DNA from: Deltaproteobacteria bacterium
Lineage (GTDB): Bacteria > Myxococcota_A > UBA796 > GCA-2862545
Direction of reading: 5' to 3'
Length of the DNA stretch: 64,000 nt
NCBI GenBank assembly: GCA_007693595.1
Contig: REDI01000080.1
Span: 62,001-126,000 of the forward strand
How positions within the stretch are numbered: position 1 is the first letter of the stretch; every line of letters starts with the position of its first letter. Shown here piece after piece: positions 1 to 64,000 of this stretch. The notes below the pieces were generated by a model. The model saw only the letters and a program-made list of their open reading frames with translations, had not been told where the DNA came from and did no database searches. The position numbers and the translations under genes were made by a program.

Positions 1-1761
1 CTCTGGGAGGACTACGAGCAGAGCCTCCGCGCCTCCGACGCCGTCGACTTCAACGATCTCATCGGCCTGGTGGTCCGCCTCTTCGAGGAACATCCTGATG
101 TCTTGGAGACCTGGCGCGAGAAGTTCCACTACCTCCTCGTCGATGAGTATCAAGACACGAACCGGGCGCAGTACCGCGTGCTTCGCCTCCTGGCCGAGGG
201 GCACCGCAACCTGTGCTGCGTGGGGGACGACGACCAGTCCATCTACGGGTTTCGCGGCGCGGACATCACCAACATCCTCGACTTTCAGAAGGACTACCAC
301 GACGCCCTGGTCATTCGCATGGAGCAAAACTACCGATGTTCCAAGAACATCCTCACCCTCGCCAACGCGGTCGTGGCGCGAAACACCGGACGGATCGATA
401 AGAAGTTGTGGACCCAGGCCTCCGAAGGGCCCATGATCAACGTGTTGGTGGCGCCGAGCCCCGACGCCGAGGCAGCGCTGGTTTGCCGCGCCATTCGTCA
501 GCTCCAGACACGCGGAACTCCCCTCGACGACATCGTGATCCTCTATCGCTCCAACAGCACCGCCCGACCCTTCGAGCGAGCGCTCGGCCGCGCCGGCATC
601 GCCTACGAGGTGGTCGGGGGGCGGTCCTTCTGGGAGCGACGCGAGATCCGGGACCTCGTCGCCTACCTGCGCCTGGTGGTCAACCCTGCCGACGACGCCT
701 CCTTTCTGCGGATCTGCAACGTACCCACGCGAGGCCTCGGTCCCGTCGCCCTGAGCGCCCTCCGAGACGCCGCCAACACGCGCGGTGAGCCCCTGCTAGC
801 CACCGCACGGGCCAACGCCCAAGGCTCCGATCGTCGGGCCAAGGCCCTTTCCACCTTTGTTCAACTCATGGATCAGCTCACGATCACCGCCAAAGAGGTG
901 TCGGCACCCGCGCTGATCCGGGAGCTCCTCGATCGCTCCGGCTACCTCGACATGCTCACCGACGAAGACACCTCGGAGTCCCGACAGCGGCTTCGCAGCC
1001 TCGAGGAGCTCGTCCAGCGGGCCGCGACGGTCGAAGCCCAAGAGGGCGCCGGAGGGATCGAGCGCTTGCAGTCCTGGCTCGATCTCGCGACCCTCGACCG
1101 GCGCGACGACGAGGACGCAGATGCCGAGGACGCCCAAGCGCGTGTCACACTGATGACAGTCCACACGAGCAAGGGGCTCGAGTTTCCGGTCGTCTTCGTG
1201 GTCCAGATGATGGAGGGGACCTTCCCCCACCAACGGAGCCTCGAGACGGAGGCGGGCATCGAGGAGGAGCGCCGTCTGGCCTACGTCGCCTTCACCCGAG
1301 CCAAAGAGCGCCTGATCATCACGAGGAGCCTCGAGCTTCCCCGCCACGGAGCCCGGCGAACCCTCGCGAAGCAAGCGCCCGCCTCCCGCTTCCTCTACGG
1401 TATGCCCGAGGCGGTCGTGGTCGGGGAGGTGCCTAGCGGCGCTCCGCCCGACCTCATCGATGGCGAGCCACTCGACCAGAGCAACGCTCGGCTCCGGCGC
1501 TTCCTCCGACATCGAAAGCCTGGCCAGGGCACTCCCCCCTCCTCGATCACCACCGCCGATCTGGAGCGGATCGACCAGCTCTCGCCTGGAGCGCGCGTCT
1601 TTCATCCCCGGCTGGGTCTGGGGCGGGTTCGCGCCCTGCGAGGGCCCACGGGGGCAACCCAGGTCCACATCACCTTCGACGACAAGCGCTCAATGTGGGT
1701 TCCGCTCGCCATGGCTGGGCTGCAGCTCGTGGTGCACGAAGACACAACTCCGACGCCCTGA
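1..1761 (+). CDS. UvrD/PcrA-family DNA helicase, 5' end missing
   Basis: Superfamily 1A 3'-to-5' DNA helicase acting in DNA repair or replication restart. The reading frame is open from base 1, so the N-terminus with Walker A lies outside the window; 586 residues are visible. Motifs run in order: VDFNDL, Walker B LLVDEYQDTN, motif III GDDDQSIYGFRGAD, NYRCSKNIL, motif V TVHTSKGLEFPVVF and motif VI EERRLAYVAFTRAKERL. The last 60 residues (SPGARVFHPRLGLGRV onward) resemble the C-terminal Tudor-like domain that PcrA/UvrD use to contact RNA polymerase, which favours PcrA/UvrD over Rep. The family assignment is secure; the choice between uvrD and pcrA is not. Confidence 0.93.
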   Translation, partial: LWEDYEQSLRASDAVDFNDLIGLVVRLFEEHPDVLETWREKFHYLLVDEYQDTNRAQYRVLRLLAEGHRNLCCVGDDDQSIYGFRGADITNILDFQKDYHDALVIRMEQNYRCSKNILTLANAVVARNTGRIDKKLWTQASEGPMINVLVAPSPDAEAALVCRAIRQLQTRGTPLDDIVILYRSNSTARPFERALGRAGIAYEVVGGRSFWERREIRDLVAYLRLVVNPADDASFLRICNVPTRGLGPVALSALRDAANTRGEPLLATARANAQGSDRRAKALSTFVQLMDQLTITAKEVSAPALIRELLDRSGYLDMLTDEDTSESRQRLRSLEELVQRAATVEAQEGAGGIERLQSWLDLATLDRRDDEDADAEDAQARVTLMTVHTSKGLEFPVVFVVQMMEGTFPHQRSLETEAGIEEERRLAYVAFTRAKERLIITRSLELPRHGARRTLAKQAPASRFLYGMPEAVVVGEVPSGAPPDLIDGEPLDQSNARLRRFLRHRKPGQGTPPSSITTADLERIDQLSPGARVFHPRLGLGRVRALRGPTGATQVHITFDDKRSMWVPLAMAGLQLVVHEDTTPTP

Positions 1762-1844
1762 CGGTGGGTCGTCTGCGCAGGTGTGCGCGCGCGCACGCCT
1801 CCCTTATGCTAGCCTTCCCTCCTTCCCCGAGTGGACCCCAGCCC

Positions 1845-2915
1845 ATGATCGTCTCCTGCCCAGCCTGCAGCGCCAGATATCGTATTGATCCCGGCAAAAT
1901 CAAAGGTCGCGGAGCCAAGATCACCTGCCCTCGCTGCAGCCATAAGTTCGTGGTCTACAAAGACGGCGCGCCACCGACCACTCCTTCGGCCGGCAAGGCA
2001 TCCAATCCAGACAGCGAAGCCGCCATCCTCGATCAAGACTTTCGCAAGGTCGGCATCACCTGGCGCGTCCGGCAAGGCATGGGGGTCACCTACAGCTTCC
2101 ATGACCTTCGCAGCCTGCTGAGCTACCTCGACGAAGGCAAGATCGGCCACCGAGACAGCCTGAGCCACGACTCCAACACCTGGGTCCCTCTCGACTCCAT
2201 CGATAATCTCGAGGCCTATTTTCGCGACACCTGGCGTCGCGCTGAGCGGGGCGATCTCAAGCCACAACGCAGCCCCAGCGCCGGCGCTCGCCCCAGTCGC
2301 CCACCACCTCCACCGCCCGTTCCCGAGCAAGACGAAGAGGCCCCCACCACCATCATGGGTCAAGGCCACGCCCTCATGGACGACATCCGAAAGGCCGTCG
2401 CCGAGGCCACGACCCCGCCTCCGTCCCCGAACCGAGATCCCTCGGCGACCTTCAAGTATCCCCCCACGCGCGAAGCATCTTTCGACGACCCAACAACCTT
2501 TTCTGGGCGCTCACCCCGCGCCGGCTACACCCCGCGCACCGATCCCCAAGCCCCCGCAAGCAACCACGACGCCCTGGGACCCCAGGGCTACGTCGTCATC
2601 GGCGCAGACTCCTCCACCCCCGCGCCTGTTCGCGCGGAGCAGGCCGCAGCAGGCCCCGACGAGAGCGACAGCACCGGCCTGCTCATCCTCGCTGCGCTCA
2701 CGCTTCTCCTGCTCGGAGGTGTCACGATCTTCGGCCTCTGGTACACAGGTATTCTCATCTTCCCAAGCGTCGAAACCAGTGCTCCCGCCGCCCCCCTCGA
2801 GCCGCCGACAGACTCTGAGGACAACGACGGGGCCACACCCGCCCCCTCACCAGGCGCCGCTCAGCCCGCCGCCTCCCCCTCCCAGCTCATCCCCGGTGAC
2901 GAAGGCGGCTCCTAG
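1845..2915 (+). CDS. Zinc-ribbon/GYF-like domain single-pass membrane protein
   Basis: A 356-residue protein starting at ATG 1845, chosen because the zinc ribbon begins at once. Residues 1-36 form an MJ0042-type zinc ribbon with two Cys pairs (SCPAC and CPRC). Residues about 63-125 look like a GYF_2/DUF4339-type module (WRVRQGMGVTYSFHDL, NTWVPL). A Pro/Ser-rich disordered stretch follows, then one membrane helix near residues 285-305 (GLLILAALTLLLLGG) and a short Pro/Ala-rich tail. Such proteins are common in Myxococcota, where similar N-termini occur on regulatory and motility proteins. The following gene has the same architecture, so the two look like paralogues. The molecular function is unknown; a cytoplasmic sensing or docking head tethered to the inner membrane is an inference. 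Confidence 0.8.
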   Translation: MIVSCPACSARYRIDPGKIKGRGAKITCPRCSHKFVVYKDGAPPTTPSAGKASNPDSEAAILDQDFRKVGITWRVRQGMGVTYSFHDLRSLLSYLDEGKIGHRDSLSHDSNTWVPLDSIDNLEAYFRDTWRRAERGDLKPQRSPSAGARPSRPPPPPPVPEQDEEAPTTIMGQGHALMDDIRKAVAEATTPPPSPNRDPSATFKYPPTREASFDDPTTFSGRSPRAGYTPRTDPQAPASNHDALGPQGYVVIGADSSTPAPVRAEQAAAGPDESDSTGLLILAALTLLLLGGVTIFGLWYTGILIFPSVETSAPAAPLEPPTDSEDNDGATPAPSPGAAQPAASPSQLIPGDEGGS

Positions 2916-3089
2916 CCATCAGGTGGGACCCTTTCCGTCGCCTCCATCGCCCGAGAGTGTTGCAGCCTTGTCTCATCGACGGTCCCATGCTTCTTCATGC
3001 GCACGCTCGGTCCTGATTGGGCAGCCAAGGGCTCGTGCGATGCGCGGTCGTCCCCCTCGACGACCTGCTGGCCGAGGCGAGGAGCGGAC

Positions 3090-5000
3090 GTGAAGATCAA
3101 GTGCGAGAGCTGTAGCGCCGAGCATGACCTGGACCCTCCTTCTTGGGTTCTCTCCTCGGGGCGTCCATTCCGGTTCCGCTGCTCTTCGTGCGGCCACTCC
3201 CAGATGGTCGATCCTCCGACCGCGCTCGAGCTGCCAGCAGACAGCCCGCTCCAGCCCAAGGGTACGAGCCGCCAGACCACAGCCCCCATCGCCGAGCGTC
3301 GGTCGTCCAAGAGCGGGTCCGGCAAGAAGAAGGATCGGGCGGTCTACCTCAAACAAAATGATAAGGTCTATCTGGTCAATGATTGGGCCACGCTGCAGCG
3401 ATGGATCATGGAGAGGCGGGTCGGTCGCGACGATCAGGTCTCCGAGGGAGGCGTCAAGTGGTCGATGGTCGGAAGCCGCGCTGAGCTCGGCTCCTTCTTC
3501 GCCGCGGTCGAGCAGCTCGAGGCCGCTGAACTCAGCAGCTCCCAAAGGAGCGATCTCCCAGAAGCTCCTCATGCATCCGCCGGGCTGTCTCGACTCGATG
3601 ATCAAACCGAAGGCGTCCCTCTCGGACTCCCTCCGCTGCCCACCGAGGACCTCGAGGCCCCGGACGAGGCCGTCGACTCGGACTACCCTGACGTGCCTCC
3701 CAGTCGGCTGGCCGACGAGCCTGATCCCGAAGGGCGAGGATCCGGCGTGCCGGTCCTCGAAGCGCTGCATCCCAAGCCAACCCTCGACGAGGCCGAGGTT
3801 AGCGACGAAGAGATCAACCGAGCGATCCTCTCCGAAGACCCCGACGACCTCCCCACCCCCGAGGAGCCTCAGACCCTCCTCGATCCCTCCCTCACCGAGG
3901 AGGACCCCCTCCTCGATCTCGAGTTCTCCGCGCCCGATCAAGAGCTGCTCCAGGAAGATCCCCAACCCCTCATCTCACCCAGCCTGCCCCCCCCCACGTT
4001 CACGACAGACCCCGAAGCCGCCGAGGGGGCCGTCTCCGAGGGCGCCCTGGCCTCGCAACCCGTCGAGACTCACCAGACGCCACGGCCCTCTCCCTTGTCG
4101 AGGCGAGCGGAGCGCAGACAGTCCAGGCCCCAGGACGAGATCGAGATCGTCGCCGATCCGACCGAGACAGACGTGACAGCCGACCAACCCTTTGACGAGG
4201 ACTTCTTCACGAGCGAGTCCACCGATGAGGCGGCGCCCACCGAGACCTTCTACCCCTCACAGGGCGCGAGCGACCAACCTAACGACGACGATGGCGAAGC
4301 GCTGATCGTCACCCGCCGAGGCGCTCCTCCTGCGCTCTGGTTGGCGTCTATCGTCGTCTTGCTGATCTTGATCCTCCTGGTGGTGTGGGGATGGTCCAGC
4401 GGTCGCTTCACCCCGACCAAACCCGCCAGCACCACCGAGCTGCAAGGGCCTACGACACGCGAGATCCTCCCGCCTCCCGAAGACCTCCTCGTAGACGAGG
4501 AGGAGAACGAGCGGGCGCAGCCCGACGCCGACCCGGGTGAGACGAGGGAACCTCTCGATATCGATGGTGAAGCGCTGCGCGAAGACGAAGAGCAAGAGGG
4601 GGAAGCGGAGGAGGAGTCCGAGGGCGACGCAGCGGATCCAGACGACGCAGACGATGGCGCGGAGGGGGACCCTCCTGCCCCGGTAGCCTCTCCCCCTCCA
4701 GCCCCAAAGCCCACGCAGCCGAAGCCTGCAGCACCCAAGCCCCAGCCCAACCTGAGCGAGCAAGGATGGAAGGCCCTCGACGCAGGCGATCCCAACAAGG
4801 CGCTCGACCTCTTTCGCCGCGCGAGCCAACAGGCCTCCGGGGGCGCGAAGGCGCACTTTGGTCTTGGCTACACGCTGCTACAGCTCGGCCGGACCGACGA
4901 AGGGATCACAGCCCTGTGCACCGCCCTCGGCACCAGCCCCGGATCCCTCGAGCCCGAGATCCGAGCCGTGCTCCGCTCGAGCGACGGATCCTGTGACTGA
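3090..5000 (+). CDS. Zinc-ribbon/GYF-like/TM/TPR protein
   Basis: A 636-residue protein. GTG 3090 is preferred because GAGGCGAGGAG lies just upstream and the zinc ribbon (IKCESCSAEH and FRCSSCGHSQ) starts immediately. A GYF-like domain follows at about residues 90-150 (VYLVNDWATLQRWI, KWSMVGSR). About 250 residues of acidic, Asp/Glu/Pro-rich sequence come next. A membrane helix lies near residue 415-435 (LWLASIVVLLILILLVVWGW). Beyond it is another strongly acidic stretch, then a Pro/Lys-rich linker and two C-terminal TPR-like units (GWKALDAGDPNKALDLF, AHFGLGYTLLQLG). Head and tail should sit on opposite sides of the inner membrane, with the TPRs in the periplasm. It shares its layout with the preceding gene. 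Function not recognised. Confidence 0.8.
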   Translation: MKIKCESCSAEHDLDPPSWVLSSGRPFRFRCSSCGHSQMVDPPTALELPADSPLQPKGTSRQTTAPIAERRSSKSGSGKKKDRAVYLKQNDKVYLVNDWATLQRWIMERRVGRDDQVSEGGVKWSMVGSRAELGSFFAAVEQLEAAELSSSQRSDLPEAPHASAGLSRLDDQTEGVPLGLPPLPTEDLEAPDEAVDSDYPDVPPSRLADEPDPEGRGSGVPVLEALHPKPTLDEAEVSDEEINRAILSEDPDDLPTPEEPQTLLDPSLTEEDPLLDLEFSAPDQELLQEDPQPLISPSLPPPTFTTDPEAAEGAVSEGALASQPVETHQTPRPSPLSRRAERRQSRPQDEIEIVADPTETDVTADQPFDEDFFTSESTDEAAPTETFYPSQGASDQPNDDDGEALIVTRRGAPPALWLASIVVLLILILLVVWGWSSGRFTPTKPASTTELQGPTTREILPPPEDLLVDEEENERAQPDADPGETREPLDIDGEALREDEEQEGEAEEESEGDAADPDDADDGAEGDPPAPVASPPPAPKPTQPKPAAPKPQPNLSEQGWKALDAGDPNKALDLFRRASQQASGGAKAHFGLGYTLLQLGRTDEGITALCTALGTSPGSLEPEIRAVLRSSDGSCD

Positions 5001-5032
5001 GCTCAGGCCGTCGGCAGGGTCGGTCGCGAACC

Positions 5033-5956
5033 TCAGAAGCCGTCGAAGTTGGTCGCCTTGAGCTGGAGCGCACCGAAGGCCACTCCCGGCTTAGTGCCGT
5101 CGTAAGTCTCTTTAACGGTGATCTTGACGTGCCCCCATGCGCTGCCGGTATACCCGACAATCGAGGGGAGCGCGAAAGACTGCGCCTTGGCAGAGTCTTC
5201 AAGGGTGTAGGTGCGGGTCTGATCCGCACACTCCACCTCAAGCACCTTGGGCCGCGCATAGGGCTTGGGCCCCGGCGTGACCACCAGACTGCTCACCCCA
5301 AAGCCCGAAGCCTCGACGGCAAAGTGCGGGTTGGCGCCTTCAGCCACGAAGTAGGTCTTGGCGTTACCGTCGGTGGCATGCTCGAAGGGGTGCCCGTCGA
5401 CCGAGGCTGGCTCATCACCTACGATAGAGGTGGGGGCGTCGATCTCCGTGAGGTGGACCCGAAACTCCGAGACGGCCACGCTGGGATAGTCGCGCCCAGG
5501 GTAGAAGCCCGTGATGGTCAGGCGCGCCTTTCCACCCGAGAGCTCAGAGCCGACCTCGACGTTGCCGACCTCGACGAACTGCATTCCACTCTTATCTTCA
5601 AAGGTGGCCTCTTTTTCGAAGACCCGCTCCAGGCCGTCATCGCCATCCGTGAAGATCTCGACGCGTGCGCTCTTGATCCGCCCATAGTCGCCCCAGGTCT
5701 TCTCGTCTTTCTCCCAGCCGACCATGAGGGCGACCTTATCGACCTTACTTCGCGGGATGTCGATCTCGATCCACTCGCCAACCTGGTCGGACTCCGGGTG
5801 GATCATCCAAGCCGTCTGCGGATCGTCGTCGATGGCCGAGGCCGCGTCATACTTATGCGCGTCGTGGCCGCGATCGTTCACGCTCGATACCCGAAAGCCG
5901 GCGAGCGCCGTGAGGGGCAGTAAGACCGCACAAGTAAGGATCAGGGGGGAGCGCAT
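5033..5956 (-). CDS. Exported discoidin-like (F5/8 type C) domain protein
   Basis: A 307-residue protein. ATG 5956 gives a clean signal peptide (MRSPLILTCAVLLPLTALAG). Residues about 20-150 resemble a galactose-binding/discoidin fold of the kind found in exported proteins: ASAIDDDPQTAWMIHP, then GEWIEIDIPRSKVDKVALM, and AVSEFRVHL at the end of the domain. A second, more diverged copy may follow (HPFEHATDGNAKTYFV up to AFGALQLKA). Carbohydrate or surface binding in the periplasm is the family expectation. The gene is divergent from the pseudouridine synthase at 6094 and converges on the zinc-ribbon gene ending at 5000. No enzymatic domain is visible. Confidence 0.72.
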   Translation of the reverse strand: MRSPLILTCAVLLPLTALAGFRVSSVNDRGHDAHKYDAASAIDDDPQTAWMIHPESDQVGEWIEIDIPRSKVDKVALMVGWEKDEKTWGDYGRIKSARVEIFTDGDDGLERVFEKEATFEDKSGMQFVEVGNVEVGSELSGGKARLTITGFYPGRDYPSVAVSEFRVHLTEIDAPTSIVGDEPASVDGHPFEHATDGNAKTYFVAEGANPHFAVEASGFGVSSLVVTPGPKPYARPKVLEVECADQTRTYTLEDSAKAQSFALPSIVGYTGSAWGHVKITVKETYDGTKPGVAFGALQLKATNFDGF

Positions 5957-6093
5957 GGACGACCTCTCGATAGACGGGTGGGGGAAGGCGGCAGGGTAGC
6001 ACGCTACAACCCCTCGGCGCACAACCCGACGAACTCCTTACGGAGCTTCTTCAACCACCGCCCCTCCCCACCTATTCCCGGAGCAGGGATCCC

Positions 6094-7086
6094 TTGACCG
6101 AAGTCCACCGTCCCCGTGAGCTGGAGGTGCCCGAAGCTGGCGCTGGATTGCGACTCGATCGCTACCTCGCCCGCTGGTTTAGCGCGTGGTCCCGCTCCGC
6201 CCTCTCCCGCGAGATCCGCCAAGGCCTCGTGACGGATCCCGAAGGTCGCCCGCTGCGCGGCTCACACACCGTCCGCGCTGGCGAGAGGATCCTCATCTGG
6301 ATCCCGGGCATCGCGGCGACCACCGCGCCGCCCCCCTTCCCGCCCATCCTTCACGAAGACGACAGGCTCATCGCGGTCAACAAGCCGCCGGGCATGATGT
6401 GCCACCCCGCCGGCTCCCGCTTCGTCTATGCCCTGATCGGGCTAGCCAAGGAGCGCTGGCCGCGAGCCGACGTCGATCTCATCCACAGAATCGACGCCCA
6501 CACCAGCGGGATCGTGCTCCTCTCCAGGGACGTCGAGGCCAACCGCTTCGTCAAGTCCCAGCTCCACGCAGACCACACCCTCAAGATCTACGATGCCATC
6601 GTTCGTGGCCAGCCCTCTTGGACCCACAGAGAGCTTCGACAGCCGATCGGCCCGGCCGGCGGGATCGTTCGCATCCAGATGGCGGCCCGGCAAGACGGCC
6701 TGCCCAGCCTGACCCGAGCTGAGGTCGTGGCGACCCAGTCGAGCCCCCTCGGACCGATCAGCCGTGTTCGTTGTATCATCGAGACGGGTCGAACTCACCA
6801 GATCCGAGTTCATCTCTCGGATGTCGGACACCCCCTGGTGGGTGACCGGCTCTACAGTGGCCGACCGGAGCTCTTTCTGGATGTGCGGGAGCGAGGGCTG
6901 ACCGAGACGCTCATCCGCGAGGCGGGCGCCCCGAGGCACGCGCTGCACGCCTCCGAACTCAAGATCCCGCACCCCGACGGCGGCTGGCTCGAGATCCGTG
7001 CCCCGCTCGCCGCTGACATGCAGCGTTGGTGGGACCGTCCCGACGTCCTACCCCTCGACGTCGCTTCGAACGTGAAGGTCGGCTAG
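6094..7086 (+). CDS. RluA-family pseudouridine synthase
   Basis: Isomerises uridine to pseudouridine in rRNA or tRNA. The 330-residue protein has an N-terminal S4 RNA-binding domain (about residues 12-75, LRLDRYLARWFSAWSRSALS) followed by the catalytic domain. The catalytic motif is HRIDAHTSGIVLLSR, with Asp as the nucleophile; GRTHQIRVHLSDVGHPLVGD is the conserved C-terminal motif. The start is TTG 6094 behind GGAGCAGGGA; no better start was seen. The last 39 bases overlap the end of convergent aspS. The family (RluA/RluC/RluD) is clear, but the target position cannot be read from sequence. Confidence 0.93.
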   Translation: MTEVHRPRELEVPEAGAGLRLDRYLARWFSAWSRSALSREIRQGLVTDPEGRPLRGSHTVRAGERILIWIPGIAATTAPPPFPPILHEDDRLIAVNKPPGMMCHPAGSRFVYALIGLAKERWPRADVDLIHRIDAHTSGIVLLSRDVEANRFVKSQLHADHTLKIYDAIVRGQPSWTHRELRQPIGPAGGIVRIQMAARQDGLPSLTRAEVVATQSSPLGPISRVRCIIETGRTHQIRVHLSDVGHPLVGDRLYSGRPELFLDVRERGLTETLIREAGAPRHALHASELKIPHPDGGWLEIRAPLAADMQRWWDRPDVLPLDVASNVKVG

Positions 7087-8814
7087 CTCCTGCGCCCCGA
7101 CCTGACTGGGCGCGCCGCTCATCAGGTCCTGGGCCGAGGTGGTCTTGGGGAAGGCGATGACGTCGCGGATCGAGGTCGCTCCAGTGAGGATCATCACCAG
7201 CCGATCGAAGCCGAAGGCGAAGCCTCCGTGGGGCGGGGCTCCGTGGGCGAGGGCCTCGAGCAAGAAGCCAAAGCGCGCCTGCTGCTCGTCGGGGCTGATC
7301 CCGAGCGCCTCAAAGACCTTCTGCTGGACCTCTTCGCGGTGAATACGGATGGAGCCCGAGAGCAGCTCAGAGCCATTGCAGACCAGATCGTAGGCGTCCG
7401 AGAGGACCTCGTTCATCCGATCGGTGCCGAGCAGCTCCATGTGGTCAGCGCGGGGGCTCGTGAAGGGGTGGTGCGCCGCGACCCAGCGGCCCTCGTCTTC
7501 GTCGCGCTCAAACATGGGAAAGTCGAGCACCCAGCAGAAGCGGTAGAGCCCCTCGTCGATGAGGTCGCGCTCCTTGGCGACGTGAACTCGCAGGCGACCG
7601 AGTCCAGCGTTGACCCGGTCCCGGGGACCCGCCCCGAGGAGCAAGAGGTCGCCCGGGCCCGCACCCAAGGCATCGAGGAGGGTCGAGGGCTCGTCCGTGG
7701 CCTTGGCGGCAGGACCGCTCAGGCTCCCGTCGGGCTTAACCTTGCCCCAAAGCAACCCCCCGAGCCCATAGTTGCGCACGAAGTCCGTCCAGCCATCGAG
7801 GACCTTCCGGGACGCATCGGCACCTGACGACAAGACGAAGGCCTTGATGGCGCCCCCCTCGTCGAGCGCGCGCCGAAGGGGCGGAAAGCTCGACTGGCCG
7901 AGGTGCTCGGTGAGATCGCTCAGCTCCATGCCAAAGCGGAGGTCCGGGGCGTCTACCCCGAACCGATCCATGGCCTCGTGGTAGCTCATGCGCACGACCT
8001 CGCCGATCCCGTGGCCCAGCACCTCGCGCCAGAGCGCATCCACCACCTGCTCGGCGACCTCGAGCACCTGATCGCGGGAGCAGAACGAGAGCTCGACATC
8101 GATCTGGGTGAACTCCGGCTGACGATCGACCCGGAGGTCCTCATCGCGAAAGCAGCGACAGATCTGGAAGTAGCGGTCCATGCCCGCGACCATGAGGATC
8201 TGCTTGAAGATCTGAGGGCTCTGCGGCAGCGCGTACCAGTGGCCCGGGTGAACCCGAGAGGGCACGAGGTAGTCGCGCGCCCCTTCGGGGGTCGACCGGG
8301 TGAGGATCGGGGTCTCGACCTCGACGAAGCCCAGGGCATCGAGGGCCTGCCGGACCGCCATCGAGCCCCGGTGGCGCACCATGAGGTTCCGCTGTAGGTG
8401 AGGGCGGCGAAGGTCGAGGTAGCGGTGCTTGAGCCGCACTTCTTCGGAGGCTTCCGCCCCTCGCTCGTCGAGGGCGAAGGGGAGGGGCCGAGTGCCCGAC
8501 AAGATCTCGACTTCGGTCGCGATCACCTCGATCTCGCCCGTGGCCATGGCCTCGTTCGCGCGGCCGGCGCGACGCTCTACCCGGCCCTTGACCTGGACCA
8601 CGTACTCCAGCCGCACCGCCTTGGCGACGGTCAGCGCCTCGGGGGGACAGCGATCATCGAGAGTTACCTGCACGAGGCCCGATCGATCCCGAAGGACGAG
8701 GAAGACGACGCCACCCCGGTCCCGAGCGCTCGCCGCCCAGCCCTGAAGGACGACCTCGGCCCCCGCGTGGTCGGCTCGAAGCTCCCCACAGGTGTGTGTA
8801 CGCGCTACCAACAT
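7048..8814 (-). CDS. aspS: Aspartate--tRNA ligase (AspRS), bacterial type
   Basis: Class II aminoacyl-tRNA synthetase charging tRNA-Asp in the cytoplasm. The 588-residue length fits the bacterial form. Visible are the N-terminal OB-fold anticodon domain (GVVFLVLRDRSGLVQVTLDD), class II motif 2 (FQICRCFRDEDLRVDRQPEFTQ split by the usual loop), the bacterial GAD insert (about residues 290-410) and motif 3 (GGFAFGFDRLVMIL). ATG 8814 has GGAGGTCGC upstream. Whether it is discriminating (Asp only) or also charges tRNA-Asn cannot be decided here. A Dnmt2-like methyltransferase, whose eukaryotic relatives modify tRNA-Asp, lies 1.1 kb away. Confidence 0.97.
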   Translation of the reverse strand: MLVARTHTCGELRADHAGAEVVLQGWAASARDRGGVVFLVLRDRSGLVQVTLDDRCPPEALTVAKAVRLEYVVQVKGRVERRAGRANEAMATGEIEVIATEVEILSGTRPLPFALDERGAEASEEVRLKHRYLDLRRPHLQRNLMVRHRGSMAVRQALDALGFVEVETPILTRSTPEGARDYLVPSRVHPGHWYALPQSPQIFKQILMVAGMDRYFQICRCFRDEDLRVDRQPEFTQIDVELSFCSRDQVLEVAEQVVDALWREVLGHGIGEVVRMSYHEAMDRFGVDAPDLRFGMELSDLTEHLGQSSFPPLRRALDEGGAIKAFVLSSGADASRKVLDGWTDFVRNYGLGGLLWGKVKPDGSLSGPAAKATDEPSTLLDALGAGPGDLLLLGAGPRDRVNAGLGRLRVHVAKERDLIDEGLYRFCWVLDFPMFERDEDEGRWVAAHHPFTSPRADHMELLGTDRMNEVLSDAYDLVCNGSELLSGSIRIHREEVQQKVFEALGISPDEQQARFGFLLEALAHGAPPHGGFAFGFDRLVMILTGATSIRDVIAFPKTTSAQDLMSGAPSQVGAQELADLHVRSDVEG

Positions 8815-8903
8815 GCGACCTCCATCGGCCGCCGCCCGTAATGCGGACCCCTCGCCCCGGCCACCGCCCTAGGACAGCCGAACGCCTACACCGGACGGGT
8901 CGC

Positions 8904-9854
8904 TCAGAAGGTGAGGTAGTAGACCTGGGTATGCTGGCTCGACACCGCCAGCCGATCCCCCGAACGCGACACAGCGAGCTCCACGGCCTCGAAGCCGAGC
9001 TCGTGGGAGTCGACGATCCGACCCTGCGGGCTCACTCGGACGATCTCCGAGCCTTCGACACCTTGGACCATCGCGACGACCTCGGTCGAGGACGCCGCGA
9101 CGTGCGAGATGGGACCACCGAGGGAGAGCGTCCAGGTTAGGCCGTCTTCGAAGAAGCTCAGCTCGCTGCCCTGACCAAAGACGACCGCGCCGTCGGGGGT
9201 GGCCGCGACCACGCTAGGCCCCTCGGCCAGCAGGATCGCGCCCGTCGCACCGACCTCTACCAAGCCCGCGTCCGAGGAGACGTAGGCGCGATCGCCCGCG
9301 ACGGCCAGACCGAGGTCCCCCTCACACGCCCAGTCCTCGGCCTGGACGTCGGCCCGATCGACCAAGACGCCCTGTTCGTACCACCGCACCCTACAGCCCT
9401 CCTCGTCGCGGGTGAGGGCGAGGAAGCCGTCGTCGGAGAGTAGCTTGGCGCGCTCTACCCCTTTGACCAGGTACTTCTCGGCCGCAAAGGGGTTTTGGAC
9501 CGGGATCATGTGCACCAGCGGCACTTGGACCGCGAGCGAGGTCAGCACGAGCCCAGGATCGTCAACAGCATCTTCGATCCTGGCGTTATTCATGGCGATA
9601 TCGAAGAATACATGCCCGGAGTCCGGGTCGATGCCGCAGGCATAGCCCATCATCGAGGCAACGGCATTATCCCCAGCGAAACTGATCCCACGGGCACGAG
9701 GCGTGACGGAAGAGGTGTAGACGGTGCGCTCCGAACTCTCGAAGGCTGGCGAAGGCGCCTCGTAACGCTCCGCCTCGAAGAGCAGCCCCAGGTCGATACA
9801 CCCGTTGAGGGCAGCGGCGCAGAGGGGAACGAGCAATAGACGCCAATGACGCAT
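8904..9854 (-). CDS. Lipoprotein with possible beta-propeller-like repeats
   Basis: A 316-residue protein with a near-perfect ribosome binding site (AAGGAGGT) before ATG 9854. The N-terminus is a lipoprotein signal (MRHWRLLLVPLCAAALNGC, lipobox LNGC), so it is an envelope lipoprotein. The remainder is a run of short beta-type segments such as DRAYVSSDAGLVEVGATG, ELSFFEDGLTWTLSLGG and IVRVSPQGRIVDSHELGF. These resemble blades of a WD40/PQQ-like propeller, but no signature residues allow a family name. It sits upstream of aspS on the same strand and divergent from the Dnmt2-like gene. Function unknown. Confidence 0.75.
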   Translation of the reverse strand: MRHWRLLLVPLCAAALNGCIDLGLLFEAERYEAPSPAFESSERTVYTSSVTPRARGISFAGDNAVASMMGYACGIDPDSGHVFFDIAMNNARIEDAVDDPGLVLTSLAVQVPLVHMIPVQNPFAAEKYLVKGVERAKLLSDDGFLALTRDEEGCRVRWYEQGVLVDRADVQAEDWACEGDLGLAVAGDRAYVSSDAGLVEVGATGAILLAEGPSVVAATPDGAVVFGQGSELSFFEDGLTWTLSLGGPISHVAASSTEVVAMVQGVEGSEIVRVSPQGRIVDSHELGFEAVELAVSRSGDRLAVSSQHTQVYYLTF

Positions 9855-9935
9855 TCAGACCTCCTTAGGTGAACCGTAGCTCAAGCTGCGACGCGATCGC
9901 CAGTCCTGTTTGATAGGGTGGCCTACCAAGGGGAG

Positions 9936-9968
9936 ATGAACATGACGCGCGATCACCTATGCCGCTGA
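9936..9968 (+). other. Possible 10-codon leader ORF overlapping the methyltransferase start
   Basis: ATG 9936 opens MNMTRDHLCR and ends at TGA 9966-9968, overlapping the methyltransferase start codon at 9959 in another frame. It follows AAGGGGAG, the only Shine-Dalgarno-like sequence nearby, whereas the methyltransferase ATG has none at normal distance. Translation of the leader could couple to the methyltransferase start. This is an inference from spacing only. Confidence 0.3.
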
Positions 9969-10858
9969 CGGTCCTAGAGCTATTCTCTGGTATTGGTGGT
10001 TTAGCCTTTGCGCTCGGGGATCGCGCACATGTTCTGCTCGCGGTCGATCAGGACGAAGCCGCCCGCGCCACCTACGCCCGACATCACCCGAGTACCCCGC
10101 TGGGCAGGCTCAACCTCCACCATGCCAAGCCCGCCTGGTTTGAAGAGATCCAGGCCGATCTCTGGTGGATGTCACCCCCATGCCAGCCCTACACCATTCG
10201 TGGGCACCAGCGGGACCTCGAAGACCGGCGAAGTCAAGCCTTTCTTCGGGTCTGCGAGGCGATCCGCGTCATCCAACCCCCCGCCATCGCTCTCGAGAAC
10301 GTCCCCTGGTTTGAAGGCTCCCAGGGGGAAGCCCTGCTGCTCGAGATCCTGAACCGCGCCGGCTACGCCGTGGAGCGCGAGATCTTCTGTCCCACCTCCC
10401 TCGGGATCCCCGCGGCGCGGCGCCGATACTACCTCGTCGCCAACCTCGACGGCTTGGTCGATCCAGAACCTGCCGCTCGCACCTCCCCGGTCAAGCTACA
10501 GGACTGGCTCTTGACCCACCCGTCAGCGACCCTCGAGGTCCCATTGGACATCCAAGAACGCTACCGCCACGCGCTGCACATCGTCGACGCCGCAGATCCC
10601 GACGCCGTGGCGGCCTGCTTCACCGGAGCCTACGCACACTCCCCTGTCTACGCCGGCTCCTACTTACGACAGCACGGTCGGCTGCGCTACTTCCATCCCG
10701 TCGAGATCGCCGCGAGCCTGGGCCACCCCACCTTCGATCCCCCCCCCGAGGTCCGGGGGCGGAAGCAGTACAAGCTCGTGGGCAACAGCCTCTCGGTTTA
10801 CGCCGTGCGACGGGTCCTGTCTCGACTGCCTAGCCTCAGTCCTGTGACTTCTTCTTGA
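9959..10858 (+). CDS. Dnmt2-like (cytosine-5) methyltransferase, probable tRNA MTase
   Basis: A 299-residue S-adenosylmethionine-dependent C5-cytosine methyltransferase. Motif I LELFSGIGGLAFAL, motif IV SPPCQPYTIRG with catalytic Cys, motif VI LENVPWFEGS, motif VIII RRRYYLVANL and motif X YKLVGNSLSVYAV are all present. Several features match the Dnmt2/TRDMT1 branch rather than restriction enzymes: SPPCQPxT followed by DLEDRRSQAF, the sequence SPTSLGIP (here CPTSLGIPAARRRYYL), and a CFT signature (CFTGAYAHSPVYAGSYL) before LRYFHPVEIAASLG. No restriction or specificity gene is adjacent and the target-recognition region is short. Known bacterial Dnmt2 (Geobacter) methylates C38 of a tRNA. ATG 9959 lacks a good Shine-Dalgarno. 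It overlaps the convergent giant gene by 23 bases. Confidence 0.85.
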   Translation: MPLTVLELFSGIGGLAFALGDRAHVLLAVDQDEAARATYARHHPSTPLGRLNLHHAKPAWFEEIQADLWWMSPPCQPYTIRGHQRDLEDRRSQAFLRVCEAIRVIQPPAIALENVPWFEGSQGEALLLEILNRAGYAVEREIFCPTSLGIPAARRRYYLVANLDGLVDPEPAARTSPVKLQDWLLTHPSATLEVPLDIQERYRHALHIVDAADPDAVAACFTGAYAHSPVYAGSYLRQHGRLRYFHPVEIAASLGHPTFDPPPEVRGRKQYKLVGNSLSVYAVRRVLSRLPSLSPVTSS

Positions 10859-13800
10859 TCCGAGACATCAGGCCGTCGACGCTCCGGCGCGATCGCGGGA
10901 GGTCGTCTTCGGGGGCCGGACGTCGAACCCGGCCTTGGGACCGATCCTTGAGCCGCTGACGGAGGAGATCCGCCCCGCTCATCTCTTCGCGGGGGCCGGA
11001 GGCCTCGGCTTCGTCTTCCTCGCGGAGGGAGGGCGGACGCAGGGGAGGACGACCGCGTGACTCTGGACGCTCGGGGCGGCCGGGTCGCTCGGGACGGCTG
11101 GGTCGCTCGGCGCTGCCCGACGAGCTGGTGCCTGAGGCCATCCGGGAAGCTCGGCGTTCTCGCAGCCGGCTCCGGAGGTCCTCTCGCTCCTCGCCGTCTT
11201 CCGCGTCGCTGGCTCGACCGCTGCGCTCAGGGCGGCGCAGTCGTCGGTCGGGGGGAGACTCTCGGTCACTGGGGTCGGGGCCCGCGCGGCGCGAACGAGA
11301 GGGAGGCCCATCGTCGCGCCTCGAACTCGGCCGGCGCAGCCGACGATCGGGTCGGGGCGCCTCGTCGGCGCGCTCGGATCGGCGCTCGGCCGACCGGCGC
11401 CCCGAGGGCCGCTCCCCATCCGCGCTCCGTCGAGACGCCGATCCCCGGTCCAGTCGACTCGGCCGCCTCAAACGTCGCTCACCCGTGGACTCCGGCTCAT
11501 CGCGTGAGCCGCGCGCGCCACGGGTTGGGCGCGCAGCCCGCCCCGAGGGCGGCCGAAGCCTTCCCCCCGTGCCTTCGTCACCCGATCTTCGGCCACGGCG
11601 AGGAGGCCTGAGCTGGCGCCCCCCCGTGCTCTCGTCCCCGCTCTCACGATCTGGAGCAGCGCTGCGGCGCGAAGGACGACGTTCCGCGTCTCGGGTGCGC
11701 GAGGGACGCCGGAGACGACGCCCCTCACCCTCATCGGAGGCATCGCCGGAGCGCGCCAGGGAAGCGCTCACGTCGCGACGGGGTGGGCCAGCAGGACGCA
11801 GCCCGCCGCGGGGACGGCGTCGACGCGCGGCCTCGCGCTCGGCACGAGCTCGCTCTTCGCGCTCCTCCGCCTCGCGGATCCGCGCGGCTTCCGCCTCTTG
11901 CTTGCGCCGCTCCTCCGCCTCCTCGACCATGCGCCCGAACTCATCGCGACCATCGGCTAAGGTCTTGTCGAAGTCGTCGAGCGCCGCGATCGCAGCGTCG
12001 GCCCGCCGCTCGGCCTTCTTGAGCACCGCCTCGAGCGCCTCCAGATCTTCGGCCTCGCGGACCGGCCCGCAGGCCTCTTGGGCCCCATGGACCGCATCGG
12101 CCGCTTCACGCAGGGCATCTTCGATGTGATCGAGCATCTCGCCGGTCTCACGTGGGTCGAGTTCGGCTTCATCGACCTCGTCTTCGAAGCGAGAGTAGGC
12201 CTCTCGTGCCTCGCCTAGGCGGTCACGAGCCTGCGTAGCAGCGTCTTCGCGCGCCGCACGAAGCTCTGTGAAGCGGGCCTTATCGGCCACGAGCTTCTTG
12301 ATTTTCGCGTCGAAGGCGTCCCGGGCACGACGGACGTCCGTGGCCGAGGCCACGACCTCGTCCACCGCCGACTGCACCGCGGCAGCGATCGTGTTGGCCG
12401 CTTCGACGCTCCCCGCAGAAGACCCCGGCTCGGCGAGCTCCCGAGCCTTTCGGAATAGGCTCTGCAAGGTGCTGAAGGCCGCCGAGATCTCGGCGAATGC
12501 GTCGGGGATCCCAGGCTCCTCGACGTGCTCCGCCATGAGGGGCTCACACTCCGAGACCCAGCTCTGGGCCTTGGACTCCGCCGCCTGAGCGGTCTCGAGG
12601 GGGGCGCTGACCGCCTGCCGGGCCTCGGACAGGGCGCGCTTGGCGGCCTCCCGCTCCTGTTCCAGCCTGGACTGTGCCTCGGAAACGAGCTGAGGGACCT
12701 GCGCGGCGGCATCGTTCGCCGCCTCGACCGCTCTTCGGGCCGCCTTCAGCATGTGTACCGCGACATCCAGGCTCTCGGCCTCGGCGACCATGGGCACCGC
12801 CGTATGAACCTTTGTCGCAGCCTTCCGAACGCTAGCGATGGCTTCCTCGGCCTCTTGGCGGAGGGAGAGGGTGTGCTCCGCCTTCGCCTCGTCGAGGATC
12901 TCGTCGAGGAAACCCAGCTGCTCACGAGCCATCTTGACGGCGGCGTCCGCTTCTTTGGCCAGATCTGCGACCTGTGACCGAAGATCGGTCAGGGCGGCGG
13001 CCTGCTCGGCCGCGGCGAGCGCCAGGGTACGCGCTTCGGCGAGCTTCGAGAGCGCATCTCGGCTCGCGCTCGTCGATCGCTGCGCCGCCTCACGGGCATC
13101 GAGGGCCGCCGAGAGGACCGCGTCCGCCGCATCCGCCTCGGCGGCTTCGGCGGAAGCCTTCTGCGCCTTCTTCTGCAACCGTCGGAGCTTATCGAGCTGA
13201 GAAGCTGCCTCGTCTCGCAGCGTGTTGCCCTCGCGGGAGCTGGCCTTGCCGAGCAACTCCTCGACCTCGGCGAGGGCCTCTTCGACCGATCGGATGGCCT
13301 TGCTGACCCGCTCGAGGTCTGCCTGCGCCGCCTCGCGAGACTCCGCCCGACGCCGCTCCTCGGCCTCGGCGCGCGCCTTGGCTTCGGCCTTGGCGGCGAC
13401 CTCACCCTCCCGCTCGGCCTCGTCGGCGACGGCGCGCTGATCCAGGGCGATCTTATGCCCTTTGCGCGCGCGTTCCGCCAAGGTCCGCGCCTCTTTGACC
13501 GGGGTCCCTTCCCTGAGGTTGTCCGCCGCCTCCTTGGCTCGCTTTCGGCCGTTCCTGGCCTTGTTTAGCGCCTCCTCGAGACCCTCTTGCCAGCGGGATG
13601 CGTCGGGTCCGGCGGCGCCGTGGCGGGCCAGCACCTTGTCGAGGCGCTCCTGACACGCCTTGACGTGCTTGTAAGCATCGAGCGCTTCGGCGGCCAAGGT
13701 CGAGACCTCATCGCGCAGATCCGCGACCTCCTTCTTGGCGGCGACAGCGCTTTGCACAGCCTTTTTGAGGTCGGAAAGGCCCGCCTCTGCCGCCTTGCGC

Positions 13801-16800
13801 TTGTCGGAGAGGGAGCGAGCCGCCCCTTCACCCACCGGGATCATCTCTGAGGCATCCGCGGAGGTGTTGCACGAGGCGGCGCGGTCCCGAGCGTACTCCG
13901 CCTCGGTGACCGAGGCGTCGAGGTCCTTGTCCGCCTTCTTGATGCGGTCGAGCGCCCCCATCACCGCCTTGTTCTTCGACCAGCCGGCAGACAGCTCGGT
14001 GCCTTCGGTCAAGGCGGCACGAATCGCATCGCGGGAGGTAACGGCTTCGGTCGCCGCCTCAGCGGTGCGCGAGCGCGCCTCGTCGATGGCCTTGGCCTCG
14101 GCGAGGGCGACCTCCTCTGCCTCGTCGATGGCGCGGAGGGCCTCGGGGAGGTCCTCTGAGATCCGTTCCCAGAAAGACGCCGCGGACTCCGCGTAGCCCG
14201 CCGCCTCGTTCGGATCGCCTTGACGGGCGGCCTCGTCGGCGGCGGTCTTGGCTTCGCCGGCCTGGAACTCCGCGATGTCGATGACCTCGTAGGCTTCCTT
14301 GAGCTGCTTCCGAACCGCCGAAATGTCGCTGCGAGACACCGCTTCGGGCAGGCTCTTGTACCGCTTCCACGCCTTATCCACCGCCACACGGCACTGCTCG
14401 GCGTGCTTCTTCGCTGCGCTGGCGTGTTTCTCGAGGGATTCGAGGCGGCGGCGCTCCTTGAGGATCTCGCGGATCTCGTCTTCGGCGAGATCTCGACACC
14501 GCTGACAGGCTTCTTGTGCCCGCTCGCACGAGGTCACCGCATCGACGGAGACCGCCTTGAGCGGTCCCAGATCGGACTCCGCGTCCTCGGGCTCGGTGAG
14601 TCCGCCGAAGCGCTCGTGCCGAGCCTTGAGGACCGAGAGGTGCTCCTTTGCCTGGTCGAGGGAGCTCACCGCCAGCTCTCGGGCCGCGAGGGCGTCGTGG
14701 CCCTCGACCTCGTCGGTGTCTCGGAGGAGGGACTCCACCTCAGCCGCCGCCTTCTCGACGGAGGAGCTGGCGCGCTTGAGGGCCTTGTCTGCCGCATCAC
14801 GGGCTGCGGCCAGCGCTTCGGCCGCCTGCGCTGCCGCCCCTGCCAGCGCCACCGCTCGCTTGCAGAGCGCCTGAACCTGCTCGGCGGCGTCGGTGGCGTC
14901 GCGGGCGGCACGACGGGCCGGGACGAGGGCGTCCCGCGCGTCGGCGCTGATCTTGGCCGCGGTGGCCCGCCCGGACTCCGCCTTGGCCGCCGCTGCCGCA
15001 TCCTGAGCCTGCTTGGCCAAGGGGACCGCCCGCTTGACGAGCCTCCGAGCTTCGTCGTCGTGCCCGTTCTCGACCGCCTTCTTCGCCCGTGTGAGCGCCT
15101 TCTGGGCGCCCTCGGCCGCTTCGGTGGCCGTGCTCGCTTGGCCGGCGACCTCGCCACGCGCAGCGTCGAGCCCCGAGGCTTCGGCCTTGCGTGCGCTCTG
15201 GACGGCCTTCTCGACATCTTCGGCGGCCTTCTTCACCACATCGACCGCCGCCTTCACCGAGCCCAAGCTCGCCTCCGCGTCGCCGACGCTGCTCGCCCTG
15301 CGTACCTGTCCCACCGCATCGTTCGCCTTACTGGCGGCCCCCCGCGCCCGGGCGATCGCCTTGTGGGCCTGATCGGAGGCCGGCTCGACCCCAGGAGCCG
15401 AGAGCTCGCCCGCCGCGATCGCTCGATCGAGCTCCCCGACCAGCTCCTCGGAGGTGTTGAGCTGCCGGGAGGCCGCCTCGGCCGCGCTGTGGGCCTGCTT
15501 GGCGAGCCCAGCGATCTGTTCCTGGGTCCGCTTGACCTCGACCATGCCCTCGCGAAGCTCGTCGAGCCAGCCTCGGGCGGCCTCGATGGCGCTCTCGGCC
15601 TGCTGCTCGGAGCCGGTTACGAGCCCCAGGGTGATGATGGCGTCGCCCGCGTCTTCGTCGAGCTCTACCAGCCCCGCCGAGCGCTTGGCGGAGGCGGTCG
15701 CCTTCTCGACCTTGGACTTGGCGTCGCCGATGCGGCGGACGAGCGAGGCCAACTCGGAGGGCGCCCCGCTGGACTCCTCGGAGGCTCGCTGGCCAATCTG
15801 ATGGACCCTCGAGGCGATCTCGGCGATCCGCGCCAGGATCGCTTGCGCGCGCTTGCGCACATCGTCGAGGGTGGCGTCGGGAGGAAGAGCGGGCAAAGGC
15901 GGCGGTAGGCCCAAGGGATCGTCCGAGACCGGCTCGGGTTCGGGCGTTCTGGCCTTCGTCGACTTCTCCTTGGCCACGGGCTTCGGCCCTTTCTTCGGAG
16001 ACTCTTTGGGCACCTCCTCCGCTGGCTCCGGCGCCGCTTCAGGCTCCACCACTCCGAGCGGGACGAGCACATCGACGGCCAGGGCCTCGTCGAGCACGTC
16101 CTTCAGGCTGGGGCCCTCGGCCTCGCGCAGGCACCGCTTGACCATACGGATGACCTCCTCGGCGTCCCGGTACCGAGCGGTGGGATCCAGCTCGCAGCAG
16201 ATACACAGCAGATCGAGGGCCGCGTCAGGCAGATCGGGGCAGCGCTGCTCGATCCGCGCTGGAGCTTCGCCGGAGAGCAAGGCAGCGATGACCTGCTCGG
16301 CGTCGCCGTCGAAGACCGGCTCACCCGCGATGAACTCCGCCGCGATGAGGGCCAAGGAGTAGAGGTCACTCAGCACATCTTCCGCCTGGAGCTCCAGGCG
16401 CTCGGGGGGCGCGTAGCGCAGGGCGTCGGCAGGGACCGCGTCGGCTCGCTCTTCGAGGAAGTCGATCAGGGGCAGGCAAGGCAGGCCATAACCAAAGACA
16501 TCCGTATATCCTTCGTCGTCGACGAGCAGGCGCCAAGGCGAGAGGTCCCCATGGCCCGACAGGCCGACCTGACGCGCGCGCTCCTGCGCGTCGGCGAGGA
16601 CTTCGGCCCCTTGCAGCATGAGCTCCAGACCCGCTCGCTCCCCCGCTGGGCGGCCCAGTCGCCGAAACGCAAGCAGGATCTCGCGCACGGTGAGCCCCCC
16701 GCGTCGGTCGTAGACGAAGTGCCCCGGCTCAGGCTCCGACAGCAGGGGCAAGAGACCATCGATGGAGGGCTTGCGCAGGAAATCCCGGACCTCGTCGAGG

Positions 16801-16931
16801 CCCGCGCTGAGTTCGGAACGCCCCGCCAAGGCCGGCTGGTACGCCACGGCCACGCACGCGCGCCCCGCGCCCGCTTCAGCGAGCAAGAGGTCGGCGCCGG
16901 GGCCTTGAATGCCTCTGCCGGTATAGTTCAT
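10836..16931 (-). CDS. Giant pseudokinase / alanine-rich coiled-coil / basic-tail protein
   Basis: A 2031-residue protein starting at ATG 16931 behind GAGGAGCC. Residues 1-280 form a degenerate protein-kinase fold. Subdomain VIb reads HGDLSPWRLL (Asn replaced), the DFG region is DVFGYG, the APE motif is intact (RYAPPERL) and DLYSLALIAAEFIAGEPVF is subdomain IX. No glycine loop or beta3 lysine is visible, so it is probably catalytically dead. A Pro/Lys linker (about 300-355) leads into some 1300 residues of Ala/Glu/Lys/Arg-rich helix of coiled-coil or spectrin-like character, with units such as AEGAQKALTRAKKAVENG. From about residue 1690 the tail is basic and disordered, repeating RRLRRPS-type motifs. 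No signal peptide or TM helix was seen. A cytoplasmic scaffold or filament is an inference. Confidence 0.85.
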   Translation of the reverse strand: MNYTGRGIQGPGADLLLAEAGAGRACVAVAYQPALAGRSELSAGLDEVRDFLRKPSIDGLLPLLSEPEPGHFVYDRRGGLTVREILLAFRRLGRPAGERAGLELMLQGAEVLADAQERARQVGLSGHGDLSPWRLLVDDEGYTDVFGYGLPCLPLIDFLEERADAVPADALRYAPPERLELQAEDVLSDLYSLALIAAEFIAGEPVFDGDAEQVIAALLSGEAPARIEQRCPDLPDAALDLLCICCELDPTARYRDAEEVIRMVKRCLREAEGPSLKDVLDEALAVDVLVPLGVVEPEAAPEPAEEVPKESPKKGPKPVAKEKSTKARTPEPEPVSDDPLGLPPPLPALPPDATLDDVRKRAQAILARIAEIASRVHQIGQRASEESSGAPSELASLVRRIGDAKSKVEKATASAKRSAGLVELDEDAGDAIITLGLVTGSEQQAESAIEAARGWLDELREGMVEVKRTQEQIAGLAKQAHSAAEAASRQLNTSEELVGELDRAIAAGELSAPGVEPASDQAHKAIARARGAASKANDAVGQVRRASSVGDAEASLGSVKAAVDVVKKAAEDVEKAVQSARKAEASGLDAARGEVAGQASTATEAAEGAQKALTRAKKAVENGHDDEARRLVKRAVPLAKQAQDAAAAAKAESGRATAAKISADARDALVPARRAARDATDAAEQVQALCKRAVALAGAAAQAAEALAAARDAADKALKRASSSVEKAAAEVESLLRDTDEVEGHDALAARELAVSSLDQAKEHLSVLKARHERFGGLTEPEDAESDLGPLKAVSVDAVTSCERAQEACQRCRDLAEDEIREILKERRRLESLEKHASAAKKHAEQCRVAVDKAWKRYKSLPEAVSRSDISAVRKQLKEAYEVIDIAEFQAGEAKTAADEAARQGDPNEAAGYAESAASFWERISEDLPEALRAIDEAEEVALAEAKAIDEARSRTAEAATEAVTSRDAIRAALTEGTELSAGWSKNKAVMGALDRIKKADKDLDASVTEAEYARDRAASCNTSADASEMIPVGEGAARSLSDKRKAAEAGLSDLKKAVQSAVAAKKEVADLRDEVSTLAAEALDAYKHVKACQERLDKVLARHGAAGPDASRWQEGLEEALNKARNGRKRAKEAADNLREGTPVKEARTLAERARKGHKIALDQRAVADEAEREGEVAAKAEAKARAEAEERRRAESREAAQADLERVSKAIRSVEEALAEVEELLGKASSREGNTLRDEAASQLDKLRRLQKKAQKASAEAAEADAADAVLSAALDAREAAQRSTSASRDALSKLAEARTLALAAAEQAAALTDLRSQVADLAKEADAAVKMAREQLGFLDEILDEAKAEHTLSLRQEAEEAIASVRKAATKVHTAVPMVAEAESLDVAVHMLKAARRAVEAANDAAAQVPQLVSEAQSRLEQEREAAKRALSEARQAVSAPLETAQAAESKAQSWVSECEPLMAEHVEEPGIPDAFAEISAAFSTLQSLFRKARELAEPGSSAGSVEAANTIAAAVQSAVDEVVASATDVRRARDAFDAKIKKLVADKARFTELRAAREDAATQARDRLGEAREAYSRFEDEVDEAELDPRETGEMLDHIEDALREAADAVHGAQEACGPVREAEDLEALEAVLKKAERRADAAIAALDDFDKTLADGRDEFGRMVEEAEERRKQEAEAARIREAEEREERARAEREAARRRRPRGGLRPAGPPRRDVSASLARSGDASDEGEGRRLRRPSRTRDAERRPSRRSAAPDRESGDESTGGRQLRPPRRGRRSGDEGTGGRLRPPSGRAARPTRGARGSRDEPESTGERRLRRPSRLDRGSASRRSADGERPSGRRSAERRSERADEAPRPDRRLRRPSSRRDDGPPSRSRRAGPDPSDRESPPDRRLRRPERSGRASDAEDGEEREDLRSRLRERRASRMASGTSSSGSAERPSRPERPGRPERPESRGRPPLRPPSLREEDEAEASGPREEMSGADLLRQRLKDRSQGRVRRPAPEDDLPRSRRSVDGLMSRIKKKSQD

Positions 16932-17027
16932 GGCTCCTCGAGATCCTCGGCTGGGTGATCGTAGGGCCCAGGGGTCCGACGAGTCCACGCAGCCGTCGGT
17001 GCGCAGGGTATCACGACGCCCGACTCT

Positions 17028-18155
17028 TTACCGCAGCGTCGGCAAGACCGCCGCGATCGGGTGGAGCACCGAGGCGCCTAGCCATCGCGCGCGCGCTGGA
17101 GACCATCCCACGGCCTCATCCGGCGCGTCGGCGTTGTCCTTAAAGGGCATCTCTAGCGTCATGGCCAGCGCATCGAAGCGCTCAGCCACCTGGCTCGTGC
17201 ACATCGAGAGGTTGGCTTGGCCCGGCGGATCAGGAGGATAACCCTGGGTCCGCTGGAAGTCCGGGTTCGCGATCTGATAGGCCGCACAGAAGCGCTCGGT
17301 GAGCGCCGCGAGCCGTTCGGTCCAGCTCGGGATCCCCTCCGCGCCCGCCACGAAGTTGTAAGGCAGCTCCTCGTCGCCGTGGACGTCGAGGCAGAGATCC
17401 ACCCCCGCGCGATCCATGGCCTCGCGTACTTGAAGGACCTCAGGGCTGGTCGCCGAGGTCGGCGCGTCCCAGGCGCGGTTGAGGTTGGTACCGACAGCGT
17501 TGGTCCGGAGATGGCCCCGGACCGAGCCATCGGGGTTCATGTTGGGCACGACGTAGAAGACCGCCCGATCGAGAAGCGAGCGGGCCAGGGCGCAGGAAGG
17601 ATCGACCATGCGCTCCAAGAAGCCCTCGACGAACCACTCCGCCATGCTCTCTCCGGGGTGCTGCCTGGCGATCATCCAGACGACGCGACGGTCGGGGCCC
17701 GGCTCCCCGAGCACCATGGCGTCGAGGTCGCGGCCGTCGAGAGTGAGTCCGAGCACCCGGTGCCGACAGCGTGGATGCCCGCCGATCCGGGCGAGCAGAT
17801 CGTGATGACGCTCCTGCGAATAAGGGGCGAAATACGCGAAGTAGAGCACGTCACGCGCCGGGGTGACCGTGAAGCTCAGGATGCCGTCGCGGTAGGCGGT
17901 GTCCAGCCGGCTCCAGCGCTCCCGATCTTCGCTCACGCAGACCCGATAGCCGTGCCACGCCTTCGGATAGCTCACGCCAGCAGCATTGGTCAGCCGGAAG
18001 GTGCACTGTACCCCTCGCGCTCCGACGACCCTGAAGTAAAACCACTGATAGTGCGCCCCGCCCACATCAGGGCGGATCGCCAGCCGAACGTCGCTCGGAT
18101 CGCTGGCGTCAAGGACTTGGATATTGCCCGCATCGAAGGCTGCTGAGATGTGCAT
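17028..18155 (-). CDS. M14-family zinc carboxypeptidase, cytosolic (CCP/Nna1-like) type
   Basis: A 375-residue zinc metallopeptidase predicted to remove C-terminal residues. The N-terminal beta domain (about residues 1-120: YQWFYFRVVG, YPKAWHGYRVCVSEDRERW, YFAYFAPYSQERH) is characteristic of the cytosolic carboxypeptidase subgroup. The zinc ligands are in ARQHPGESMAEWF (His and Glu) and LDVHGDEELPY (His). The catalytic Glu is in LTLEMPFKDN, and NLNRAWD supplies substrate-binding residues. ATG 18155 is chosen because AGAGGAG precedes it. No signal peptide, so it should be cytoplasmic. Eukaryotic relatives shorten polyglutamate tails; the bacterial substrate is unknown. Divergent from the hydrolase operon at 18272. 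Confidence 0.9.
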   Translation of the reverse strand: MHISAAFDAGNIQVLDASDPSDVRLAIRPDVGGAHYQWFYFRVVGARGVQCTFRLTNAAGVSYPKAWHGYRVCVSEDRERWSRLDTAYRDGILSFTVTPARDVLYFAYFAPYSQERHHDLLARIGGHPRCRHRVLGLTLDGRDLDAMVLGEPGPDRRVVWMIARQHPGESMAEWFVEGFLERMVDPSCALARSLLDRAVFYVVPNMNPDGSVRGHLRTNAVGTNLNRAWDAPTSATSPEVLQVREAMDRAGVDLCLDVHGDEELPYNFVAGAEGIPSWTERLAALTERFCAAYQIANPDFQRTQGYPPDPPGQANLSMCTSQVAERFDALAMTLEMPFKDNADAPDEAVGWSPARARWLGASVLHPIAAVLPTLR

Positions 18156-18212
18156 CGGCTCTCCTCTGTCTGAGCCGGGCCTATCGCTGACGAAGGATCC
18201 TGACATCCCCCC

Positions 18213-18240
18213 TTGACGCCTGTGTAGAAGTGTCTATCTT
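18213..18240 (+). promoter_or_regulatory. Sigma70-type promoter of the 18.3-20.9 kb operon
   Basis: TTGACG (18213-18218) and TATCTT (18235-18240) are separated by 16 bases, close to the sigma70 consensus. The expected transcription start near 18247 falls just before ATG 18272, and so favours that start over the in-frame GTG at 18230, which lies inside the promoter. Confidence 0.6.
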
Positions 18241-18271
18241 CCTTCGGTGCAATGTACGGGAGGGCAACGAG

Positions 18272-19288
18272 ATGCACTGGATGGACCAGGTGCAGGTGTG
18301 GGCGCTCAAGAAGCGTCATTGTTTCCGCGACGGCTGGGGGGACCTCTCCTTCGCCGAGGCGCTGGCCGATCACATCCGCGATCCCGGTCCCGCCGCCGTC
18401 GTCCGGCCCGACCTCGGCCCTCCTACCCGAGTGCTCCAGGCCGACCTTCGTATCGGAACCTTCCCGAGCCCCTCCCCCCACCTACCCGAAGAGAGTCGGA
18501 CCGCGCGGTTCTGGTGGCTCCACCCCGCCGACCAGCCCGTTCGGGGGGCCGCGCTGGCCTTCGCCTCATGGGGCGACGAGGGCCCGACCCTGCGGGGGCG
18601 GCTGCTCGGCAGCCTCGTGCGCGAAGGCGTGTCGATCGTCATCCTCGAGAACCCCTTCTACGGGGTCCGTCGACGTCAGGGTCAGCGAGCCGGAGGGCTG
18701 CGCACCGTGCGCGACTTCATGGCCATGCAAGCTGCCGCCTTCGACGAGGGGCGCGCCCTACTCGGCTGGATGAGTCGCGAGATCCAAGCCCCCACTGCCA
18801 CGGTCGGCTTTAGCATGGGGGGCCACCTGGCCGGGGCCCTAGCCTGCGTGAGCGCCGGGCCGACGCCGGTCGCGATCCTCGCGCCTCCTCGCTGCCCTTC
18901 CCAGCCCTTCACCGACGGGCCCCTCGCAGCCTGCATCGACTGGGATGCCCTCGGCGGACCGCGGCCCGAGGTGCGCGACCGCTGGCGCGCCATCATGGAT
19001 CTCTTCGACCTCCTAGACTTCCCCGCTCCGCGCGAGCCCAGCCTGGCACGCGTGATCGGGTGCCGCACCGACGGCCTCGTCCCCGTGGAGCACGCCGAGC
19101 ACATCTCCGCACGCTGGTCCGCGCCCCTCGAGTGGGTCCCGGTGGGCCACGTCGGCGCTGCGCTGACCCACGGGAAGGCCCTGCGCCGAGCCGTCCGGGA
19201 GGTCCTCGGGATCCCCTCGCGCAGCAGCCGTCCGCTCCTCACCACTATGGCGTCCCAGACCCTGGAGCGCCTGCGCCCCTCGGGCTGA
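18272..19288 (+). CDS. Alpha/beta hydrolase, ABHD18/DUF2048-like
   Basis: A 338-residue hydrolase. ATG 18272 follows GAGGGCAACGAG and lies downstream of the predicted promoter. The nucleophile elbow is GFSMGGHLAGAL (Ser nucleophile). ENPFYGVRRRQGQ before it and the late Asp (GCRTDGLVP) and His (PVGHVGAALTHG) complete a plausible catalytic triad. The combination of ENPFYG with GFSMGGHLA resembles the ABHD18 (DUF2048) family, whose chemistry is poorly defined. No signal peptide or lipobox. It is the first gene of a co-directional set with three membrane-protein genes, suggesting action on a lipid or membrane-derived ester. The hydrolase fold is firm; the subfamily is tentative. Confidence 0.82.
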   Translation: MHWMDQVQVWALKKRHCFRDGWGDLSFAEALADHIRDPGPAAVVRPDLGPPTRVLQADLRIGTFPSPSPHLPEESRTARFWWLHPADQPVRGAALAFASWGDEGPTLRGRLLGSLVREGVSIVILENPFYGVRRRQGQRAGGLRTVRDFMAMQAAAFDEGRALLGWMSREIQAPTATVGFSMGGHLAGALACVSAGPTPVAILAPPRCPSQPFTDGPLAACIDWDALGGPRPEVRDRWRAIMDLFDLLDFPAPREPSLARVIGCRTDGLVPVEHAEHISARWSAPLEWVPVGHVGAALTHGKALRRAVREVLGIPSRSSRPLLTTMASQTLERLRPSG

Positions 19289-19350
19289 CCTCCTCCGCTA
19301 CACTGCACCCTACGGGCCGCCCTTGCACCGTCGGCCGTCATGGAGTGCCC

Positions 19351-19524
19351 ATGCTGTTCGTCTTCTGTGCCACCCTCTCCGCCTCGCTCCTTCGCCGCGG
19401 CTGCCCTTCGACCCGCCACCTCGCGCTCCTGCTCCCTCTCGCTGTGCTCGCGACCCACAGCCTGCAGATCGACGTCGCTCCAGGCGGGGGCTGCCGCTGT
19501 GACACCAGCCCATCGGATCGGTGA
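19351..19524 (+). CDS. 57-residue membrane peptide with Cys-rich end
   Basis: Starts at ATG 19351, 62 bases after the hydrolase, and its stop TGA (19522-19524) overlaps the GTG start of the next gene in a GTGA tetranucleotide, the usual sign of translational coupling. Sequence: MLFVFCATLSASLLRRG, then one hydrophobic helix (HLALLLPLAVLATHSLQ), then a short tail GGGCRCDTSPSDR with a CxC pair. The CxC could bind metal or form a disulfide, depending on topology. No family was recognised. The overlap and the TM character argue that it is real, though the start has only a weak Shine-Dalgarno. Confidence 0.55.
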   Translation: MLFVFCATLSASLLRRGCPSTRHLALLLPLAVLATHSLQIDVAPGGGCRCDTSPSDR

Positions 19525-20525
19525 TCCTCCTCGCGCGACGCTTGGGGGCGCACGCGCTGCGTCGCCCGATAACCCTCGACGATCGGGTGGTGCGGGTGAG
19601 CGCGCTCGCCGCCCTCCATGTGATCGGCGCCTTCGTGCTCACCGTGCTGGGACCGCTCTGGCTGCTCCTGCTCGCGCCGCTGCTCCTCGGCGTGCCCCAC
19701 GTGGCCGCGGATCTGCGGCACCTGGTCCTCCGACCTCCCAGACCGTTGCCCAAGGGCCTCCTCGGCGCCGTCGCGCTCCCCTTTGCCGCGATGACCGGCC
19801 TGCGGATCGCCACCCTCGCAGGGCTCGGGAGCTTCACGACCCTGGAGCTGCTCCTTGGGGCCGGGAGCGTCGGGGTGGCTGCCTTCTGGGCGCGCGGCCG
19901 GTGGCGGATCCAGCTGGTGATCGGTGCCGGCGTCCTCGGTTTTCTGGTGCCCGCCCTGCTCGCACCACGACAGGCCGCCTTGGTCATCGGACATGCGCAC
20001 AACCTGGTCGCGCTCGGTCTGTGGGTGTGGTGGATGGGGCCCCATCGCCGCGGCCCGTGGCTGGTTGTGGCGCTCACGGCCACGCTGACCCTCGCCTTGA
20101 TGCTCGGGATCGCCGACCCCCTCGTGCTCGCCACGGCCGGAGAGAGCTCGGCCGGCGGTCTGGACTTCTCGGGCCTGACCCAGACCCTCGCCCCCGATCT
20201 GCCCGCACCCTTCGACCTACGGATCGTGCTGACCTTCGCGCTGCTCCAAGCGGTCCACTACAGCCTGTGGATCTGGTGTATTCCACTCAGTCCGACCTTT
20301 TCACCCATTCCCCGATCCTCCAAGGCCCGCTGGCGCCGATGGCTCCAAGACCTCGGCCCCGTGATGGCCCTCGTGGTTGTCCTAGGAGCCCTCGCGCTCC
20401 CGCTGGCCGGCCTGTTCGCACCCGCAGAGGCGCGGGGCGCCTACCTCTCCTTCGTGCTGTTCCATGGCTGGCTCGAGCTCGCCATCGCCGCCCACCTCCT
20501 CGCGCTGCCCCTTGCCTCCCGTTGA
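19521..20525 (+). CDS. Polytopic membrane protein with intramembrane histidines
   Basis: A 334-residue protein with roughly nine to ten hydrophobic helices, starting at GTG 19521 within a GTGA overlap. Histidines recur inside or at the edges of helices: GVPHVAADLRHLVL, IGHAHNLVALGLWVWW, LLQAVHYSLWIWCIPL and FHGWLELAIAAHLL. This pattern recalls membrane di-metal or heme enzymes; the first motif is loosely like the PHG..D motif of the Brp/Blh carotenoid-cleavage family, but similarity is too weak to name it. It sits between a Cys-tailed small membrane peptide and another membrane protein that overlaps its end, so the three probably act together. Function unknown. Confidence 0.75.
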   Translation: MILLARRLGAHALRRPITLDDRVVRVSALAALHVIGAFVLTVLGPLWLLLLAPLLLGVPHVAADLRHLVLRPPRPLPKGLLGAVALPFAAMTGLRIATLAGLGSFTTLELLLGAGSVGVAAFWARGRWRIQLVIGAGVLGFLVPALLAPRQAALVIGHAHNLVALGLWVWWMGPHRRGPWLVVALTATLTLALMLGIADPLVLATAGESSAGGLDFSGLTQTLAPDLPAPFDLRIVLTFALLQAVHYSLWIWCIPLSPTFSPIPRSSKARWRRWLQDLGPVMALVVVLGALALPLAGLFAPAEARGAYLSFVLFHGWLELAIAAHLLALPLASR

Positions 20526-20901
20526 GCAATGGGCCTGGGCCTTCACCTGGACGATCGTGCTCGAAGGTCCGATCTACCTGATCGCCCTGCGCGCGCCGAC
20601 CCCCTGGCGCCAAGGGCTCGTGCCGGCGATCGGCCTGGCGATCGGATTGCAGCTCGCGACCCACCCCGCCCTGTGGTATCTCGCGCCGCGGTTCGAGCCC
20701 TATCCCTTGTGGCTGCTCTCAATGGAGGCCCTGGTGACCCTCACCGAGGCCGCGATCCTGGGCTCCGTGCTCTACCGCACGACCCGAACCGCCTCGAAGA
20801 CCGCTGCCCGGCCTGGATCGATCGCGACCGCCCTCTTCGCCCTCGGCCTCGCCGCGATCGCCAACACCTTCTCGGCGCTGATCGGCCTCGTGATGCTCTA
20901 G
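20512..20901 (+). CDS. Four-helix membrane protein with conserved-looking Glu/His/Asn
   Basis: About 129 residues; the start is uncertain. TTG 20512 overlaps the previous stop by 14 bases; an in-frame ATG lies at 20464, and neither has a clear Shine-Dalgarno. Four hydrophobic helices carry polar residues in places expected to matter: IVLEGPIYLIAL (helix 1), LATHPALWYLAP (helix 2), SMEALVTLTEAAIL (helix 3) and AIANTFSALIGLVML (helix 4). This E / TH-P-LW / E / N-S pattern looks like a recurring family of small prokaryotic membrane proteins of unknown function, but no reliable family name can be given. Last gene of the 18.3-20.9 kb operon. Confidence 0.7.
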   Translation: MPPVEQWAWAFTWTIVLEGPIYLIALRAPTPWRQGLVPAIGLAIGLQLATHPALWYLAPRFEPYPLWLLSMEALVTLTEAAILGSVLYRTTRTASKTAARPGSIATALFALGLAAIANTFSALIGLVML

Positions 20902-20921
20902 GTCCTTCGGTCCTGCCGCGT

Positions 20922-21515
20922 TCACACAGCCTGGATCAGCTCCAGCACCCGCTCCACCGACTCCGCAACCGGCCGCGCCCCATCCAGCACGAGATCGGCG
21001 TGCACCCTGGACGGATAGACGTAGCAAGCATGCATCGGCCGCACGGTCTGCTCGTACTGGTCCAAGACGCCCAGCGCGTCCCGGCCCCGCTCGGAGATGT
21101 CGCGCCGCAGGCGACGTAGGAGCCGAAGGTCCGACTCGCAGGCGACGAAGACTTTGCGATCGAGCTGGCGACGGAGCTCGGGGACCGCGAGCACGAGGAT
21201 CCCCTCAACGAAGAGCACCTCGCGCGGCTCAATCCGGTCGACACCCTCCTCACGGCGGTGGTTGGCGAAGTCATAGCGGGGGGCCGAGATGACGCGGCCG
21301 GCCTTGAGCTCCCGCAGGTGCTCGACCAGCAGGGAGGTCTCGAGGGAGTCGGGGTGGTCGTAGTTCCAGCGCTGTGGCGGCAGATCAGGAGGAGGGCTCA
21401 GGTAGTATCGATCGTGGTGGAGGATCGACGCCCGCTCGCCCAGCCGAACCTGAAGCGCCGCGGACACCGTAGACTTTCCCGAAGCGCTCCCCCCGGCGAT
21501 CCCGATCACCACCAT
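20922..21515 (-). CDS. udk: Uridine kinase
   Basis: Phosphorylates uridine or cytidine to the monophosphate in pyrimidine salvage. The 197-residue protein has a P-loop GIAGGSASGKST at the extreme N-terminus, the substrate-binding HHDRYYL, the NYDHPDSLE motif typical of uridine kinases, YDFANHRR, and the lid region RRLRRDISERGRD. Length and motif order match bacterial Udk. ATG 21515 is the only reasonable start. It lies downstream of parB on the same strand with a 104-base gap, so co-transcription with parAB is possible but not shown. Confidence 0.95.
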   Translation of the reverse strand: MVVIGIAGGSASGKSTVSAALQVRLGERASILHHDRYYLSPPPDLPPQRWNYDHPDSLETSLLVEHLRELKAGRVISAPRYDFANHRREEGVDRIEPREVLFVEGILVLAVPELRRQLDRKVFVACESDLRLLRRLRRDISERGRDALGVLDQYEQTVRPMHACYVYPSRVHADLVLDGARPVAESVERVLELIQAV

Positions 21516-21619
21516 GTGCCTGCTCCTGTGCGCTCAGCACGATAACCGACCGGACCGGCGGCGCCGCCACCGCAGCGCGATGCCTCCCCAGAGCATGGCT
21601 CGAAGCTTCGCTCTGACGA

Positions 21620-22522
21620 TCAACGCGAGGGCGAGGCAGCCTCGGAGCGCATGTGCTCGAGCAGGCGCTCCAGATCCTCGGGATCAGCATAGTCGATCAC
21701 GATGCGCCCCCCGCCCCGCTTGAGAGGTCGGATCTGCACCGAAGTCTTGAGCGCATCGCGGAGCAACTGCGTGGCATACTCCAGGGTGCGTTGACGACGA
21801 AGTCGCTCATTGGATCGATCGATCGGCGGCGCTCGGGTGAGCCGGGCCACCTGCCGCTCGACCTCGCGCACCGACCAGCCCTTGTCGATGGTCTGAGCGA
21901 TCAGGCCGCGCAAGGTCGCCGGATCATCGAGCAGAGGCAAGATCGCGCGCGCATGACCCGCCGAGATCTGTCCGGACTGGACGGCGGCGAGGATCGCGTC
22001 GGGCAGCTCGAGCAGGCGTACCGCGTTGGCGATGGTCGCGCGCTTCCGACCGACCCGTTGGGCGACCTGCTCTTGGGTCAGCCCAAAGTCGTCGAGCAGC
22101 CGCCGGTAGCCGCGCGCCGCTTCGATAGGGTCGAGATCTTCGCGCAGGAGGTTCTCGACGAGCGCGACCTCGAGCTGCTCCAGCGAGGATGCGGCGTCGC
22201 GCACTAGGCACGGGACCTCATGCAGGCCCGCCAGACCCGCCGCGCGGAGCCGCCGTTCCCCGGCGAGCAGCACGTAGCGACCGTCTTCCCGGCGCACGAC
22301 CAAGGGCGAGAGTACCCCATGGCTGGCGATGCTGTTCGCGAGGGCCTGAAGCGCCGCGGGCTCAAAGTGCTCGCGCGGCTGCTCGGGGTTGGGACGGATC
22401 TCGTCGAGGGGCACCTGACGGACCTGACCGGACGCCCCCCCCGTGCTGCTCCCTTCGAGGGTGCTGTCTGGGATCAACGAGGCCAGCCCTCGCCCGAGCC
22501 CGCGTTTTGCAGAGGGGGACAT
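21620..22522 (-). CDS. parB: Chromosome-partitioning protein ParB
   Basis: A 300-residue parS-binding CTPase clamp that loads at parS and works with ParA to segregate origins. The N-terminus KRGLGRGLASLIPD is the ParA-stimulating segment. ParB/Srx-domain motifs follow: LDEIRPNPEQPREHF, ENLLREDLDPIEAARGY and LLAGERRLRAA (GERRxRA, the CTP-binding arginine patch). The HTH (LTQEQVAQRVGRKRATIANAVRLL) recognises parS, and a C-terminal dimerisation domain closes the protein. Its ATG 22522 overlaps the parA stop by one base. Two parS sites lie about 1.0 kb upstream. Confidence 0.97.
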   Translation of the reverse strand: MSPSAKRGLGRGLASLIPDSTLEGSSTGGASGQVRQVPLDEIRPNPEQPREHFEPAALQALANSIASHGVLSPLVVRREDGRYVLLAGERRLRAAGLAGLHEVPCLVRDAASSLEQLEVALVENLLREDLDPIEAARGYRRLLDDFGLTQEQVAQRVGRKRATIANAVRLLELPDAILAAVQSGQISAGHARAILPLLDDPATLRGLIAQTIDKGWSVREVERQVARLTRAPPIDRSNERLRRQRTLEYATQLLRDALKTSVQIRPLKRGGGRIVIDYADPEDLERLLEHMRSEAASPSR

Positions 22523-23313
22523 CAGTGAGCCTCGCGCAGGCGTTGAACGGCATGTCCGTGGCGGGCGAGCAGCTCCTCCCCGAGGGCGAGGTAGGCGCGC
22601 GCACCCGTAGACTTCGGCGCGTACTCCACGATCGAGCTTCCGTAGCTCGGCGCTTCGCCCAGGCGCACGTTCCGGGGGATGCGAGTGGTGAAGACCTCTT
22701 CGCCGAAGAGCTCGACCGCCTGATCCGCCACGTCGCGGCAGAGGTTGTTCCGCTGGTCGAACATGGTGACGACGATGCCCTCCCGCACGAGGTCCGGGTT
22801 GAGCCCCTTGCGCACCGCCGCGATGGTTCGGAGGAGCTGGGAGAGGCCCTCCATCGCATAATACTCGGCTTGAAGCGGAATGAGCACCCGATCCGCGGCG
22901 ACCAGGGCGTTGAGGGTGAGAAGGCCCAAGCTGGGTGGGCAGTCGATGAGCACCCAGTCGTACGCCGCGCGCGCAGGGTCGAGGGCCCGACGGAGACGCC
23001 GCTCCCGACCCTGCTCCTCGACAAGCTCGACCTCGGCCCCCACCAGCGCGGAGGTCGCGGGCAAGACGTCCAGACCGGGGAGCGAGGTCGTTCGCACCTG
23101 GTCGTGGAGATCCACCGCGTCGAGCAGCAGGGGATAGACGCCCCCGGGCTGCTCGCGATCGAGGCCGAGACCCGAGGTCGCGTTCCCCTGAGGGTCCAGA
23201 TCGACCAGCAGCACACGCTGCCCGACCGCCGCCAAGGCCGCCGCGAGGTTGATGGAGGTCGTCGTCTTGCCGACGCCTCCTTTCTGGTTGGAGATCGCAA
23301 GGATACAAGCCAT
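22522..23313 (-). CDS. parA: Chromosome-partitioning ATPase ParA
   Basis: A 263-residue deviant-Walker ATPase that drives origin segregation with ParB. The start is ATG 23313, which places the P-loop (ISNQKGGVGKTTTSINLA) right at the N-terminus; the longer upstream reading frame is Pro/Leu-rich and unlikely to be translated. Walker B-type motifs LLVDLDPQGNATSGLG and VLIDCPPSLG are intact. ATG is followed by parB with a one-base overlap. A plausible promoter is at 23413-23440. Unlike the usual gidA-gidB-parA-parB order, here mnmG-rsmG lies about 3.6 kb away, with other genes between. Confidence 0.97.
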   Translation of the reverse strand: MACILAISNQKGGVGKTTTSINLAAALAAVGQRVLLVDLDPQGNATSGLGLDREQPGGVYPLLLDAVDLHDQVRTTSLPGLDVLPATSALVGAEVELVEEQGRERRLRRALDPARAAYDWVLIDCPPSLGLLTLNALVAADRVLIPLQAEYYAMEGLSQLLRTIAAVRKGLNPDLVREGIVVTMFDQRNNLCRDVADQAVELFGEEVFTTRIPRNVRLGEAPSYGSSIVEYAPKSTGARAYLALGEELLARHGHAVQRLREAH

Positions 23314-23412
23314 GTTCTTGCTCTGGAAGGGGCTCTTCACGATGTGGAGGAGCCTGGGGAGGGAAGGGAGAGGGGGGATGGAGGGGCGCAACGCCGAGGG
23401 GAGGGTGCGCAT

Positions 23413-23440
23413 AGTCTAGCGCTTTCGGCGCGCTTCGCAA
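23413..23440 (-). promoter_or_regulatory. Possible parA promoter
   Basis: On the minus strand TTGCGA (23440-23435) and TAGACT (23418-23413) are spaced by 16 bases, each matching four of six sigma70 consensus positions. Transcription would begin near 23405, giving a leader of about 90 bases before parA. It lies about 110 bases from the nearer parS, so ParB spreading could repress it. Confidence 0.4.
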
Positions 23441-23549
23441 GCCCCCGGCCTGGCACGACTCGATCCGAGGGCCCGCGACACCGCGCCCATTCCGACGATC
23501 GACGTCAAGAGGGGCCGGGTCGCCGCCAGCGCTCAACCTCGGAGGCAGA

Positions 23550-23565
23550 TGTTCCACGTGGAACA
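23550..23565. promoter_or_regulatory. parS site 1
   Basis: Perfect 16-bp palindrome TGTTCCACGTGGAACA, the ParB-binding centromere sequence in the form used by Myxococcus. It lies between parA and the TM2 gene, with a second copy 49 bp away. Confidence 0.95.
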
Positions 23566-23598
23566 CAGCGCGGGCCTCTCCACCGCACGAGGCCCCCG

Positions 23599-23614
23599 TG
23601 TTCCACGTGGAACA
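23599..23614. promoter_or_regulatory. parS site 2
   Basis: A second perfect TGTTCCACGTGGAACA, 49 bp (start to start) from the first and 68 bp upstream of the TM2 gene. The two sites are almost five helical turns apart, so two ParB dimers would bind on nearly the same face. Confidence 0.95.
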
Positions 23615-23681
23615 CGGACCCCACTTGCAACCTCTCTCCGCCTCATGCACACTGCTCCGCAGCCATCAGGAGGCCCCCCCA

Positions 23682-23921
23682 ATGAGCCAAGATTCCGCCC
23701 TGGAGACAAGCAAGACCTCGCGCGTTCTATACATCGTGCTCGCGATCTTCCTCGGCGAGTTCGGCGTGCACAACTTTCTCGCCGGCTACACCCAAAAAGG
23801 TCTGATTCAGCTCCTCGTCACAGTCTTTACCTGTGGGATCGGGGCCAGCATCATGTGGATCTGGGCCCTCATCGAGGCCGCCACGGTCACGAACGACAGC
23901 GAAGGTCGCAAGTTTTCGTAG
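23682..23921 (+). CDS. TM2-domain membrane protein
   Basis: A 79-residue protein with ATG 23682 behind ATCAGGAGG. Two hydrophobic helices are joined by the TM2 signature: VLYIVLAIFLGEFGVHNFLA, then GYTQKGLIQLLVTVF, then WIWALIEAATV. TM2 proteins are small inner-membrane proteins of unknown function with DnaJ-like or regulatory associations in some species. The upstream reading frame runs through parS site 2 and gives a longer ORF, but that part is not expected to be translated. Its 5' region contains both parS sites, so ParB spreading could affect its transcription. Confidence 0.85.
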   Translation: MSQDSALETSKTSRVLYIVLAIFLGEFGVHNFLAGYTQKGLIQLLVTVFTCGIGASIMWIWALIEAATVTNDSEGRKFS

Positions 23922-23936
23922 GGGTCGACAGGGCGG

Positions 23937-24998
23937 TCACGGAGCCGAACCTTCGATCAGGGGGTAGCCCCGTTCCCGCCAGACGACGATCCCCTCATCG
24001 AGCACGACCGCATGCTCGAAGCCCTGCGCGCGGAGTCGCCTCACCACCCGTCCCGACGCAGCGTGGGGGCAGGCGCAGTACGCGATAATCGGGGTGCCGT
24101 CTCGGGGCAGGTGCGGGAGGAGCTCAGTGAAGTCACCGTAGTAGGGCACAGGCAGCGCGCCGGGCACATGCCCCCGCTGCCAGTCCGACATCGCTCTGGC
24201 ATCGAGCATCACCATGCGCTCGCCCCGCTCGAACGCCGCATGGACTTCGTCGACCGGAACGTAGAGCCCTTGGCGTACGGGCAGACTTGGGATGGCTCCC
24301 TCGGGGTGAATCACCGCACGCTCGGGAGGCGGGGGCGTGATCTGGACGGGCTCAGGTGCAGACCATCCCCCCGACGCCAGGCCGCGCACGAAGAGCGTCA
24401 CATCGTTGAGAGATCGATCGGAGAGGACCTCGCGATATGCAGGCATCGGGGTCCCACTCCGACCACGCGCGATCATCTCGCGCAGTCGGGCATCGCTCAC
24501 GGTGCCCAAGAACACCTCATTGGACAAGGCGGGCCCCGCTCCACCCTCGCCCTGCGCGCCATGGCAGCTCGCACAGTGCGCCTGATAGACCTTGCTGCCC
24601 CGGTCGGCCTCGCCCTCGACCGGATCGGTCGAGGGGGTGAGCGCCGGAGCATCGGCCTGATCCACGAGCCAGTCGTGCAGGCGGGTGATCTGCGGTCGGC
24701 TGAGCGGCCCCCCTTGCTCATCGAGGAAGGCTGCCATCGGAGTGCCCGGGCGGCCAAAGGCGGTGCTCTCGATGATAAAACGCCCCTGACCCAGTCCGAT
24801 GAGCTCGGGTGAGCGCAGGGAGGGGGCGTTGTCGGCCGCGTAGCCTTCGCGATCTTCGCCGTGGCACAGCGCGCAGTAGCGCTGGTAATCCTCGGCGGGA
24901 TCGCTCGTAGAAGCCACGACGGGCGCAGGGGAAGAGGCGTTGCGGGAACAGCCGCCCACGAGCCACGCCAAGGCCAGCGTGATCGCTACAACGCGCAT
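23937..24998 (-). CDS. Di-heme cytochrome c / rhodanese fusion lipoprotein
   Basis: A 353-residue envelope lipoprotein starting at ATG 24998 (GGAGGAG upstream). The N-terminus MRVVAITLALAWLVGGC is a lipoprotein signal (lipobox VGGC). Two class I cytochrome c domains follow, each with CxxCH heme binding: CALCH (about residue 47) with a distal Met in GTPMAAFL, and CASCH (about 145) with GTPMPAY. Residues about 235-350 form a rhodanese-like domain (MVMLDARAMSDWQRGHVPGA). Its active loop reads AYCACPHAASGRV, with two Cys and a His rather than the standard C-x4-R. The fusion suggests electron transfer coupled to persulfide or sulfur-carrier chemistry in the periplasm. Confidence 0.88.
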   Translation of the reverse strand: MRVVAITLALAWLVGGCSRNASSPAPVVASTSDPAEDYQRYCALCHGEDREGYAADNAPSLRSPELIGLGQGRFIIESTAFGRPGTPMAAFLDEQGGPLSRPQITRLHDWLVDQADAPALTPSTDPVEGEADRGSKVYQAHCASCHGAQGEGGAGPALSNEVFLGTVSDARLREMIARGRSGTPMPAYREVLSDRSLNDVTLFVRGLASGGWSAPEPVQITPPPPERAVIHPEGAIPSLPVRQGLYVPVDEVHAAFERGERMVMLDARAMSDWQRGHVPGALPVPYYGDFTELLPHLPRDGTPIIAYCACPHAASGRVVRRLRAQGFEHAVVLDEGIVVWRERGYPLIEGSAP

Positions 24999-25047
24999 GT
25001 CTCCTCCACCGAACACGAGCACCAGGGACAGGCCTCGTATCCGGTCG

Positions 25048-25269
25048 TCACCCGATCCGAAAGCGACCCTTTCCGGTCATGCGAGGGATCTCATCACGGT
25101 CGATCACCTTGACGGTGACCGGACCGTCCGAGGGGCTGTCGTCGACCGCCAGCCGGCCCCGCCGCCGCCTGGGCTCACCCGAGCTGGCGCCGAGGCTCGT
25201 GACGCTCGCAACGCTGACCGAGCTGACGAAGCCGCCCCCGGAGGAGCTCGACCCTGACTTGCGTGACAT
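25048..25269 (-). CDS. Small hypothetical protein
   Basis: A 73-residue reading frame with AGGAG 6 bases before ATG 25269, between two same-strand genes (26 bases after the hydrolase, 50 before the cytochrome). The N-terminal half is Ser/Gly-rich (SRKSGSSSSGGGFVSS), the middle basic (EPRRRRGRL), and the end is ordered-looking (VTVKVIDRDEIPRMTGKGRF). No TM helix and no recognised family. The Shine-Dalgarno and tight fit between neighbours favour a real gene, but composition alone does not prove it. Confidence 0.5.
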   Translation of the reverse strand: MSRKSGSSSSGGGFVSSVSVASVTSLGASSGEPRRRRGRLAVDDSPSDGPVTVKVIDRDEIPRMTGKGRFRIG

Positions 25270-25295
25270 GGCGCACTCCTGAGGACGCCCTCAGT

Positions 25296-26177
25296 CTAGC
25301 GCACCTCTGAGGCGCTGTCGCTAGAAAGCTTGAGAAGCTCCACGCAATCGATGAAGGTGAGCAGCCGCTCGGCGAAAGGACCCGGCTGCTCGGCGGGCAG
25401 CCAGTGACCCGCTTGGGGGAAACGTACCACCACCGCCACGCCCAGATCCTCGGCCCAGCCAGGATGAAGGTAGGGGTCCCGCTGGCCCCACAAGACCTGG
25501 CATGGACGCTCGCCCGCCATCGCGCGCCAGGCCTCGACCCAGGTCTGCCCGCCCTGGGGGATGGGCTCAGAGAAGACCTCGGGATCGGTCGCCCGGTACA
25601 GCGCGAGCACTGCAGCGTAGGTCGCGGGGGTGATCTTGCGCCACGCCGCCTCGATGTGAGCCTCGGGGAGCAATGGGCCTCCGATCCGCAGCTCGCGCCG
25701 AAACGCCCAGCGCGGCGTCCATCGTGTGACCAGCTCACCCAGACCTGGGGTCCGCCAGATCCTCGCCCACCGATGCCACCGAAGACTTGGATAGAAGAGG
25801 GTATTACTCAAGGTCACGCTGCGGACCGCCGCCGGATGCTCCACAGCCCACGACAGCCCATACGGTCCTCCAAAGTCGTGCAGTACCAGGTGCCAGGGGC
25901 CGGTCACCCCGATCGAGGCCTGGACCTGAAGCACGACCTGCTGCGTCCAGCGGCTCATTCGGACCAGGGTCGGGGGCTCGGAGTGGGGCTCGGACGCTCC
26001 AAACCCTGGCAGATCCGGTGCAATACAGCAGCAGCCCACCAGGCGTTCCGCCACCTCGCGCCAGAGCTCTGCCGAGTCGGGGTTGCCATGGAGCATCAGC
26101 ACCGCCGGCTCACCGAGGCTACCCCAGCGCAAGACGCGAACCCGTCGGCCGCCGATGTCCAGCATGTGAGTGTGCAT
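25296..26177 (-). CDS. Alpha/beta hydrolase, haloalkane-dehalogenase/epoxide-hydrolase type
   Basis: A 293-residue hydrolase with Asp as the nucleophile (LVLHDFGGPYGLSWA), as in haloalkane dehalogenases and epoxide hydrolases, rather than Ser. The oxyanion region is LMLHGNPDSAELWR, the late acid may be in VLWGQRDPYLHP, and the base is the His of FPQAGHWLPAEQP. The cap domain spans about residues 135-220. No signal peptide. Dehalogenase and epoxide hydrolase members cannot be separated reliably by eye; the HGNP motif and HDFGG are compatible with both. First gene of a minus-strand run with the small protein and the cytochrome-rhodanese gene, divergent from the exonuclease. Confidence 0.88.
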   Translation of the reverse strand: MHTHMLDIGGRRVRVLRWGSLGEPAVLMLHGNPDSAELWREVAERLVGCCCIAPDLPGFGASEPHSEPPTLVRMSRWTQQVVLQVQASIGVTGPWHLVLHDFGGPYGLSWAVEHPAAVRSVTLSNTLFYPSLRWHRWARIWRTPGLGELVTRWTPRWAFRRELRIGGPLLPEAHIEAAWRKITPATYAAVLALYRATDPEVFSEPIPQGGQTWVEAWRAMAGERPCQVLWGQRDPYLHPGWAEDLGVAVVVRFPQAGHWLPAEQPGPFAERLLTFIDCVELLKLSSDSASEVR

Positions 26178-26314
26178 CGAGCCTCGGGGACAACGCCTGG
26201 GAACAGACAGTGTTACTCGGTCCCATAGCCGGCGCGCCCAAGGCGCGACACCAGCCGAGGTCCACGCGGCGTCGAGGACCTCGGCTCCGTGGCGTAGATC
26301 CCCTGGAACCCTCG

Positions 26315-26839
26315 ATGCGTGCTCTTCTTCCCGATCCCGAGCTGAGCTTCACCGCCCTCGACTTCGAGACGGCGGACTCTCCCAGCAACAGCGCGTGTGC
26401 CATCGGGCTGGTGCGGGTGGAGAAGGGCCGGATCGTGGCGCGCGACAGCTTTCTGATCCAGCCCCCCTTTCCTTACGTCCGCTTCACCCGAATCCACGGC
26501 ATTACTTGGGAGAAGGTGCGCGATAAGCCGACCTTTACCGAGCGCTGGCCTCGCATTCAGCGCATGATCGAAGGGGTAGACTACCTCGCGGCCCACAACG
26601 CGGTCTTCGATCGGCGCGTGCTTCACGCGAGCTGCTTGGCTCACGGGCTGGCGCCCCCGCCCCAGGACTTTCTGTGCACGGTCAAGCTCGCGCGCCGGAC
26701 GTGGAGCCTCAAGCGTGCCAACCTCAAGGCCGTCTGCGAGCTGCTCGGGATCCCCCTCGATCACCACCACGCCGGCTCCGACGCCGAGGCCTGCGCCAAG
26801 ATCATCCTCGCCGCCCAGGCGATCGCTCAGGGCGAATGA
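26315..26839 (+). CDS. DnaQ-like DEDDh 3'-5' exonuclease
   Basis: A 174-residue exonuclease domain protein starting at ATG 26315. Motif Exo I is FTALDFETADSPS (Asp and Glu metal ligands), Exo II is AAHNAVFDRRVLH, and Exo III is HHHAGSDAEACAKI (His plus Asp). The FxxHGIT-type element (TRIHGITWEKVRDKP) matches the free-standing DNA polymerase III epsilon-like exonucleases. It lacks the epsilon C-terminal clamp and alpha-binding tail, so it is probably an accessory exonuclease, not the replicative proofreader. Divergent from the hydrolase gene and convergent with rsmG. Confidence 0.88.
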   Translation: MRALLPDPELSFTALDFETADSPSNSACAIGLVRVEKGRIVARDSFLIQPPFPYVRFTRIHGITWEKVRDKPTFTERWPRIQRMIEGVDYLAAHNAVFDRRVLHASCLAHGLAPPPQDFLCTVKLARRTWSLKRANLKAVCELLGIPLDHHHAGSDAEACAKIILAAQAIAQGE

Positions 26840-26906
26840 GGAGCGTGGCCGGAACGTCCGTCGTCCATGGTGGGCAGAGCCTCTTCGGGCCGAGTTCGCG
26901 TGCCCC

Positions 26907-27446
26907 TCAGGGCGCGTATCGCCAGCGCTCACTCCGCCTCGAGCGCCCCCCGAGCTCATAGCGGGTCTCGCCGATCCGGATGAAATCCCTGGGCAGCGCG
27001 ACCTCGGCCTCGGCCTGCAGCAGCAGGAGCAGCTCGCCTTGCGAACGGAGGAGCCGGCGCGCGTGCTCCGCGACCTTGGGGGGTGGGGCGAAGGCGCGCG
27101 AGACCACACCGTCGTAGGAGCTCGGGCTCAAGCTCTCGACCCGCACGCAGCGGACCCGGATGGCGCCGGGCCGCGGCGGCGCCTGAGCCAACACATGCTC
27201 GAGGAACCAGCACCGCTTACGTCGGCTGTCCACCAGCTCCAGCTCCAGCTCTGGAAAGTGATCAGCCAGTACCAGGCCTGGAAAGCCCGCGCCCGTGCCC
27301 AGGTCGACCCAGCGTCCCGCCGGCTTCAGATCCGCGAGCGCCCTCGTGCAGTCCTCGAAGTGTTCCTCGATAGAGCCTGGTCCAACCAGATTCATCGCGC
27401 CTCGAAAGCGCTCCAGCTCCCGACGATGGACCGCCCCCAAGTTCAT
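26907..27446 (-). CDS. rsmG: 16S rRNA (guanine527-N7)-methyltransferase RsmG (GidB)
   Basis: Methylates G527 of 16S rRNA. The 179-residue protein carries the SAM-binding motif WVDLGTGAGFPGLVLA, LELVDSRRKRCWFLEHV and the VVSRAFAPPPKVAEHA region typical of RsmG. ATG 27446 overlaps the mnmG stop (ATGA), so the two are translationally coupled; the longer frame extending back through mnmG is a shadow. At 179 residues it is somewhat shorter than many RsmG proteins. Loss-of-function mutations in the family give low-level streptomycin resistance. Confidence 0.95.
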   Translation of the reverse strand: MNLGAVHRRELERFRGAMNLVGPGSIEEHFEDCTRALADLKPAGRWVDLGTGAGFPGLVLADHFPELELELVDSRRKRCWFLEHVLAQAPPRPGAIRVRCVRVESLSPSSYDGVVSRAFAPPPKVAEHARRLLRSQGELLLLLQAEAEVALPRDFIRIGETRYELGGRSRRSERWRYAP

Positions 27447-29305
27447 GGGACGCCTCGCGCCGTCAGACGAGGGCGAAGGGCGAGCAAGAGGTCGATCGCC
27501 GCGGGCGTGATGCCGGGCAGCCTCGCCGCCTGTCCCACGGTGCGAGGTCGATGGGCCGCCAGCCGATCCCGCGTCTCGCGGGAGAGCTCCTCGACCTGCT
27601 CCCAGTCGATCTGCTCGGGAAGCGGGAGCGCTTCGAGGGCTCGCTGGCGCGCCACCCGTCGCTGAGCCCGCGCGATGTAGCCGGCGTAACGCACGTCGAT
27701 CTCGATCTGTTCGCTCACCTCGGCGGGCAGCTCGGGCAGGCCGAGGCCCGGCGCGAGGGATGCCCAGCTCAGATCCGGTCGTCGAAGCAGCTCCTCGACG
27801 GTCGTCGGACGACGGAGCTTGCCGGTGTCCAAGGTGGCCATCAGTGTGCACACCTCGGCCGTGGGGTTCACGGTGGTCTCGGCCGCGAGCGCAAGCCCCC
27901 GCTCGATGGCCTCGGCGCGTGCCTCGAAGGCCGCCCAGGTACGGTCGTCGATGAGACCTAGCTCTCGGCCCAGCGGCATCAGGCGACGGTCCGCGTTGTC
28001 CTCGCGCAGGAGCAGACGGTGTTCGGCCCGAGACGTGAACATGCGGTAAGGCTCTCCGCCGACACCCCGGCTCGTGAGGTCGTCGACGAGCACCCCAATG
28101 TAGCCCTGATCACGGGCGATGTTCAGGGGCTCGCCCCGCGCCGCCGAAACCCCGGCCACGAACCCTTGGACCGCCGCTTCTTCGTAGCCCGACGTGCCGT
28201 TGACCTGCCCCGCCAGGTAGAGCCCCTCGACCGCGCGGTGCTGAAGATCAGGACCAAGATCGGTTGGATCGGCGAAGTCATACTCCACCGCGTAGCCGGG
28301 CTGGAGGATCTCGACCTCTTCGAGCCCAGGCAAGGAGCGGAGCAGCGCGATCTGGACCTCGACCGGCAAGGACGTCGACAGCCCGTTGGGGTAGACCCGG
28401 TGCGTGTCGAGGCCCTCGGGCTCCAAGAAGACCAGGTGACGCTCCCGATCGGGAAACCGCATGATCTTGTCTTCGATCGAGGGACAATACCTGGGACCAC
28501 GACCTGAGATCGCCCCGGTGATGAGCGGCGACTGCGGCAAGGCTTCGGCGATGAGGGCATGGGCCTGGGGGTTGGTGTAGAGCAGGTGGCAGTCGATCTG
28601 AGGCAACCGAGGCGGCCGATCCGTCGCAAAACTGAAGCGACCGTTCGGGATCACCTCCGTCTGGCGCTCCAGAACCTCCCACCGGATCGTCCGCCCATCG
28701 AGCCGGGGGGTGGTGCCGGTCTTGAGCCGTCCCATCTTCAGCCCGAGATCTTGGAGCGAGCTCGAGAGCCGCTGTGCTGCCCGATCACCCACGCGACCCC
28801 CGACCGTGCGCTCCGCCCCACAGTGCATGACCCCGGAGAGGAAGGTGCCCGTGGTCAGGATCACCCGCGGCGCCGACAGGGTCGTGCCGTCTGCCAACTT
28901 CAGACCCGTGACCCGACCCCCTTGGGTGAGCAGGCCCGCCACCTCGCCCGCGATGAGGGTCAGCCCGTCGATGTCGCGAAGGCGGCGGCGCAGCGTAAGA
29001 GGGTAGCGATCGATGTCGACCTGAGCCCGCGACGCCTGCACGGCCAGCCCCTTGCGGGTGTTCAGACGGCGGAACTGAATGCAGGTCGCGTCGGCCACCC
29101 GGGCCATAAGCCCGCCCAGGGCGTCGAGCTCGCGCACGAGGTGCCCCTTGCCGAGCCCACCGACGGCCGGGTTACAAGAGAGACGGCCGATATGAGCGAG
29201 ATCCAACGTGACGACCGCCACCTTGTGCCCAAGCCGGGCAGCAGCCGCCGCCGCTTCTGAGCCCGCGTGCCCAGCGCCCACGATGATGATGTCGAACGCT
29301 GCCAT
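27443..29305 (-). CDS. mnmG: tRNA uridine-5-carboxymethylaminomethyl modification enzyme MnmG (GidA)
   Basis: FAD-dependent subunit of the MnmE-MnmG complex, which modifies U34 in tRNAs reading split codon boxes. The 620-residue length is standard. Visible are the dinucleotide-binding fold (IIIVGAGHAGSEAAAAAARLG), IGRLSCNPAVGGLGKGHL, the FAD-linked GRGPRYCPSIEDKIMRFPD, NGTSGYEEAAVQG and the C-terminal helical MnmE-binding region ending near LPGITPAAIDLLL. Its partner mnmE is in the same window at 52746. The 3' end overlaps rsmG by four bases. Confidence 0.98.
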   Translation of the reverse strand: MAAFDIIIVGAGHAGSEAAAAAARLGHKVAVVTLDLAHIGRLSCNPAVGGLGKGHLVRELDALGGLMARVADATCIQFRRLNTRKGLAVQASRAQVDIDRYPLTLRRRLRDIDGLTLIAGEVAGLLTQGGRVTGLKLADGTTLSAPRVILTTGTFLSGVMHCGAERTVGGRVGDRAAQRLSSSLQDLGLKMGRLKTGTTPRLDGRTIRWEVLERQTEVIPNGRFSFATDRPPRLPQIDCHLLYTNPQAHALIAEALPQSPLITGAISGRGPRYCPSIEDKIMRFPDRERHLVFLEPEGLDTHRVYPNGLSTSLPVEVQIALLRSLPGLEEVEILQPGYAVEYDFADPTDLGPDLQHRAVEGLYLAGQVNGTSGYEEAAVQGFVAGVSAARGEPLNIARDQGYIGVLVDDLTSRGVGGEPYRMFTSRAEHRLLLREDNADRRLMPLGRELGLIDDRTWAAFEARAEAIERGLALAAETTVNPTAEVCTLMATLDTGKLRRPTTVEELLRRPDLSWASLAPGLGLPELPAEVSEQIEIDVRYAGYIARAQRRVARQRALEALPLPEQIDWEQVEELSRETRDRLAAHRPRTVGQAARLPGITPAAIDLLLALRPRLTARGVP

Positions 29306-29469
29306 CTCCGCCTCCGGCCCGCCCCCTTATCACGGCGACCCCCACACAGCCCTCGGGCCGCGTCTCGCACTGCCGGGGGCGGACCCCTCGACGAGTCCGT
29401 ACCTTTCGTGACACCGTGAGGGAACCGATGGCGCGATCCTAGGTCTAAGCCTCGGCCGACGGAGCTGCG

Positions 29470-30357
29470 ATGCTGCGCCCCCTCCTTGTCCCCTTCGCCT
29501 TGTCCGCCTGCGCGACCGCCCACGGTCTTCCTGCGGGCGACTACCGCTTCAACGGCCTCGAAGCCGACGGCGAGATCCGCGTCATGCCCCTCGTGAGCGC
29601 GCACCGAGCGCCACCGCTACGCACCGATGACTTCGTCACCGAAGAGGTGAGCGCCCCCCGTCGCGCGATCCGACAACAGCGGACCGCCCAGGTCCAAGAG
29701 GTGCCGCGCGCGATCGGCGAGGCGCTGCCTGGCGCGATCCACGCCAAGCTCGATCCGTCCTGGCAAGGTCGGTTCACCGTCGCCAAGTCCTCCCGTCGCG
29801 CGTCGGAGCGCCTCCGTGCCGCGATCCGAAGGAACGATCCCGAGCGCCTGGAGGCCAGGATGATCGAGATCGCCCGATCCACCGGGGGCGGCGCGACCCT
29901 CTTTTCTTGGGTGAGCCAGCTGGACGCGGTGCCCGTCTCGACCCTCGACCTCCCCGGGACCCTGCTGGAGGGGCCCTCGGGCACCCTCTTGGTCGATCTC
30001 TTCGAAGAACCGTACCTGATCGACGCCGAGATCGGCCTGGCCCTCGTCTCGGCCGATGGCCACGTGATCCTTCGCTACAGCGATACCATCGCGGGACTGC
30101 TGAGCCCCGACCGCACCCCCGCGCGCGCCGGCTGGTCTCTCGCGGGGCGCTTCTCGCACGAGATCCAAAAGGTCTGGCCCGACGATCCCCACCTCTACCG
30201 CCTTCCTGAAGAGAACCCCGCCGAGCGTGCCCGAGCGGGGATCGCCGAGGTGTCCGAACGGTGGGCTCCCGCCCCTCCTCGTGAGATCCTCTACAGCCTC
30301 GATGGATCGCGCCGGCCCCCATCGGCTACACAAGGGTCTTCCCCGGAGGACCCATGA
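29470..30357 (+). CDS. Envelope lipoprotein of unknown function
   Basis: A 295-residue protein with a short lipoprotein-type N-terminus (MLRPLLVPFALSACATAHG, lipobox LSAC). The body has no recognised domain. It contains PRAIGEALPGAIHAKLDPSW, SRRASERLRAAIRRNDPERL, an ATLFSWVSQLDAVPVSTLDL stretch and a final ordered part (IDAEIGLALVSADGHVILRY). The pattern of a predicted surface or periplasmic protein that handles opposing strands of beta sheet is speculative. The stop overlaps the next start as ATGA, so it is expressed with the DUF4399 lipoprotein. It is divergent from mnmG, with a 164-base gap. Confidence 0.75.
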   Translation: MLRPLLVPFALSACATAHGLPAGDYRFNGLEADGEIRVMPLVSAHRAPPLRTDDFVTEEVSAPRRAIRQQRTAQVQEVPRAIGEALPGAIHAKLDPSWQGRFTVAKSSRRASERLRAAIRRNDPERLEARMIEIARSTGGGATLFSWVSQLDAVPVSTLDLPGTLLEGPSGTLLVDLFEEPYLIDAEIGLALVSADGHVILRYSDTIAGLLSPDRTPARAGWSLAGRFSHEIQKVWPDDPHLYRLPEENPAERARAGIAEVSERWAPAPPREILYSLDGSRRPPSATQGSSPEDP

Positions 30358-30848
30358 CACTACGTATCCTGATCCCCGCGCTCCTCGCGCTCGCCGCCTG
30401 CCCCTCTCCCGCCGATCCCCCAGACGGCGCTGAGGTCCCCGCCGAGACCCAGGCCAAGGCCAAGGCCACCGGCGACCAGGACGCCGATCCCACCGCCTTC
30501 ACGCCGCTCTCCGACGCCAGCGTGCACTTCATCGAGCCCCAGGACGGCGCCGAGGTGCGCTCCCCCGTCAAGGTCGTCTTCGGCCTGAAGGGAGCGACCG
30601 TCAAACCTGCGGGCGAGCTCAAGGCCGGGACGGGTCACCACCACCTGATCCTCGATGGGGAGCCCACCCCCAAAGAGAAGGTGGTACCCGCCGACGACAC
30701 CCACATCCACTACGGCAAGGGCCAGACCGAGGCCGACGTCGAGCTGGAGCCGGGCGAGCACACCCTGATCATGCAGTTCGCCGACGGCCTGCATCGCAGC
30801 TACGGCCCGGATCTCAGCGCAGAGATCACCATCACGGTGATCGAGTAG
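30354..30848 (+). CDS. DUF4399-domain lipoprotein
   Basis: A 164-residue lipoprotein (MTLRILIPALLALAAC) with a DUF4399 domain over about residues 55-164. The hallmarks are VVFGLKGATVKPAG, the His-rich TGHHHLILDGEP, DDTHIHYGKGQTEADV and LEPGEHTLIMQFADG. The clustered histidines suggest metal binding, but the family has no assigned biochemistry. Coupled to the preceding lipoprotein by an ATGA overlap. It converges on the OmpA/TSP3 gene ending at 30939; no clear terminator was seen in the 90-base gap. Confidence 0.88.
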   Translation: MTLRILIPALLALAACPSPADPPDGAEVPAETQAKAKATGDQDADPTAFTPLSDASVHFIEPQDGAEVRSPVKVVFGLKGATVKPAGELKAGTGHHHLILDGEPTPKEKVVPADDTHIHYGKGQTEADVELEPGEHTLIMQFADGLHRSYGPDLSAEITITVIE

Positions 30849-30938
30849 GGCTCCACGGGCTCCTACGGTAGGGCACCCGATCCGCTCGAGCCTTGCGCCC
30901 CCACGGCGTAGCCGTTCCACCCCGTACCGCGCAGCCGA

Positions 30939-32747
30939 TCAGTCCCGTTCGGTGATGTTGAACTCGACCCGACGGTTGAGCTGCTTGCCCTCGGGAGTCG
31001 TGTTCGGGGCAATGGGCTGGGACTCGCCGTACCCCACAGGGTCCATGCGTTGCGCGTCGATGCCACGCTCGATCAGTGCGTTGACGACCGACTCGGCGCG
31101 GCCCTGCGAGAGCCGCAGGTTGTACAAGGCGTCGCCGTCGCTGTCGGTGTGCCCCTCGATGCGTACGCGGAGGATGTCGGGGTGATCGTCGAAGATCTGG
31201 GCCAGCTCATCGAGAAGCGAGTAAGACTCAGGACGGATGGTGGTACGATCCACGTCGAAGAAGATCTGCTCGGTGATCACGATCTTGGTTCGCTCGACCT
31301 TGACCCGAGTGGGCGCCACATCGGGGCAGCCGTCTTCATCTTGATACTGGTTGAAGGTCTCCGGCTCGTTCGGGCACTTATCGTCGACATCCAAGATCCC
31401 GTCGCCGTCATTGTCGACGTCCGGACAGCCGTCCTCATCTTCAAAGCCGTCGAAGTCTTCGGGCTGATCCGGGCACAGGTCGAGGTGATCGGGGATGCCG
31501 TCGCCGTCGCGATCACCGATGGTGTCGGGACAGCCGTCGTCGTCCTGGTAGTTGTTGAAGTTCTCGGGCTCGTTTGGACAGTCGTCGTCGACATCGAGGA
31601 TCCCGTCGCCGTCGTTGTCGGGATCGGGGCACCCATCTTCGTCTTCGAACCCATCGAAGTCTTCGGGCTCGTTCGGGCACTCATCGTCGACATCGAGGAT
31701 CCCGTCGCCGTCGTTATCGTAATCGGGGCAGCCATCCTCGTCTTCGAAGCCGTCGAAGTCTTCAGGCACGTTGGGACACTCGTCATACTTGTCTGGGATG
31801 CCGTCGCCGTCGCGATCCCGAACCCGGGGATCGAAGGAAGGCGAGATGCTGCCCCCGAGAAAGAGTCGGTAGTCCGGCGTACCCAGGCCCGGCATGAGCC
31901 CGACCCCACCCCCCGCCGTCAGCGTGATGTCGCGGGCGGGATGGACGATGAGGAGGGGCGAGAGCTCGAGCGGAAAGTGGGCGGCGCGCGGACCTCCGTA
32001 GGCCCCGAAGACCTCAAAGCCGAACTCGGTCCACTCGATCGGGCGCACCCCGACCGCGCCGGCGAAGATCGCTTCGTCATTCACCACCAGGTCGCGATAG
32101 CGCTGCATGCGACGAAGCCGGTAGCCCCCGTTGATCGAGGCCCTGAAGGAATACTCTTTCTCGCGAATGGAACCGTCCGCGAGCTCGAAGACGGCCATGG
32201 GCGTAAAGGTGAGGCCCCCTTCGCCAAGAAACGAGACCGGCTCCCCGGTGGGGAAGGAGCCCATGGCGATGAAGGCCAGGCCCACGGGGTCCACCCCCGG
32301 CTCCAGCGCGGTGACCTTGATCTGACCCCGGATGTCGCTCAAGCCCGAGCTGATGAGATCCTGTCGGATGGATGGATCCGCGATATGCTCAAGTGCGAGG
32401 CCCTTCTGCCAGAGGATCACCGGCGCGCTCACGCCGAAGGACACCCGGTCCCCGACCCCGAAGGCGAGCTGAAGATCCGCATGGTTGCGACGACGAATGA
32501 TGGCGTCTTCGTAGCGGCTGCCGCCGAGAACCCGGCGACCTTCCCAGGTCATGACGACGCTGTTCTCTTGGTAGACCCCCCACAGGCCGACCCCGACCTC
32601 GAGGTGGCCCAGGGTCGACGCGCTCTCGGTCACCCCGTAGCCCCGAGTATCGACCGGGGGCTTGAAGCGCTCAACATCGAGGCTGAAGCCGTCATCGCCC
32701 GCTCGAGCCAGTCCGAGCAGCATCAGCACCGCGAGGAGAAAGATCAC
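30939..32747 (-). CDS. OmpA-family outer-membrane protein with thrombospondin type 3 repeats
   Basis: A 602-residue exported protein (signal MIFLLAVLMLLGLARAG). Residues about 20-290 look like an outer-membrane beta barrel (alternating segments such as HADLQLAFGVGDRVSFGV). Five Asp-rich TSP3 calcium-binding repeats follow (DNDGDGILDVDDECP and ED..GCPD units). The C-terminal 110 residues are an OmpA peptidoglycan-binding domain: IFFDVDRTTIRPES, IEGHTDSDGDALYNLRLSQG and NRRVEFNI carry the conserved Asp and Arg. It tethers the outer membrane to the cell wall. Its ATG overlaps the stop of the upstream MopE-type gene (ATGA). Confidence 0.93.
   Translation of the reverse strand: MIFLLAVLMLLGLARAGDDGFSLDVERFKPPVDTRGYGVTESASTLGHLEVGVGLWGVYQENSVVMTWEGRRVLGGSRYEDAIIRRRNHADLQLAFGVGDRVSFGVSAPVILWQKGLALEHIADPSIRQDLISSGLSDIRGQIKVTALEPGVDPVGLAFIAMGSFPTGEPVSFLGEGGLTFTPMAVFELADGSIREKEYSFRASINGGYRLRRMQRYRDLVVNDEAIFAGAVGVRPIEWTEFGFEVFGAYGGPRAAHFPLELSPLLIVHPARDITLTAGGGVGLMPGLGTPDYRLFLGGSISPSFDPRVRDRDGDGIPDKYDECPNVPEDFDGFEDEDGCPDYDNDGDGILDVDDECPNEPEDFDGFEDEDGCPDPDNDGDGILDVDDDCPNEPENFNNYQDDDGCPDTIGDRDGDGIPDHLDLCPDQPEDFDGFEDEDGCPDVDNDGDGILDVDDKCPNEPETFNQYQDEDGCPDVAPTRVKVERTKIVITEQIFFDVDRTTIRPESYSLLDELAQIFDDHPDILRVRIEGHTDSDGDALYNLRLSQGRAESVVNALIERGIDAQRMDPVGYGESQPIAPNTTPEGKQLNRRVEFNITERD
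31320..31820 (-). repeat. Tandem TSP3 repeats in the OmpA-family gene
   Basis: Five in-frame units of roughly 33-35 codons encode D-rich calcium-binding repeats. The DNA repeats closely enough (GATCCCGTCGCCGTC recurs on the plus strand) to allow recombination or slippage that could change repeat number. Confidence 0.85.
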
Positions 32748-33127
32748 CGCTTACGCCCCGCGAGCAAGAGGGGAAAGATCAGGATCATGGCGCCTGCCGG
32801 CCCTGCCTGGCTACCGCCGGCACACCCCGCACCTCCCTCGAGCGCGCCGCGCGACCAGCTACTATCGCAGCCTTCGTCGATAAATCCATCGCAGTTGTTG
32901 TCTTTGCGATCCCCGCAGACCTCGGGGGCGCCAGGAAAGACGGTCTCGTCAAAGTCGTCACAGTCACCCTGGGCGGGCGTCCAGCCGTCTTCGTCGCAGT
33001 CGGCAGCCTGGGCTTCCGGCGTGTCGCGCGGTCCGTCTGGATCGTCACAGATCGCGTGGGCCGCCGTCGACCAACACACGCTTGCCAAGAGGGGCACCGC
33101 GATCCGCCAGCCTCGGCGCCAGGTCAT
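32744..33127 (-). CDS. MopE-type metal-binding-motif protein with MYXO-CTERM-like tail
   Basis: A 127-residue exported protein (signal MTWRRGWRIAVPLLASVCW...AHA). It has the myxobacterial/MopE putative metal-binding motif: DCDEDGWTPAQGDCDDFD, then PGAPEVCGDRKDNNCDGFID and DEGC. The tail (GCAGGSQAGPAG, a hydrophobic IFPLLLAG, then RKR) resembles the MYXO-CTERM sorting signal, with a Cys, a TM helix and a basic end. This suggests processing and attachment at the cell surface. It overlaps the neighbours on both sides by ATGA, so it belongs to a three-gene coupled operon with the lipoprotein upstream and the OmpA/TSP3 protein downstream. Confidence 0.85.
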   Translation of the reverse strand: MTWRRGWRIAVPLLASVCWSTAAHAICDDPDGPRDTPEAQAADCDEDGWTPAQGDCDDFDETVFPGAPEVCGDRKDNNCDGFIDEGCDSSWSRGALEGGAGCAGGSQAGPAGAMILIFPLLLAGRKR

Positions 33128-33954
33128 TCGTCGAGTCCGATGTAGGAGATTGCCGCATGATCCACGAGAGAGCCTTTCTTTCGCCAGACATTGTCGAACC
33201 AGGTCCCGTCATCATTGACCTGCAGATGCAGGGTACCATGCTCGGGCGCCGTCCACTCAATGCCGGTGCCCACAGGACCGATGGTCGTGACCCCCTGTTG
33301 ATCGACGAAGCGATAGATCACCGTCCCGACGTAACAACCCTCGATGGTGCACTCGTACTTCTCGCCCAAGGCGCGCTCTGACGTGTCGCCCTCGGCGTTG
33401 ATCCAGGGGCCGTTGTCGGACAGGCGATACTGATCCATGGCCGAGACCTTGATCCGGATGCGATCGCCCTTGCACACGCGACCCTCGAAGTGCCACGCCT
33501 GATCCACCTCGAGGTAGTCATGCTGTTGATAGCGCAGAGGCGGCCAGGGACAGTCACCCTCGGTCAGGGTCCGGCCCAGGCCAGACAGCCAGCCTGACCA
33601 GGGATCAAACGAGGTCTCGCCCGCCATGTAGCGCTTGCAGTAGTCGAGGTTCTGCCTCGCGACCCCCTTGACCGCGTCGGGCTTACCGAGGAGCGCCGTC
33701 TCGATGCGCTCGAGCGCCGTCTCGCTCACGGAGACCCCATCGTCGCGGTCGCCGCTCCACTGGCTCATGATCGCTTCACGCACCGTGTTCTGTGTCATCC
33801 GGTCGCTGTCTTTGTAGCTGGGCGGGAAGTAGCAGGAGCCCTTCCAGCCCTCGAGCTGATGCCAGCCTTGTAGGACCACCGGCGCTTGTGGCGCCTTCTT
33901 TCCGCACCCCGCCACCGACATGAGCAACGCACCACACACGACCAGCCGCATCAT
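33124..33954 (-). CDS. Envelope lipoprotein, galactose-binding-like C-terminus
   Basis: A 276-residue lipoprotein (MMRLVVCGALLMSVAGC, lipobox VAGC) with GGAGGCGAG before ATG 33954. The N-terminal half is helical and Trp/Cys-containing (GWHQLEGWKGSCYFPPSY). The second half, from EVDQAWHFEGRVCKGDRIRI to VDHAAISYIGLDE, looks like a beta-sandwich of the type seen in PA-IL-like or galactose-binding lectin domains (LHLQVNDDGTWFDN). That assignment is weak. First gene of the coupled surface operon; each junction is ATGA. Function unknown. Confidence 0.78.
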   Translation of the reverse strand: MMRLVVCGALLMSVAGCGKKAPQAPVVLQGWHQLEGWKGSCYFPPSYKDSDRMTQNTVREAIMSQWSGDRDDGVSVSETALERIETALLGKPDAVKGVARQNLDYCKRYMAGETSFDPWSGWLSGLGRTLTEGDCPWPPLRYQQHDYLEVDQAWHFEGRVCKGDRIRIKVSAMDQYRLSDNGPWINAEGDTSERALGEKYECTIEGCYVGTVIYRFVDQQGVTTIGPVGTGIEWTAPEHGTLHLQVNDDGTWFDNVWRKKGSLVDHAAISYIGLDE

Positions 33955-34208
33955 CTCGCCTCCATGCGACGCGCGCAGCTGCGCGCATCTACGGTGACTC
34001 GCTTGCTAGCCCGCCATCGCGCTCTCGGCACGTCCTGCGCCAGTCCGGCCCGATGACACAGGCCCGAAACCGGCGAAGGCCGCACCACAAGAGGGCCCGT
34101 CGCCCAGACCACGACAAAGACCCATCCCCAGCGCACCGGAGATGGGCTCTTGATGCCGAAGGTCAGCGTCGCGCGCGGCCCGCTGGCGCGGGATGACGCG
34201 ACGATCGC

Positions 34209-34514
34209 TCAGGCCACCTTGAGGAAGACCATGACCCACGCGAAGATCACGAGGGACTCGATGAGGGCGAGGCCCACGTAGAAGGGGGCGTTGAGACTGC
34301 CAGCGGCGGCCGGGTTGCGCGCGATGCTCTGAAAGGCATTGGCCGCAGCGAAGCCCTGCGCCAACGTGCCGCCGAGAACCGCGAGGCCCAGGGCGAGTCC
34401 GAAGCCAAAGGTCGCCCAGCCCGACGCGTCGGCCTCGCTGGCGAAGGCCGGCGTGGCGACCAGAAGGGCGGCGGTGGCCACAGCAGCGGGGGTCCACTTG
34501 ATGATCTTGGTCAT
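34209..34514 (-). CDS. atpE: ATP synthase F0 subunit c
   Basis: Proteolipid of the rotor ring. The 101-residue protein has an N-terminal leader-like extension (MTKIIKWTPAAVATAALLV...AFA) before the two-helix hairpin, as in other deltaproteobacterial c subunits. Helix 1 contains GGTLAQGFAAANAFQ, the polar loop is SIARNP, and helix 2 carries the ion-binding Glu in GLALIESLVIFAW. The Gln in helix 1 and the Glu-Ser pair in helix 2 match ligands used by Na+-binding rings, although the next residue (Leu) does not match the classical Thr. It follows atpB by 44 bases. F1 genes are not in the window. Confidence 0.95.
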   Translation of the reverse strand: MTKIIKWTPAAVATAALLVATPAFASEADASGWATFGFGLALGLAVLGGTLAQGFAAANAFQSIARNPAAAGSLNAPFYVGLALIESLVIFAWVMVFLKVA

Positions 34515-34558
34515 GGGGAGTCTCCTCGTGCCCGCAGATCGGGCCGGATTGGGAAGGG

Positions 34559-35284
34559 TCAGTGATCGTCGTGCGGCACCGACAACGCGATGTAGATGAC
34601 GGTGAGCAAGGTAAAGATGAACGCCTGAATGAACGAGACGATGAGCGCGAGCAGCAGGAAGGGCACCGGCACACCCCAGGGCAACAAACCCGCCATGGTG
34701 GTGAGAACGGTGTGATCGCCGAACATGTTGCCCGTCAACCGGATGGTGAGGGTCGCCGGGCGAACGAAGAGCCCGAGCAGCTCGATGAAGGGAATCAGCC
34801 ACCACAGGAACCAAACAGGGCCCAGGATGTGCATGATGAAGTTCTTGGGGTCGCGGAGGAGGCCCACCGTGACGAACAAGAAGAAGACGCAGATCGACAT
34901 CGCCCAGTTGTGGTGGACGATCTCGGTCGGGGGCAGAAAGCCTGGGATCATACCCGAGGCGTTGCAGAGGAAGACATAGAAGAACACGCCGGTGAGCAGC
35001 GGAACGAAGGTGCGGGTATCGGCCTTGCTCAGGTTGCCACCGCTCAGCGCGCGCCAAAAGCTGATTAAGAGCTCTGCGACAGTCAGCACCCCCAGCCCAG
35101 GCGAGGTGTACCACTTGGCCACCCCCTGGCGGGCCTTGGCCTTGTTCAGGGCCAGGCGCCCCAGGACGGCAAAGCCGATCACGATCGCCGCCACCAACCA
35201 CGAGGTGATGAAGGCGTGGCCGTGCGCGTGGAAGTCCGCGATGCCCAGAAGGTGCCACCAGGTAAAGCCAGCTGCGAAGATCAT
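34559..35284 (-). CDS. atpB: ATP synthase F0 subunit a
   Basis: Stator channel subunit that moves ions past the c ring. The 241-residue protein has at least five long hydrophobic helices. The essential Arg lies in RPATLTIRLTGNMFGDH, and SFIQAFIFTLLTVIYIAL is the last helix with the conserved Gln. An N-terminal periplasmic segment is His-rich (DFHAHGHAF). Its ATG follows the atpI stop with no gap, so translation is probably coupled. Confidence 0.97.
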   Translation of the reverse strand: MIFAAGFTWWHLLGIADFHAHGHAFITSWLVAAIVIGFAVLGRLALNKAKARQGVAKWYTSPGLGVLTVAELLISFWRALSGGNLSKADTRTFVPLLTGVFFYVFLCNASGMIPGFLPPTEIVHHNWAMSICVFFLFVTVGLLRDPKNFIMHILGPVWFLWWLIPFIELLGLFVRPATLTIRLTGNMFGDHTVLTTMAGLLPWGVPVPFLLLALIVSFIQAFIFTLLTVIYIALSVPHDDH

Positions 35285-35677
35285 TCAGGACCCCTGCGCG
35301 GAGGCGGTTTCAGAGTCGGGCGGCGAAGCGACCGCGATCTTGACGCCACGGACGAAGACCGCGAGCACGAAGCTGCCCAGGCTGAACAGTACGGCCCAGG
35401 CGCCGAAAGTCATGGCGAGCAGCGTGAAGACGGCTAGAAGGAGAGGGGTCTTGAGGACCATGACGATGCCCGCGACCGCACCCGCGCTGTCGGTGCCTGC
35501 AAACCAGCCCGAGAGCCGAGGCGTGAGGCGCGCGGCGAGCCAGAGGTTCGAGAGCACGACCAGGCCACCGACGACGACCCCGACCGCGCCCCAGAGCCCA
35601 TCGACCCAGCCGCCGAGCCCGATCATGGGCAACAGCAAGAGCGCGGTGTCTCGGAGAATGGCGTAGATCTGAGTCAA
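35285..35677 (-). CDS. atpI: ATP synthase protein I (AtpI-like membrane protein)
   Basis: A 130-residue protein with four hydrophobic helices (TALLLLPMIGLGGWVDGLWG, GVVVGGLVVLSNLWLAARL, a KTPLLLAVFTLLAMTFG helix and a final WAVLFSLGSFVLAVFV). This layout and the position just before atpB match the ATP synthase I chain. The family assists c-ring assembly or Mg2+ uptake. The start is TTG 35677, which overlaps the stop of the preceding gene as TTGA; no ATG fits. Sequence conservation in this family is low, so position carries much of the weight. Confidence 0.82.
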   Translation of the reverse strand: MTQIYAILRDTALLLLPMIGLGGWVDGLWGAVGVVVGGLVVLSNLWLAARLTPRLSGWFAGTDSAGAVAGIVMVLKTPLLLAVFTLLAMTFGAWAVLFSLGSFVLAVFVRGVKIAVASPPDSETASAQGS

Positions 35678-35913
35678 GGTGCCTCGGTTGGTGGTTCGTC
35701 GTCGATGTCTTGTGCTTGGGAGAAGCCCCACCAGGCGACCACGATGCCACCGATGAAACCCAAGCCGACAAGGACGAGGATGAAGAGCGGTGAGGTGCCC
35801 ATCCAGCCGTCGAGCCAAAACCCCAACCCAGCGCCGGCCATGGTGACCAGGGTCATCTGGGTGATGAGGGCGGCAGCTCGAAGCGCCGGTGTGAGGGAGC
35901 TCGGCAGGTTCAC
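35674..35913 (-). CDS. AtpZ/AtpI-type F0F1-associated small membrane protein
   Basis: A 79-residue protein with two hydrophobic helices: ALITQMTLVTMAGAGLGFWL, then DGWMGTSPLFILV, then GLGFIGGIVVAWWGF. The G-FWLDGWMGTSP pattern between helices is characteristic of AtpZ (putative F0F1-ATPase subunit). It starts at GTG 35913 with GGAGAAGGGG upstream and ends in a TTGA overlap with atpI. AtpZ/AtpI pairs have been linked to Mg2+ transport for the ATP synthase. Confidence 0.87.
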   Translation of the reverse strand: MNLPSSLTPALRAAALITQMTLVTMAGAGLGFWLDGWMGTSPLFILVLVGLGFIGGIVVAWWGFSQAQDIDDEPPTEAP

Positions 35914-36025
35914 CGAGCCAACCCCTTCTCCAAGGTCTCAAAGAGGCCGGCTGGATAGCATACGCCCCGGGGGGGGGCAACGCGCCCTTGGTGGAGCGGA
36001 TCGTTGCAGGGCCGGCGGCAGCGGA

Positions 36026-37300
36026 TCATGCGTTCGCAGCCACCAGGGCCGCCTCGATCCCCCCCACCAGCGTGGCGACGTGGACCTCGGTCATGGCGGC
36101 AGACAGGAAGACGGCCTCGAACTGGCTCGGCGGCAGGTACACACCGCACGAGAGCGCACCGCGGAAGAAGCGGCCGAAGGCCCGCGTGTCGCACTCCTTG
36201 ACCTCCGCGAAGTCCCAAGGGGCCTGCTTGCGAGCGAAGAGCGTGAACATGGAGCCGACCCGGTGCATGCTCCAGCCATGATAGGCCACCGCGTCGCGCA
36301 CGCCGTCCTCGACCGCGGCGGCGACGTGCTCGAGGTGGGCGTACCGGGCCTCGGTCAGGGCCGAGAGGGTGGCGCGCGCCGCCGCGACCGCCACCGGATT
36401 ACCCGAGAGGGTGCCTGCCTGGTAGACCGGACCCGTCGGTGCGAGCTCGCGCATGAGATCCGCACGACCACCGAAGGCGGCCATGGGAAGCCCACCGCCC
36501 ACCACCTTGCCGAGGCAGGTCAGATCGGGCGTGACCCCAAAGCGCTCCTGGGCACCCCCGCGCGCAACTCGCAGGCCCGTCATCACCTCGTCGAAGATGA
36601 GCACCGTCCCGTGTCGCTGCGTCACGGCTCGCAGCCCCTCCAGGTATCCCTCGCGCGGAGGAATGCAGCCCATATTGCCCGCGACAGGCTCGAGAATGAC
36701 CGCGGCGATCGCCCCGCCTCGCTCGGCGAAGAGCTCCTCGACCGCCGCCAAGTCATTGTACGGCAGCACGACCGTGTTCTGCGCCGTGCCCTCGGGAACG
36801 CCAGGGCTACCCGGGATCCCAAACGTCGCCACGCCCGAGCCCGCCCCGACTAGGCATGCGTCGTGTGCTCCATGGTAGCAACCGTCGAACTTGACGATCA
36901 GGTCGCGCCCCGTCGCGCCGCGGGCGAGCCGGATCGCGTGCATGGTGGCCTCGGTACCGCTGCTGCACAGCCGCACCATCTCGATCGAGGGGACCCGATC
37001 GACGAGCTCCTCTGCGAGCTCGACCTCAGCGCCGGTTGGGGCGCCGTAGGTGGTGCCCGCAGAGGCGGCCTTGGTAATCGCCCCGACCACTTCGACAGGC
37101 GCGTGGCCCAGCATCAGGGCCCCCCACGAGCAGATGCAGTCTAGGTAGTGGTGCCCGTCTTCGTCGATGAGCTCGACACCCTCGCCACGCGCGATGAAGG
37201 GCGGCTCGCCCCCGACCGCGCTGAAGGCGCGAACCGGCGAGTTCACGCCCCCGGGGATCACCTTCTCGCCCCGCGAGAGCCAACGAGAGGATCTGGACAT
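36026..37300 (-). CDS. hemL: Glutamate-1-semialdehyde 2,1-aminomutase
   Basis: PLP enzyme converting glutamate-1-semialdehyde to 5-aminolevulinate in the C5 heme pathway. The 424-residue length is normal. Class III aminotransferase features include IPGGVNSPVRAFSAVGG at the N-terminus, VRLCSSGTEATMHAIRLARG, YHGAHDACLV, LIFDEVMTGLR with the PLP-binding Asp, and the Schiff-base Lys in LTCLGKVVGGGLPMAAFGG. AAGGAGG lies 7 bases before ATG 37300. It is not part of the atp cluster: a 112-base gap separates it from atpZ. Confidence 0.98.
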   Translation of the reverse strand: MSRSSRWLSRGEKVIPGGVNSPVRAFSAVGGEPPFIARGEGVELIDEDGHHYLDCICSWGALMLGHAPVEVVGAITKAASAGTTYGAPTGAEVELAEELVDRVPSIEMVRLCSSGTEATMHAIRLARGATGRDLIVKFDGCYHGAHDACLVGAGSGVATFGIPGSPGVPEGTAQNTVVLPYNDLAAVEELFAERGGAIAAVILEPVAGNMGCIPPREGYLEGLRAVTQRHGTVLIFDEVMTGLRVARGGAQERFGVTPDLTCLGKVVGGGLPMAAFGGRADLMRELAPTGPVYQAGTLSGNPVAVAAARATLSALTEARYAHLEHVAAAVEDGVRDAVAYHGWSMHRVGSMFTLFARKQAPWDFAEVKECDTRAFGRFFRGALSCGVYLPPSQFEAVFLSAAMTEVHVATLVGGIEAALVAANA

Positions 37301-37417
37301 GAGCAGCCTCCTTCATGAGTGGGGGGCGCGTAACAGCCCTCTACCAGGCTCGCCCGTTCGCCTCAGCGCACGTGGGGAGGGCGCTTCGGCGCGCTGGGCC
37401 CTGAGAACCCCTGTGGG

Positions 37418-38218
37418 CTAACGCCCACGCACGTCTCGACGCACCTTGAGGCTGTCGAGCCGACGATCGCGAACGCCCCCCGGGAGATCGAGCTGGTCGA
37501 GCTCCGCGATGGCCTCGTCGAGGTTGCCGAGCCGCTCCAGACTGGTCGCGATGCCCAAGCGCGCCGCGGCCCGCTGGTCGGGGGTCCGCGCCGCCTCGAA
37601 CGCCTCAGAGAATCGTCCGTGAGCGCGGTGAGCGTCGTTGTGCACCAGGGCAATCCGGGCCTGTGCAAGCCGGGCGACCGAGAGGTGACTCGGGTAAGAC
37701 TCGGCGAGAAGGGCCCAAATCTCGGCCGAGGTGGACTCCTTGTCGGCGTCGAGAGCCGCGCGGCCGGCGAGCACCAGACGCTCCGGGGCCCGACGATGGG
37801 AAGGGTGGGCCGCGTGGGCGGCGAGGAAGCTGCGCAGGGCGATCGCGGGCTCGCGGTTCGCGGCCCAAAGATGGCCGATCTGCTCATGGAGCTCGGCCTG
37901 AACCACAGGATCGGACTCGAGCCGCAGGGCGCGCTCAAGTCGCACCCGCGCCTCGGCCGGACGTGCGAGCTCCGTCGCATAGAGGACGGCGCTCCGACGT
38001 AGCGCGCGACGCCGGAGCTCGAAGGTCCAGCCAGTCCTCGCGACGTCGTCGTAGTGTTGCACGGCGTCGTCGAGTTCACCCGCGCCGACCGCGGCGTCCG
38101 CCCGCCACAACGTGACGGGCGACCCAGGCAAGATCCACAGGGAGACCCCCAATAAAGACAGCCCTCCGAGCAAGGCGAGCACCTGTCCTGGCAGGGGGAT
38201 GGCCGTTGAGGTTGTCAC
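37418..38218 (-). CDS. TPR protein with N-terminal membrane anchor
   Basis: A 266-residue protein. GTG 38218 is preferred because AAGGAG lies 8 bases upstream; a longer in-frame start at 38254 lacks this. One hydrophobic helix (GQVLALLGGLSLLGVSLWIL) at the N-terminus is followed by helical TPR-type repeats: ELDDAVQHYDDVARTGWTFE, ARVRLERALRLESDP, ALRSFLAAHAAHPSH and a last unit LGIATSLERLGNLDEAIAEL. It should be anchored in the inner membrane with the TPRs on one side. No partner is evident. A 6-bp hairpin (GTGGGC/GCCCAC) spans its stop codon but lacks a T run. Confidence 0.78.
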   Translation of the reverse strand: MTTSTAIPLPGQVLALLGGLSLLGVSLWILPGSPVTLWRADAAVGAGELDDAVQHYDDVARTGWTFELRRRALRRSAVLYATELARPAEARVRLERALRLESDPVVQAELHEQIGHLWAANREPAIALRSFLAAHAAHPSHRRAPERLVLAGRAALDADKESTSAEIWALLAESYPSHLSVARLAQARIALVHNDAHRAHGRFSEAFEAARTPDQRAAARLGIATSLERLGNLDEAIAELDQLDLPGGVRDRRLDSLKVRRDVRGR

Positions 38219-38352
38219 GAGCAGGACTCCTTGGGCAGCGTCAGCGACCGCCACGCTCTCCGCAGCCTAAACGCTCCGAGGGGCGTTCGCCATACACCCT
38301 TCTTGGATGAGGTCGCCCCGCGAAGGTTCCCCGCCGACGCTCCGACGGGTGG

Positions 38353-41016
38353 CTACGACTCTTCGGGGGCGTCGGGGGACTGCAGCTCGGAGGTCTCGAC
38401 CTCGTCGTCGCCCCCCCCGTCGTCCTCGTCGGGCTCCGGCTCGGCCAGCCGGGCGACGTCGACGATGCGCTCCTCGTCGGCCAGGCGCATGAGCCGAACC
38501 CCGCGGGCGAGGCGACTGTAGATCGACACCGAACCCGCCTTGAACCGGATGACCCGCCCAGTGTCGGTGACGACCATCACCTGGTCGTCGGGCTGGACGA
38601 GCACCGCACCCACGATCATGCCGGACTTCGGATCGACCCGGCTCGCCCGGATCCCCTTGCCATAGCGGTGCTGAGCACGGAACTCATCGGGCTGGGTCCG
38701 CTTGCCATAGCCCCCCTCCGAGACGAAGAGCAGGCGCTCTAGGCCGTCTTCGACCCCGGCCTCCGACTCGTCGTCGGACTCATCGACCTCGTCCAACGCG
38801 ATCTCGTCGTCGAGATCGTCGACGCCCTCAGGGATCTCGTGGACAGGTAGCTCGGATCCGTGCAGCAGGATCATGTCGACGACCTCGTCGCCAGGAGCGA
38901 GCTTGATGGCGCGGTTACCTCGGGCGGGTCGACCCATGGTACGAAGCTCGGACAGCGGGAAGCGGATGGCCATGCCCCGCCGCGTCAGGACCAAGACATG
39001 GGCCTGCTCAGGATCTTCGACGAGTCGAACCTGGGCGAGCTGATCGTCGTCTGAGATCCCCGTAGCGATGAGCCCGTGGCCGCGGAGGTTGCGATACTCC
39101 CAGAGGCTCGTCCGCTTGATGCGGCCTTGGCGCGTCATGAAGACCAGATCGGGCAGGCCCTCGGGAGGGGTGTCGCCCTCGAGATCTGCCACCTCTTCGA
39201 AGCCGGCGAAGCTCACCACCGAAGCCACGCGCTCAGTCTTGGGATCGATAGGAACCAAGTTGACGATAGGCTTACCCTTGCCCGTACCGCTCGCCTTCGG
39301 CAGGTCGTAGACATGCAGCGGCAAGACCCGCCCCGAGCTGGTGAAGACGAGCAGGAGATCGTGGGTGTTGGCGATGAAGAGGCTCGTGACGAAGTCGGCG
39401 TCGCGGGTAGCCATGGCGCGCTTGCCGGAACCACCACGGCGCTGCATGCGCCACTCATCGGGGGGCGTACGCTTGATGTAGCCGAGGTGACTGACGGTCA
39501 CGACCTGATCCTCGGCGGGGACGAGATCGCGCTTGTCGAGATCAGCGGTGTCCTCGATGAGTGCCGTGCGCCGATCGTCGCCGAACTGGTCGCGCACCTC
39601 GATGAGCTCGTTGCGCACCACCCCCATCAGCTCGGTCTCGGATCCGAGGATCTCCTGGAAGCGAGCGATGCGCACCATGAGGTCCCCGTGCTCGTCGAGG
39701 AGCTTCTGCCGCTCCATGCCGGTCAGCCGCTGCAGCCGCATCTCGAGGATGGCGTCAGCCTGGATCACCGTGAAGTCGAAGCGCTGGATCAGCCCTTCAC
39801 GCGCTTCGGACACGGTGGGGCTCGCGCGGATGATCCGGATCACCTCGTCGATGAAGTCGAGGGCCTTGAGGTAGCCTTCGACGATGTGGGCCCGCTCCTG
39901 CGCCTTTCGAAGATCGTAGCGGGTGCGGCGCTGGATCACGTCGCGGCGGTGCGAGATGTAGTGCTGCAGCATCTCCTTGAGGCTCAGGATGCGCGGCCGC
40001 TGGTTCACGATGGCCAGCATGATCACGCCGTAGGTCTGCTGCAGGTAGGTGTGCTTGAAGAGGTGGTTGAGAACGACCTCGGGGAAGGTGTCGCGCTTGA
40101 GCTCGACCACCACCCGCATGCCTTGCCGATCGGACTCGTCGCGCAAGGCGCTGATCCCTTCGATACGCTTGGCTTTGACCAAGTCGGCGATCTGCTCGAC
40201 CAGCCGCGCCTTATTGACCTGGTAGGGCAGCTCATCGATGATGATCGCGGTGCGGCCGCCCGAGATCTCTTCGAAGGAGGTCCGGCCCCGCACCACCACC
40301 CGACCTCGGCCGGTGCTGTAGGCCTCGCGCACGCCCTTGGTGCCATAGATCGCGCCGCCGGTCGGAAAGTCAGGCCCGGGCACAATCTGGATGAGGTCCT
40401 CGAAGCCGAGCTTAGGGTCTTCGATCAGAGCGACGCAGGCGTCGATGATCTCGCGCAGGTTGTGCGGAGGGATGCGGGTCGCCATACCCACCGCGATGCC
40501 GTCGGCCCCGTTCACCAGAAGGTTTGGGAAGCGGGCCGGCAAGACGTGAGGCTCTTGGGTGCCCCCGTCGAAGTTCGGCCCGAAGGCCACCGTCTCTTTC
40601 TCGATGTCGACCAGCAGCTCTTCGGCCAGCTTGGTCATGCGACACTCCGTGTAGCGATAGGCGGCCGCGGGGTCGCCATCGACGCTGCCGAAGTTCCCCT
40701 GGCCATCCACGAGCATGTACCGAAGCGCCCAGGGCTGGGCCATGCGCACCAGCGCATCGTAGACCGCCGAGTCGCCGTGAGGGTGGTAGAGCTTGAGGAC
40801 CTCGCCGACCACACCTGCGCACTTCATGTACTTCTTGGAGGCGGTCAGACCCATCTGCCGCATGGCGTACAAGATGCGCCGGTGGACCGGCTTGAGGCCG
40901 TCGCGTACATCGGGGAGGGCACGACCGATGATGACCGACATGGAGTAGTCCATGTAGGAGTTGCGCATCTCGTCTTGGATGCGGATCGGCACGACGTTCT
41001 TGGCGATGGGATCCAT
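38353..41016 (-). CDS. gyrA: DNA gyrase subunit A
   Basis: Breaks and rejoins DNA as the A2 part of gyrase. The 887-residue protein starts at ATG 41016 ([20 protein letters not shown]). The quinolone region reads [19 protein letters not shown], with wild-type Ser and Asp; the catalytic Tyr is in [10 protein letters not shown]. The GyrA box is QRRGGSGKR, which marks gyrase rather than topoisomerase IV. The C-terminal beta-pinwheel contains an acidic insertion of about 35 residues (from [18 protein letters not shown]) near residue 720-755, and the tail is again acidic ([14 protein letters not shown]). gyrB lies 1.6 kb upstream, separated by an opposite-strand capA-like gene. Confidence 0.97.
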
Positions 41017-41290
41017 GGGGCTTCTCGGGGGGTGGGAGAAGGGGGAAGAGCGGGGCAGAGAGGAGGGAGGAGCCCGATCGCGGGCCCGCCTTCTCCTTAC
41101 TCCGTTCGGGCCCTGTGGTCGACTCCGCTCAGGCGGATCCATGCCCTGCCACGCGACGCGGAGCCTGAGGGCTCTACGAAGACCTCCAACCCGCCTTCTT
41201 CAAGCATCTTTGAGACGGAACCGCAGCGCACGACCCCCGCGTGATGCATCGTGCGGGAAGAGATACCGATGCCTGTCCGTTGGAGGAACG

Positions 41291-42625
41291 ATGATGTGGA
41301 TCCTGCTCGCTCCCTGGCTCGCCTTCGCCTCGCCCGCAGACGATGCGCTCAACGCAGGCATCGCCGCCCAGCGCGCCGACGACGTTCCCAAAGCCATCGA
41401 GCACTACCGCCGCTGTCTAAAAGAGGAGCCCGACCACGTGCGTTGTCACTGGGAGCTCGGGTGGTCGTACTGGAGCCGCAACGACTGGGCTGCGGTGGTC
41501 GAGCACTGGGACCGGGTCAAGGAGCTCTCCCCCGAGCACCCGGAACTCGACCGCTGGCTGCCCACCGCCCAGTCGAACCTCCGGGCCGTGGCTGACCTCG
41601 AGGCAGCACGCTCCACGGCCAAGGATCGCGTGCGCCCCCCTCTCCCCGAGGGTCGCACCGTGCGCCTCCGACTCGTTGGCGACATCATGATCGGCACGAC
41701 CTCTCCTCACCCGACCGCACACCTGCCGCCTGACGACGGCGCGACCTACTTCGACGCCGTGAAAGATCTGCTCACCGACGCGGATCTCACCTTCGGAAAC
41801 CTCGAAGGGCCCCTGTGCGACACCACCGTGGTCGCCGACAAGTGCAAGAGCGGCAACCCCTGCTACGCCTTCCGTCAGCCCACCCGCTACGCCAAGCACC
41901 TGCAGGCGGCGGGATTCACCATGCTCAGCATCGCCAACAACCACATGCTCGACTTCGGCGAAGTCTGCCGCGCCCAGACTATCGAGGCCCTCGACGGGGT
42001 GGGCATCGTCTGGTCCGGCCCCCCGGGCAGTGTCGCGACGCTGAAGGTGAACGACGCAAAGATCGGCATGATCGCCTTTCACACTGCGCGTCACAGCAAC
42101 TACATCAACGATCACGACAACGCTCGGGAGCTCGTCAAGCTCGCCAAGGCCAGCCACGACTACGTCATCGTCAGCTTTCACGGTGGAAAAGAAGGCAGTA
42201 AAGCCTACCGGGTACCCGATGGCATGGAGCTATTCTACGGCGAGAAGCGAGGTCATCTACGAGCTTTCTCCCGAGCGGTCGTCGAGGCGGGAGCGGATCT
42301 GGTCGTCGGGCATGGACCTCACGTGCTGCGCGGAATGGAGCTGCTGGACGGGCACCTCGTCGCTTACAGCCTCGGCAACTTCGCGACCTACGACCGCTTC
42401 AACCTCTCGGGTCGTCTCGGTGTCTCCGCGGTGCTCGAGGTCGAGATCGACCACCAGGGCAAGCTCGTGCGTGGACGCATCCTACCCGTCCATCAACCCG
42501 GCGTAGGGATCCCCAGGCCCGACCCTGAAGGTCAGGCCATCGGCATGCTCAAGCACCTCTCGGAGCTCGACTTCCCGACGACCGCCCCCGAGATCGCAAA
42601 GGACGGCACCTTCGCGCCCCGCTGA
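41291..42625 (+). CDS. Exported TPR-CapA (PGA_cap) metallophosphatase-like protein
   Basis: A 444-residue protein starting at ATG 41291 with GGAGGAACG upstream and a short signal-like start (MMWILLAPWLAFA). Residues about 18-105 hold TPR-type helices (ADDVPKAIEHYRRCLKEEPD, RCHWELGWSYWSRNDW). Residues about 115-440 are a CapA/PgsA domain with calcineurin-type fold: RLRLVGDIMIG, FGNLEGPLCD, SIANNHMLDFG, VIVSFHGGKEG and DLVVGHGPHVLRGME place the metal-binding Asp, Asn and His residues. CapA proteins act in poly-gamma-glutamate capsule export; no capsule genes lie nearby, so the substrate is open. It separates gyrA from gyrB, on the opposite strand. Confidence 0.9.
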   Translation: MMWILLAPWLAFASPADDALNAGIAAQRADDVPKAIEHYRRCLKEEPDHVRCHWELGWSYWSRNDWAAVVEHWDRVKELSPEHPELDRWLPTAQSNLRAVADLEAARSTAKDRVRPPLPEGRTVRLRLVGDIMIGTTSPHPTAHLPPDDGATYFDAVKDLLTDADLTFGNLEGPLCDTTVVADKCKSGNPCYAFRQPTRYAKHLQAAGFTMLSIANNHMLDFGEVCRAQTIEALDGVGIVWSGPPGSVATLKVNDAKIGMIAFHTARHSNYINDHDNARELVKLAKASHDYVIVSFHGGKEGSKAYRVPDGMELFYGEKRGHLRAFSRAVVEAGADLVVGHGPHVLRGMELLDGHLVAYSLGNFATYDRFNLSGRLGVSAVLEVEIDHQGKLVRGRILPVHQPGVGIPRPDPEGQAIGMLKHLSELDFPTTAPEIAKDGTFAPR

Positions 42626-42639
42626 GCGCTCCACCCAGC

Positions 42640-46286
<3,647 letters not shown>

Positions 46287-46292
46287 TCGCGA

Positions 46293-47399
46293 TCAGCTCA
46301 GACGCATGGGCATCACGATGAAGAAGGCATCGTCGGCGCCCACCCCGGTCAGCCGCGCAGGCCCGAGCTCCCCCGAGAGGTCAAACTGCACGTTCTCGGT
46401 ACTGATCGCTCCCAAGATGTCCTGGAGGTAGCGGACGTTGAACCCTGCTGTAAGCGGCTCGCCCTCGAGATCGATCACCACGCGCTCGGTGACCTCACCC
46501 CGATCGGAGCTGCGGATGTCGATGGTGAGCTCCCCCGGCTCAAAGGCGAAGCGAACGGGTCGGCTGCGATCATGAGCCAAGACCGAGACCCGACGGAGCG
46601 CAGAGACCAAGGTCGCGTGATCGCAGGTCACCGTGTGGTGGCTGCTCTGCGGAAGCACCGCTTTATACTCTGGGAACTCACCATCGAGCAAGCGGAACCA
46701 GAGCCGCTGACCCGGTCGCGTGACCTGCATCGCGTTGTCGCCAAACGCCAGGGTGATCGCTTCATTACTCGTGTCGAGCAGCTTACGCAGGATCCCGAGG
46801 CCTTTGCGCGGCAGGAGCATGCGGGGTGGTAGGGCGAGCTCCCCCTCGAAGGCCGCTTCGCTCACCGAGAGCCGGTGACCGTCGGTCGCGACCATGCGCA
46901 CGCAGTCGGGTCCGACCTCTTCGAGGTGTGCGCCGTTAAAACCCAGACGGTTCTCGTCGGTCGCGATGGCAAAGGCGCACTGATCGATCAGCCGACGGAG
47001 CGCTCCGCTGTCGATCATCGCCTGGCCCCGCACATCGAAGGCTGGTAGCGGAGGAAACTCCTGCGCAACGATCCCCGGGAGTCGAAAGAAGGAACGACCT
47101 GCCCGGACCTCGAGCCGATCGCCCTTGCCGAGCTTGAGCTGCACGGTCGCGTCGTCGAGAGCGCGCACGACCTGAAAGAGGCTCGCCGCATCGACCGCGA
47201 GCTCCCCCGGCTCGTTCACCGAGCTCGCCAACTCGCCGATGTAGGCGACCTCTTCGTCGGTGGCCGTGAGCTTCAGCCCATCGGCCGAGGCGTGCATGAG
47301 CACGTGAGAGAGGATGGGTCTTGCGCTGCGGCGCTCGATGACGCCTTGGATAGAGGCCAGAGATCGCGCGAGTTCGCTGCGGTCGATGAAGAGGTCCAT
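46293..47399 (-). CDS. dnaN: DNA polymerase III beta subunit (sliding clamp)
   Basis: Ring-shaped processivity clamp. The 368-residue length and three repeated folds are standard. The N-terminus (MDLFIDRSELARSLASIQGV) and the C-terminal P-M-R-L end (VMPMRLS) match DnaN, where the latter helps form the peptide-binding pocket. Mid motifs RSFFRLPGIVAQEFPPLP and LRRVSVLAHDRSRPVRF are also typical. It lies 296 bases downstream of dnaA, a gap with origin-like features. Confidence 0.97.
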   Translation of the reverse strand: MDLFIDRSELARSLASIQGVIERRSARPILSHVLMHASADGLKLTATDEEVAYIGELASSVNEPGELAVDAASLFQVVRALDDATVQLKLGKGDRLEVRAGRSFFRLPGIVAQEFPPLPAFDVRGQAMIDSGALRRLIDQCAFAIATDENRLGFNGAHLEEVGPDCVRMVATDGHRLSVSEAAFEGELALPPRMLLPRKGLGILRKLLDTSNEAITLAFGDNAMQVTRPGQRLWFRLLDGEFPEYKAVLPQSSHHTVTCDHATLVSALRRVSVLAHDRSRPVRFAFEPGELTIDIRSSDRGEVTERVVIDLEGEPLTAGFNVRYLQDILGAISTENVQFDLSGELGPARLTGVGADDAFFIVMPMRLS

Positions 47400-47441
47400 C
47401 AGAACGCTCCTGCCCCGCCTAGGGGTATGTCTTGGAACATG

Positions 47442-47467
47442 GAGTATGGATCTATAGAGCCATACTC
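47442..47467. repeat. 26-bp near-palindrome upstream of dnaN
   Basis: Outer arms GAGTATGG (47442-47449) and CCATACTC (47460-47467) flank an inner palindrome TCTATAGA (47451-47458), with 24 of 26 positions symmetric. It lies 43 bases upstream of the dnaN start and next to the DnaA boxes, so it could be a regulator site, an origin element or an mRNA hairpin. Confidence 0.7.
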
Positions 47468-47475
47468 ATAAGGGC

Positions 47476-47492
47476 TGTGGATTTGTGGATTG
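47476..47492 (-). promoter_or_regulatory. Two abutting DnaA-box-like sites
   Basis: TGTGGATTT and TGTGGATTG share one base; read on the minus strand both end in ATCCACA, differing from TTATCCACA in the first two positions. Same orientation and 8-bp phase. Confidence 0.55.
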
Positions 47493-47525
47493 CCAAAATA
47501 AGAGAGGAAGAAAAAAGATCTTGCC

Positions 47526-47534
47526 TGTGGATGA
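47526..47534 (-). promoter_or_regulatory. DnaA-box-like site
   Basis: TGTGGATGA; on the minus strand TCATCCACA, one mismatch to TTATCCACA. It flanks the A-rich stretch on the side opposite the paired sites. Confidence 0.6.
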
Positions 47535-47605
47535 ACGGTGGAGCTTTGAGTGGAGGAGCAGCGGAGCGTCGGGAGCCCCTCGGGGCGGGTCGATCCTTCC
47601 GCTGG

Positions 47606-47614
47606 TTGTCCACA
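47606..47614 (+). promoter_or_regulatory. DnaA-box-like site
   Basis: TTGTCCACA, one mismatch to TTATCCACA and oriented opposite to the other boxes in this gap. Confidence 0.6.
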
Positions 47615-47695
47615 GACTACGAATAAGGTTCCCCAAGACTGTGCTCAGGGTTTTGCTCAGGAGCTCCAAGGTGGCAAGGGCCCCTAACCGCCGGG

Positions 47696-49015
47696 TCAGA
47701 GACCTTGCTTGATCAACTCGATTTTATGACTGAGATCAGGGTTTGTCTTTAGTTCTTTCGCGATGCGCTTGCAGCCGTGCTGGACGGTGGCATGGTCGCG
47801 ACGGAAGATCTTGCCGAGCTCGGGGAAGGAGTGGTCGGTCAGGTCCCGAGCGAGGAACATGGCGATGTGGCGAGGCCCGACGAGGGCCTTGGTCTTTCGC
47901 TTGCCGGTGAGCTCGGCGCTCGTGAGACCGTGGTATCGGGCGGTGGCTTCGATGATGGCTTCGACCGTGACGATCCGCTCGGGGACCGCGAAGAGCTCGG
48001 ACATGTGCTTGTGCAGGAAGTCGATCGTGATCGGCTCGCGGTGGAAGGTGTGCATGGCACAGAGCTTCTTGATGGTGCCTTCGGCCTCTCGGATGCTGCT
48101 CGCGACCTGACGGGCGATGACCTCGCTCACATCGGTCGGCAGATCGACACTTCGTTCCTGGGCCTTGGTCTTGAGGATCGCGCACATGGTCTCGAGGTCG
48201 GGAGCGGCGATGTCGGCGATCAGGCCACTCGCGAAGCGGGTGCGCAGACGCTCTTCGAGGCCTTCGATGTACCGGGGCTCCACATCGCTCGTGAGCACGA
48301 CGATCTTGCCCGCGCCGATCAAGGTGTTGAACGTGTGGAAGAACTCTTCTTGGGTTCTGGACTTTCCAGAGAAGAACTGGATGTCGTCGACGAGCAGGAC
48401 GTCGCAGGACTGCCGATACTTGGACCGGAACTCTTCCATGCCTTTGTGGGCGATGCCCCGGATCATCTCGTTGACGAAGCTCTCGCTAGTGACGTAGAGA
48501 ACCCGGTTGCCTCCCGGCCGCTCGGTGAGTCGGTTTCCGATCGCAGAGAGGAGGTGGGTCTTTCCGTAGCCGGTGGGCGCATAGATCAGCAGCGGGTTGT
48601 AGGCCCCGCTTCCTGAGGCCACGTTTGAGGCGGCCGCGTGCGCGAACTCATTGCACTTGCCCACCACGAAGTTCTCGAAGGTTCGGGTGTTGTCGACACT
48701 CGAGGGGATAGGAGGCGGAGGCTGTGACCGATCGGGGCGCTGCGCCGAGGCCGGCTGGTGGGCTGGCTGGCTCTGCACGATGACGGTCACCGGACGACCC
48801 ACCCGCTCCGTGAAGCCGTCGCGAAGGATCGACCGGAGGTAGTCGTTGACGTAGGTCGAGTGGTGATCGCTGGGGGCGTTGAGGATGGCCCGTTGCCCGT
48901 CGAAGCTGTCCAGCGACAGGGGTTCGAGCCAGACGTCTACGGTCTCGGGGGGATGGGTTGCGCGGAGGGTTGTCAGAACATCAGGCCATAGGTTCGAACG
49001 GCGAGCAGCAGGCAA
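47696..49015 (-). CDS. dnaA: Chromosomal replication initiator protein DnaA
   Basis: AAA+ initiator that binds DnaA boxes and melts oriC. TTG 49015 is chosen: GGGGAGGAC precedes it and domain I (NLWPDVLTTLRATHPPETV) begins right after. The protein is then 439 residues. The domain II linker is Gln/Pro/Ser-rich. Domain III has Walker A LLIYAPTGYGKTHLL, which differs from the common GGVGLGKTH, and Walker B VLLVDDIQFFSGK; sensor regions follow. Domain IV carries the DnaA signature RRDHATVQHGCKRI for box recognition. The longer upstream frame is Arg/Pro-rich and unlikely. A pair of DnaA-box-like sites lies about 105 bases upstream. Confidence 0.95.
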   Translation of the reverse strand: MPAARRSNLWPDVLTTLRATHPPETVDVWLEPLSLDSFDGQRAILNAPSDHHSTYVNDYLRSILRDGFTERVGRPVTVIVQSQPAHQPASAQRPDRSQPPPPIPSSVDNTRTFENFVVGKCNEFAHAAASNVASGSGAYNPLLIYAPTGYGKTHLLSAIGNRLTERPGGNRVLYVTSESFVNEMIRGIAHKGMEEFRSKYRQSCDVLLVDDIQFFSGKSRTQEEFFHTFNTLIGAGKIVVLTSDVEPRYIEGLEERLRTRFASGLIADIAAPDLETMCAILKTKAQERSVDLPTDVSEVIARQVASSIREAEGTIKKLCAMHTFHREPITIDFLHKHMSELFAVPERIVTVEAIIEATARYHGLTSAELTGKRKTKALVGPRHIAMFLARDLTDHSFPELGKIFRRDHATVQHGCKRIAKELKTNPDLSHKIELIKQGL

Positions 49016-49374
49016 AGGTAGTCCTCCCCTAGGACGAGGTCGCGAAGCGGCCGACAGACGCCGGATGTAGCGCGGCAGCAGTGGGCGGAGGCTAGCAGGT
49101 TGAGGCCGGGCGGCGCAACCCATCCACAGCACTGTGGAAAAATCGCTGACCAAGAACTTGGACCACCCTCGGGGGGTAGGGTTCGCAGGGTGTTGAAAGC
49201 GGTGACTTGTCCGCGAGGTACGCTGTTGAACACCAGCCGATGGTCCACGGCTTGCCCGTCAGGCCTCGTTGCGATACGCAGGCGGGCCGTCTGGTCTGGG
49301 CCCTGGCACGTCGCAGCGTGTCCCCCGACCTCGCCCGCTATCATCCGGGGTTCAGCACCCCGGGGAGGAACCCA
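49016..49374. other. Divergent dnaA-rpmH intergenic region
   Basis: This 359-base region should contain the promoters of dnaA (leftward) and rpmH (rightward). It holds facing DnaA-box-like sites (49120-49141). For dnaA, a weak minus-strand promoter candidate is TTGCGC (49118-49113) with TAGCCT (49094-49089) at 18-base spacing, just downstream of those boxes, as expected for autoregulation. No convincing rpmH promoter, small ORF, tRNA or terminator was seen. GC content stays high throughout, unlike the dnaA-dnaN gap. Confidence 0.6.
49120..49141. promoter_or_regulatory. Facing pair of DnaA-box-like sites upstream of dnaA
   Basis: CCATCCACA (49120-49128) and TGTGGAAAA (49133-49141; TTTTCCACA on the minus strand, one mismatch to consensus) face each other with a 4-base gap. 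The core is TCCACAG, two bases, CTGTGGA. Binding of two DnaA molecules here could repress or tune dnaA. Confidence 0.5.
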
Positions 49375-49530
49375 ATGAAGCGTACTTATCAACCATCGAA
49401 CATCAAGCGCAAGCGTACCCACGGCTTCCGCGCCCGCAGCAAGACCCCTGGTGGGCGTAAGGTCCTAGCCAACCGCCGCCGCAAGGGCCGTAAGCGCTTG
49501 GCCGTGTCGATCGCGACCAAGAAGAACTAG
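49375..49530 (+). CDS. rpmH: 50S ribosomal protein L34
   Basis: The 51-residue protein is highly basic and matches L34 throughout: [20 protein letters not shown], then [20 protein letters not shown], then [13 protein letters not shown] 49375 follows GGGGAGGAA. Starts the rpmH-rnpA-yidC-jag-mnmE run, divergent from dnaA. Confidence 0.98.
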
Positions 49531-49654
49531 CTTCGTGCCGCGGTGTGCCCGATCCTTCTCCCTCGCTCTTGAACCCAGGTCGATCCCCCTAGGGGCCGGC
49601 CTGAGTCGCGTCGTCGAAGGTTCGCCGATCGCGCGCAGCGGGTGGGATAGGTCC

Positions 49655-50035
49655 ATGCCATCGAGCCCTACGCCAACCCCTGGTGGTCAGCGCTACCCGC
49701 GGTCGAGTCGTCTTCGGAAGCGCGCCGACTTTTTGCGCGTGCAGCGCTCAGGCGCCCGTCGCAAGCTTCGTCACACCGTCGTGTGTCTGACGGTCCGGGC
49801 CGACCCCAAGCTCTGCCCAGCCCGCTTCGGTCTGACCGTGAGTCGGAAGGTCGGTCCAGCCGTGGTACGCAATCGGGTCAAGCGGAGGTTGCGAGAAGCG
49901 ATCCGGCGTCAGAGAGGCCCGCTCGCGGGGATCGACGTGGTCTTCATCGCGCTGCCTTCGGCGGCTCAGGCCAGCTACGCGGCCCTCTGCACCGATGTTC
50001 AACGCGGGCTTGACTTCGCTCGCCGCGTGGCTTGA
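49655..50035 (+). CDS. rnpA: Ribonuclease P protein component
   Basis: Protein subunit of RNase P, which matures tRNA 5' ends. The 126-residue protein has SRLRKRADFLRVQRSGARRK at the N-terminal helix and the hallmark basic helix RNRVKRRLREAIRR, plus FGLTVSRKVGPAVV. ATG 49655 fits the family length; the upstream 40 codons of open frame have no support. The 124-base gap from rpmH is larger than usual, and no yidD gene was found between rnpA and yidC. Confidence 0.96.
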   Translation: MPSSPTPTPGGQRYPRSSRLRKRADFLRVQRSGARRKLRHTVVCLTVRADPKLCPARFGLTVSRKVGPAVVRNRVKRRLREAIRRQRGPLAGIDVVFIALPSAAQASYAALCTDVQRGLDFARRVA

Positions 50036-50065
50036 CAGAGCCCAGGTAGCACGGAGCCCTCGACT

Positions 50066-51808
50066 ATGGATCGTCGCACCATCCTCGCTGTTTTCGCGTC
50101 CGTCGGGGTATTCTATCTCTATCTCTTCGTGGTGCGCCCCTTCGTCTACCCGGAGCCTGAGCCCGTCATCGAGGCCGGCCAACAGGCTCCCACCGCAGAG
50201 AGCGAGGTCGAGGTCGGCGAAGCCGTGGCCGATGCGCCGTCCGAGTCCCCCCCCGAAGCGAAGGAGCCCGCGCCGAGCCCGAAACCAGCGCCCGTCACGG
50301 TGCCCGAGCGCACGGTCTCGCTGGCTTCTTGCGGTGCATCCGGCTCTGTCCTCTCCCAGGGCGGCTTCTTGCGCTCCACCGAGATGGACGACTTCGAGGC
50401 CCCCTACGACGTGCAGCCGATCTATGGCTACCTCTGGGGGCTCGTCAGCGGTGGCGACTCGCGCTGGCTGCCCTACGGCGAGCCTCCAGGCAACCAGGTG
50501 GTGGCGACCGATCACGCTCGCTTCTTGGGTATGGGGAGCGGCTCGCTCACCGCGCCGTCTGCCGACACCCTCATCGAAGAGCGCGACGACGAGATCCGGC
50601 TCCGTGGCACCACCATCGATGGCATCGAGGTCCAGCGCACCCTGACCCTCAACCGAGGGGACCCCTGTACCATCGGGGTCGACGTCAAGTGGAGTAATCC
50701 GAGCTCCAAGCCGTTCGATGGCCAGGTCTGGCTCAATCTTCACGAGAAGCTCCCCGACGAAGTCTCGGCCTACGATCACATCCCCAAGCCCTACTGGTCC
50801 GTCGATGGTGCTTGGAATAGCTACACTTACCCCAAGACCGGCGGGTACATGGGGCTCTACCGCGAGCTCGCCGAGCCGGAGCGCCAGGACGGTACGGTCG
50901 ACTGGTTCGGACTCTCCGATGGGTACTTCTCGGTCGTCATGGTTCCCGACGCCCTCAGCCGCAATCGCGGGCGTCTGGTGGTCAGCCCGCTCGAGGTCGG
51001 TGAGGACGAGCCGCTCTATGGCCATCACTACGTGATCGACAAGCTCGGAGCGGGCGAGAGCGTGAGCCAGCGGTTCACTTTATACATCGGCCCCAACGAC
51101 AGCGATGCGCTCGCAGCCATCCACCCGACGCTCTACTACTTGGTAGACCTTGGCTGGTTTGCCTTCTTCGGGCGACCTTTACTCTGGCTGATGCATCTCT
51201 ACTACAGCTTCGTCGGCAACTGGGGTCTGTCGATCATCCTGTTGACCTTCACGATCAAGCTGGTCTTCTTCCCGCTGACGCAGATGGCCTTCACCTCGAG
51301 CCAGCGCATGGCGGCCTTGCAGCCCGAGCTCAAGGAGCTCCGCGAGAAGTTCAAAGACAACCAAGAAGAGCTCAACCGTCGCACCATGGCGCTCTTCCGC
51401 GACAACAAGGTCAATCCGATCGGGGGTTGTTTGCCCATGATCATCCAGATGCCGATCTGGATCTCGCTTTACCGCGTCTTGCTGACCTCTGTCGATCTCT
51501 ACCACACCGAGTTTCTCTACCTCAAAGACCTCTCCGTCGCGGATCCGTACGCGATCCTGCCGCTGATCGTCATTGGGCTCATGTTCGCCCAGCAGCAGTT
51601 CATGCCCACCGGCAACATGGATCCCGCCCAAGCCCGCATCATGAAGCTCATGCCGCTCGTCTTCGGCATCTTGTTCTTCAGCTTCCCCTCGGGCCTTGTC
51701 CTTTACATCTTCGTCAATATGCTGCTCACGTTCGTGCAGCAGTGGTACATCAAGCGCAGGTTCAAGACGGCGAAGCCTGCCCCAACGGCGACCGTCGCCA
51801 ATTCGTAG
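50066..51808 (+). CDS. yidC: Membrane protein insertase YidC
   Basis: Inserts proteins into the inner membrane with or without SecYEG, including F0 subunit c. The 580-residue protein is the long Gram-negative form: TM1 near MDRRTILAVFASVGVFYLYL, a large periplasmic P1 domain (about residues 60-355), then the conserved core: FFGRPLLWLMHLYYSFVGNW, IKLVFFPLTQMAFTSSQRM, the cytoplasmic coiled region and GGCLPMIIQMPIWISLYRVL. The P1 leader is Pro/Glu-rich. Begins 30 bases after rnpA. Confidence 0.97.
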   Translation: MDRRTILAVFASVGVFYLYLFVVRPFVYPEPEPVIEAGQQAPTAESEVEVGEAVADAPSESPPEAKEPAPSPKPAPVTVPERTVSLASCGASGSVLSQGGFLRSTEMDDFEAPYDVQPIYGYLWGLVSGGDSRWLPYGEPPGNQVVATDHARFLGMGSGSLTAPSADTLIEERDDEIRLRGTTIDGIEVQRTLTLNRGDPCTIGVDVKWSNPSSKPFDGQVWLNLHEKLPDEVSAYDHIPKPYWSVDGAWNSYTYPKTGGYMGLYRELAEPERQDGTVDWFGLSDGYFSVVMVPDALSRNRGRLVVSPLEVGEDEPLYGHHYVIDKLGAGESVSQRFTLYIGPNDSDALAAIHPTLYYLVDLGWFAFFGRPLLWLMHLYYSFVGNWGLSIILLTFTIKLVFFPLTQMAFTSSQRMAALQPELKELREKFKDNQEELNRRTMALFRDNKVNPIGGCLPMIIQMPIWISLYRVLLTSVDLYHTEFLYLKDLSVADPYAILPLIVIGLMFAQQQFMPTGNMDPAQARIMKLMPLVFGILFFSFPSGLVLYIFVNMLLTFVQQWYIKRRFKTAKPAPTATVANS

Positions 51809-51818
51809 GAGCGTAATC

Positions 51819-52742
51819 ATGAGTAACATTCCACAGGGTGTCGAGACCGCGAGCGCAGAGGGTCGCGATGTCCGCGAGGCGGTCGGTCAGATCGCCGAGA
51901 TCCTCGGCGTCAAACCTCACCAGATCAAGCACAAGCTCGACATGAGCCACTTCCGAACCCCCGAGGGCGGGATCAAGCCCGTAGACACGGTCAAGCTGAT
52001 CGGATGGGTCGACGCCGACGCACCCGAAGAGGCGCCCGCGCCGTCGTCGAGCCGTCCGTCGAGCCGTCCGTCGAGCCGTCCGTCGAAGCGGTCCTCCGAG
52101 CCCAAGGAGCGGCGTGGCGGGGATCGCAAGCGTCGCGACGATCGTCCCCCACGCGACGAGTCTCCCAAGTACCGTGGCGCCGAAGACGGCGAGACGGATG
52201 CCTCGAAGTTCGCTCAGGACTGGTTTGAGATCGTGCTCGAGCACCTCCGGGTCGAAGGGACGGTCGAGGCGAGTGGCTCGGACGATCGGGTGCATGTACG
52301 CATCGTGCCCACCGCCAAGGCAGGGCGCTTGATCGGTCGTCGAGGGAGTACGCTCGCAGCCATCCGGCACCTATTGGGCTTGGCGCTCGAGCAGTTCGGC
52401 TCCTTCGTCATCGATGTCGATGTCGATGATGACCGCGGAGGCTCCAAGTCTCGGGACTCCGGCGACCGCCGTCGCGATGACCGCAACGACCGCTCCAAGG
52501 GCTCCGATCGGCGGGGGCGTCACGAGGACCGCGGCAGCGGATACCCCGAGGAGAAGCTTCGGGCCTTGGCCCGTCGTGCGGCCGAGAAGGCGATCAGCTC
52601 GGGGAAGACCATTACGATCAACCTCGACCTCAACAGCTACGATCGGCGCATCGTGCACGTCGAGGTCTCCGAGATCAACGGGGCGACCACCAAGTCGGTG
52701 GTCAAGGACGACAAGAAGGTCGTACAAGTTCTTCCTGAGTGA
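51819..52742 (+). CDS. jag: Jag/KhpB-type KH-R3H RNA-binding protein
   Basis: A 307-residue RNA-binding protein of the Jag/EloR/KhpB family, which regulates cell elongation and mRNA fate in other bacteria. Residues about 5-70 are the Jag-N domain. A Ser/Arg/Pro/Asp-rich linker follows, longer and more basic than usual, and includes a 12-bp tandem repeat. The KH domain has the nucleic-acid-binding loop GRLIGRRGSTLAAIR. After a second charged linker, the R3H domain ends in YDRRIVHVEV, with Arg and His spaced as in the R3H motif. ATG 51819 lies 11 bases after the yidC stop, with TAGGAGCG upstream. Confidence 0.94.
   Translation: MSNIPQGVETASAEGRDVREAVGQIAEILGVKPHQIKHKLDMSHFRTPEGGIKPVDTVKLIGWVDADAPEEAPAPSSSRPSSRPSSRPSKRSSEPKERRGGDRKRRDDRPPRDESPKYRGAEDGETDASKFAQDWFEIVLEHLRVEGTVEASGSDDRVHVRIVPTAKAGRLIGRRGSTLAAIRHLLGLALEQFGSFVIDVDVDDDRGGSKSRDSGDRRRDDRNDRSKGSDRRGRHEDRGSGYPEEKLRALARRAAEKAISSGKTITINLDLNSYDRRIVHVEVSEINGATTKSVVKDDKKVVQVLPE
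52046..52086 (+). repeat. 12-bp tandem repeat in the jag linker
   Basis: Three perfect copies of GTCGAGCCGTCC (52046-52081) plus a partial fourth encode an SSRP repeat in the linker between Jag-N and KH. Copy number could vary without shifting the frame. Confidence 0.9.
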
Positions 52743-52745
52743 TCC

Positions 52746-54095
52746 GTGGATCACGGTGAGCTTCCCGTCCTCGTCGCCCCGGCTACAGCCTGGGGCGCGG
52801 GGGCCCTCGCCGTGGTGCGCTTGTCGGGGACCGATCTCTCCTCGGTGCTTCGGGGATTCCTCCGCCCGCACCGGGGCTGGCCGGTGCCCGCCGCGCGGCC
52901 ACGCCGCGTCGATGTCTTCGATGGGCAAGGCACCTTCGATGACGGGGTGCTCCTCTGTGCCTCGCGGTCGCACAGCCTGACGGGGGAGCCCTCGGCCGAG
53001 CTTACCGTTCACGGGAACCCCATGATCGTCGAGCGGACCGTCCAGGCGGCCCTCGCGTGCGGCGCCCGCTACGCCGAACCCGGTGCCTTTACGCGGCGCG
53101 CGGTACTCGCCGGTCGCATGGACCTGGTCCAAGCCGAGGCCGTCCTTCAGGTGGCGCAGGCCCGGAGCGCTGCGGGGCTTCGCCTCGCGCGAGCGGGACT
53201 CGAGGGTCGACTGAGCGAGCGCTTTGCCACGTTTCGCGAAGATCTTGTCTCGGTTGGCTCGGGGCTTGAAGCAGCCATCGACCATCCCGAGGCAGGTCTG
53301 GAGCAGGATCCGCTCGCGGGGATCGCGGATCGGCTCGCGGCCCTCGCCGATCGGTGTCGCGCCCTCATCGCGGGGCAGCGGAGCGGCCGGGTCTTGCTCG
53401 AGGGGCTCAAGGTCGCGCTCGTAGGGCCCGTGAACGCGGGCAAGTCTTCGCTGTTCAATGCCTTGCTCGGAGAGGAACGGGCGCTGGTGCACGAGCGCGC
53501 GGGCACGACCCGCGACGTGGTCGAGGCCAGGACGGTGGTCGACGGGCTCCCGCTCACCTTGCTCGACACCGCTGGGGAGCGAGTCTCCACGGATCCCATC
53601 GAGCAGGCCGGGCTCGCCCTCGCCCAGCGGATGACCGATCAGGTCGACGCCCTGTTGGTCGTGCTTCGGGCGCGGCCGGGGGGCCTTGATCCGATCGAGG
53701 CCACCATCCTCGCACGCACTGCCGACCGGCCGAGGGTCCTCCTCTACAACGGGGTGGACCGGCCCGGCTGTCCGCCTCCGCCTCCGGGAGCTCTGCCCAC
53801 CGTGGCGCTCACCGGGCAGGGGGTTGCGGCGATCGTGCCTCGACTTCGTGAGGTTCTCGCGCTGAACGAGCCCGTGGGCGCCGAGCCTATGATCGTGTCG
53901 GCGCGGCAGCGGGATCTACTTCAGGTGGTGGAGCGGGCGTGCACCGAGGCCTCGGAGGCCCTCGAGCTCGCAGGTCCGGTGGTCGCGGCGGAGCTGGTGA
54001 TCGAGGCGCTGGAGGCGCTGGACGGTCTCACGGGGATCGCCACGCGTGAGTCGGTCCTCGATGCGCTCTTCTCGCGCTTTTGCATCGGAAAGTGA
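52746..54095 (+). CDS. mnmE: tRNA modification GTPase MnmE (TrmE)
   Basis: GTPase partner of MnmG in wobble U34 modification. The 449-residue protein starts at GTG 52746, 3 bases after jag. The N-terminal domain binds tetrahydrofolate (GAGALAVVRLSG, GEPSAELTVHGNP, EPGAFTRRAVLAGRMDLVQA). The G domain has G1 GPVNAGKSSLFNALLG, G2/G3 regions TTRDVVEA and LLDTAGER, and the expected order. The C-terminus ends in CIGK, the conserved catalytic Cys motif. Its partner mnmG is at 27443, so the origin region carries both. Confidence 0.98.
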   Translation: MDHGELPVLVAPATAWGAGALAVVRLSGTDLSSVLRGFLRPHRGWPVPAARPRRVDVFDGQGTFDDGVLLCASRSHSLTGEPSAELTVHGNPMIVERTVQAALACGARYAEPGAFTRRAVLAGRMDLVQAEAVLQVAQARSAAGLRLARAGLEGRLSERFATFREDLVSVGSGLEAAIDHPEAGLEQDPLAGIADRLAALADRCRALIAGQRSGRVLLEGLKVALVGPVNAGKSSLFNALLGEERALVHERAGTTRDVVEARTVVDGLPLTLLDTAGERVSTDPIEQAGLALAQRMTDQVDALLVVLRARPGGLDPIEATILARTADRPRVLLYNGVDRPGCPPPPPGALPTVALTGQGVAAIVPRLREVLALNEPVGAEPMIVSARQRDLLQVVERACTEASEALELAGPVVAAELVIEALEALDGLTGIATRESVLDALFSRFCIGK

Positions 54096-54114
54096 AGGCT
54101 TAGGGCGTCGGGGA

Positions 54115-55716
54115 TCAGCCTTCGGGATCGACCGGGTGGGGTTCGGAAGGCAGGCCCTCGGAGAAGGCGTCGGGAGGCTTGCGGGTGAGGACATCGAGAG
54201 GATCTCCCTCGAGGCGCGCGATGAGGGTCGTCACCGAGGCATCCCCGATGACGTTGACGGCCGTTCGGAACATGTCAAGTAGACGATCCACACCGAGGAC
54301 CAAGGCCAGCCCCTCGGTCGGAACGCCGATCGAGGTCAGCACCATGACCAGCGTGATCATGCCCGCCCCTGGCACCCCCGCGGCCCCAACCGAGGCGAGG
54401 GTCGCGGCGCCGACGACGGTGGCCTGCTGAAGAAGGCTGAGGTCCATGCCGTAGATCTGGGCGATAAAGACCGCGGCGACCCCCTGGTATAAGGCGGTGC
54501 CATCCATGTTGACCGTCGCGCCGAGCGGCAGAACGAAGCTGCTCACCTGGGGCCGAACCCCGAGGTTGTCCTCGACGCAGGACTTCGTCACGGGCAGGGC
54601 CGCCGAGGAGCTGGAGGTCGAGAAGGCGAGCAACAAGGCCTCGCGTAGGGCACCGATGAAGCGAAAGAAGGGCAAGCGCACGATGAGCTGGACCATCGTG
54701 CCGTAGGTCAAGAAGAGGTGCAGTGTCAGCCCCAAGAGCACGACCCCGCAGTAGCCTGCCAAGGCCAGCAGGACGGTGGGTCCGGTCGAGCCTGAAACCT
54801 TGAACAGGAGGGCAGCGACGCCTAGGGGGGCGAGCTGCATCGCGAGGTGCACCAACATGACGATGGCGTCGTTGAGGCGATCGAAGAGGTCGACCACGGG
54901 CTCCGCGCGTCCGGTGGGCAGAAAGGTCATCGCGACCCCTAGCGCCGTCGCGAAGAAGATGACGGGCAGCATCTCGCCTTGGGCTAGGGCTGCGATGGGG
55001 TTGGTGGGCACGATCGCGACGAGCTGATCGACCAAGGAAGGGGCGGTGGCGGCGTCCTGCATGCTGCTCGAGGCCTGCTCCGAGAAGCTGCGTAGCAGCC
55101 GATCCCGGTCCTCATCCCTCAGGAGCGCGCCGGGGCGGATCAGGTTCGTCAAGGCCACACCGACCACCAGGGCGATGACCGTTCCTCCGGCGAACAAGGC
55201 CAGGGTCCTGGATCCCAAGCGTCCCAGCGCGCGCAGATCACCCAGGGAGGCCACGCCGACGACCAGCGAAAGAAAGACGAGCGGAACGACGACCATCTGG
55301 ATCAGGGCCAGGAAGAGTCGCCCGATCCACTCCGTGCCGTCGACCAGGGTCTGTCCGAGGAGGCTGTATCGCTCGATGCGGTCTGGCTCGTCGGGGACGA
55401 AGCCCCGAAGAGGATCGCCGGGGTGAAGGGTGTTGGCGCCGGGCACCTTGGCGTTTCGCATGGCGAGCACGTGCCTGCGGCGGGCCGTGGCCTCGATCTC
55501 GACCCAGCCCTCGGTCTGCGAGACGACGCGCGCGCGCCGGAGCTGCACGGTGAGCGGGGCCTCGCGGGCCTCGTCGGTGGGGGCATCGACCCAGGGGGAC
55601 TCGACGTCGAGGAGGGCCACCCCGTCCTGCGGCATCACGACGCCGGTGGGGCCGAAGAGCAAGCCCAGGACCACGCCGAGGAACATGCCGAGCAGGATCC
55701 GGGTGTGCAGCTTCAA
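54115..55716 (-). CDS. Dicarboxylate/amino acid:cation symporter with enlarged first loop
   Basis: Sodium- or proton-coupled transporter of glutamate, aspartate or C4-dicarboxylates (DAACS/GltP family). The 533-residue protein starts at TTG 55716 with GGAGG upstream. The SSSSAALPVT hairpin motif and NMDGTALYQ are intact, with a late GVDRLLDMFRTAVNVIGD. Unusually, about 90 residues (27-115: beta-rich APLTVQLRRARVV, WVEIEATARRRHVLAM, DPLRGFVPDEPD) separate TM1 and TM2, where the family normally has a short loop. In GltPh topology this loop faces outside. Convergent with mnmE. Confidence 0.93.
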   Translation of the reverse strand: MKLHTRILLGMFLGVVLGLLFGPTGVVMPQDGVALLDVESPWVDAPTDEAREAPLTVQLRRARVVSQTEGWVEIEATARRRHVLAMRNAKVPGANTLHPGDPLRGFVPDEPDRIERYSLLGQTLVDGTEWIGRLFLALIQMVVVPLVFLSLVVGVASLGDLRALGRLGSRTLALFAGGTVIALVVGVALTNLIRPGALLRDEDRDRLLRSFSEQASSSMQDAATAPSLVDQLVAIVPTNPIAALAQGEMLPVIFFATALGVAMTFLPTGRAEPVVDLFDRLNDAIVMLVHLAMQLAPLGVAALLFKVSGSTGPTVLLALAGYCGVVLLGLTLHLFLTYGTMVQLIVRLPFFRFIGALREALLLAFSTSSSSAALPVTKSCVEDNLGVRPQVSSFVLPLGATVNMDGTALYQGVAAVFIAQIYGMDLSLLQQATVVGAATLASVGAAGVPGAGMITLVMVLTSIGVPTEGLALVLGVDRLLDMFRTAVNVIGDASVTTLIARLEGDPLDVLTRKPPDAFSEGLPSEPHPVDPEG

Positions 55717-55863
55717 GGGACCTCCGGTAGCATGATACAGGCTCTGGCTGCGCGGGGATGGCCTACGGCTGGGAAGACCGGGGCCGAGGGGGTTCGTGCG
55801 GTTTGGCGCTAGACCGGGTAGGCCCCTAGGACGGCGGCCCAAGGTCGCACGGAGGACCCCGCC

Positions 55864-56817
55864 ATGCGCAGCCTATTCGTGATGGACCCGCTCGTATCGA
55901 TCGATGGCCGATCCGACAGCACCTATGCCGTCATGCGGGAGTGTCATCAGCGGGGCTACCCCGTCGCGGCCTGTGAGCCCCGCGCCTTGTTCGCCCGTCA
56001 GGGCGAGGCCTTCGCTGCGGTCAACGAGGTCGAGGTGCTGGATCGATCCCCATGGTTCCAGGTGAACCCCGCCTCCGATCGGAGCCTCAGCACCTTCGAT
56101 GTGGTCTGGATGCGCAAAGATCCGCCCTTCGACATGAGCTACATCTTTGCGACCTACCTGCTCGATATGGTCGCGCCTCCAACGCTCGTGCTCAACGATC
56201 CCAAGGGCCTCAAGCTCTTCAACGAGAAGCTCTGGGCCATGCGCTTCGTCGATCTTCATCCCCCCACGCTCCTCTCGCGAGAGCCCGCGCGGATCGCTGC
56301 CTTCGTCAAGGAGCAGCCCGGTCGCAGCGTCATCAAGCCCTGGGACGGCAACGGGGGCAGGGGAGTTCTGGTGACCTCAGGAGGGGATCGCAACCTGAAC
56401 TCGATGATCGAGCTCTTGACCGAAGGGGGTCACGCCTCGGTCCTCGCCCAGCCCTTTCTGGAGCGTGCCGACGAGGGCGACAAGCGCATCATGCTCTTCG
56501 ACGGGGAGCCTGTAGGCGCGATGCTCCGTGTCCCGACGGCCGAGGACTTCCGGGGCAACATGCATGCGGGCGCCAAGACCGTCGCCACCGAGTTGACCCC
56601 ACGCGATCGCGAGATCTGCGATCGACTCGGTCCAGAGCTGCGGGCGAACGGCCAGCTATGGGTGGGCATCGACGTGATCGACGGCTGGTTGACCGAGATC
56701 AACATCACCTCCCCTACCGGATTTCATGAACTTCGTGCACTCTATGGGAAGAGACTCGAGTCCGAACTGGTTGATCGGGTCGAGGTCAAGGTTCGGAACG
56801 GCAAGGAGTTCTCATGA
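55864..56817 (+). CDS. gshB: Glutathione synthetase
   Basis: ATP-grasp ligase joining gamma-glutamylcysteine and glycine. The 317-residue length is typical of proteobacterial GshB. Seen: VMDPLVSIDGRSDSTYAVM at the N-terminus, VVWMRKDPPFDMSYIFAT, NDPKGLKLFNEKLWAM, the phosphate-binding VIKPWDGNGGRGVL, KRIMLFDGEPVGAML and the C-terminal INITSPTGFHEL with metal ligands. ATG 55864 follows GGAGGACCCCGCC. The stop overlaps the next gene (ATGA). No gshA is in this window. Confidence 0.97.
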   Translation: MRSLFVMDPLVSIDGRSDSTYAVMRECHQRGYPVAACEPRALFARQGEAFAAVNEVEVLDRSPWFQVNPASDRSLSTFDVVWMRKDPPFDMSYIFATYLLDMVAPPTLVLNDPKGLKLFNEKLWAMRFVDLHPPTLLSREPARIAAFVKEQPGRSVIKPWDGNGGRGVLVTSGGDRNLNSMIELLTEGGHASVLAQPFLERADEGDKRIMLFDGEPVGAMLRVPTAEDFRGNMHAGAKTVATELTPRDREICDRLGPELRANGQLWVGIDVIDGWLTEINITSPTGFHELRALYGKRLESELVDRVEVKVRNGKEFS

Positions 56818-58070
56818 GTGCAACGGTGAAGGCCGCCCTCGCCCTCGGCTTGGGTCTGGTGCTGAGCGCCCAGGCGGCCGAGCCAGAAGGGGGCGACGAT
56901 CTCGAGTCGGTGGCGGGCAAGCGGCTCCCCGAGATCGATCGTGCGGCCTCCAAGGCCCCCGACAAGGTTCGACTCAACCCGAAGCTTCAAGACATCGACG
57001 TCGACGGGCTCGACCAAGCCGGGGCCGAGGCGCTGGAGCTGCCCCTGGACTATGTGCAGCGGACCCGCGAGGGCCTGGGGCTCGTCTTTCACCGCAAGTA
57101 CCGCGAAGCCCGCCAACACTTCCGCACCCTCGATCAGGACCATCCAGGCACGGGGATCTCGGGCACGGTCGATGCGTTGGTTTGGCAGGCTCTCATGCTC
57201 GAGAACTTCGACTTTCGGTACGACAAACAGTATACCGTCGCGAATAAGCAAGCGATCAAGGGGCTTGAGCTCGCCTTGAAGGATCCCGCCCATCAAGGCT
57301 GGGAGCACTTCCAGCTCGCGGGGCTCAAAGGGGTTCAGGCCATCCACATGGTCCGGCAGGGAACCTTTATGGCAGCGCTCAACTTGGCGTTCGAAGCCAT
57401 GGACCACGTGCAGAGCGCGCGCAAAGCCTCCCCTGACTACACCGATCTTGGCCTCGCGGATGGCATGTACAACTACTGGCGCACGGTCGTGACCATGGCC
57501 TCCAAGATGCTCCCGAGCTTCGGCGATCAACGGGCCCTTGGGATCGAGCAGCTCCAGGCCGTCGAGCGCGAAGGGATCTTTCTGCGCGAGCCCGCCACGC
57601 TGGCGCTCGCCTTCACGTGGCTCGAGGAGCGCAAGTTCAAGAACGCGGCCGAGGCTTGCGAACGAAATCGCGAGATGTACCCCGACAACGTGATCAACAA
57701 CCTGCTCACGGGGCAGAGCTATACGTTCTTGCGGCGCTTTGATGAAGCGATCGCCATCTACGAGCACATCCAGAAGACCGCCCCCGAGAACCGCCGAGTC
57801 TACTACTTCTGGGGGCTCGCGCTGGCGCGCAAGGGGGAGCCGAAGGGGGCGCTCGACAAGTTCGACGAGTATCTACGCTCCGAGCATCTCGAAGACTGGC
57901 AGCGCTCCGCCACGCTCTACCGGGTGGGACAGACGCAGTATCGGCTCAAGGAGTTCAGCGAGGCCTATGGGGCGTATCGGGCCGCCGTGAAGGTCAACGG
58001 CAATAAGGCAGCCAAGCGCGCGATGTCTCGCATGGAAGACCAGCGAAAAGCGGGTCGGATCGAGTTCTAG
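56814..58070 (+). CDS. Exported TPR protein coupled to gshB
   Basis: A 418-residue periplasmic protein with a signal peptide (MSATVKAALALGLGLVLSAQ...). It is helical with TPR-type units, for example FHRKYREARQHFRTLDQDHP, TWLEERKFKNAAEACERNRE, TFLRRFDEAIAIYEHIQKTA and YRLKEFSEAYGAYRAAVKVN. A central section (MDHVQSARKASPDYTDLGLA, GMYNYWRTVVTMASKMLPSF) is less regular. Its ATG overlaps the gshB stop by four bases, implying coupled translation, but no link to glutathione is apparent in the protein. Function unknown. Confidence 0.85.
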   Translation: MSATVKAALALGLGLVLSAQAAEPEGGDDLESVAGKRLPEIDRAASKAPDKVRLNPKLQDIDVDGLDQAGAEALELPLDYVQRTREGLGLVFHRKYREARQHFRTLDQDHPGTGISGTVDALVWQALMLENFDFRYDKQYTVANKQAIKGLELALKDPAHQGWEHFQLAGLKGVQAIHMVRQGTFMAALNLAFEAMDHVQSARKASPDYTDLGLADGMYNYWRTVVTMASKMLPSFGDQRALGIEQLQAVEREGIFLREPATLALAFTWLEERKFKNAAEACERNREMYPDNVINNLLTGQSYTFLRRFDEAIAIYEHIQKTAPENRRVYYFWGLALARKGEPKGALDKFDEYLRSEHLEDWQRSATLYRVGQTQYRLKEFSEAYGAYRAAVKVNGNKAAKRAMSRMEDQRKAGRIEF

Positions 58071-58120
58071 CGGCTGGTTGGGAACGCCCGCGTCGCTCGC
58101 TGGTTCGCGCCCTCGGCCGC

Positions 58121-59239
58121 TCAGTCGACGGCGGGGATCTTAAGCTCCATGCCGATCTGCAGATTGGGGCGACCACCCAGCTTCTTGTTGGCGCTGAGGA
58201 TCTTCTTCGCGAGGGTCGCGTCGCCGTAGTACTGCAGCGCGATCGCCGAGAGGTTGTCTCCGCTCACGACGGTGTGGTTCGTGCCGCGGGTGCGGGCGAG
58301 GTTTGTGACCTTGTCCGTGTTGACATCGACGATGCCCGAGACCCCGGCGACGACCTCTTGGGCGCGCCGGCGCTGGCGCGCGGTCTGGACTGTGCCGCTG
58401 ATGGTGGCCTTGCCGGACTGGATGGCGAGCTCGAGGCTGGTCCCGTCGAGCCCGGGGGCGGAGTCGAGGGCTTGGCGGGCTTGCTCGGCGATGGCGCTTC
58501 CTGCGGGTGGAGGGGGCGCCACCTCGGGCGTCTCGTGGGTGGCCGTAGAGGGCTCAGCCGATGCGGCATCGGTGGGCGCGCTGGCGACCGCGGCCGGGTC
58601 AGAGGCGCTGGCGGCGACCTGGGCATCCGCGGCGGGAGGTCGCCCTTGGAAGACGCCGATCGCGAGGTTGATGACGATGAAGAGGCCCGCGAAGGTCGCG
58701 ACGCCGGTGGTGGCCCAGGCCCAGTAGCGGATCTCGCGGCTGAGGTCGTGGGTGCGGCCAATGAGTCGAGCGTTCTCGGAGCGGAGGCGCCGGGCTTCTT
58801 GGCGCAGAGCGCTGATCTCGCCTTCTTCGCGGGCGTTCTGGGCTGCCCTGCGCTCGCTGGCGTCGACGCGGGTGGCCTGGAGGTGCGCTTCGATGCGCGC
58901 GCGCAGCTCGGGGGCCGGTCTGGCGCCGGCTTGCTCGGCGCGCGTGAGGCTGTCGATGGCATCGGCGTAGCGAGCGAGCCCGGCCCGCACCTTGGCTTGC
59001 AGGAGCAGGGCCTCTCCGTCTCGTGGGTCGAGCGAGAGCAGGTGATTCAGGGTGCGCTCGGCGTGCACGAACTCACTGCTGTTGGCGTGGGCGAGCGCTC
59101 GATTGTAGAGATCGCCGGTGGACTCGGGACCGGAGGTCGCCCCGGTTCCGGTGGGGAGGACGATGCGACCGGGTCCGACCGCCCGCTCTTGCGAAGAGCG
59201 GTCTGCGGACTCGTCGGCACGGACGGAGTCTTGGGCCAT
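58121..59239 (-). CDS. TPR / coiled-coil / TM / BON / LysM protein
   Basis: A 372-residue multi-domain protein. Residues about 40-115 are TPR-like (DLYNRALAHANSSEFVHAER, LLQAKVRAGLARYADAIDSL). A short coiled coil (about 125-165, SALRQEARRLRSENARLIGR) leads to one TM helix near residue 170-195 (YWAWATTGVATFAGLFIVIN). After an Ala/Pro linker, a BON-type domain (LELAIQSGKATISGTVQTAR, VAGVSGIVDVNTDKV) and a LysM domain follow (TVVSGDNLSAIALQYYGDAT, ending LQIGMELKIP). Without a signal peptide the TPR part should be cytoplasmic and the BON/LysM part periplasmic, contacting peptidoglycan. ATG 59239 lacks a strong Shine-Dalgarno. Confidence 0.88.
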   Translation of the reverse strand: MAQDSVRADESADRSSQERAVGPGRIVLPTGTGATSGPESTGDLYNRALAHANSSEFVHAERTLNHLLSLDPRDGEALLLQAKVRAGLARYADAIDSLTRAEQAGARPAPELRARIEAHLQATRVDASERRAAQNAREEGEISALRQEARRLRSENARLIGRTHDLSREIRYWAWATTGVATFAGLFIVINLAIGVFQGRPPAADAQVAASASDPAAVASAPTDAASAEPSTATHETPEVAPPPPAGSAIAEQARQALDSAPGLDGTSLELAIQSGKATISGTVQTARQRRRAQEVVAGVSGIVDVNTDKVTNLARTRGTNHTVVSGDNLSAIALQYYGDATLAKKILSANKKLGGRPNLQIGMELKIPAVD

Positions 59240-59396
59240 GGGGTCACTCGGGGGGAGGGCTGCGGGGAGGGTTCGGGAGGGGGGTGCGCGGGCGCGCGGA
59301 GGGGAGGACGATCATCCTTGCCTGAAGGTATAGCACGACCGGCCCTCCAGACCAAGGGGTAGGGCCGGAAAAGTCAGCGAGCTGCACCGATAGGGC

Positions 59397-60227
59397 TCAG
59401 GGGCCGTCGGGGTACAGCTCCCAGAGGAAGGCGTCGGTGTCTTCGAAGACCTTGATCATGCCGTTGGCGAGGGTGGCGATCTGGAGGTCTTCACCGAGCT
59501 CGACGACGAGGGTGAGGCGGTTCCAGCTCGCTGTCATGCGGATGGTCTCGCCGGGTCGCGGCTCGTAGAAGAGGTCCACCGAGAACGAGAGCTCCAGGCA
59601 GTTGCCGCCTTCGCCATCGCTGCTCGAGCAGCCGAAGTTCGGTGCCCAGGTGCGACCGATGATCGCCCGCGCGCCGTCGTGCGTCGTGACCCAGCGGTAG
59701 TCTTTGCGAAGGGTGTAGGGGATCCGCACGCCCAAGCGGGACTGCATGACGTCGTTGTCGGTGCGGATCAGCTCTTGTTCCTCGGCGGCGGGCGGCGCGA
59801 GGAAGGCGTCGACCGATCCTTCGATGACCTCGCGGTTGTAGTGTGCGTAGTTGCGCGGGGCGTTCCAGGTCTGGTCCTCCATGGGCAGCAGCTCGGCGTG
59901 GTGGTCGATGGACCACTCGCTCTCTCCGGTTACGACGGCGCCCACCAAGTCTTCCAGCTCGATGCGCCCAACCGGGTACTCTACATCCTCGACCTCTTCG
60001 GCGGTGAGCGCGTCGAGCACGAAGCCGTCGTTCTGCGCTTCTTCGCCGCGACCCGGCCCCTCGAGCCAGGTGGAGAGGTTGCTCATGGCATCGGTGACGT
60101 CGCGGGCATCTTCCCAGTTCTGGAACAAGAAGCGGGAGAGCCCGTCGATGTCGTCATCGGCTGGCGCGCGAGATCGGGCGCAGGCGGTAGCGAGGAGGAT
60201 GAGTCCACCGAGGGTGAGGATGCGCAC
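59397..60227 (-). CDS. Envelope lipoprotein of unknown function
   Basis: A 276-residue lipoprotein. GTG 60227 is used because CTGGAGCCTCC precedes it and it opens the signal MRILTLGGLILLATAC (lipobox ATAC). The mature N-terminus is acidic and helical (DDDIDGLSRFLFQNWEDARD). The second half is beta-rich: YRWVTTHDGARAIIGRTWAP, a Cys-containing loop FGCSSSDGEGGNCLELSFSV, then RMTASWNRLTLVVELGEDLQ. No domain family was recognised. Upstream of, and divergent from, the RNA methyltransferase. Confidence 0.75.
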   Translation of the reverse strand: MRILTLGGLILLATACARSRAPADDDIDGLSRFLFQNWEDARDVTDAMSNLSTWLEGPGRGEEAQNDGFVLDALTAEEVEDVEYPVGRIELEDLVGAVVTGESEWSIDHHAELLPMEDQTWNAPRNYAHYNREVIEGSVDAFLAPPAAEEQELIRTDNDVMQSRLGVRIPYTLRKDYRWVTTHDGARAIIGRTWAPNFGCSSSDGEGGNCLELSFSVDLFYEPRPGETIRMTASWNRLTLVVELGEDLQIATLANGMIKVFEDTDAFLWELYPDGP

Positions 60228-60339
60228 GGAGGCTCCAGGAGGGCTACGGTCCAAAGACGTGATAACACACCGGCCTCGCCGGTCGCTACCTTCAGGTTAG
60301 CAGCGACCCGTTCGAGGTTCCTTGAGATCGGGAGCGTAG

Positions 60340-61761
60340 ATGGGTCAGGATGTACGGGTCACCCCCGAGTCGTGGACGGCGCGGGGCGAGGCGAGGGTCC
60401 GGGGTGCGAGCGGACGCGACCTGCTGGTGTTCGGCGGGATCCCCGGCGAGCCCGCGGACGTCTGGGTGCAGCACTCTGGGCAGCACCAGGCGCTCGGGCT
60501 CTGGCGCAGCTCGCCCACCCCCCACGAGCACCGGGTCGAGCCGCCGTGCGATCGCTACACCCCGTGCGGCGGATGCCCGCTCATGCACTTGGATCAGCCT
60601 GGTCAGGAGCGCGCGCGCCGTGCCTTGGTCCGCGCCGCTCTCGATGGCGAGGGCCTGGATGACGTGACCCTGGGGGCGTGGCACGCCTCGCCCGATGGCG
60701 AGGACGCCTTTCGGCACGTCGTCAAGGTGGGGGCTGGCTACAGCGATCATGGCCACGTGCGGGTGGGGGCCTGGGGGCGCCGGTCTCGATCGATCGTGCC
60801 GATCCCCAAGTGCCCGGTCGCGACCCCGACCCTGCGACGCGCCATGTCTTCCATCGCGCATCATGTGATCGAGCTGGGGATCAAGCCTTATGATCCCGAG
60901 TCCGATCGCGGCGTCTTGCGCGCGGTGGTGGCGCGGCAGTCCCGTAGCTCAGGTGAGGTCCTGCTCACCTTGGTCGTGGGTCGGCGGGTCCGAGCCCTGG
61001 TAGATCTGGCCGAGGCGCTAGCCCAGGACGTGACCGAGGTCGTCGGCGTCTGGGCGCACGTCAACGATGATCCTGGCAACGCCATCTACTCCCGCGACGA
61101 AGACGGCGCGGTCGGCGTTCGACCGCTGCTCGGGCGCTCGTGGATCGAAGATGTCCTCAACGGGGTGTCCTACCGGATCGGTCCAGGAGACTTCTTTCAG
61201 ACCAACCCCTCGGTGGCCGAGGTCCTCTATCGGCGTACCCTCGACGGCCTGAAGCTGGTCTCAGACTCAGCCTTCGTCGATCTCTACGCGGGGGTCGGAG
61301 GTCTGGCACTTCAGGCCGCCAGCCGCGGCGTGTGGTCGATGGGGGTCGAAGGCCTGGAGGGGGCCGTGCTTCGCGCCCGCGATGCCGCACACCGCAACGA
61401 GCTCACCGCGGAGTTCGTATGTGGCGATGTCGGGGCGCTCCTGCCCGATGTCAAGCGGCGGCTCGCGGGTCGTCGGCCGATGGTGGCCATCAACCCAGCC
61501 CGCCGCGGGCTCGAAGAAGGCGTCGTGGAGCGCCTGATCGACCTCGAGCCCCGCCGGATCGCCTACATCTCGTGCAACCCGCGCGCCTTGGCACACGATC
61601 TCGCGAGCTTCCGTGCTCATGGCTATCAGATCGGCGAGGTCGAGCTCTTCGACATGTTCCCGAACACCGCCCATGTCGAGACCTTGGTGGTGCTCACCGG
61701 CGAAGACCCCGATGCACCCACCCGCCGCGCCCCGAAGCGGAGGGTCGTGAGAGCCCGCTGA
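60340..61761 (+). CDS. RlmD/TrmA-family RNA m5U methyltransferase
   Basis: SAM-dependent methyltransferase making 5-methyluridine in 23S rRNA or tRNA. The 473-residue protein has a TRAM-like N-terminus, then Cys ligands for a 4Fe-4S cluster (CDRYTPCGGC and a later PKCPV), the SAM motif FVDLYAGVGGLALQAA, the catalytic Cys in YISCNPRALAHDL and the general-base Glu in MFPNTAHVETLVVL. The usual DPPR motif is NPARRGL; NPPR-type variants also occur in RlmC. ATG 60340 follows GGGAG. Family secure, target (RlmC, RlmD or TrmA-like) not. Confidence 0.92.
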   Translation: MGQDVRVTPESWTARGEARVRGASGRDLLVFGGIPGEPADVWVQHSGQHQALGLWRSSPTPHEHRVEPPCDRYTPCGGCPLMHLDQPGQERARRALVRAALDGEGLDDVTLGAWHASPDGEDAFRHVVKVGAGYSDHGHVRVGAWGRRSRSIVPIPKCPVATPTLRRAMSSIAHHVIELGIKPYDPESDRGVLRAVVARQSRSSGEVLLTLVVGRRVRALVDLAEALAQDVTEVVGVWAHVNDDPGNAIYSRDEDGAVGVRPLLGRSWIEDVLNGVSYRIGPGDFFQTNPSVAEVLYRRTLDGLKLVSDSAFVDLYAGVGGLALQAASRGVWSMGVEGLEGAVLRARDAAHRNELTAEFVCGDVGALLPDVKRRLAGRRPMVAINPARRGLEEGVVERLIDLEPRRIAYISCNPRALAHDLASFRAHGYQIGEVELFDMFPNTAHVETLVVLTGEDPDAPTRRAPKRRVVRAR

Positions 61762-61819
61762 GCCTGCCAGGTCGCACGGTGCGCGGGGCTTCTGCTAGGC
61801 TTAGCGCCTGGAGGCCTCT

Positions 61820-63337
61820 CTGAGAACGCTCTGCGCTGCTCTGCTCGTGTCGATGCTGCCGTCGCTGGCGCTCGCCTCCGACGACGCCTTTCGGATCGAC
61901 GCCGTCTTCGTCTCGGTGTTTCGTAGCGATGATGTCGAGGACGAAGACCGAGCACGGGCGGTGGAGCGGCGCCTGGTCGAGCTGCTGGCCGAGCAGCATC
62001 TCGTGGTCGGGGTCGACGAGGTCGAGCCCTTCGAGGACTACTCCGCCGAGACGTACCTCAGGGCCTGCCCCCTCGATCGGCTGGCCGGGTGCGCCTATGT
62101 GATCGGCGAGCGCGCCCGCGCGGACTGGGCGGTCGATGGCTACGTGACCTTCCTCGACGAGGACAAGGAGGCCTATCGGATCGAGTCGTCGATCGTGGAT
62201 GTGGCGCGATCTCGTACGGTGGTCACCTTCGAGGTGCAGATCGACGAGGGCCGCGGCGACACCTGGGCCTCGGCGGTCGCCAGCATGATCGATCAGCTCG
62301 CTGCGGGGGGCGAGCCGGAAGATGTGCGAGATCGTACCGACCGGACCACGGAGCTCGAAGACTATCGCCGCGGTGCGGTGGAGCGGGCAGCCATCGCCGA
62401 GGGGCTCGCCGCCCTGACCGCCGGGCTCGAGCAGGTCGATGTGCGCGCGCAGGGCGCCGCCCTGCGACCCACCCGCGTCACCGCCGCCGACCTTGAGCGA
62501 CTTCAGCAGCAGGAGTCGGCCCCCCCCTGGCAGCGCTTGGGGCTCACACCGGCCCAGTATCGACGAATGCGAAATCGGGGCATGGACGCCGACGCCTTCC
62601 GAGACCGGCTCTCGGGCCGTGCGGGACGGCTCTTGTTCCGCGCCAGCCTCGCGGGGGGGCTCGCACCGGCGCGGATGACCTACGATGGACGGTGGACGGT
62701 GGACCCCGAGACCCAGGTGGTGGTCGGGCTCGAGGCGACGAACCGGATCATGCAGGGCAGTGGCTTCGGCGGCGAAGTCGAGGTCGGGATCGGCTTGTTG
62801 AGCTGGATCGACGTCTCTCTCGGTCTGGCGAGCCGCGGGGGCACCCACGACTGGCTCGTGCACGCCGAGGCGACCAACCGTCCCCGAGAGGCCCCTGCGC
62901 GGACCCAGGTCGCGGCCTCCGATCTCGAAGGGATCGCCCGCGCGACCCTCGCCCCTTGGCCGCTGGGACCCGTGCGCCCCTTGGCCAGCGTCGGTGTGAG
63001 CCTATGGCGAGGACCTTCCGTCGGCCGCATGATCGACTTCAGCTCGGTGGGCCCCTTGGAGCCTCCCCCTGTGCCCACGGCCTTACGGCTTCGACTGGGG
63101 GCGGGGGTCGAGGCTGATCTCGACCGTCGGATCCGGTTGTTTGGGCGGGTCGAGCTACTGCCTCAAGTCGGTGGTCTCTACGAGGCGCGACAGATCATGG
63201 GGGACGCGTCTCAGATCAGCGATCGTGATGAGCGTCATCTTCGAGCTGGACTCGGCATGATCGCCTCGGCGGGGCTGCTGGTCCTCACCGATCCTCTCTG
63301 GCGGCGCCAGAAGGTGCGTGGGGACGGTCGGCCTTGA
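61820..63337 (+). CDS. Envelope beta-rich protein, probable CTG start
   Basis: About 505 residues if translation starts at CTG 61820. GGAGG lies 5 bases before that CTG, and the sequence then begins LRTLCAALLVSMLPSLALAS, a complete signal peptide. The GTG at 61847 would leave only MSMLPSLALAS, with no basic N-region and no Shine-Dalgarno. The N-terminal half (about 20-170) resembles domains of exported Myxococcota proteins of unknown function (VERRLVELLAEQHLVVGVDE). A helical Gln-rich middle follows (LTAGLEQVDVRAQGAALRPT), then a C-terminal part with alternating strands (QVVVGLEATNRIM, EVEVGIGLLSWIDVSLGLAS) suggesting an outer-membrane beta barrel. No family recognised. The same strand continues into the RND exporter. 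Confidence 0.72.
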   Translation: MRTLCAALLVSMLPSLALASDDAFRIDAVFVSVFRSDDVEDEDRARAVERRLVELLAEQHLVVGVDEVEPFEDYSAETYLRACPLDRLAGCAYVIGERARADWAVDGYVTFLDEDKEAYRIESSIVDVARSRTVVTFEVQIDEGRGDTWASAVASMIDQLAAGGEPEDVRDRTDRTTELEDYRRGAVERAAIAEGLAALTAGLEQVDVRAQGAALRPTRVTAADLERLQQQESAPPWQRLGLTPAQYRRMRNRGMDADAFRDRLSGRAGRLLFRASLAGGLAPARMTYDGRWTVDPETQVVVGLEATNRIMQGSGFGGEVEVGIGLLSWIDVSLGLASRGGTHDWLVHAEATNRPREAPARTQVAASDLEGIARATLAPWPLGPVRPLASVGVSLWRGPSVGRMIDFSSVGPLEPPPVPTALRLRLGAGVEADLDRRIRLFGRVELLPQVGGLYEARQIMGDASQISDRDERHLRAGLGMIASAGLLVLTDPLWRRQKVRGDGRP

Positions 63338-63395
63338 GCGGGGGCGGCTCGCTTTGGGCTTGCTGGGCCGGACCGGCTGGCTACACCTCAACACC

Positions 63396-64000
63396 ATGAA
63401 CGACGACCGCAACGAGCGCTCAGGACCCTACGCTCGCCTCGCCCTGTTTGCGCTCCGGCGGCGGGGCTGGGTGGCGCTCGTCTGTGCGGTGATCGTCGCT
63501 GTGGCGGCGGGGATCGGGCTGCCGCCCAAGGTCGACAATGACGTGATGACCATGCTCCCCGGCGACGACGAGGTCATCGCTGCCTCCTCGGAGTTGGTGT
63601 CGGAAGGGGGCGTGGATCTTCTCACGCTCGGCGTCGCCGACCCCGAGTCGTCCACCGAGACCTCCGAGCGCTTGCGCGACTACATCCAGAGCCTCGCCGA
63701 GGCCTTCGAGCGCAGCGAGCGGGTCGACTTCGTCTTTCACCAGATCGACCCGGACCTGGCTTTTCAGATAGGCCTCCTACAGCTCGACCCTGACGATGTG
63801 CATGAGCTGACCAAGCGCCTTCGCGGGGCCGTCGCCCTCGGGCCCGCCCTCAACCCGGTGGTGATCCAACGCCTGCTCGACCTGGGCCCCGTCACCGAGC
63901 GCTTGGATCAGGCCCATCGGGCCTCGCTCTTTTCGGCCGACGATGGGATCGGGCGACTGGTGGTCCGACCTACGGGTGCCGCCCAGGATCGGGCCTTCGT
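63396..64000 (+). CDS. RND/MMPL-family exporter, 3' end missing
   Basis: Translation from ATG 63396 stays open to the window end, giving 201 residues. A first TM helix (GWVALVCAVIVAVAAGIGL) follows a basic cytoplasmic N-terminus. Beyond it is the start of a periplasmic porter domain, with VDNDVMTMLPGDDEV as the usual Asp- and Pro-containing element after TM1 in MMPL/HpnN-type proteins. The rest of the visible part (SERLRDYIQSLAEAFERSER, IGLLQLDPDDVHELTKRLRG) is typical porter sequence. Likely a lipid or small-molecule exporter of the RND superfamily. No clear Shine-Dalgarno was found. Confidence 0.75.
   Translation, partial: MNDDRNERSGPYARLALFALRRRGWVALVCAVIVAVAAGIGLPPKVDNDVMTMLPGDDEVIAASSELVSEGGVDLLTLGVADPESSTETSERLRDYIQSLAEAFERSERVDFVFHQIDPDLAFQIGLLQLDPDDVHELTKRLRGAVALGPALNPVVIQRLLDLGPVTERLDQAHRASLFSADDGIGRLVVRPTGAAQDRAF

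Follow-up and report, generated by a model that had tools for sequence, protein, structure and literature searches.

In animals, plants and fungi, Dnmt2 modifies a single base of a tRNA. A CFT motif has been published as diagnostic of Dnmt2 (PMC3227630), and the proline that follows the catalytic Cys-Gln (P83 in S. pombe) is conserved in Dnmt2 but absent from Dnmt1 and Dnmt3 (PMC5995894). DNMT2s of several kingdoms of eukaryotes are reported to share, without exception, the Asp of the Phi-D-I-V motif in the acidic pocket (PMC3380923), and K295 of the human protein belongs to a tRNA-contact patch (PMC5995894). The methylated cytosine of the known Dnmt2 substrates lies in the context CAm5CGCG (PMC6409601). 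DNMT6 is a second RNA-associated family of eukaryotes, and the donors of the eukaryotic DNMT families could not be named in a 2025 survey (PMC12344493). Among bacteria, one Dnmt2 has been studied, that of Geobacter sulfurreducens (GsDnmt2), which according to the title of a report cited in PMC6409601 methylates tRNA-Glu. In 2011, bacterial Dnmt2 was known from Geobacter alone (PMC3227630).

The gene at positions 9959..10858 (forward strand) of the window, that is, of the whole stretch of 64,000 nt that was analyzed, starts with ATG and encodes a protein of 299 aa. An earlier note on this DNA had correctly described the reading frame as a C5-methyltransferase, and all the catalytic motifs were found: ELFSGIGG, SPPC75QP, E113NV, R154xR156 and, close to the C-terminus, GNSLSV. 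In the alignment, R91 is also present. Sequence and alignment place the predicted catalytic cysteine in motif IV (SPPCQPYT) as C75, with its codon at 10181..10183 (forward strand). The two features that had been taken as typical of Dnmt2 are both there, the CFT at residues 220-222 (codons 10616..10624, forward strand, by alignment and the motif definition of PMC3227630) and the SPTSLGIP-like stretch in the form CPTSLGIP (residues 144-151). The GC contents of the three codon positions (0.70/0.48/0.77) are like those of the neighboring genes, and the comparison with the closest homologue yielded dN 0.30 and dS 1.23 (dN/dS about 0.25). Thus, the reading frame is a real, conserved gene under purifying selection. 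A genome of the same genus encodes a homologue that is 62% identical. The only other C5-methyltransferase in the same genome as the window gene is 29% identical over residues 5-176 and scores like an ordinary DNA methyltransferase.

As an alternative, the protein could be a DNA C5-methyltransferase of the HhaI/Dcm type, either an orphan or linked to restriction, and have no more than the catalytic domain in common with Dnmt2. This explanation has the domain databases on its side: Pfam and NCBIfam give only a general C5-methyltransferase domain (the single Pfam domain, C-5 cytosine methylase, covers residues 4-167 with 100.9 bits, and the NCBIfam dcm superfamily scores 81, under the cut-off of 100.65), and PADLOC models of type II methyltransferases match the N-terminal half with up to 99.6 bits. 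However, the rankings of profiles and folds favor Dnmt2. The best PDB matches by sequence are five Dnmt2 chains (human 127.8 bits, Spodoptera 100.6, S. pombe 99.1, Entamoeba 80.4), whereas the best M.HhaI chain scores 55.6 bits. A profile built from 33 homologues gave 252.6 to 212.5 bits for Dnmt2s, 141.7 for HhaI and at most 52 for DNMT1. An AlphaFold2 model based on the alignment of this profile (mean pLDDT 95.3, pTM 0.92) retrieved Dnmt2 chains as all nine best Foldseek targets (E 7e-27 to 2e-24, TMq 0.81-0.88), with HhaI ranking after them (E 3e-18). The presence of CFT and of P77, the proline following the catalytic Cys-Gln, likewise argues against a DNA methyltransferase, as do the identities of only about 23-25% over the full length with phage and plasmid DNA methyltransferases. 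The statement that no restriction gene is in sight also stands, insofar as Pfam recognized none in the genes predicted for roughly the first 30 kb of the window.

The placement among the C5-methyltransferases was analyzed by maximum likelihood for 41 bacterial homologues, including the window protein, four eukaryotic Dnmt2s, DNA methyltransferases drawn from genomes of relatives and from viral contigs, and HhaI, the sequence of which was verified letter for letter. The eukaryotic rows were taken from profile alignments, those of human and Spodoptera without a short insert; the sampling comprised three or four eukaryotic sequences, all of them Dnmt2s. The bacterial and eukaryotic Dnmt2s were split from the DNA methyltransferases with 100/100 support, and forcing the window protein among the latter was rejected (AU p = 0.0069). 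Therefore, we regard a DNA methyltransferase as quite improbable. Sequence, profile, fold model and phylogeny jointly assign the window protein to the Dnmt2 lineage and not to the DNA cytosine methyltransferases, so that the Dnmt2 assignment proposed earlier is borne out, also by the phylogenetic comparison with DNA methyltransferases that had been suggested as a check.

The relationship between the bacterial and the eukaryotic branches bears on a second alternative, namely that the bacterial genes were acquired from eukaryotes by horizontal transfer. Such a transfer was proposed in 2011 for Geobacter, then the sole known bacterial carrier (PMC3227630). In our trees, the eukaryotic Dnmt2s form a single group (support 100/99). 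A quick tree placed them inside the bacterial clade with a support of 97, but the careful trees differ: the bacterial clade is sister to the eukaryotic Dnmt2s (84/90), and omission of the long-branched rows gave a bacterial clade supported by 97/93. Nesting of the eukaryotic Dnmt2s beside the bacterial family f16 was not rejected (p = 0.18). In contrast, a tree in which all bacteria group with the two animal sequences within the eukaryotes, one form expected from a eukaryote-to-bacterium transfer, was rejected at p = 0.032 and p = 0.020 on the basis of three or four eukaryotic sequences. With both the sister clades and this rejection against it, a eukaryotic origin appears very unlikely to us. 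The trees are suggestive of bacterial Dnmt2s that are sister to, and not derived from within, the eukaryotic Dnmt2s tested (three or four sequences).

The distribution of the gene was analyzed across the phylum. At E <= 1e-20, Dnmt2 homologues were present in 45 of 379 sampled genomes and in 27 of 236 genera. The view that bacterial Dnmt2 proteins are uncommon thus needs to be qualified: most of the sampled genomes indeed lack the gene, but about 12% carry it. In the tree, the families f4 and f16 each hold together for the most part, pointing to descent that was mainly vertical and to frequent losses of the gene. Phage, plasmid and viral collections yielded no Dnmt2-type gene, but only general DNA methyltransferases with about 21-34% identity, and a phage or plasmid origin was therefore rejected. 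We tentatively consider that the bacterial Dnmt2 lineage of this phylum may be ancient, inherited for the most part vertically, and the closest known relative of the Dnmt2 carried by the last eukaryotic common ancestor; the tRNA enzyme with its CFT site would then have been bacterial before its uptake by eukaryotes, possibly from this or a related group. The survey also revealed a distinct C5-methyltransferase-like group in which SPPCQPYT is replaced by WASPPCQPGS or WASPPCQAWS (L123, L125, L133, L135, L137, L144 and L145); in the tree, L123, L125, L133 and L137 form one clade with a support of 100, far from Dnmt2.

The residues of the Dnmt2 site are in part retained and in part altered. Of the 41 bacterial homologues, 27 have the exact CFT, while TFT occurs in six, VFT in three and other variants in five. 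P77 is a proline in all 41 homologues and an alanine in HhaI. The Phi-D-I-V motif is absent from the window protein, which reads L206-H207-I208-V209 at this position, with His207 replacing the Asp; across the alignment, this Asp is missing from most of the bacterial clade. Therefore, we describe the proteins as a bacterial sister lineage and not as DNMT2s of the eukaryotic type. The equivalent of human Lys295 is Gly223 in the window protein and Gly or Ser in the bacterial clade. The lack of both the Asp and the K295 equivalent in the alignment counts against the Dnmt2-type methylation of tRNA that we favor below.

The tRNAs of the same genome, gathered by an Rfam search and ARAGORN, comprise 43 distinct sequences. 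C38 is present in tRNA-Asp(GUC), Glu(CUC), Gln(CUG), His(GUG), Val(CAC), Val(GAC) and two tRNAs with the anticodon CAU. The combination of C32, A37 and C38 occurs in Asp, Glu(CUC) and Val(GAC), and only Asp among these three has C40 as well. The tRNA-Asp(GUC) loop is CUGUCAC, followed by G39-C40, which resembles the CAm5CGCG context. The loop of tRNA-Glu(CUC) is CUCUCAC, whereas tRNA-Glu(UUC) has UUUUCAU (C11:96286-96314), with U32 and U38; its U38 excludes this tRNA as a C38 substrate. Taken together, the set of C38 tRNAs, the C40 of tRNA-Asp and the U38 of tRNA-Glu(UUC) make tRNA-Asp(GUC) the first candidate, probably a substrate, and tRNA-Glu(CUC) the second, possibly one. For tRNA-Asp we go no further than probably because the Geobacter enzyme is reported to methylate tRNA-Glu. 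Co-variation between the gene and its potential substrates was rejected, because C38 in the tRNA-Glu isoacceptors is independent of gene presence: relatives that carry the Dnmt2 gene and relatives that lack it have alike retained C38 of tRNA-Glu(CUC) (loop CUCUCAC), and throughout the order tRNA-Glu(UUC) has the loop UUUUCAU with U32 and U38, the U38 again irrespective of the gene, whereas family f16 has the usual loop CUUUCAC with C38. A search for the GluQRS family did not discriminate either, as all 61 genomes searched gave matches, ten of them above the cut-off. As the genome encodes tgt, Q34-dependent stimulation, as in S. pombe, the Dnmt2 of which is stimulated by Q (PMC5995894), would be possible. 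Two or three full-length paralogues of tgt (queuine tRNA-ribosyltransferase), instead of one, were found in most of the genomes searched.

The lost residues and the range of C38 tRNAs raise the question of the target. The enzyme could belong to the Dnmt2 lineage and yet have a changed target, be it another tRNA (Val, His, Gln or Met), another RNA, or RNA and DNA together. Such a change would fit the fact that most of the bacterial clade has lost both the Phi-D-I-V Asp and the equivalent of K295, as well as the C38 in tRNAs of the same genome beyond Asp and Glu(CUC) and the tRNA of the Geobacter enzyme, which, going by the title of a report cited in PMC6409601, already differs from those of the eukaryotic enzymes. 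However, neither the active-site loop nor the CFT region has been lost, the small domain keeps its fold, and we consider a changed target unlikely. Instead, in all likelihood the gene encodes a bacterial enzyme of the Dnmt2 lineage, most likely with SAM-dependent m5C formation at C38 of one or a few tRNAs as its activity. The analysis shows the family placement, the catalytic residues, the predicted fold, the conservation and which tRNAs bear C38; that RNA and not DNA is the substrate, which tRNA it would be and what role the enzyme would have in the cell are inferred. With SAM as the methyl donor, the predicted enzyme would methylate cytosine 38 of the anticodon loop at C5 by a chemistry of the DNA-methyltransferase type, in which the target base would be flipped into the active site, C75 would attack C6, and E113 would protonate N3. 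As most relatives lack the gene, we would expect its function to be nonessential and to bring a slight improvement in charging, in decoding or in protection against cleavage of the anticodon.

The proximity of aspS had been interpreted as a possible sign of a shared substrate. The gene in question, at 7048-8814 (reverse strand), is a real aspS that encodes a bacterial-type aspartate--tRNA ligase (TIGR00459 equivalog, 706.5 bits versus a cut-off of 373.85), and the distance of about 1.1 kb noted earlier is accurate, the two start codons being 1145 bp apart. A functional unit of both genes acting on tRNA-Asp would gain from this distance and from the mouse AspRS, which is described as preferring C38-methylated tRNA-Asp (PMC4860778). 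However, a gene for a hypothetical protein of 316 aa (8904-9854, reverse strand) lies between them, divergent from the Dnmt2 gene, so that, given also the distance between the start codons, there is no shared operon. The search for conserved linkage in other genomes was carried out and revealed none: in all 33 other Dnmt2-bearing genomes in which aspS was found, it lies elsewhere, on another contig in all but the single-contig genome G087, where 849 kb separate the two genes. The same-genus relative G298 is among the unlinked genomes; near its Dnmt2 gene it keeps a homologue of the 316-aa protein (31% identity) and a stretch like the giant reading frame downstream of the window gene, but its aspS is on contigs other than that of Dnmt2. 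We therefore judge the adjacency to be coincidental and private to this genome within the sample examined, with the neighbor not being part of the system; a functional unit with aspS has, in our estimate, hardly any probability.

Besides G298, no other gene of the window neighborhood was found beside Dnmt2 elsewhere, except in L089, where the repetitive giant reading frame has a weak match. All-against-all clustering of the reading frames around the 41 loci gave no partner common to all families, and many of the clusters consisted of spurious GC-rich reading frames; a conserved gene neighborhood was thus rejected. The giant reading frame itself (10836-16988, reverse strand; 2050 aa) shares 23 bp with the 3' end of the Dnmt2 gene and has a weak kinase-like match at the N-terminus and a long, repetitive body rich in Ala and Glu. 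Further downstream, a cytosolic-carboxypeptidase-like gene (Pepdidase_M14_N and M14; 17028-18206, reverse strand) adjoins an ABHD18-like hydrolase gene (18230-19288, forward strand). On the other side, an RluA-family pseudouridine synthase gene (6094-7086, forward strand) runs toward aspS, and the 3' ends of these two convergent genes overlap by 39 bp.

As a finding, the likely sister clade of the eukaryotic Dnmt2s outweighs the single gene, and the aspS neighborhood carries no message. A diverse bacterial clade that is represented in a sizeable minority of the sampled genomes of one phylum makes the questions of transfer and donor testable, and its enzymes, which are compact (about 290-300 aa) and lack two substrate-site residues that are conserved in the eukaryotic proteins, would help in asking what makes a Dnmt2 choose tRNA over DNA.

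In comparison with known systems, M.HhaI and the type II DNA C5-methyltransferases have the catalytic domain and the common C5-methyltransferase motifs in common with the window protein, but the identity to M.HhaI is 22.7%, and HhaI lacks CFT, has an Ala for P77 and falls into a separate clade (100/100). GsDnmt2, compared here by description, is likewise a bacterial protein of the Dnmt2 type (PMC3227630); it reportedly acts on tRNA-Glu, of which only the CUC and not the UUC isoacceptor has C38 here. The eukaryotic Dnmt2/TRDMT1 proteins compared (human 1G55/9HGM, S. pombe Pmt1 6FDF, Entamoeba EhMeth 3QV2 and Spodoptera 4H0N) are 28-36% identical to the window protein over the aligned columns. 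The latter is shorter (299 aa) and has His207 for the Phi-D-I-V Asp and Gly223 for human K295, and after CFT the bacterial clade has the consensus SAYGxSxVxAGSYLR instead of the eukaryotic sequence. The fold, the catalytic residues, SPPCQP with the Dnmt2 proline, CFTxxY and the GNS region are the same in both, and both are on the branch that is separated from the DNA methyltransferases with 100/100 support.
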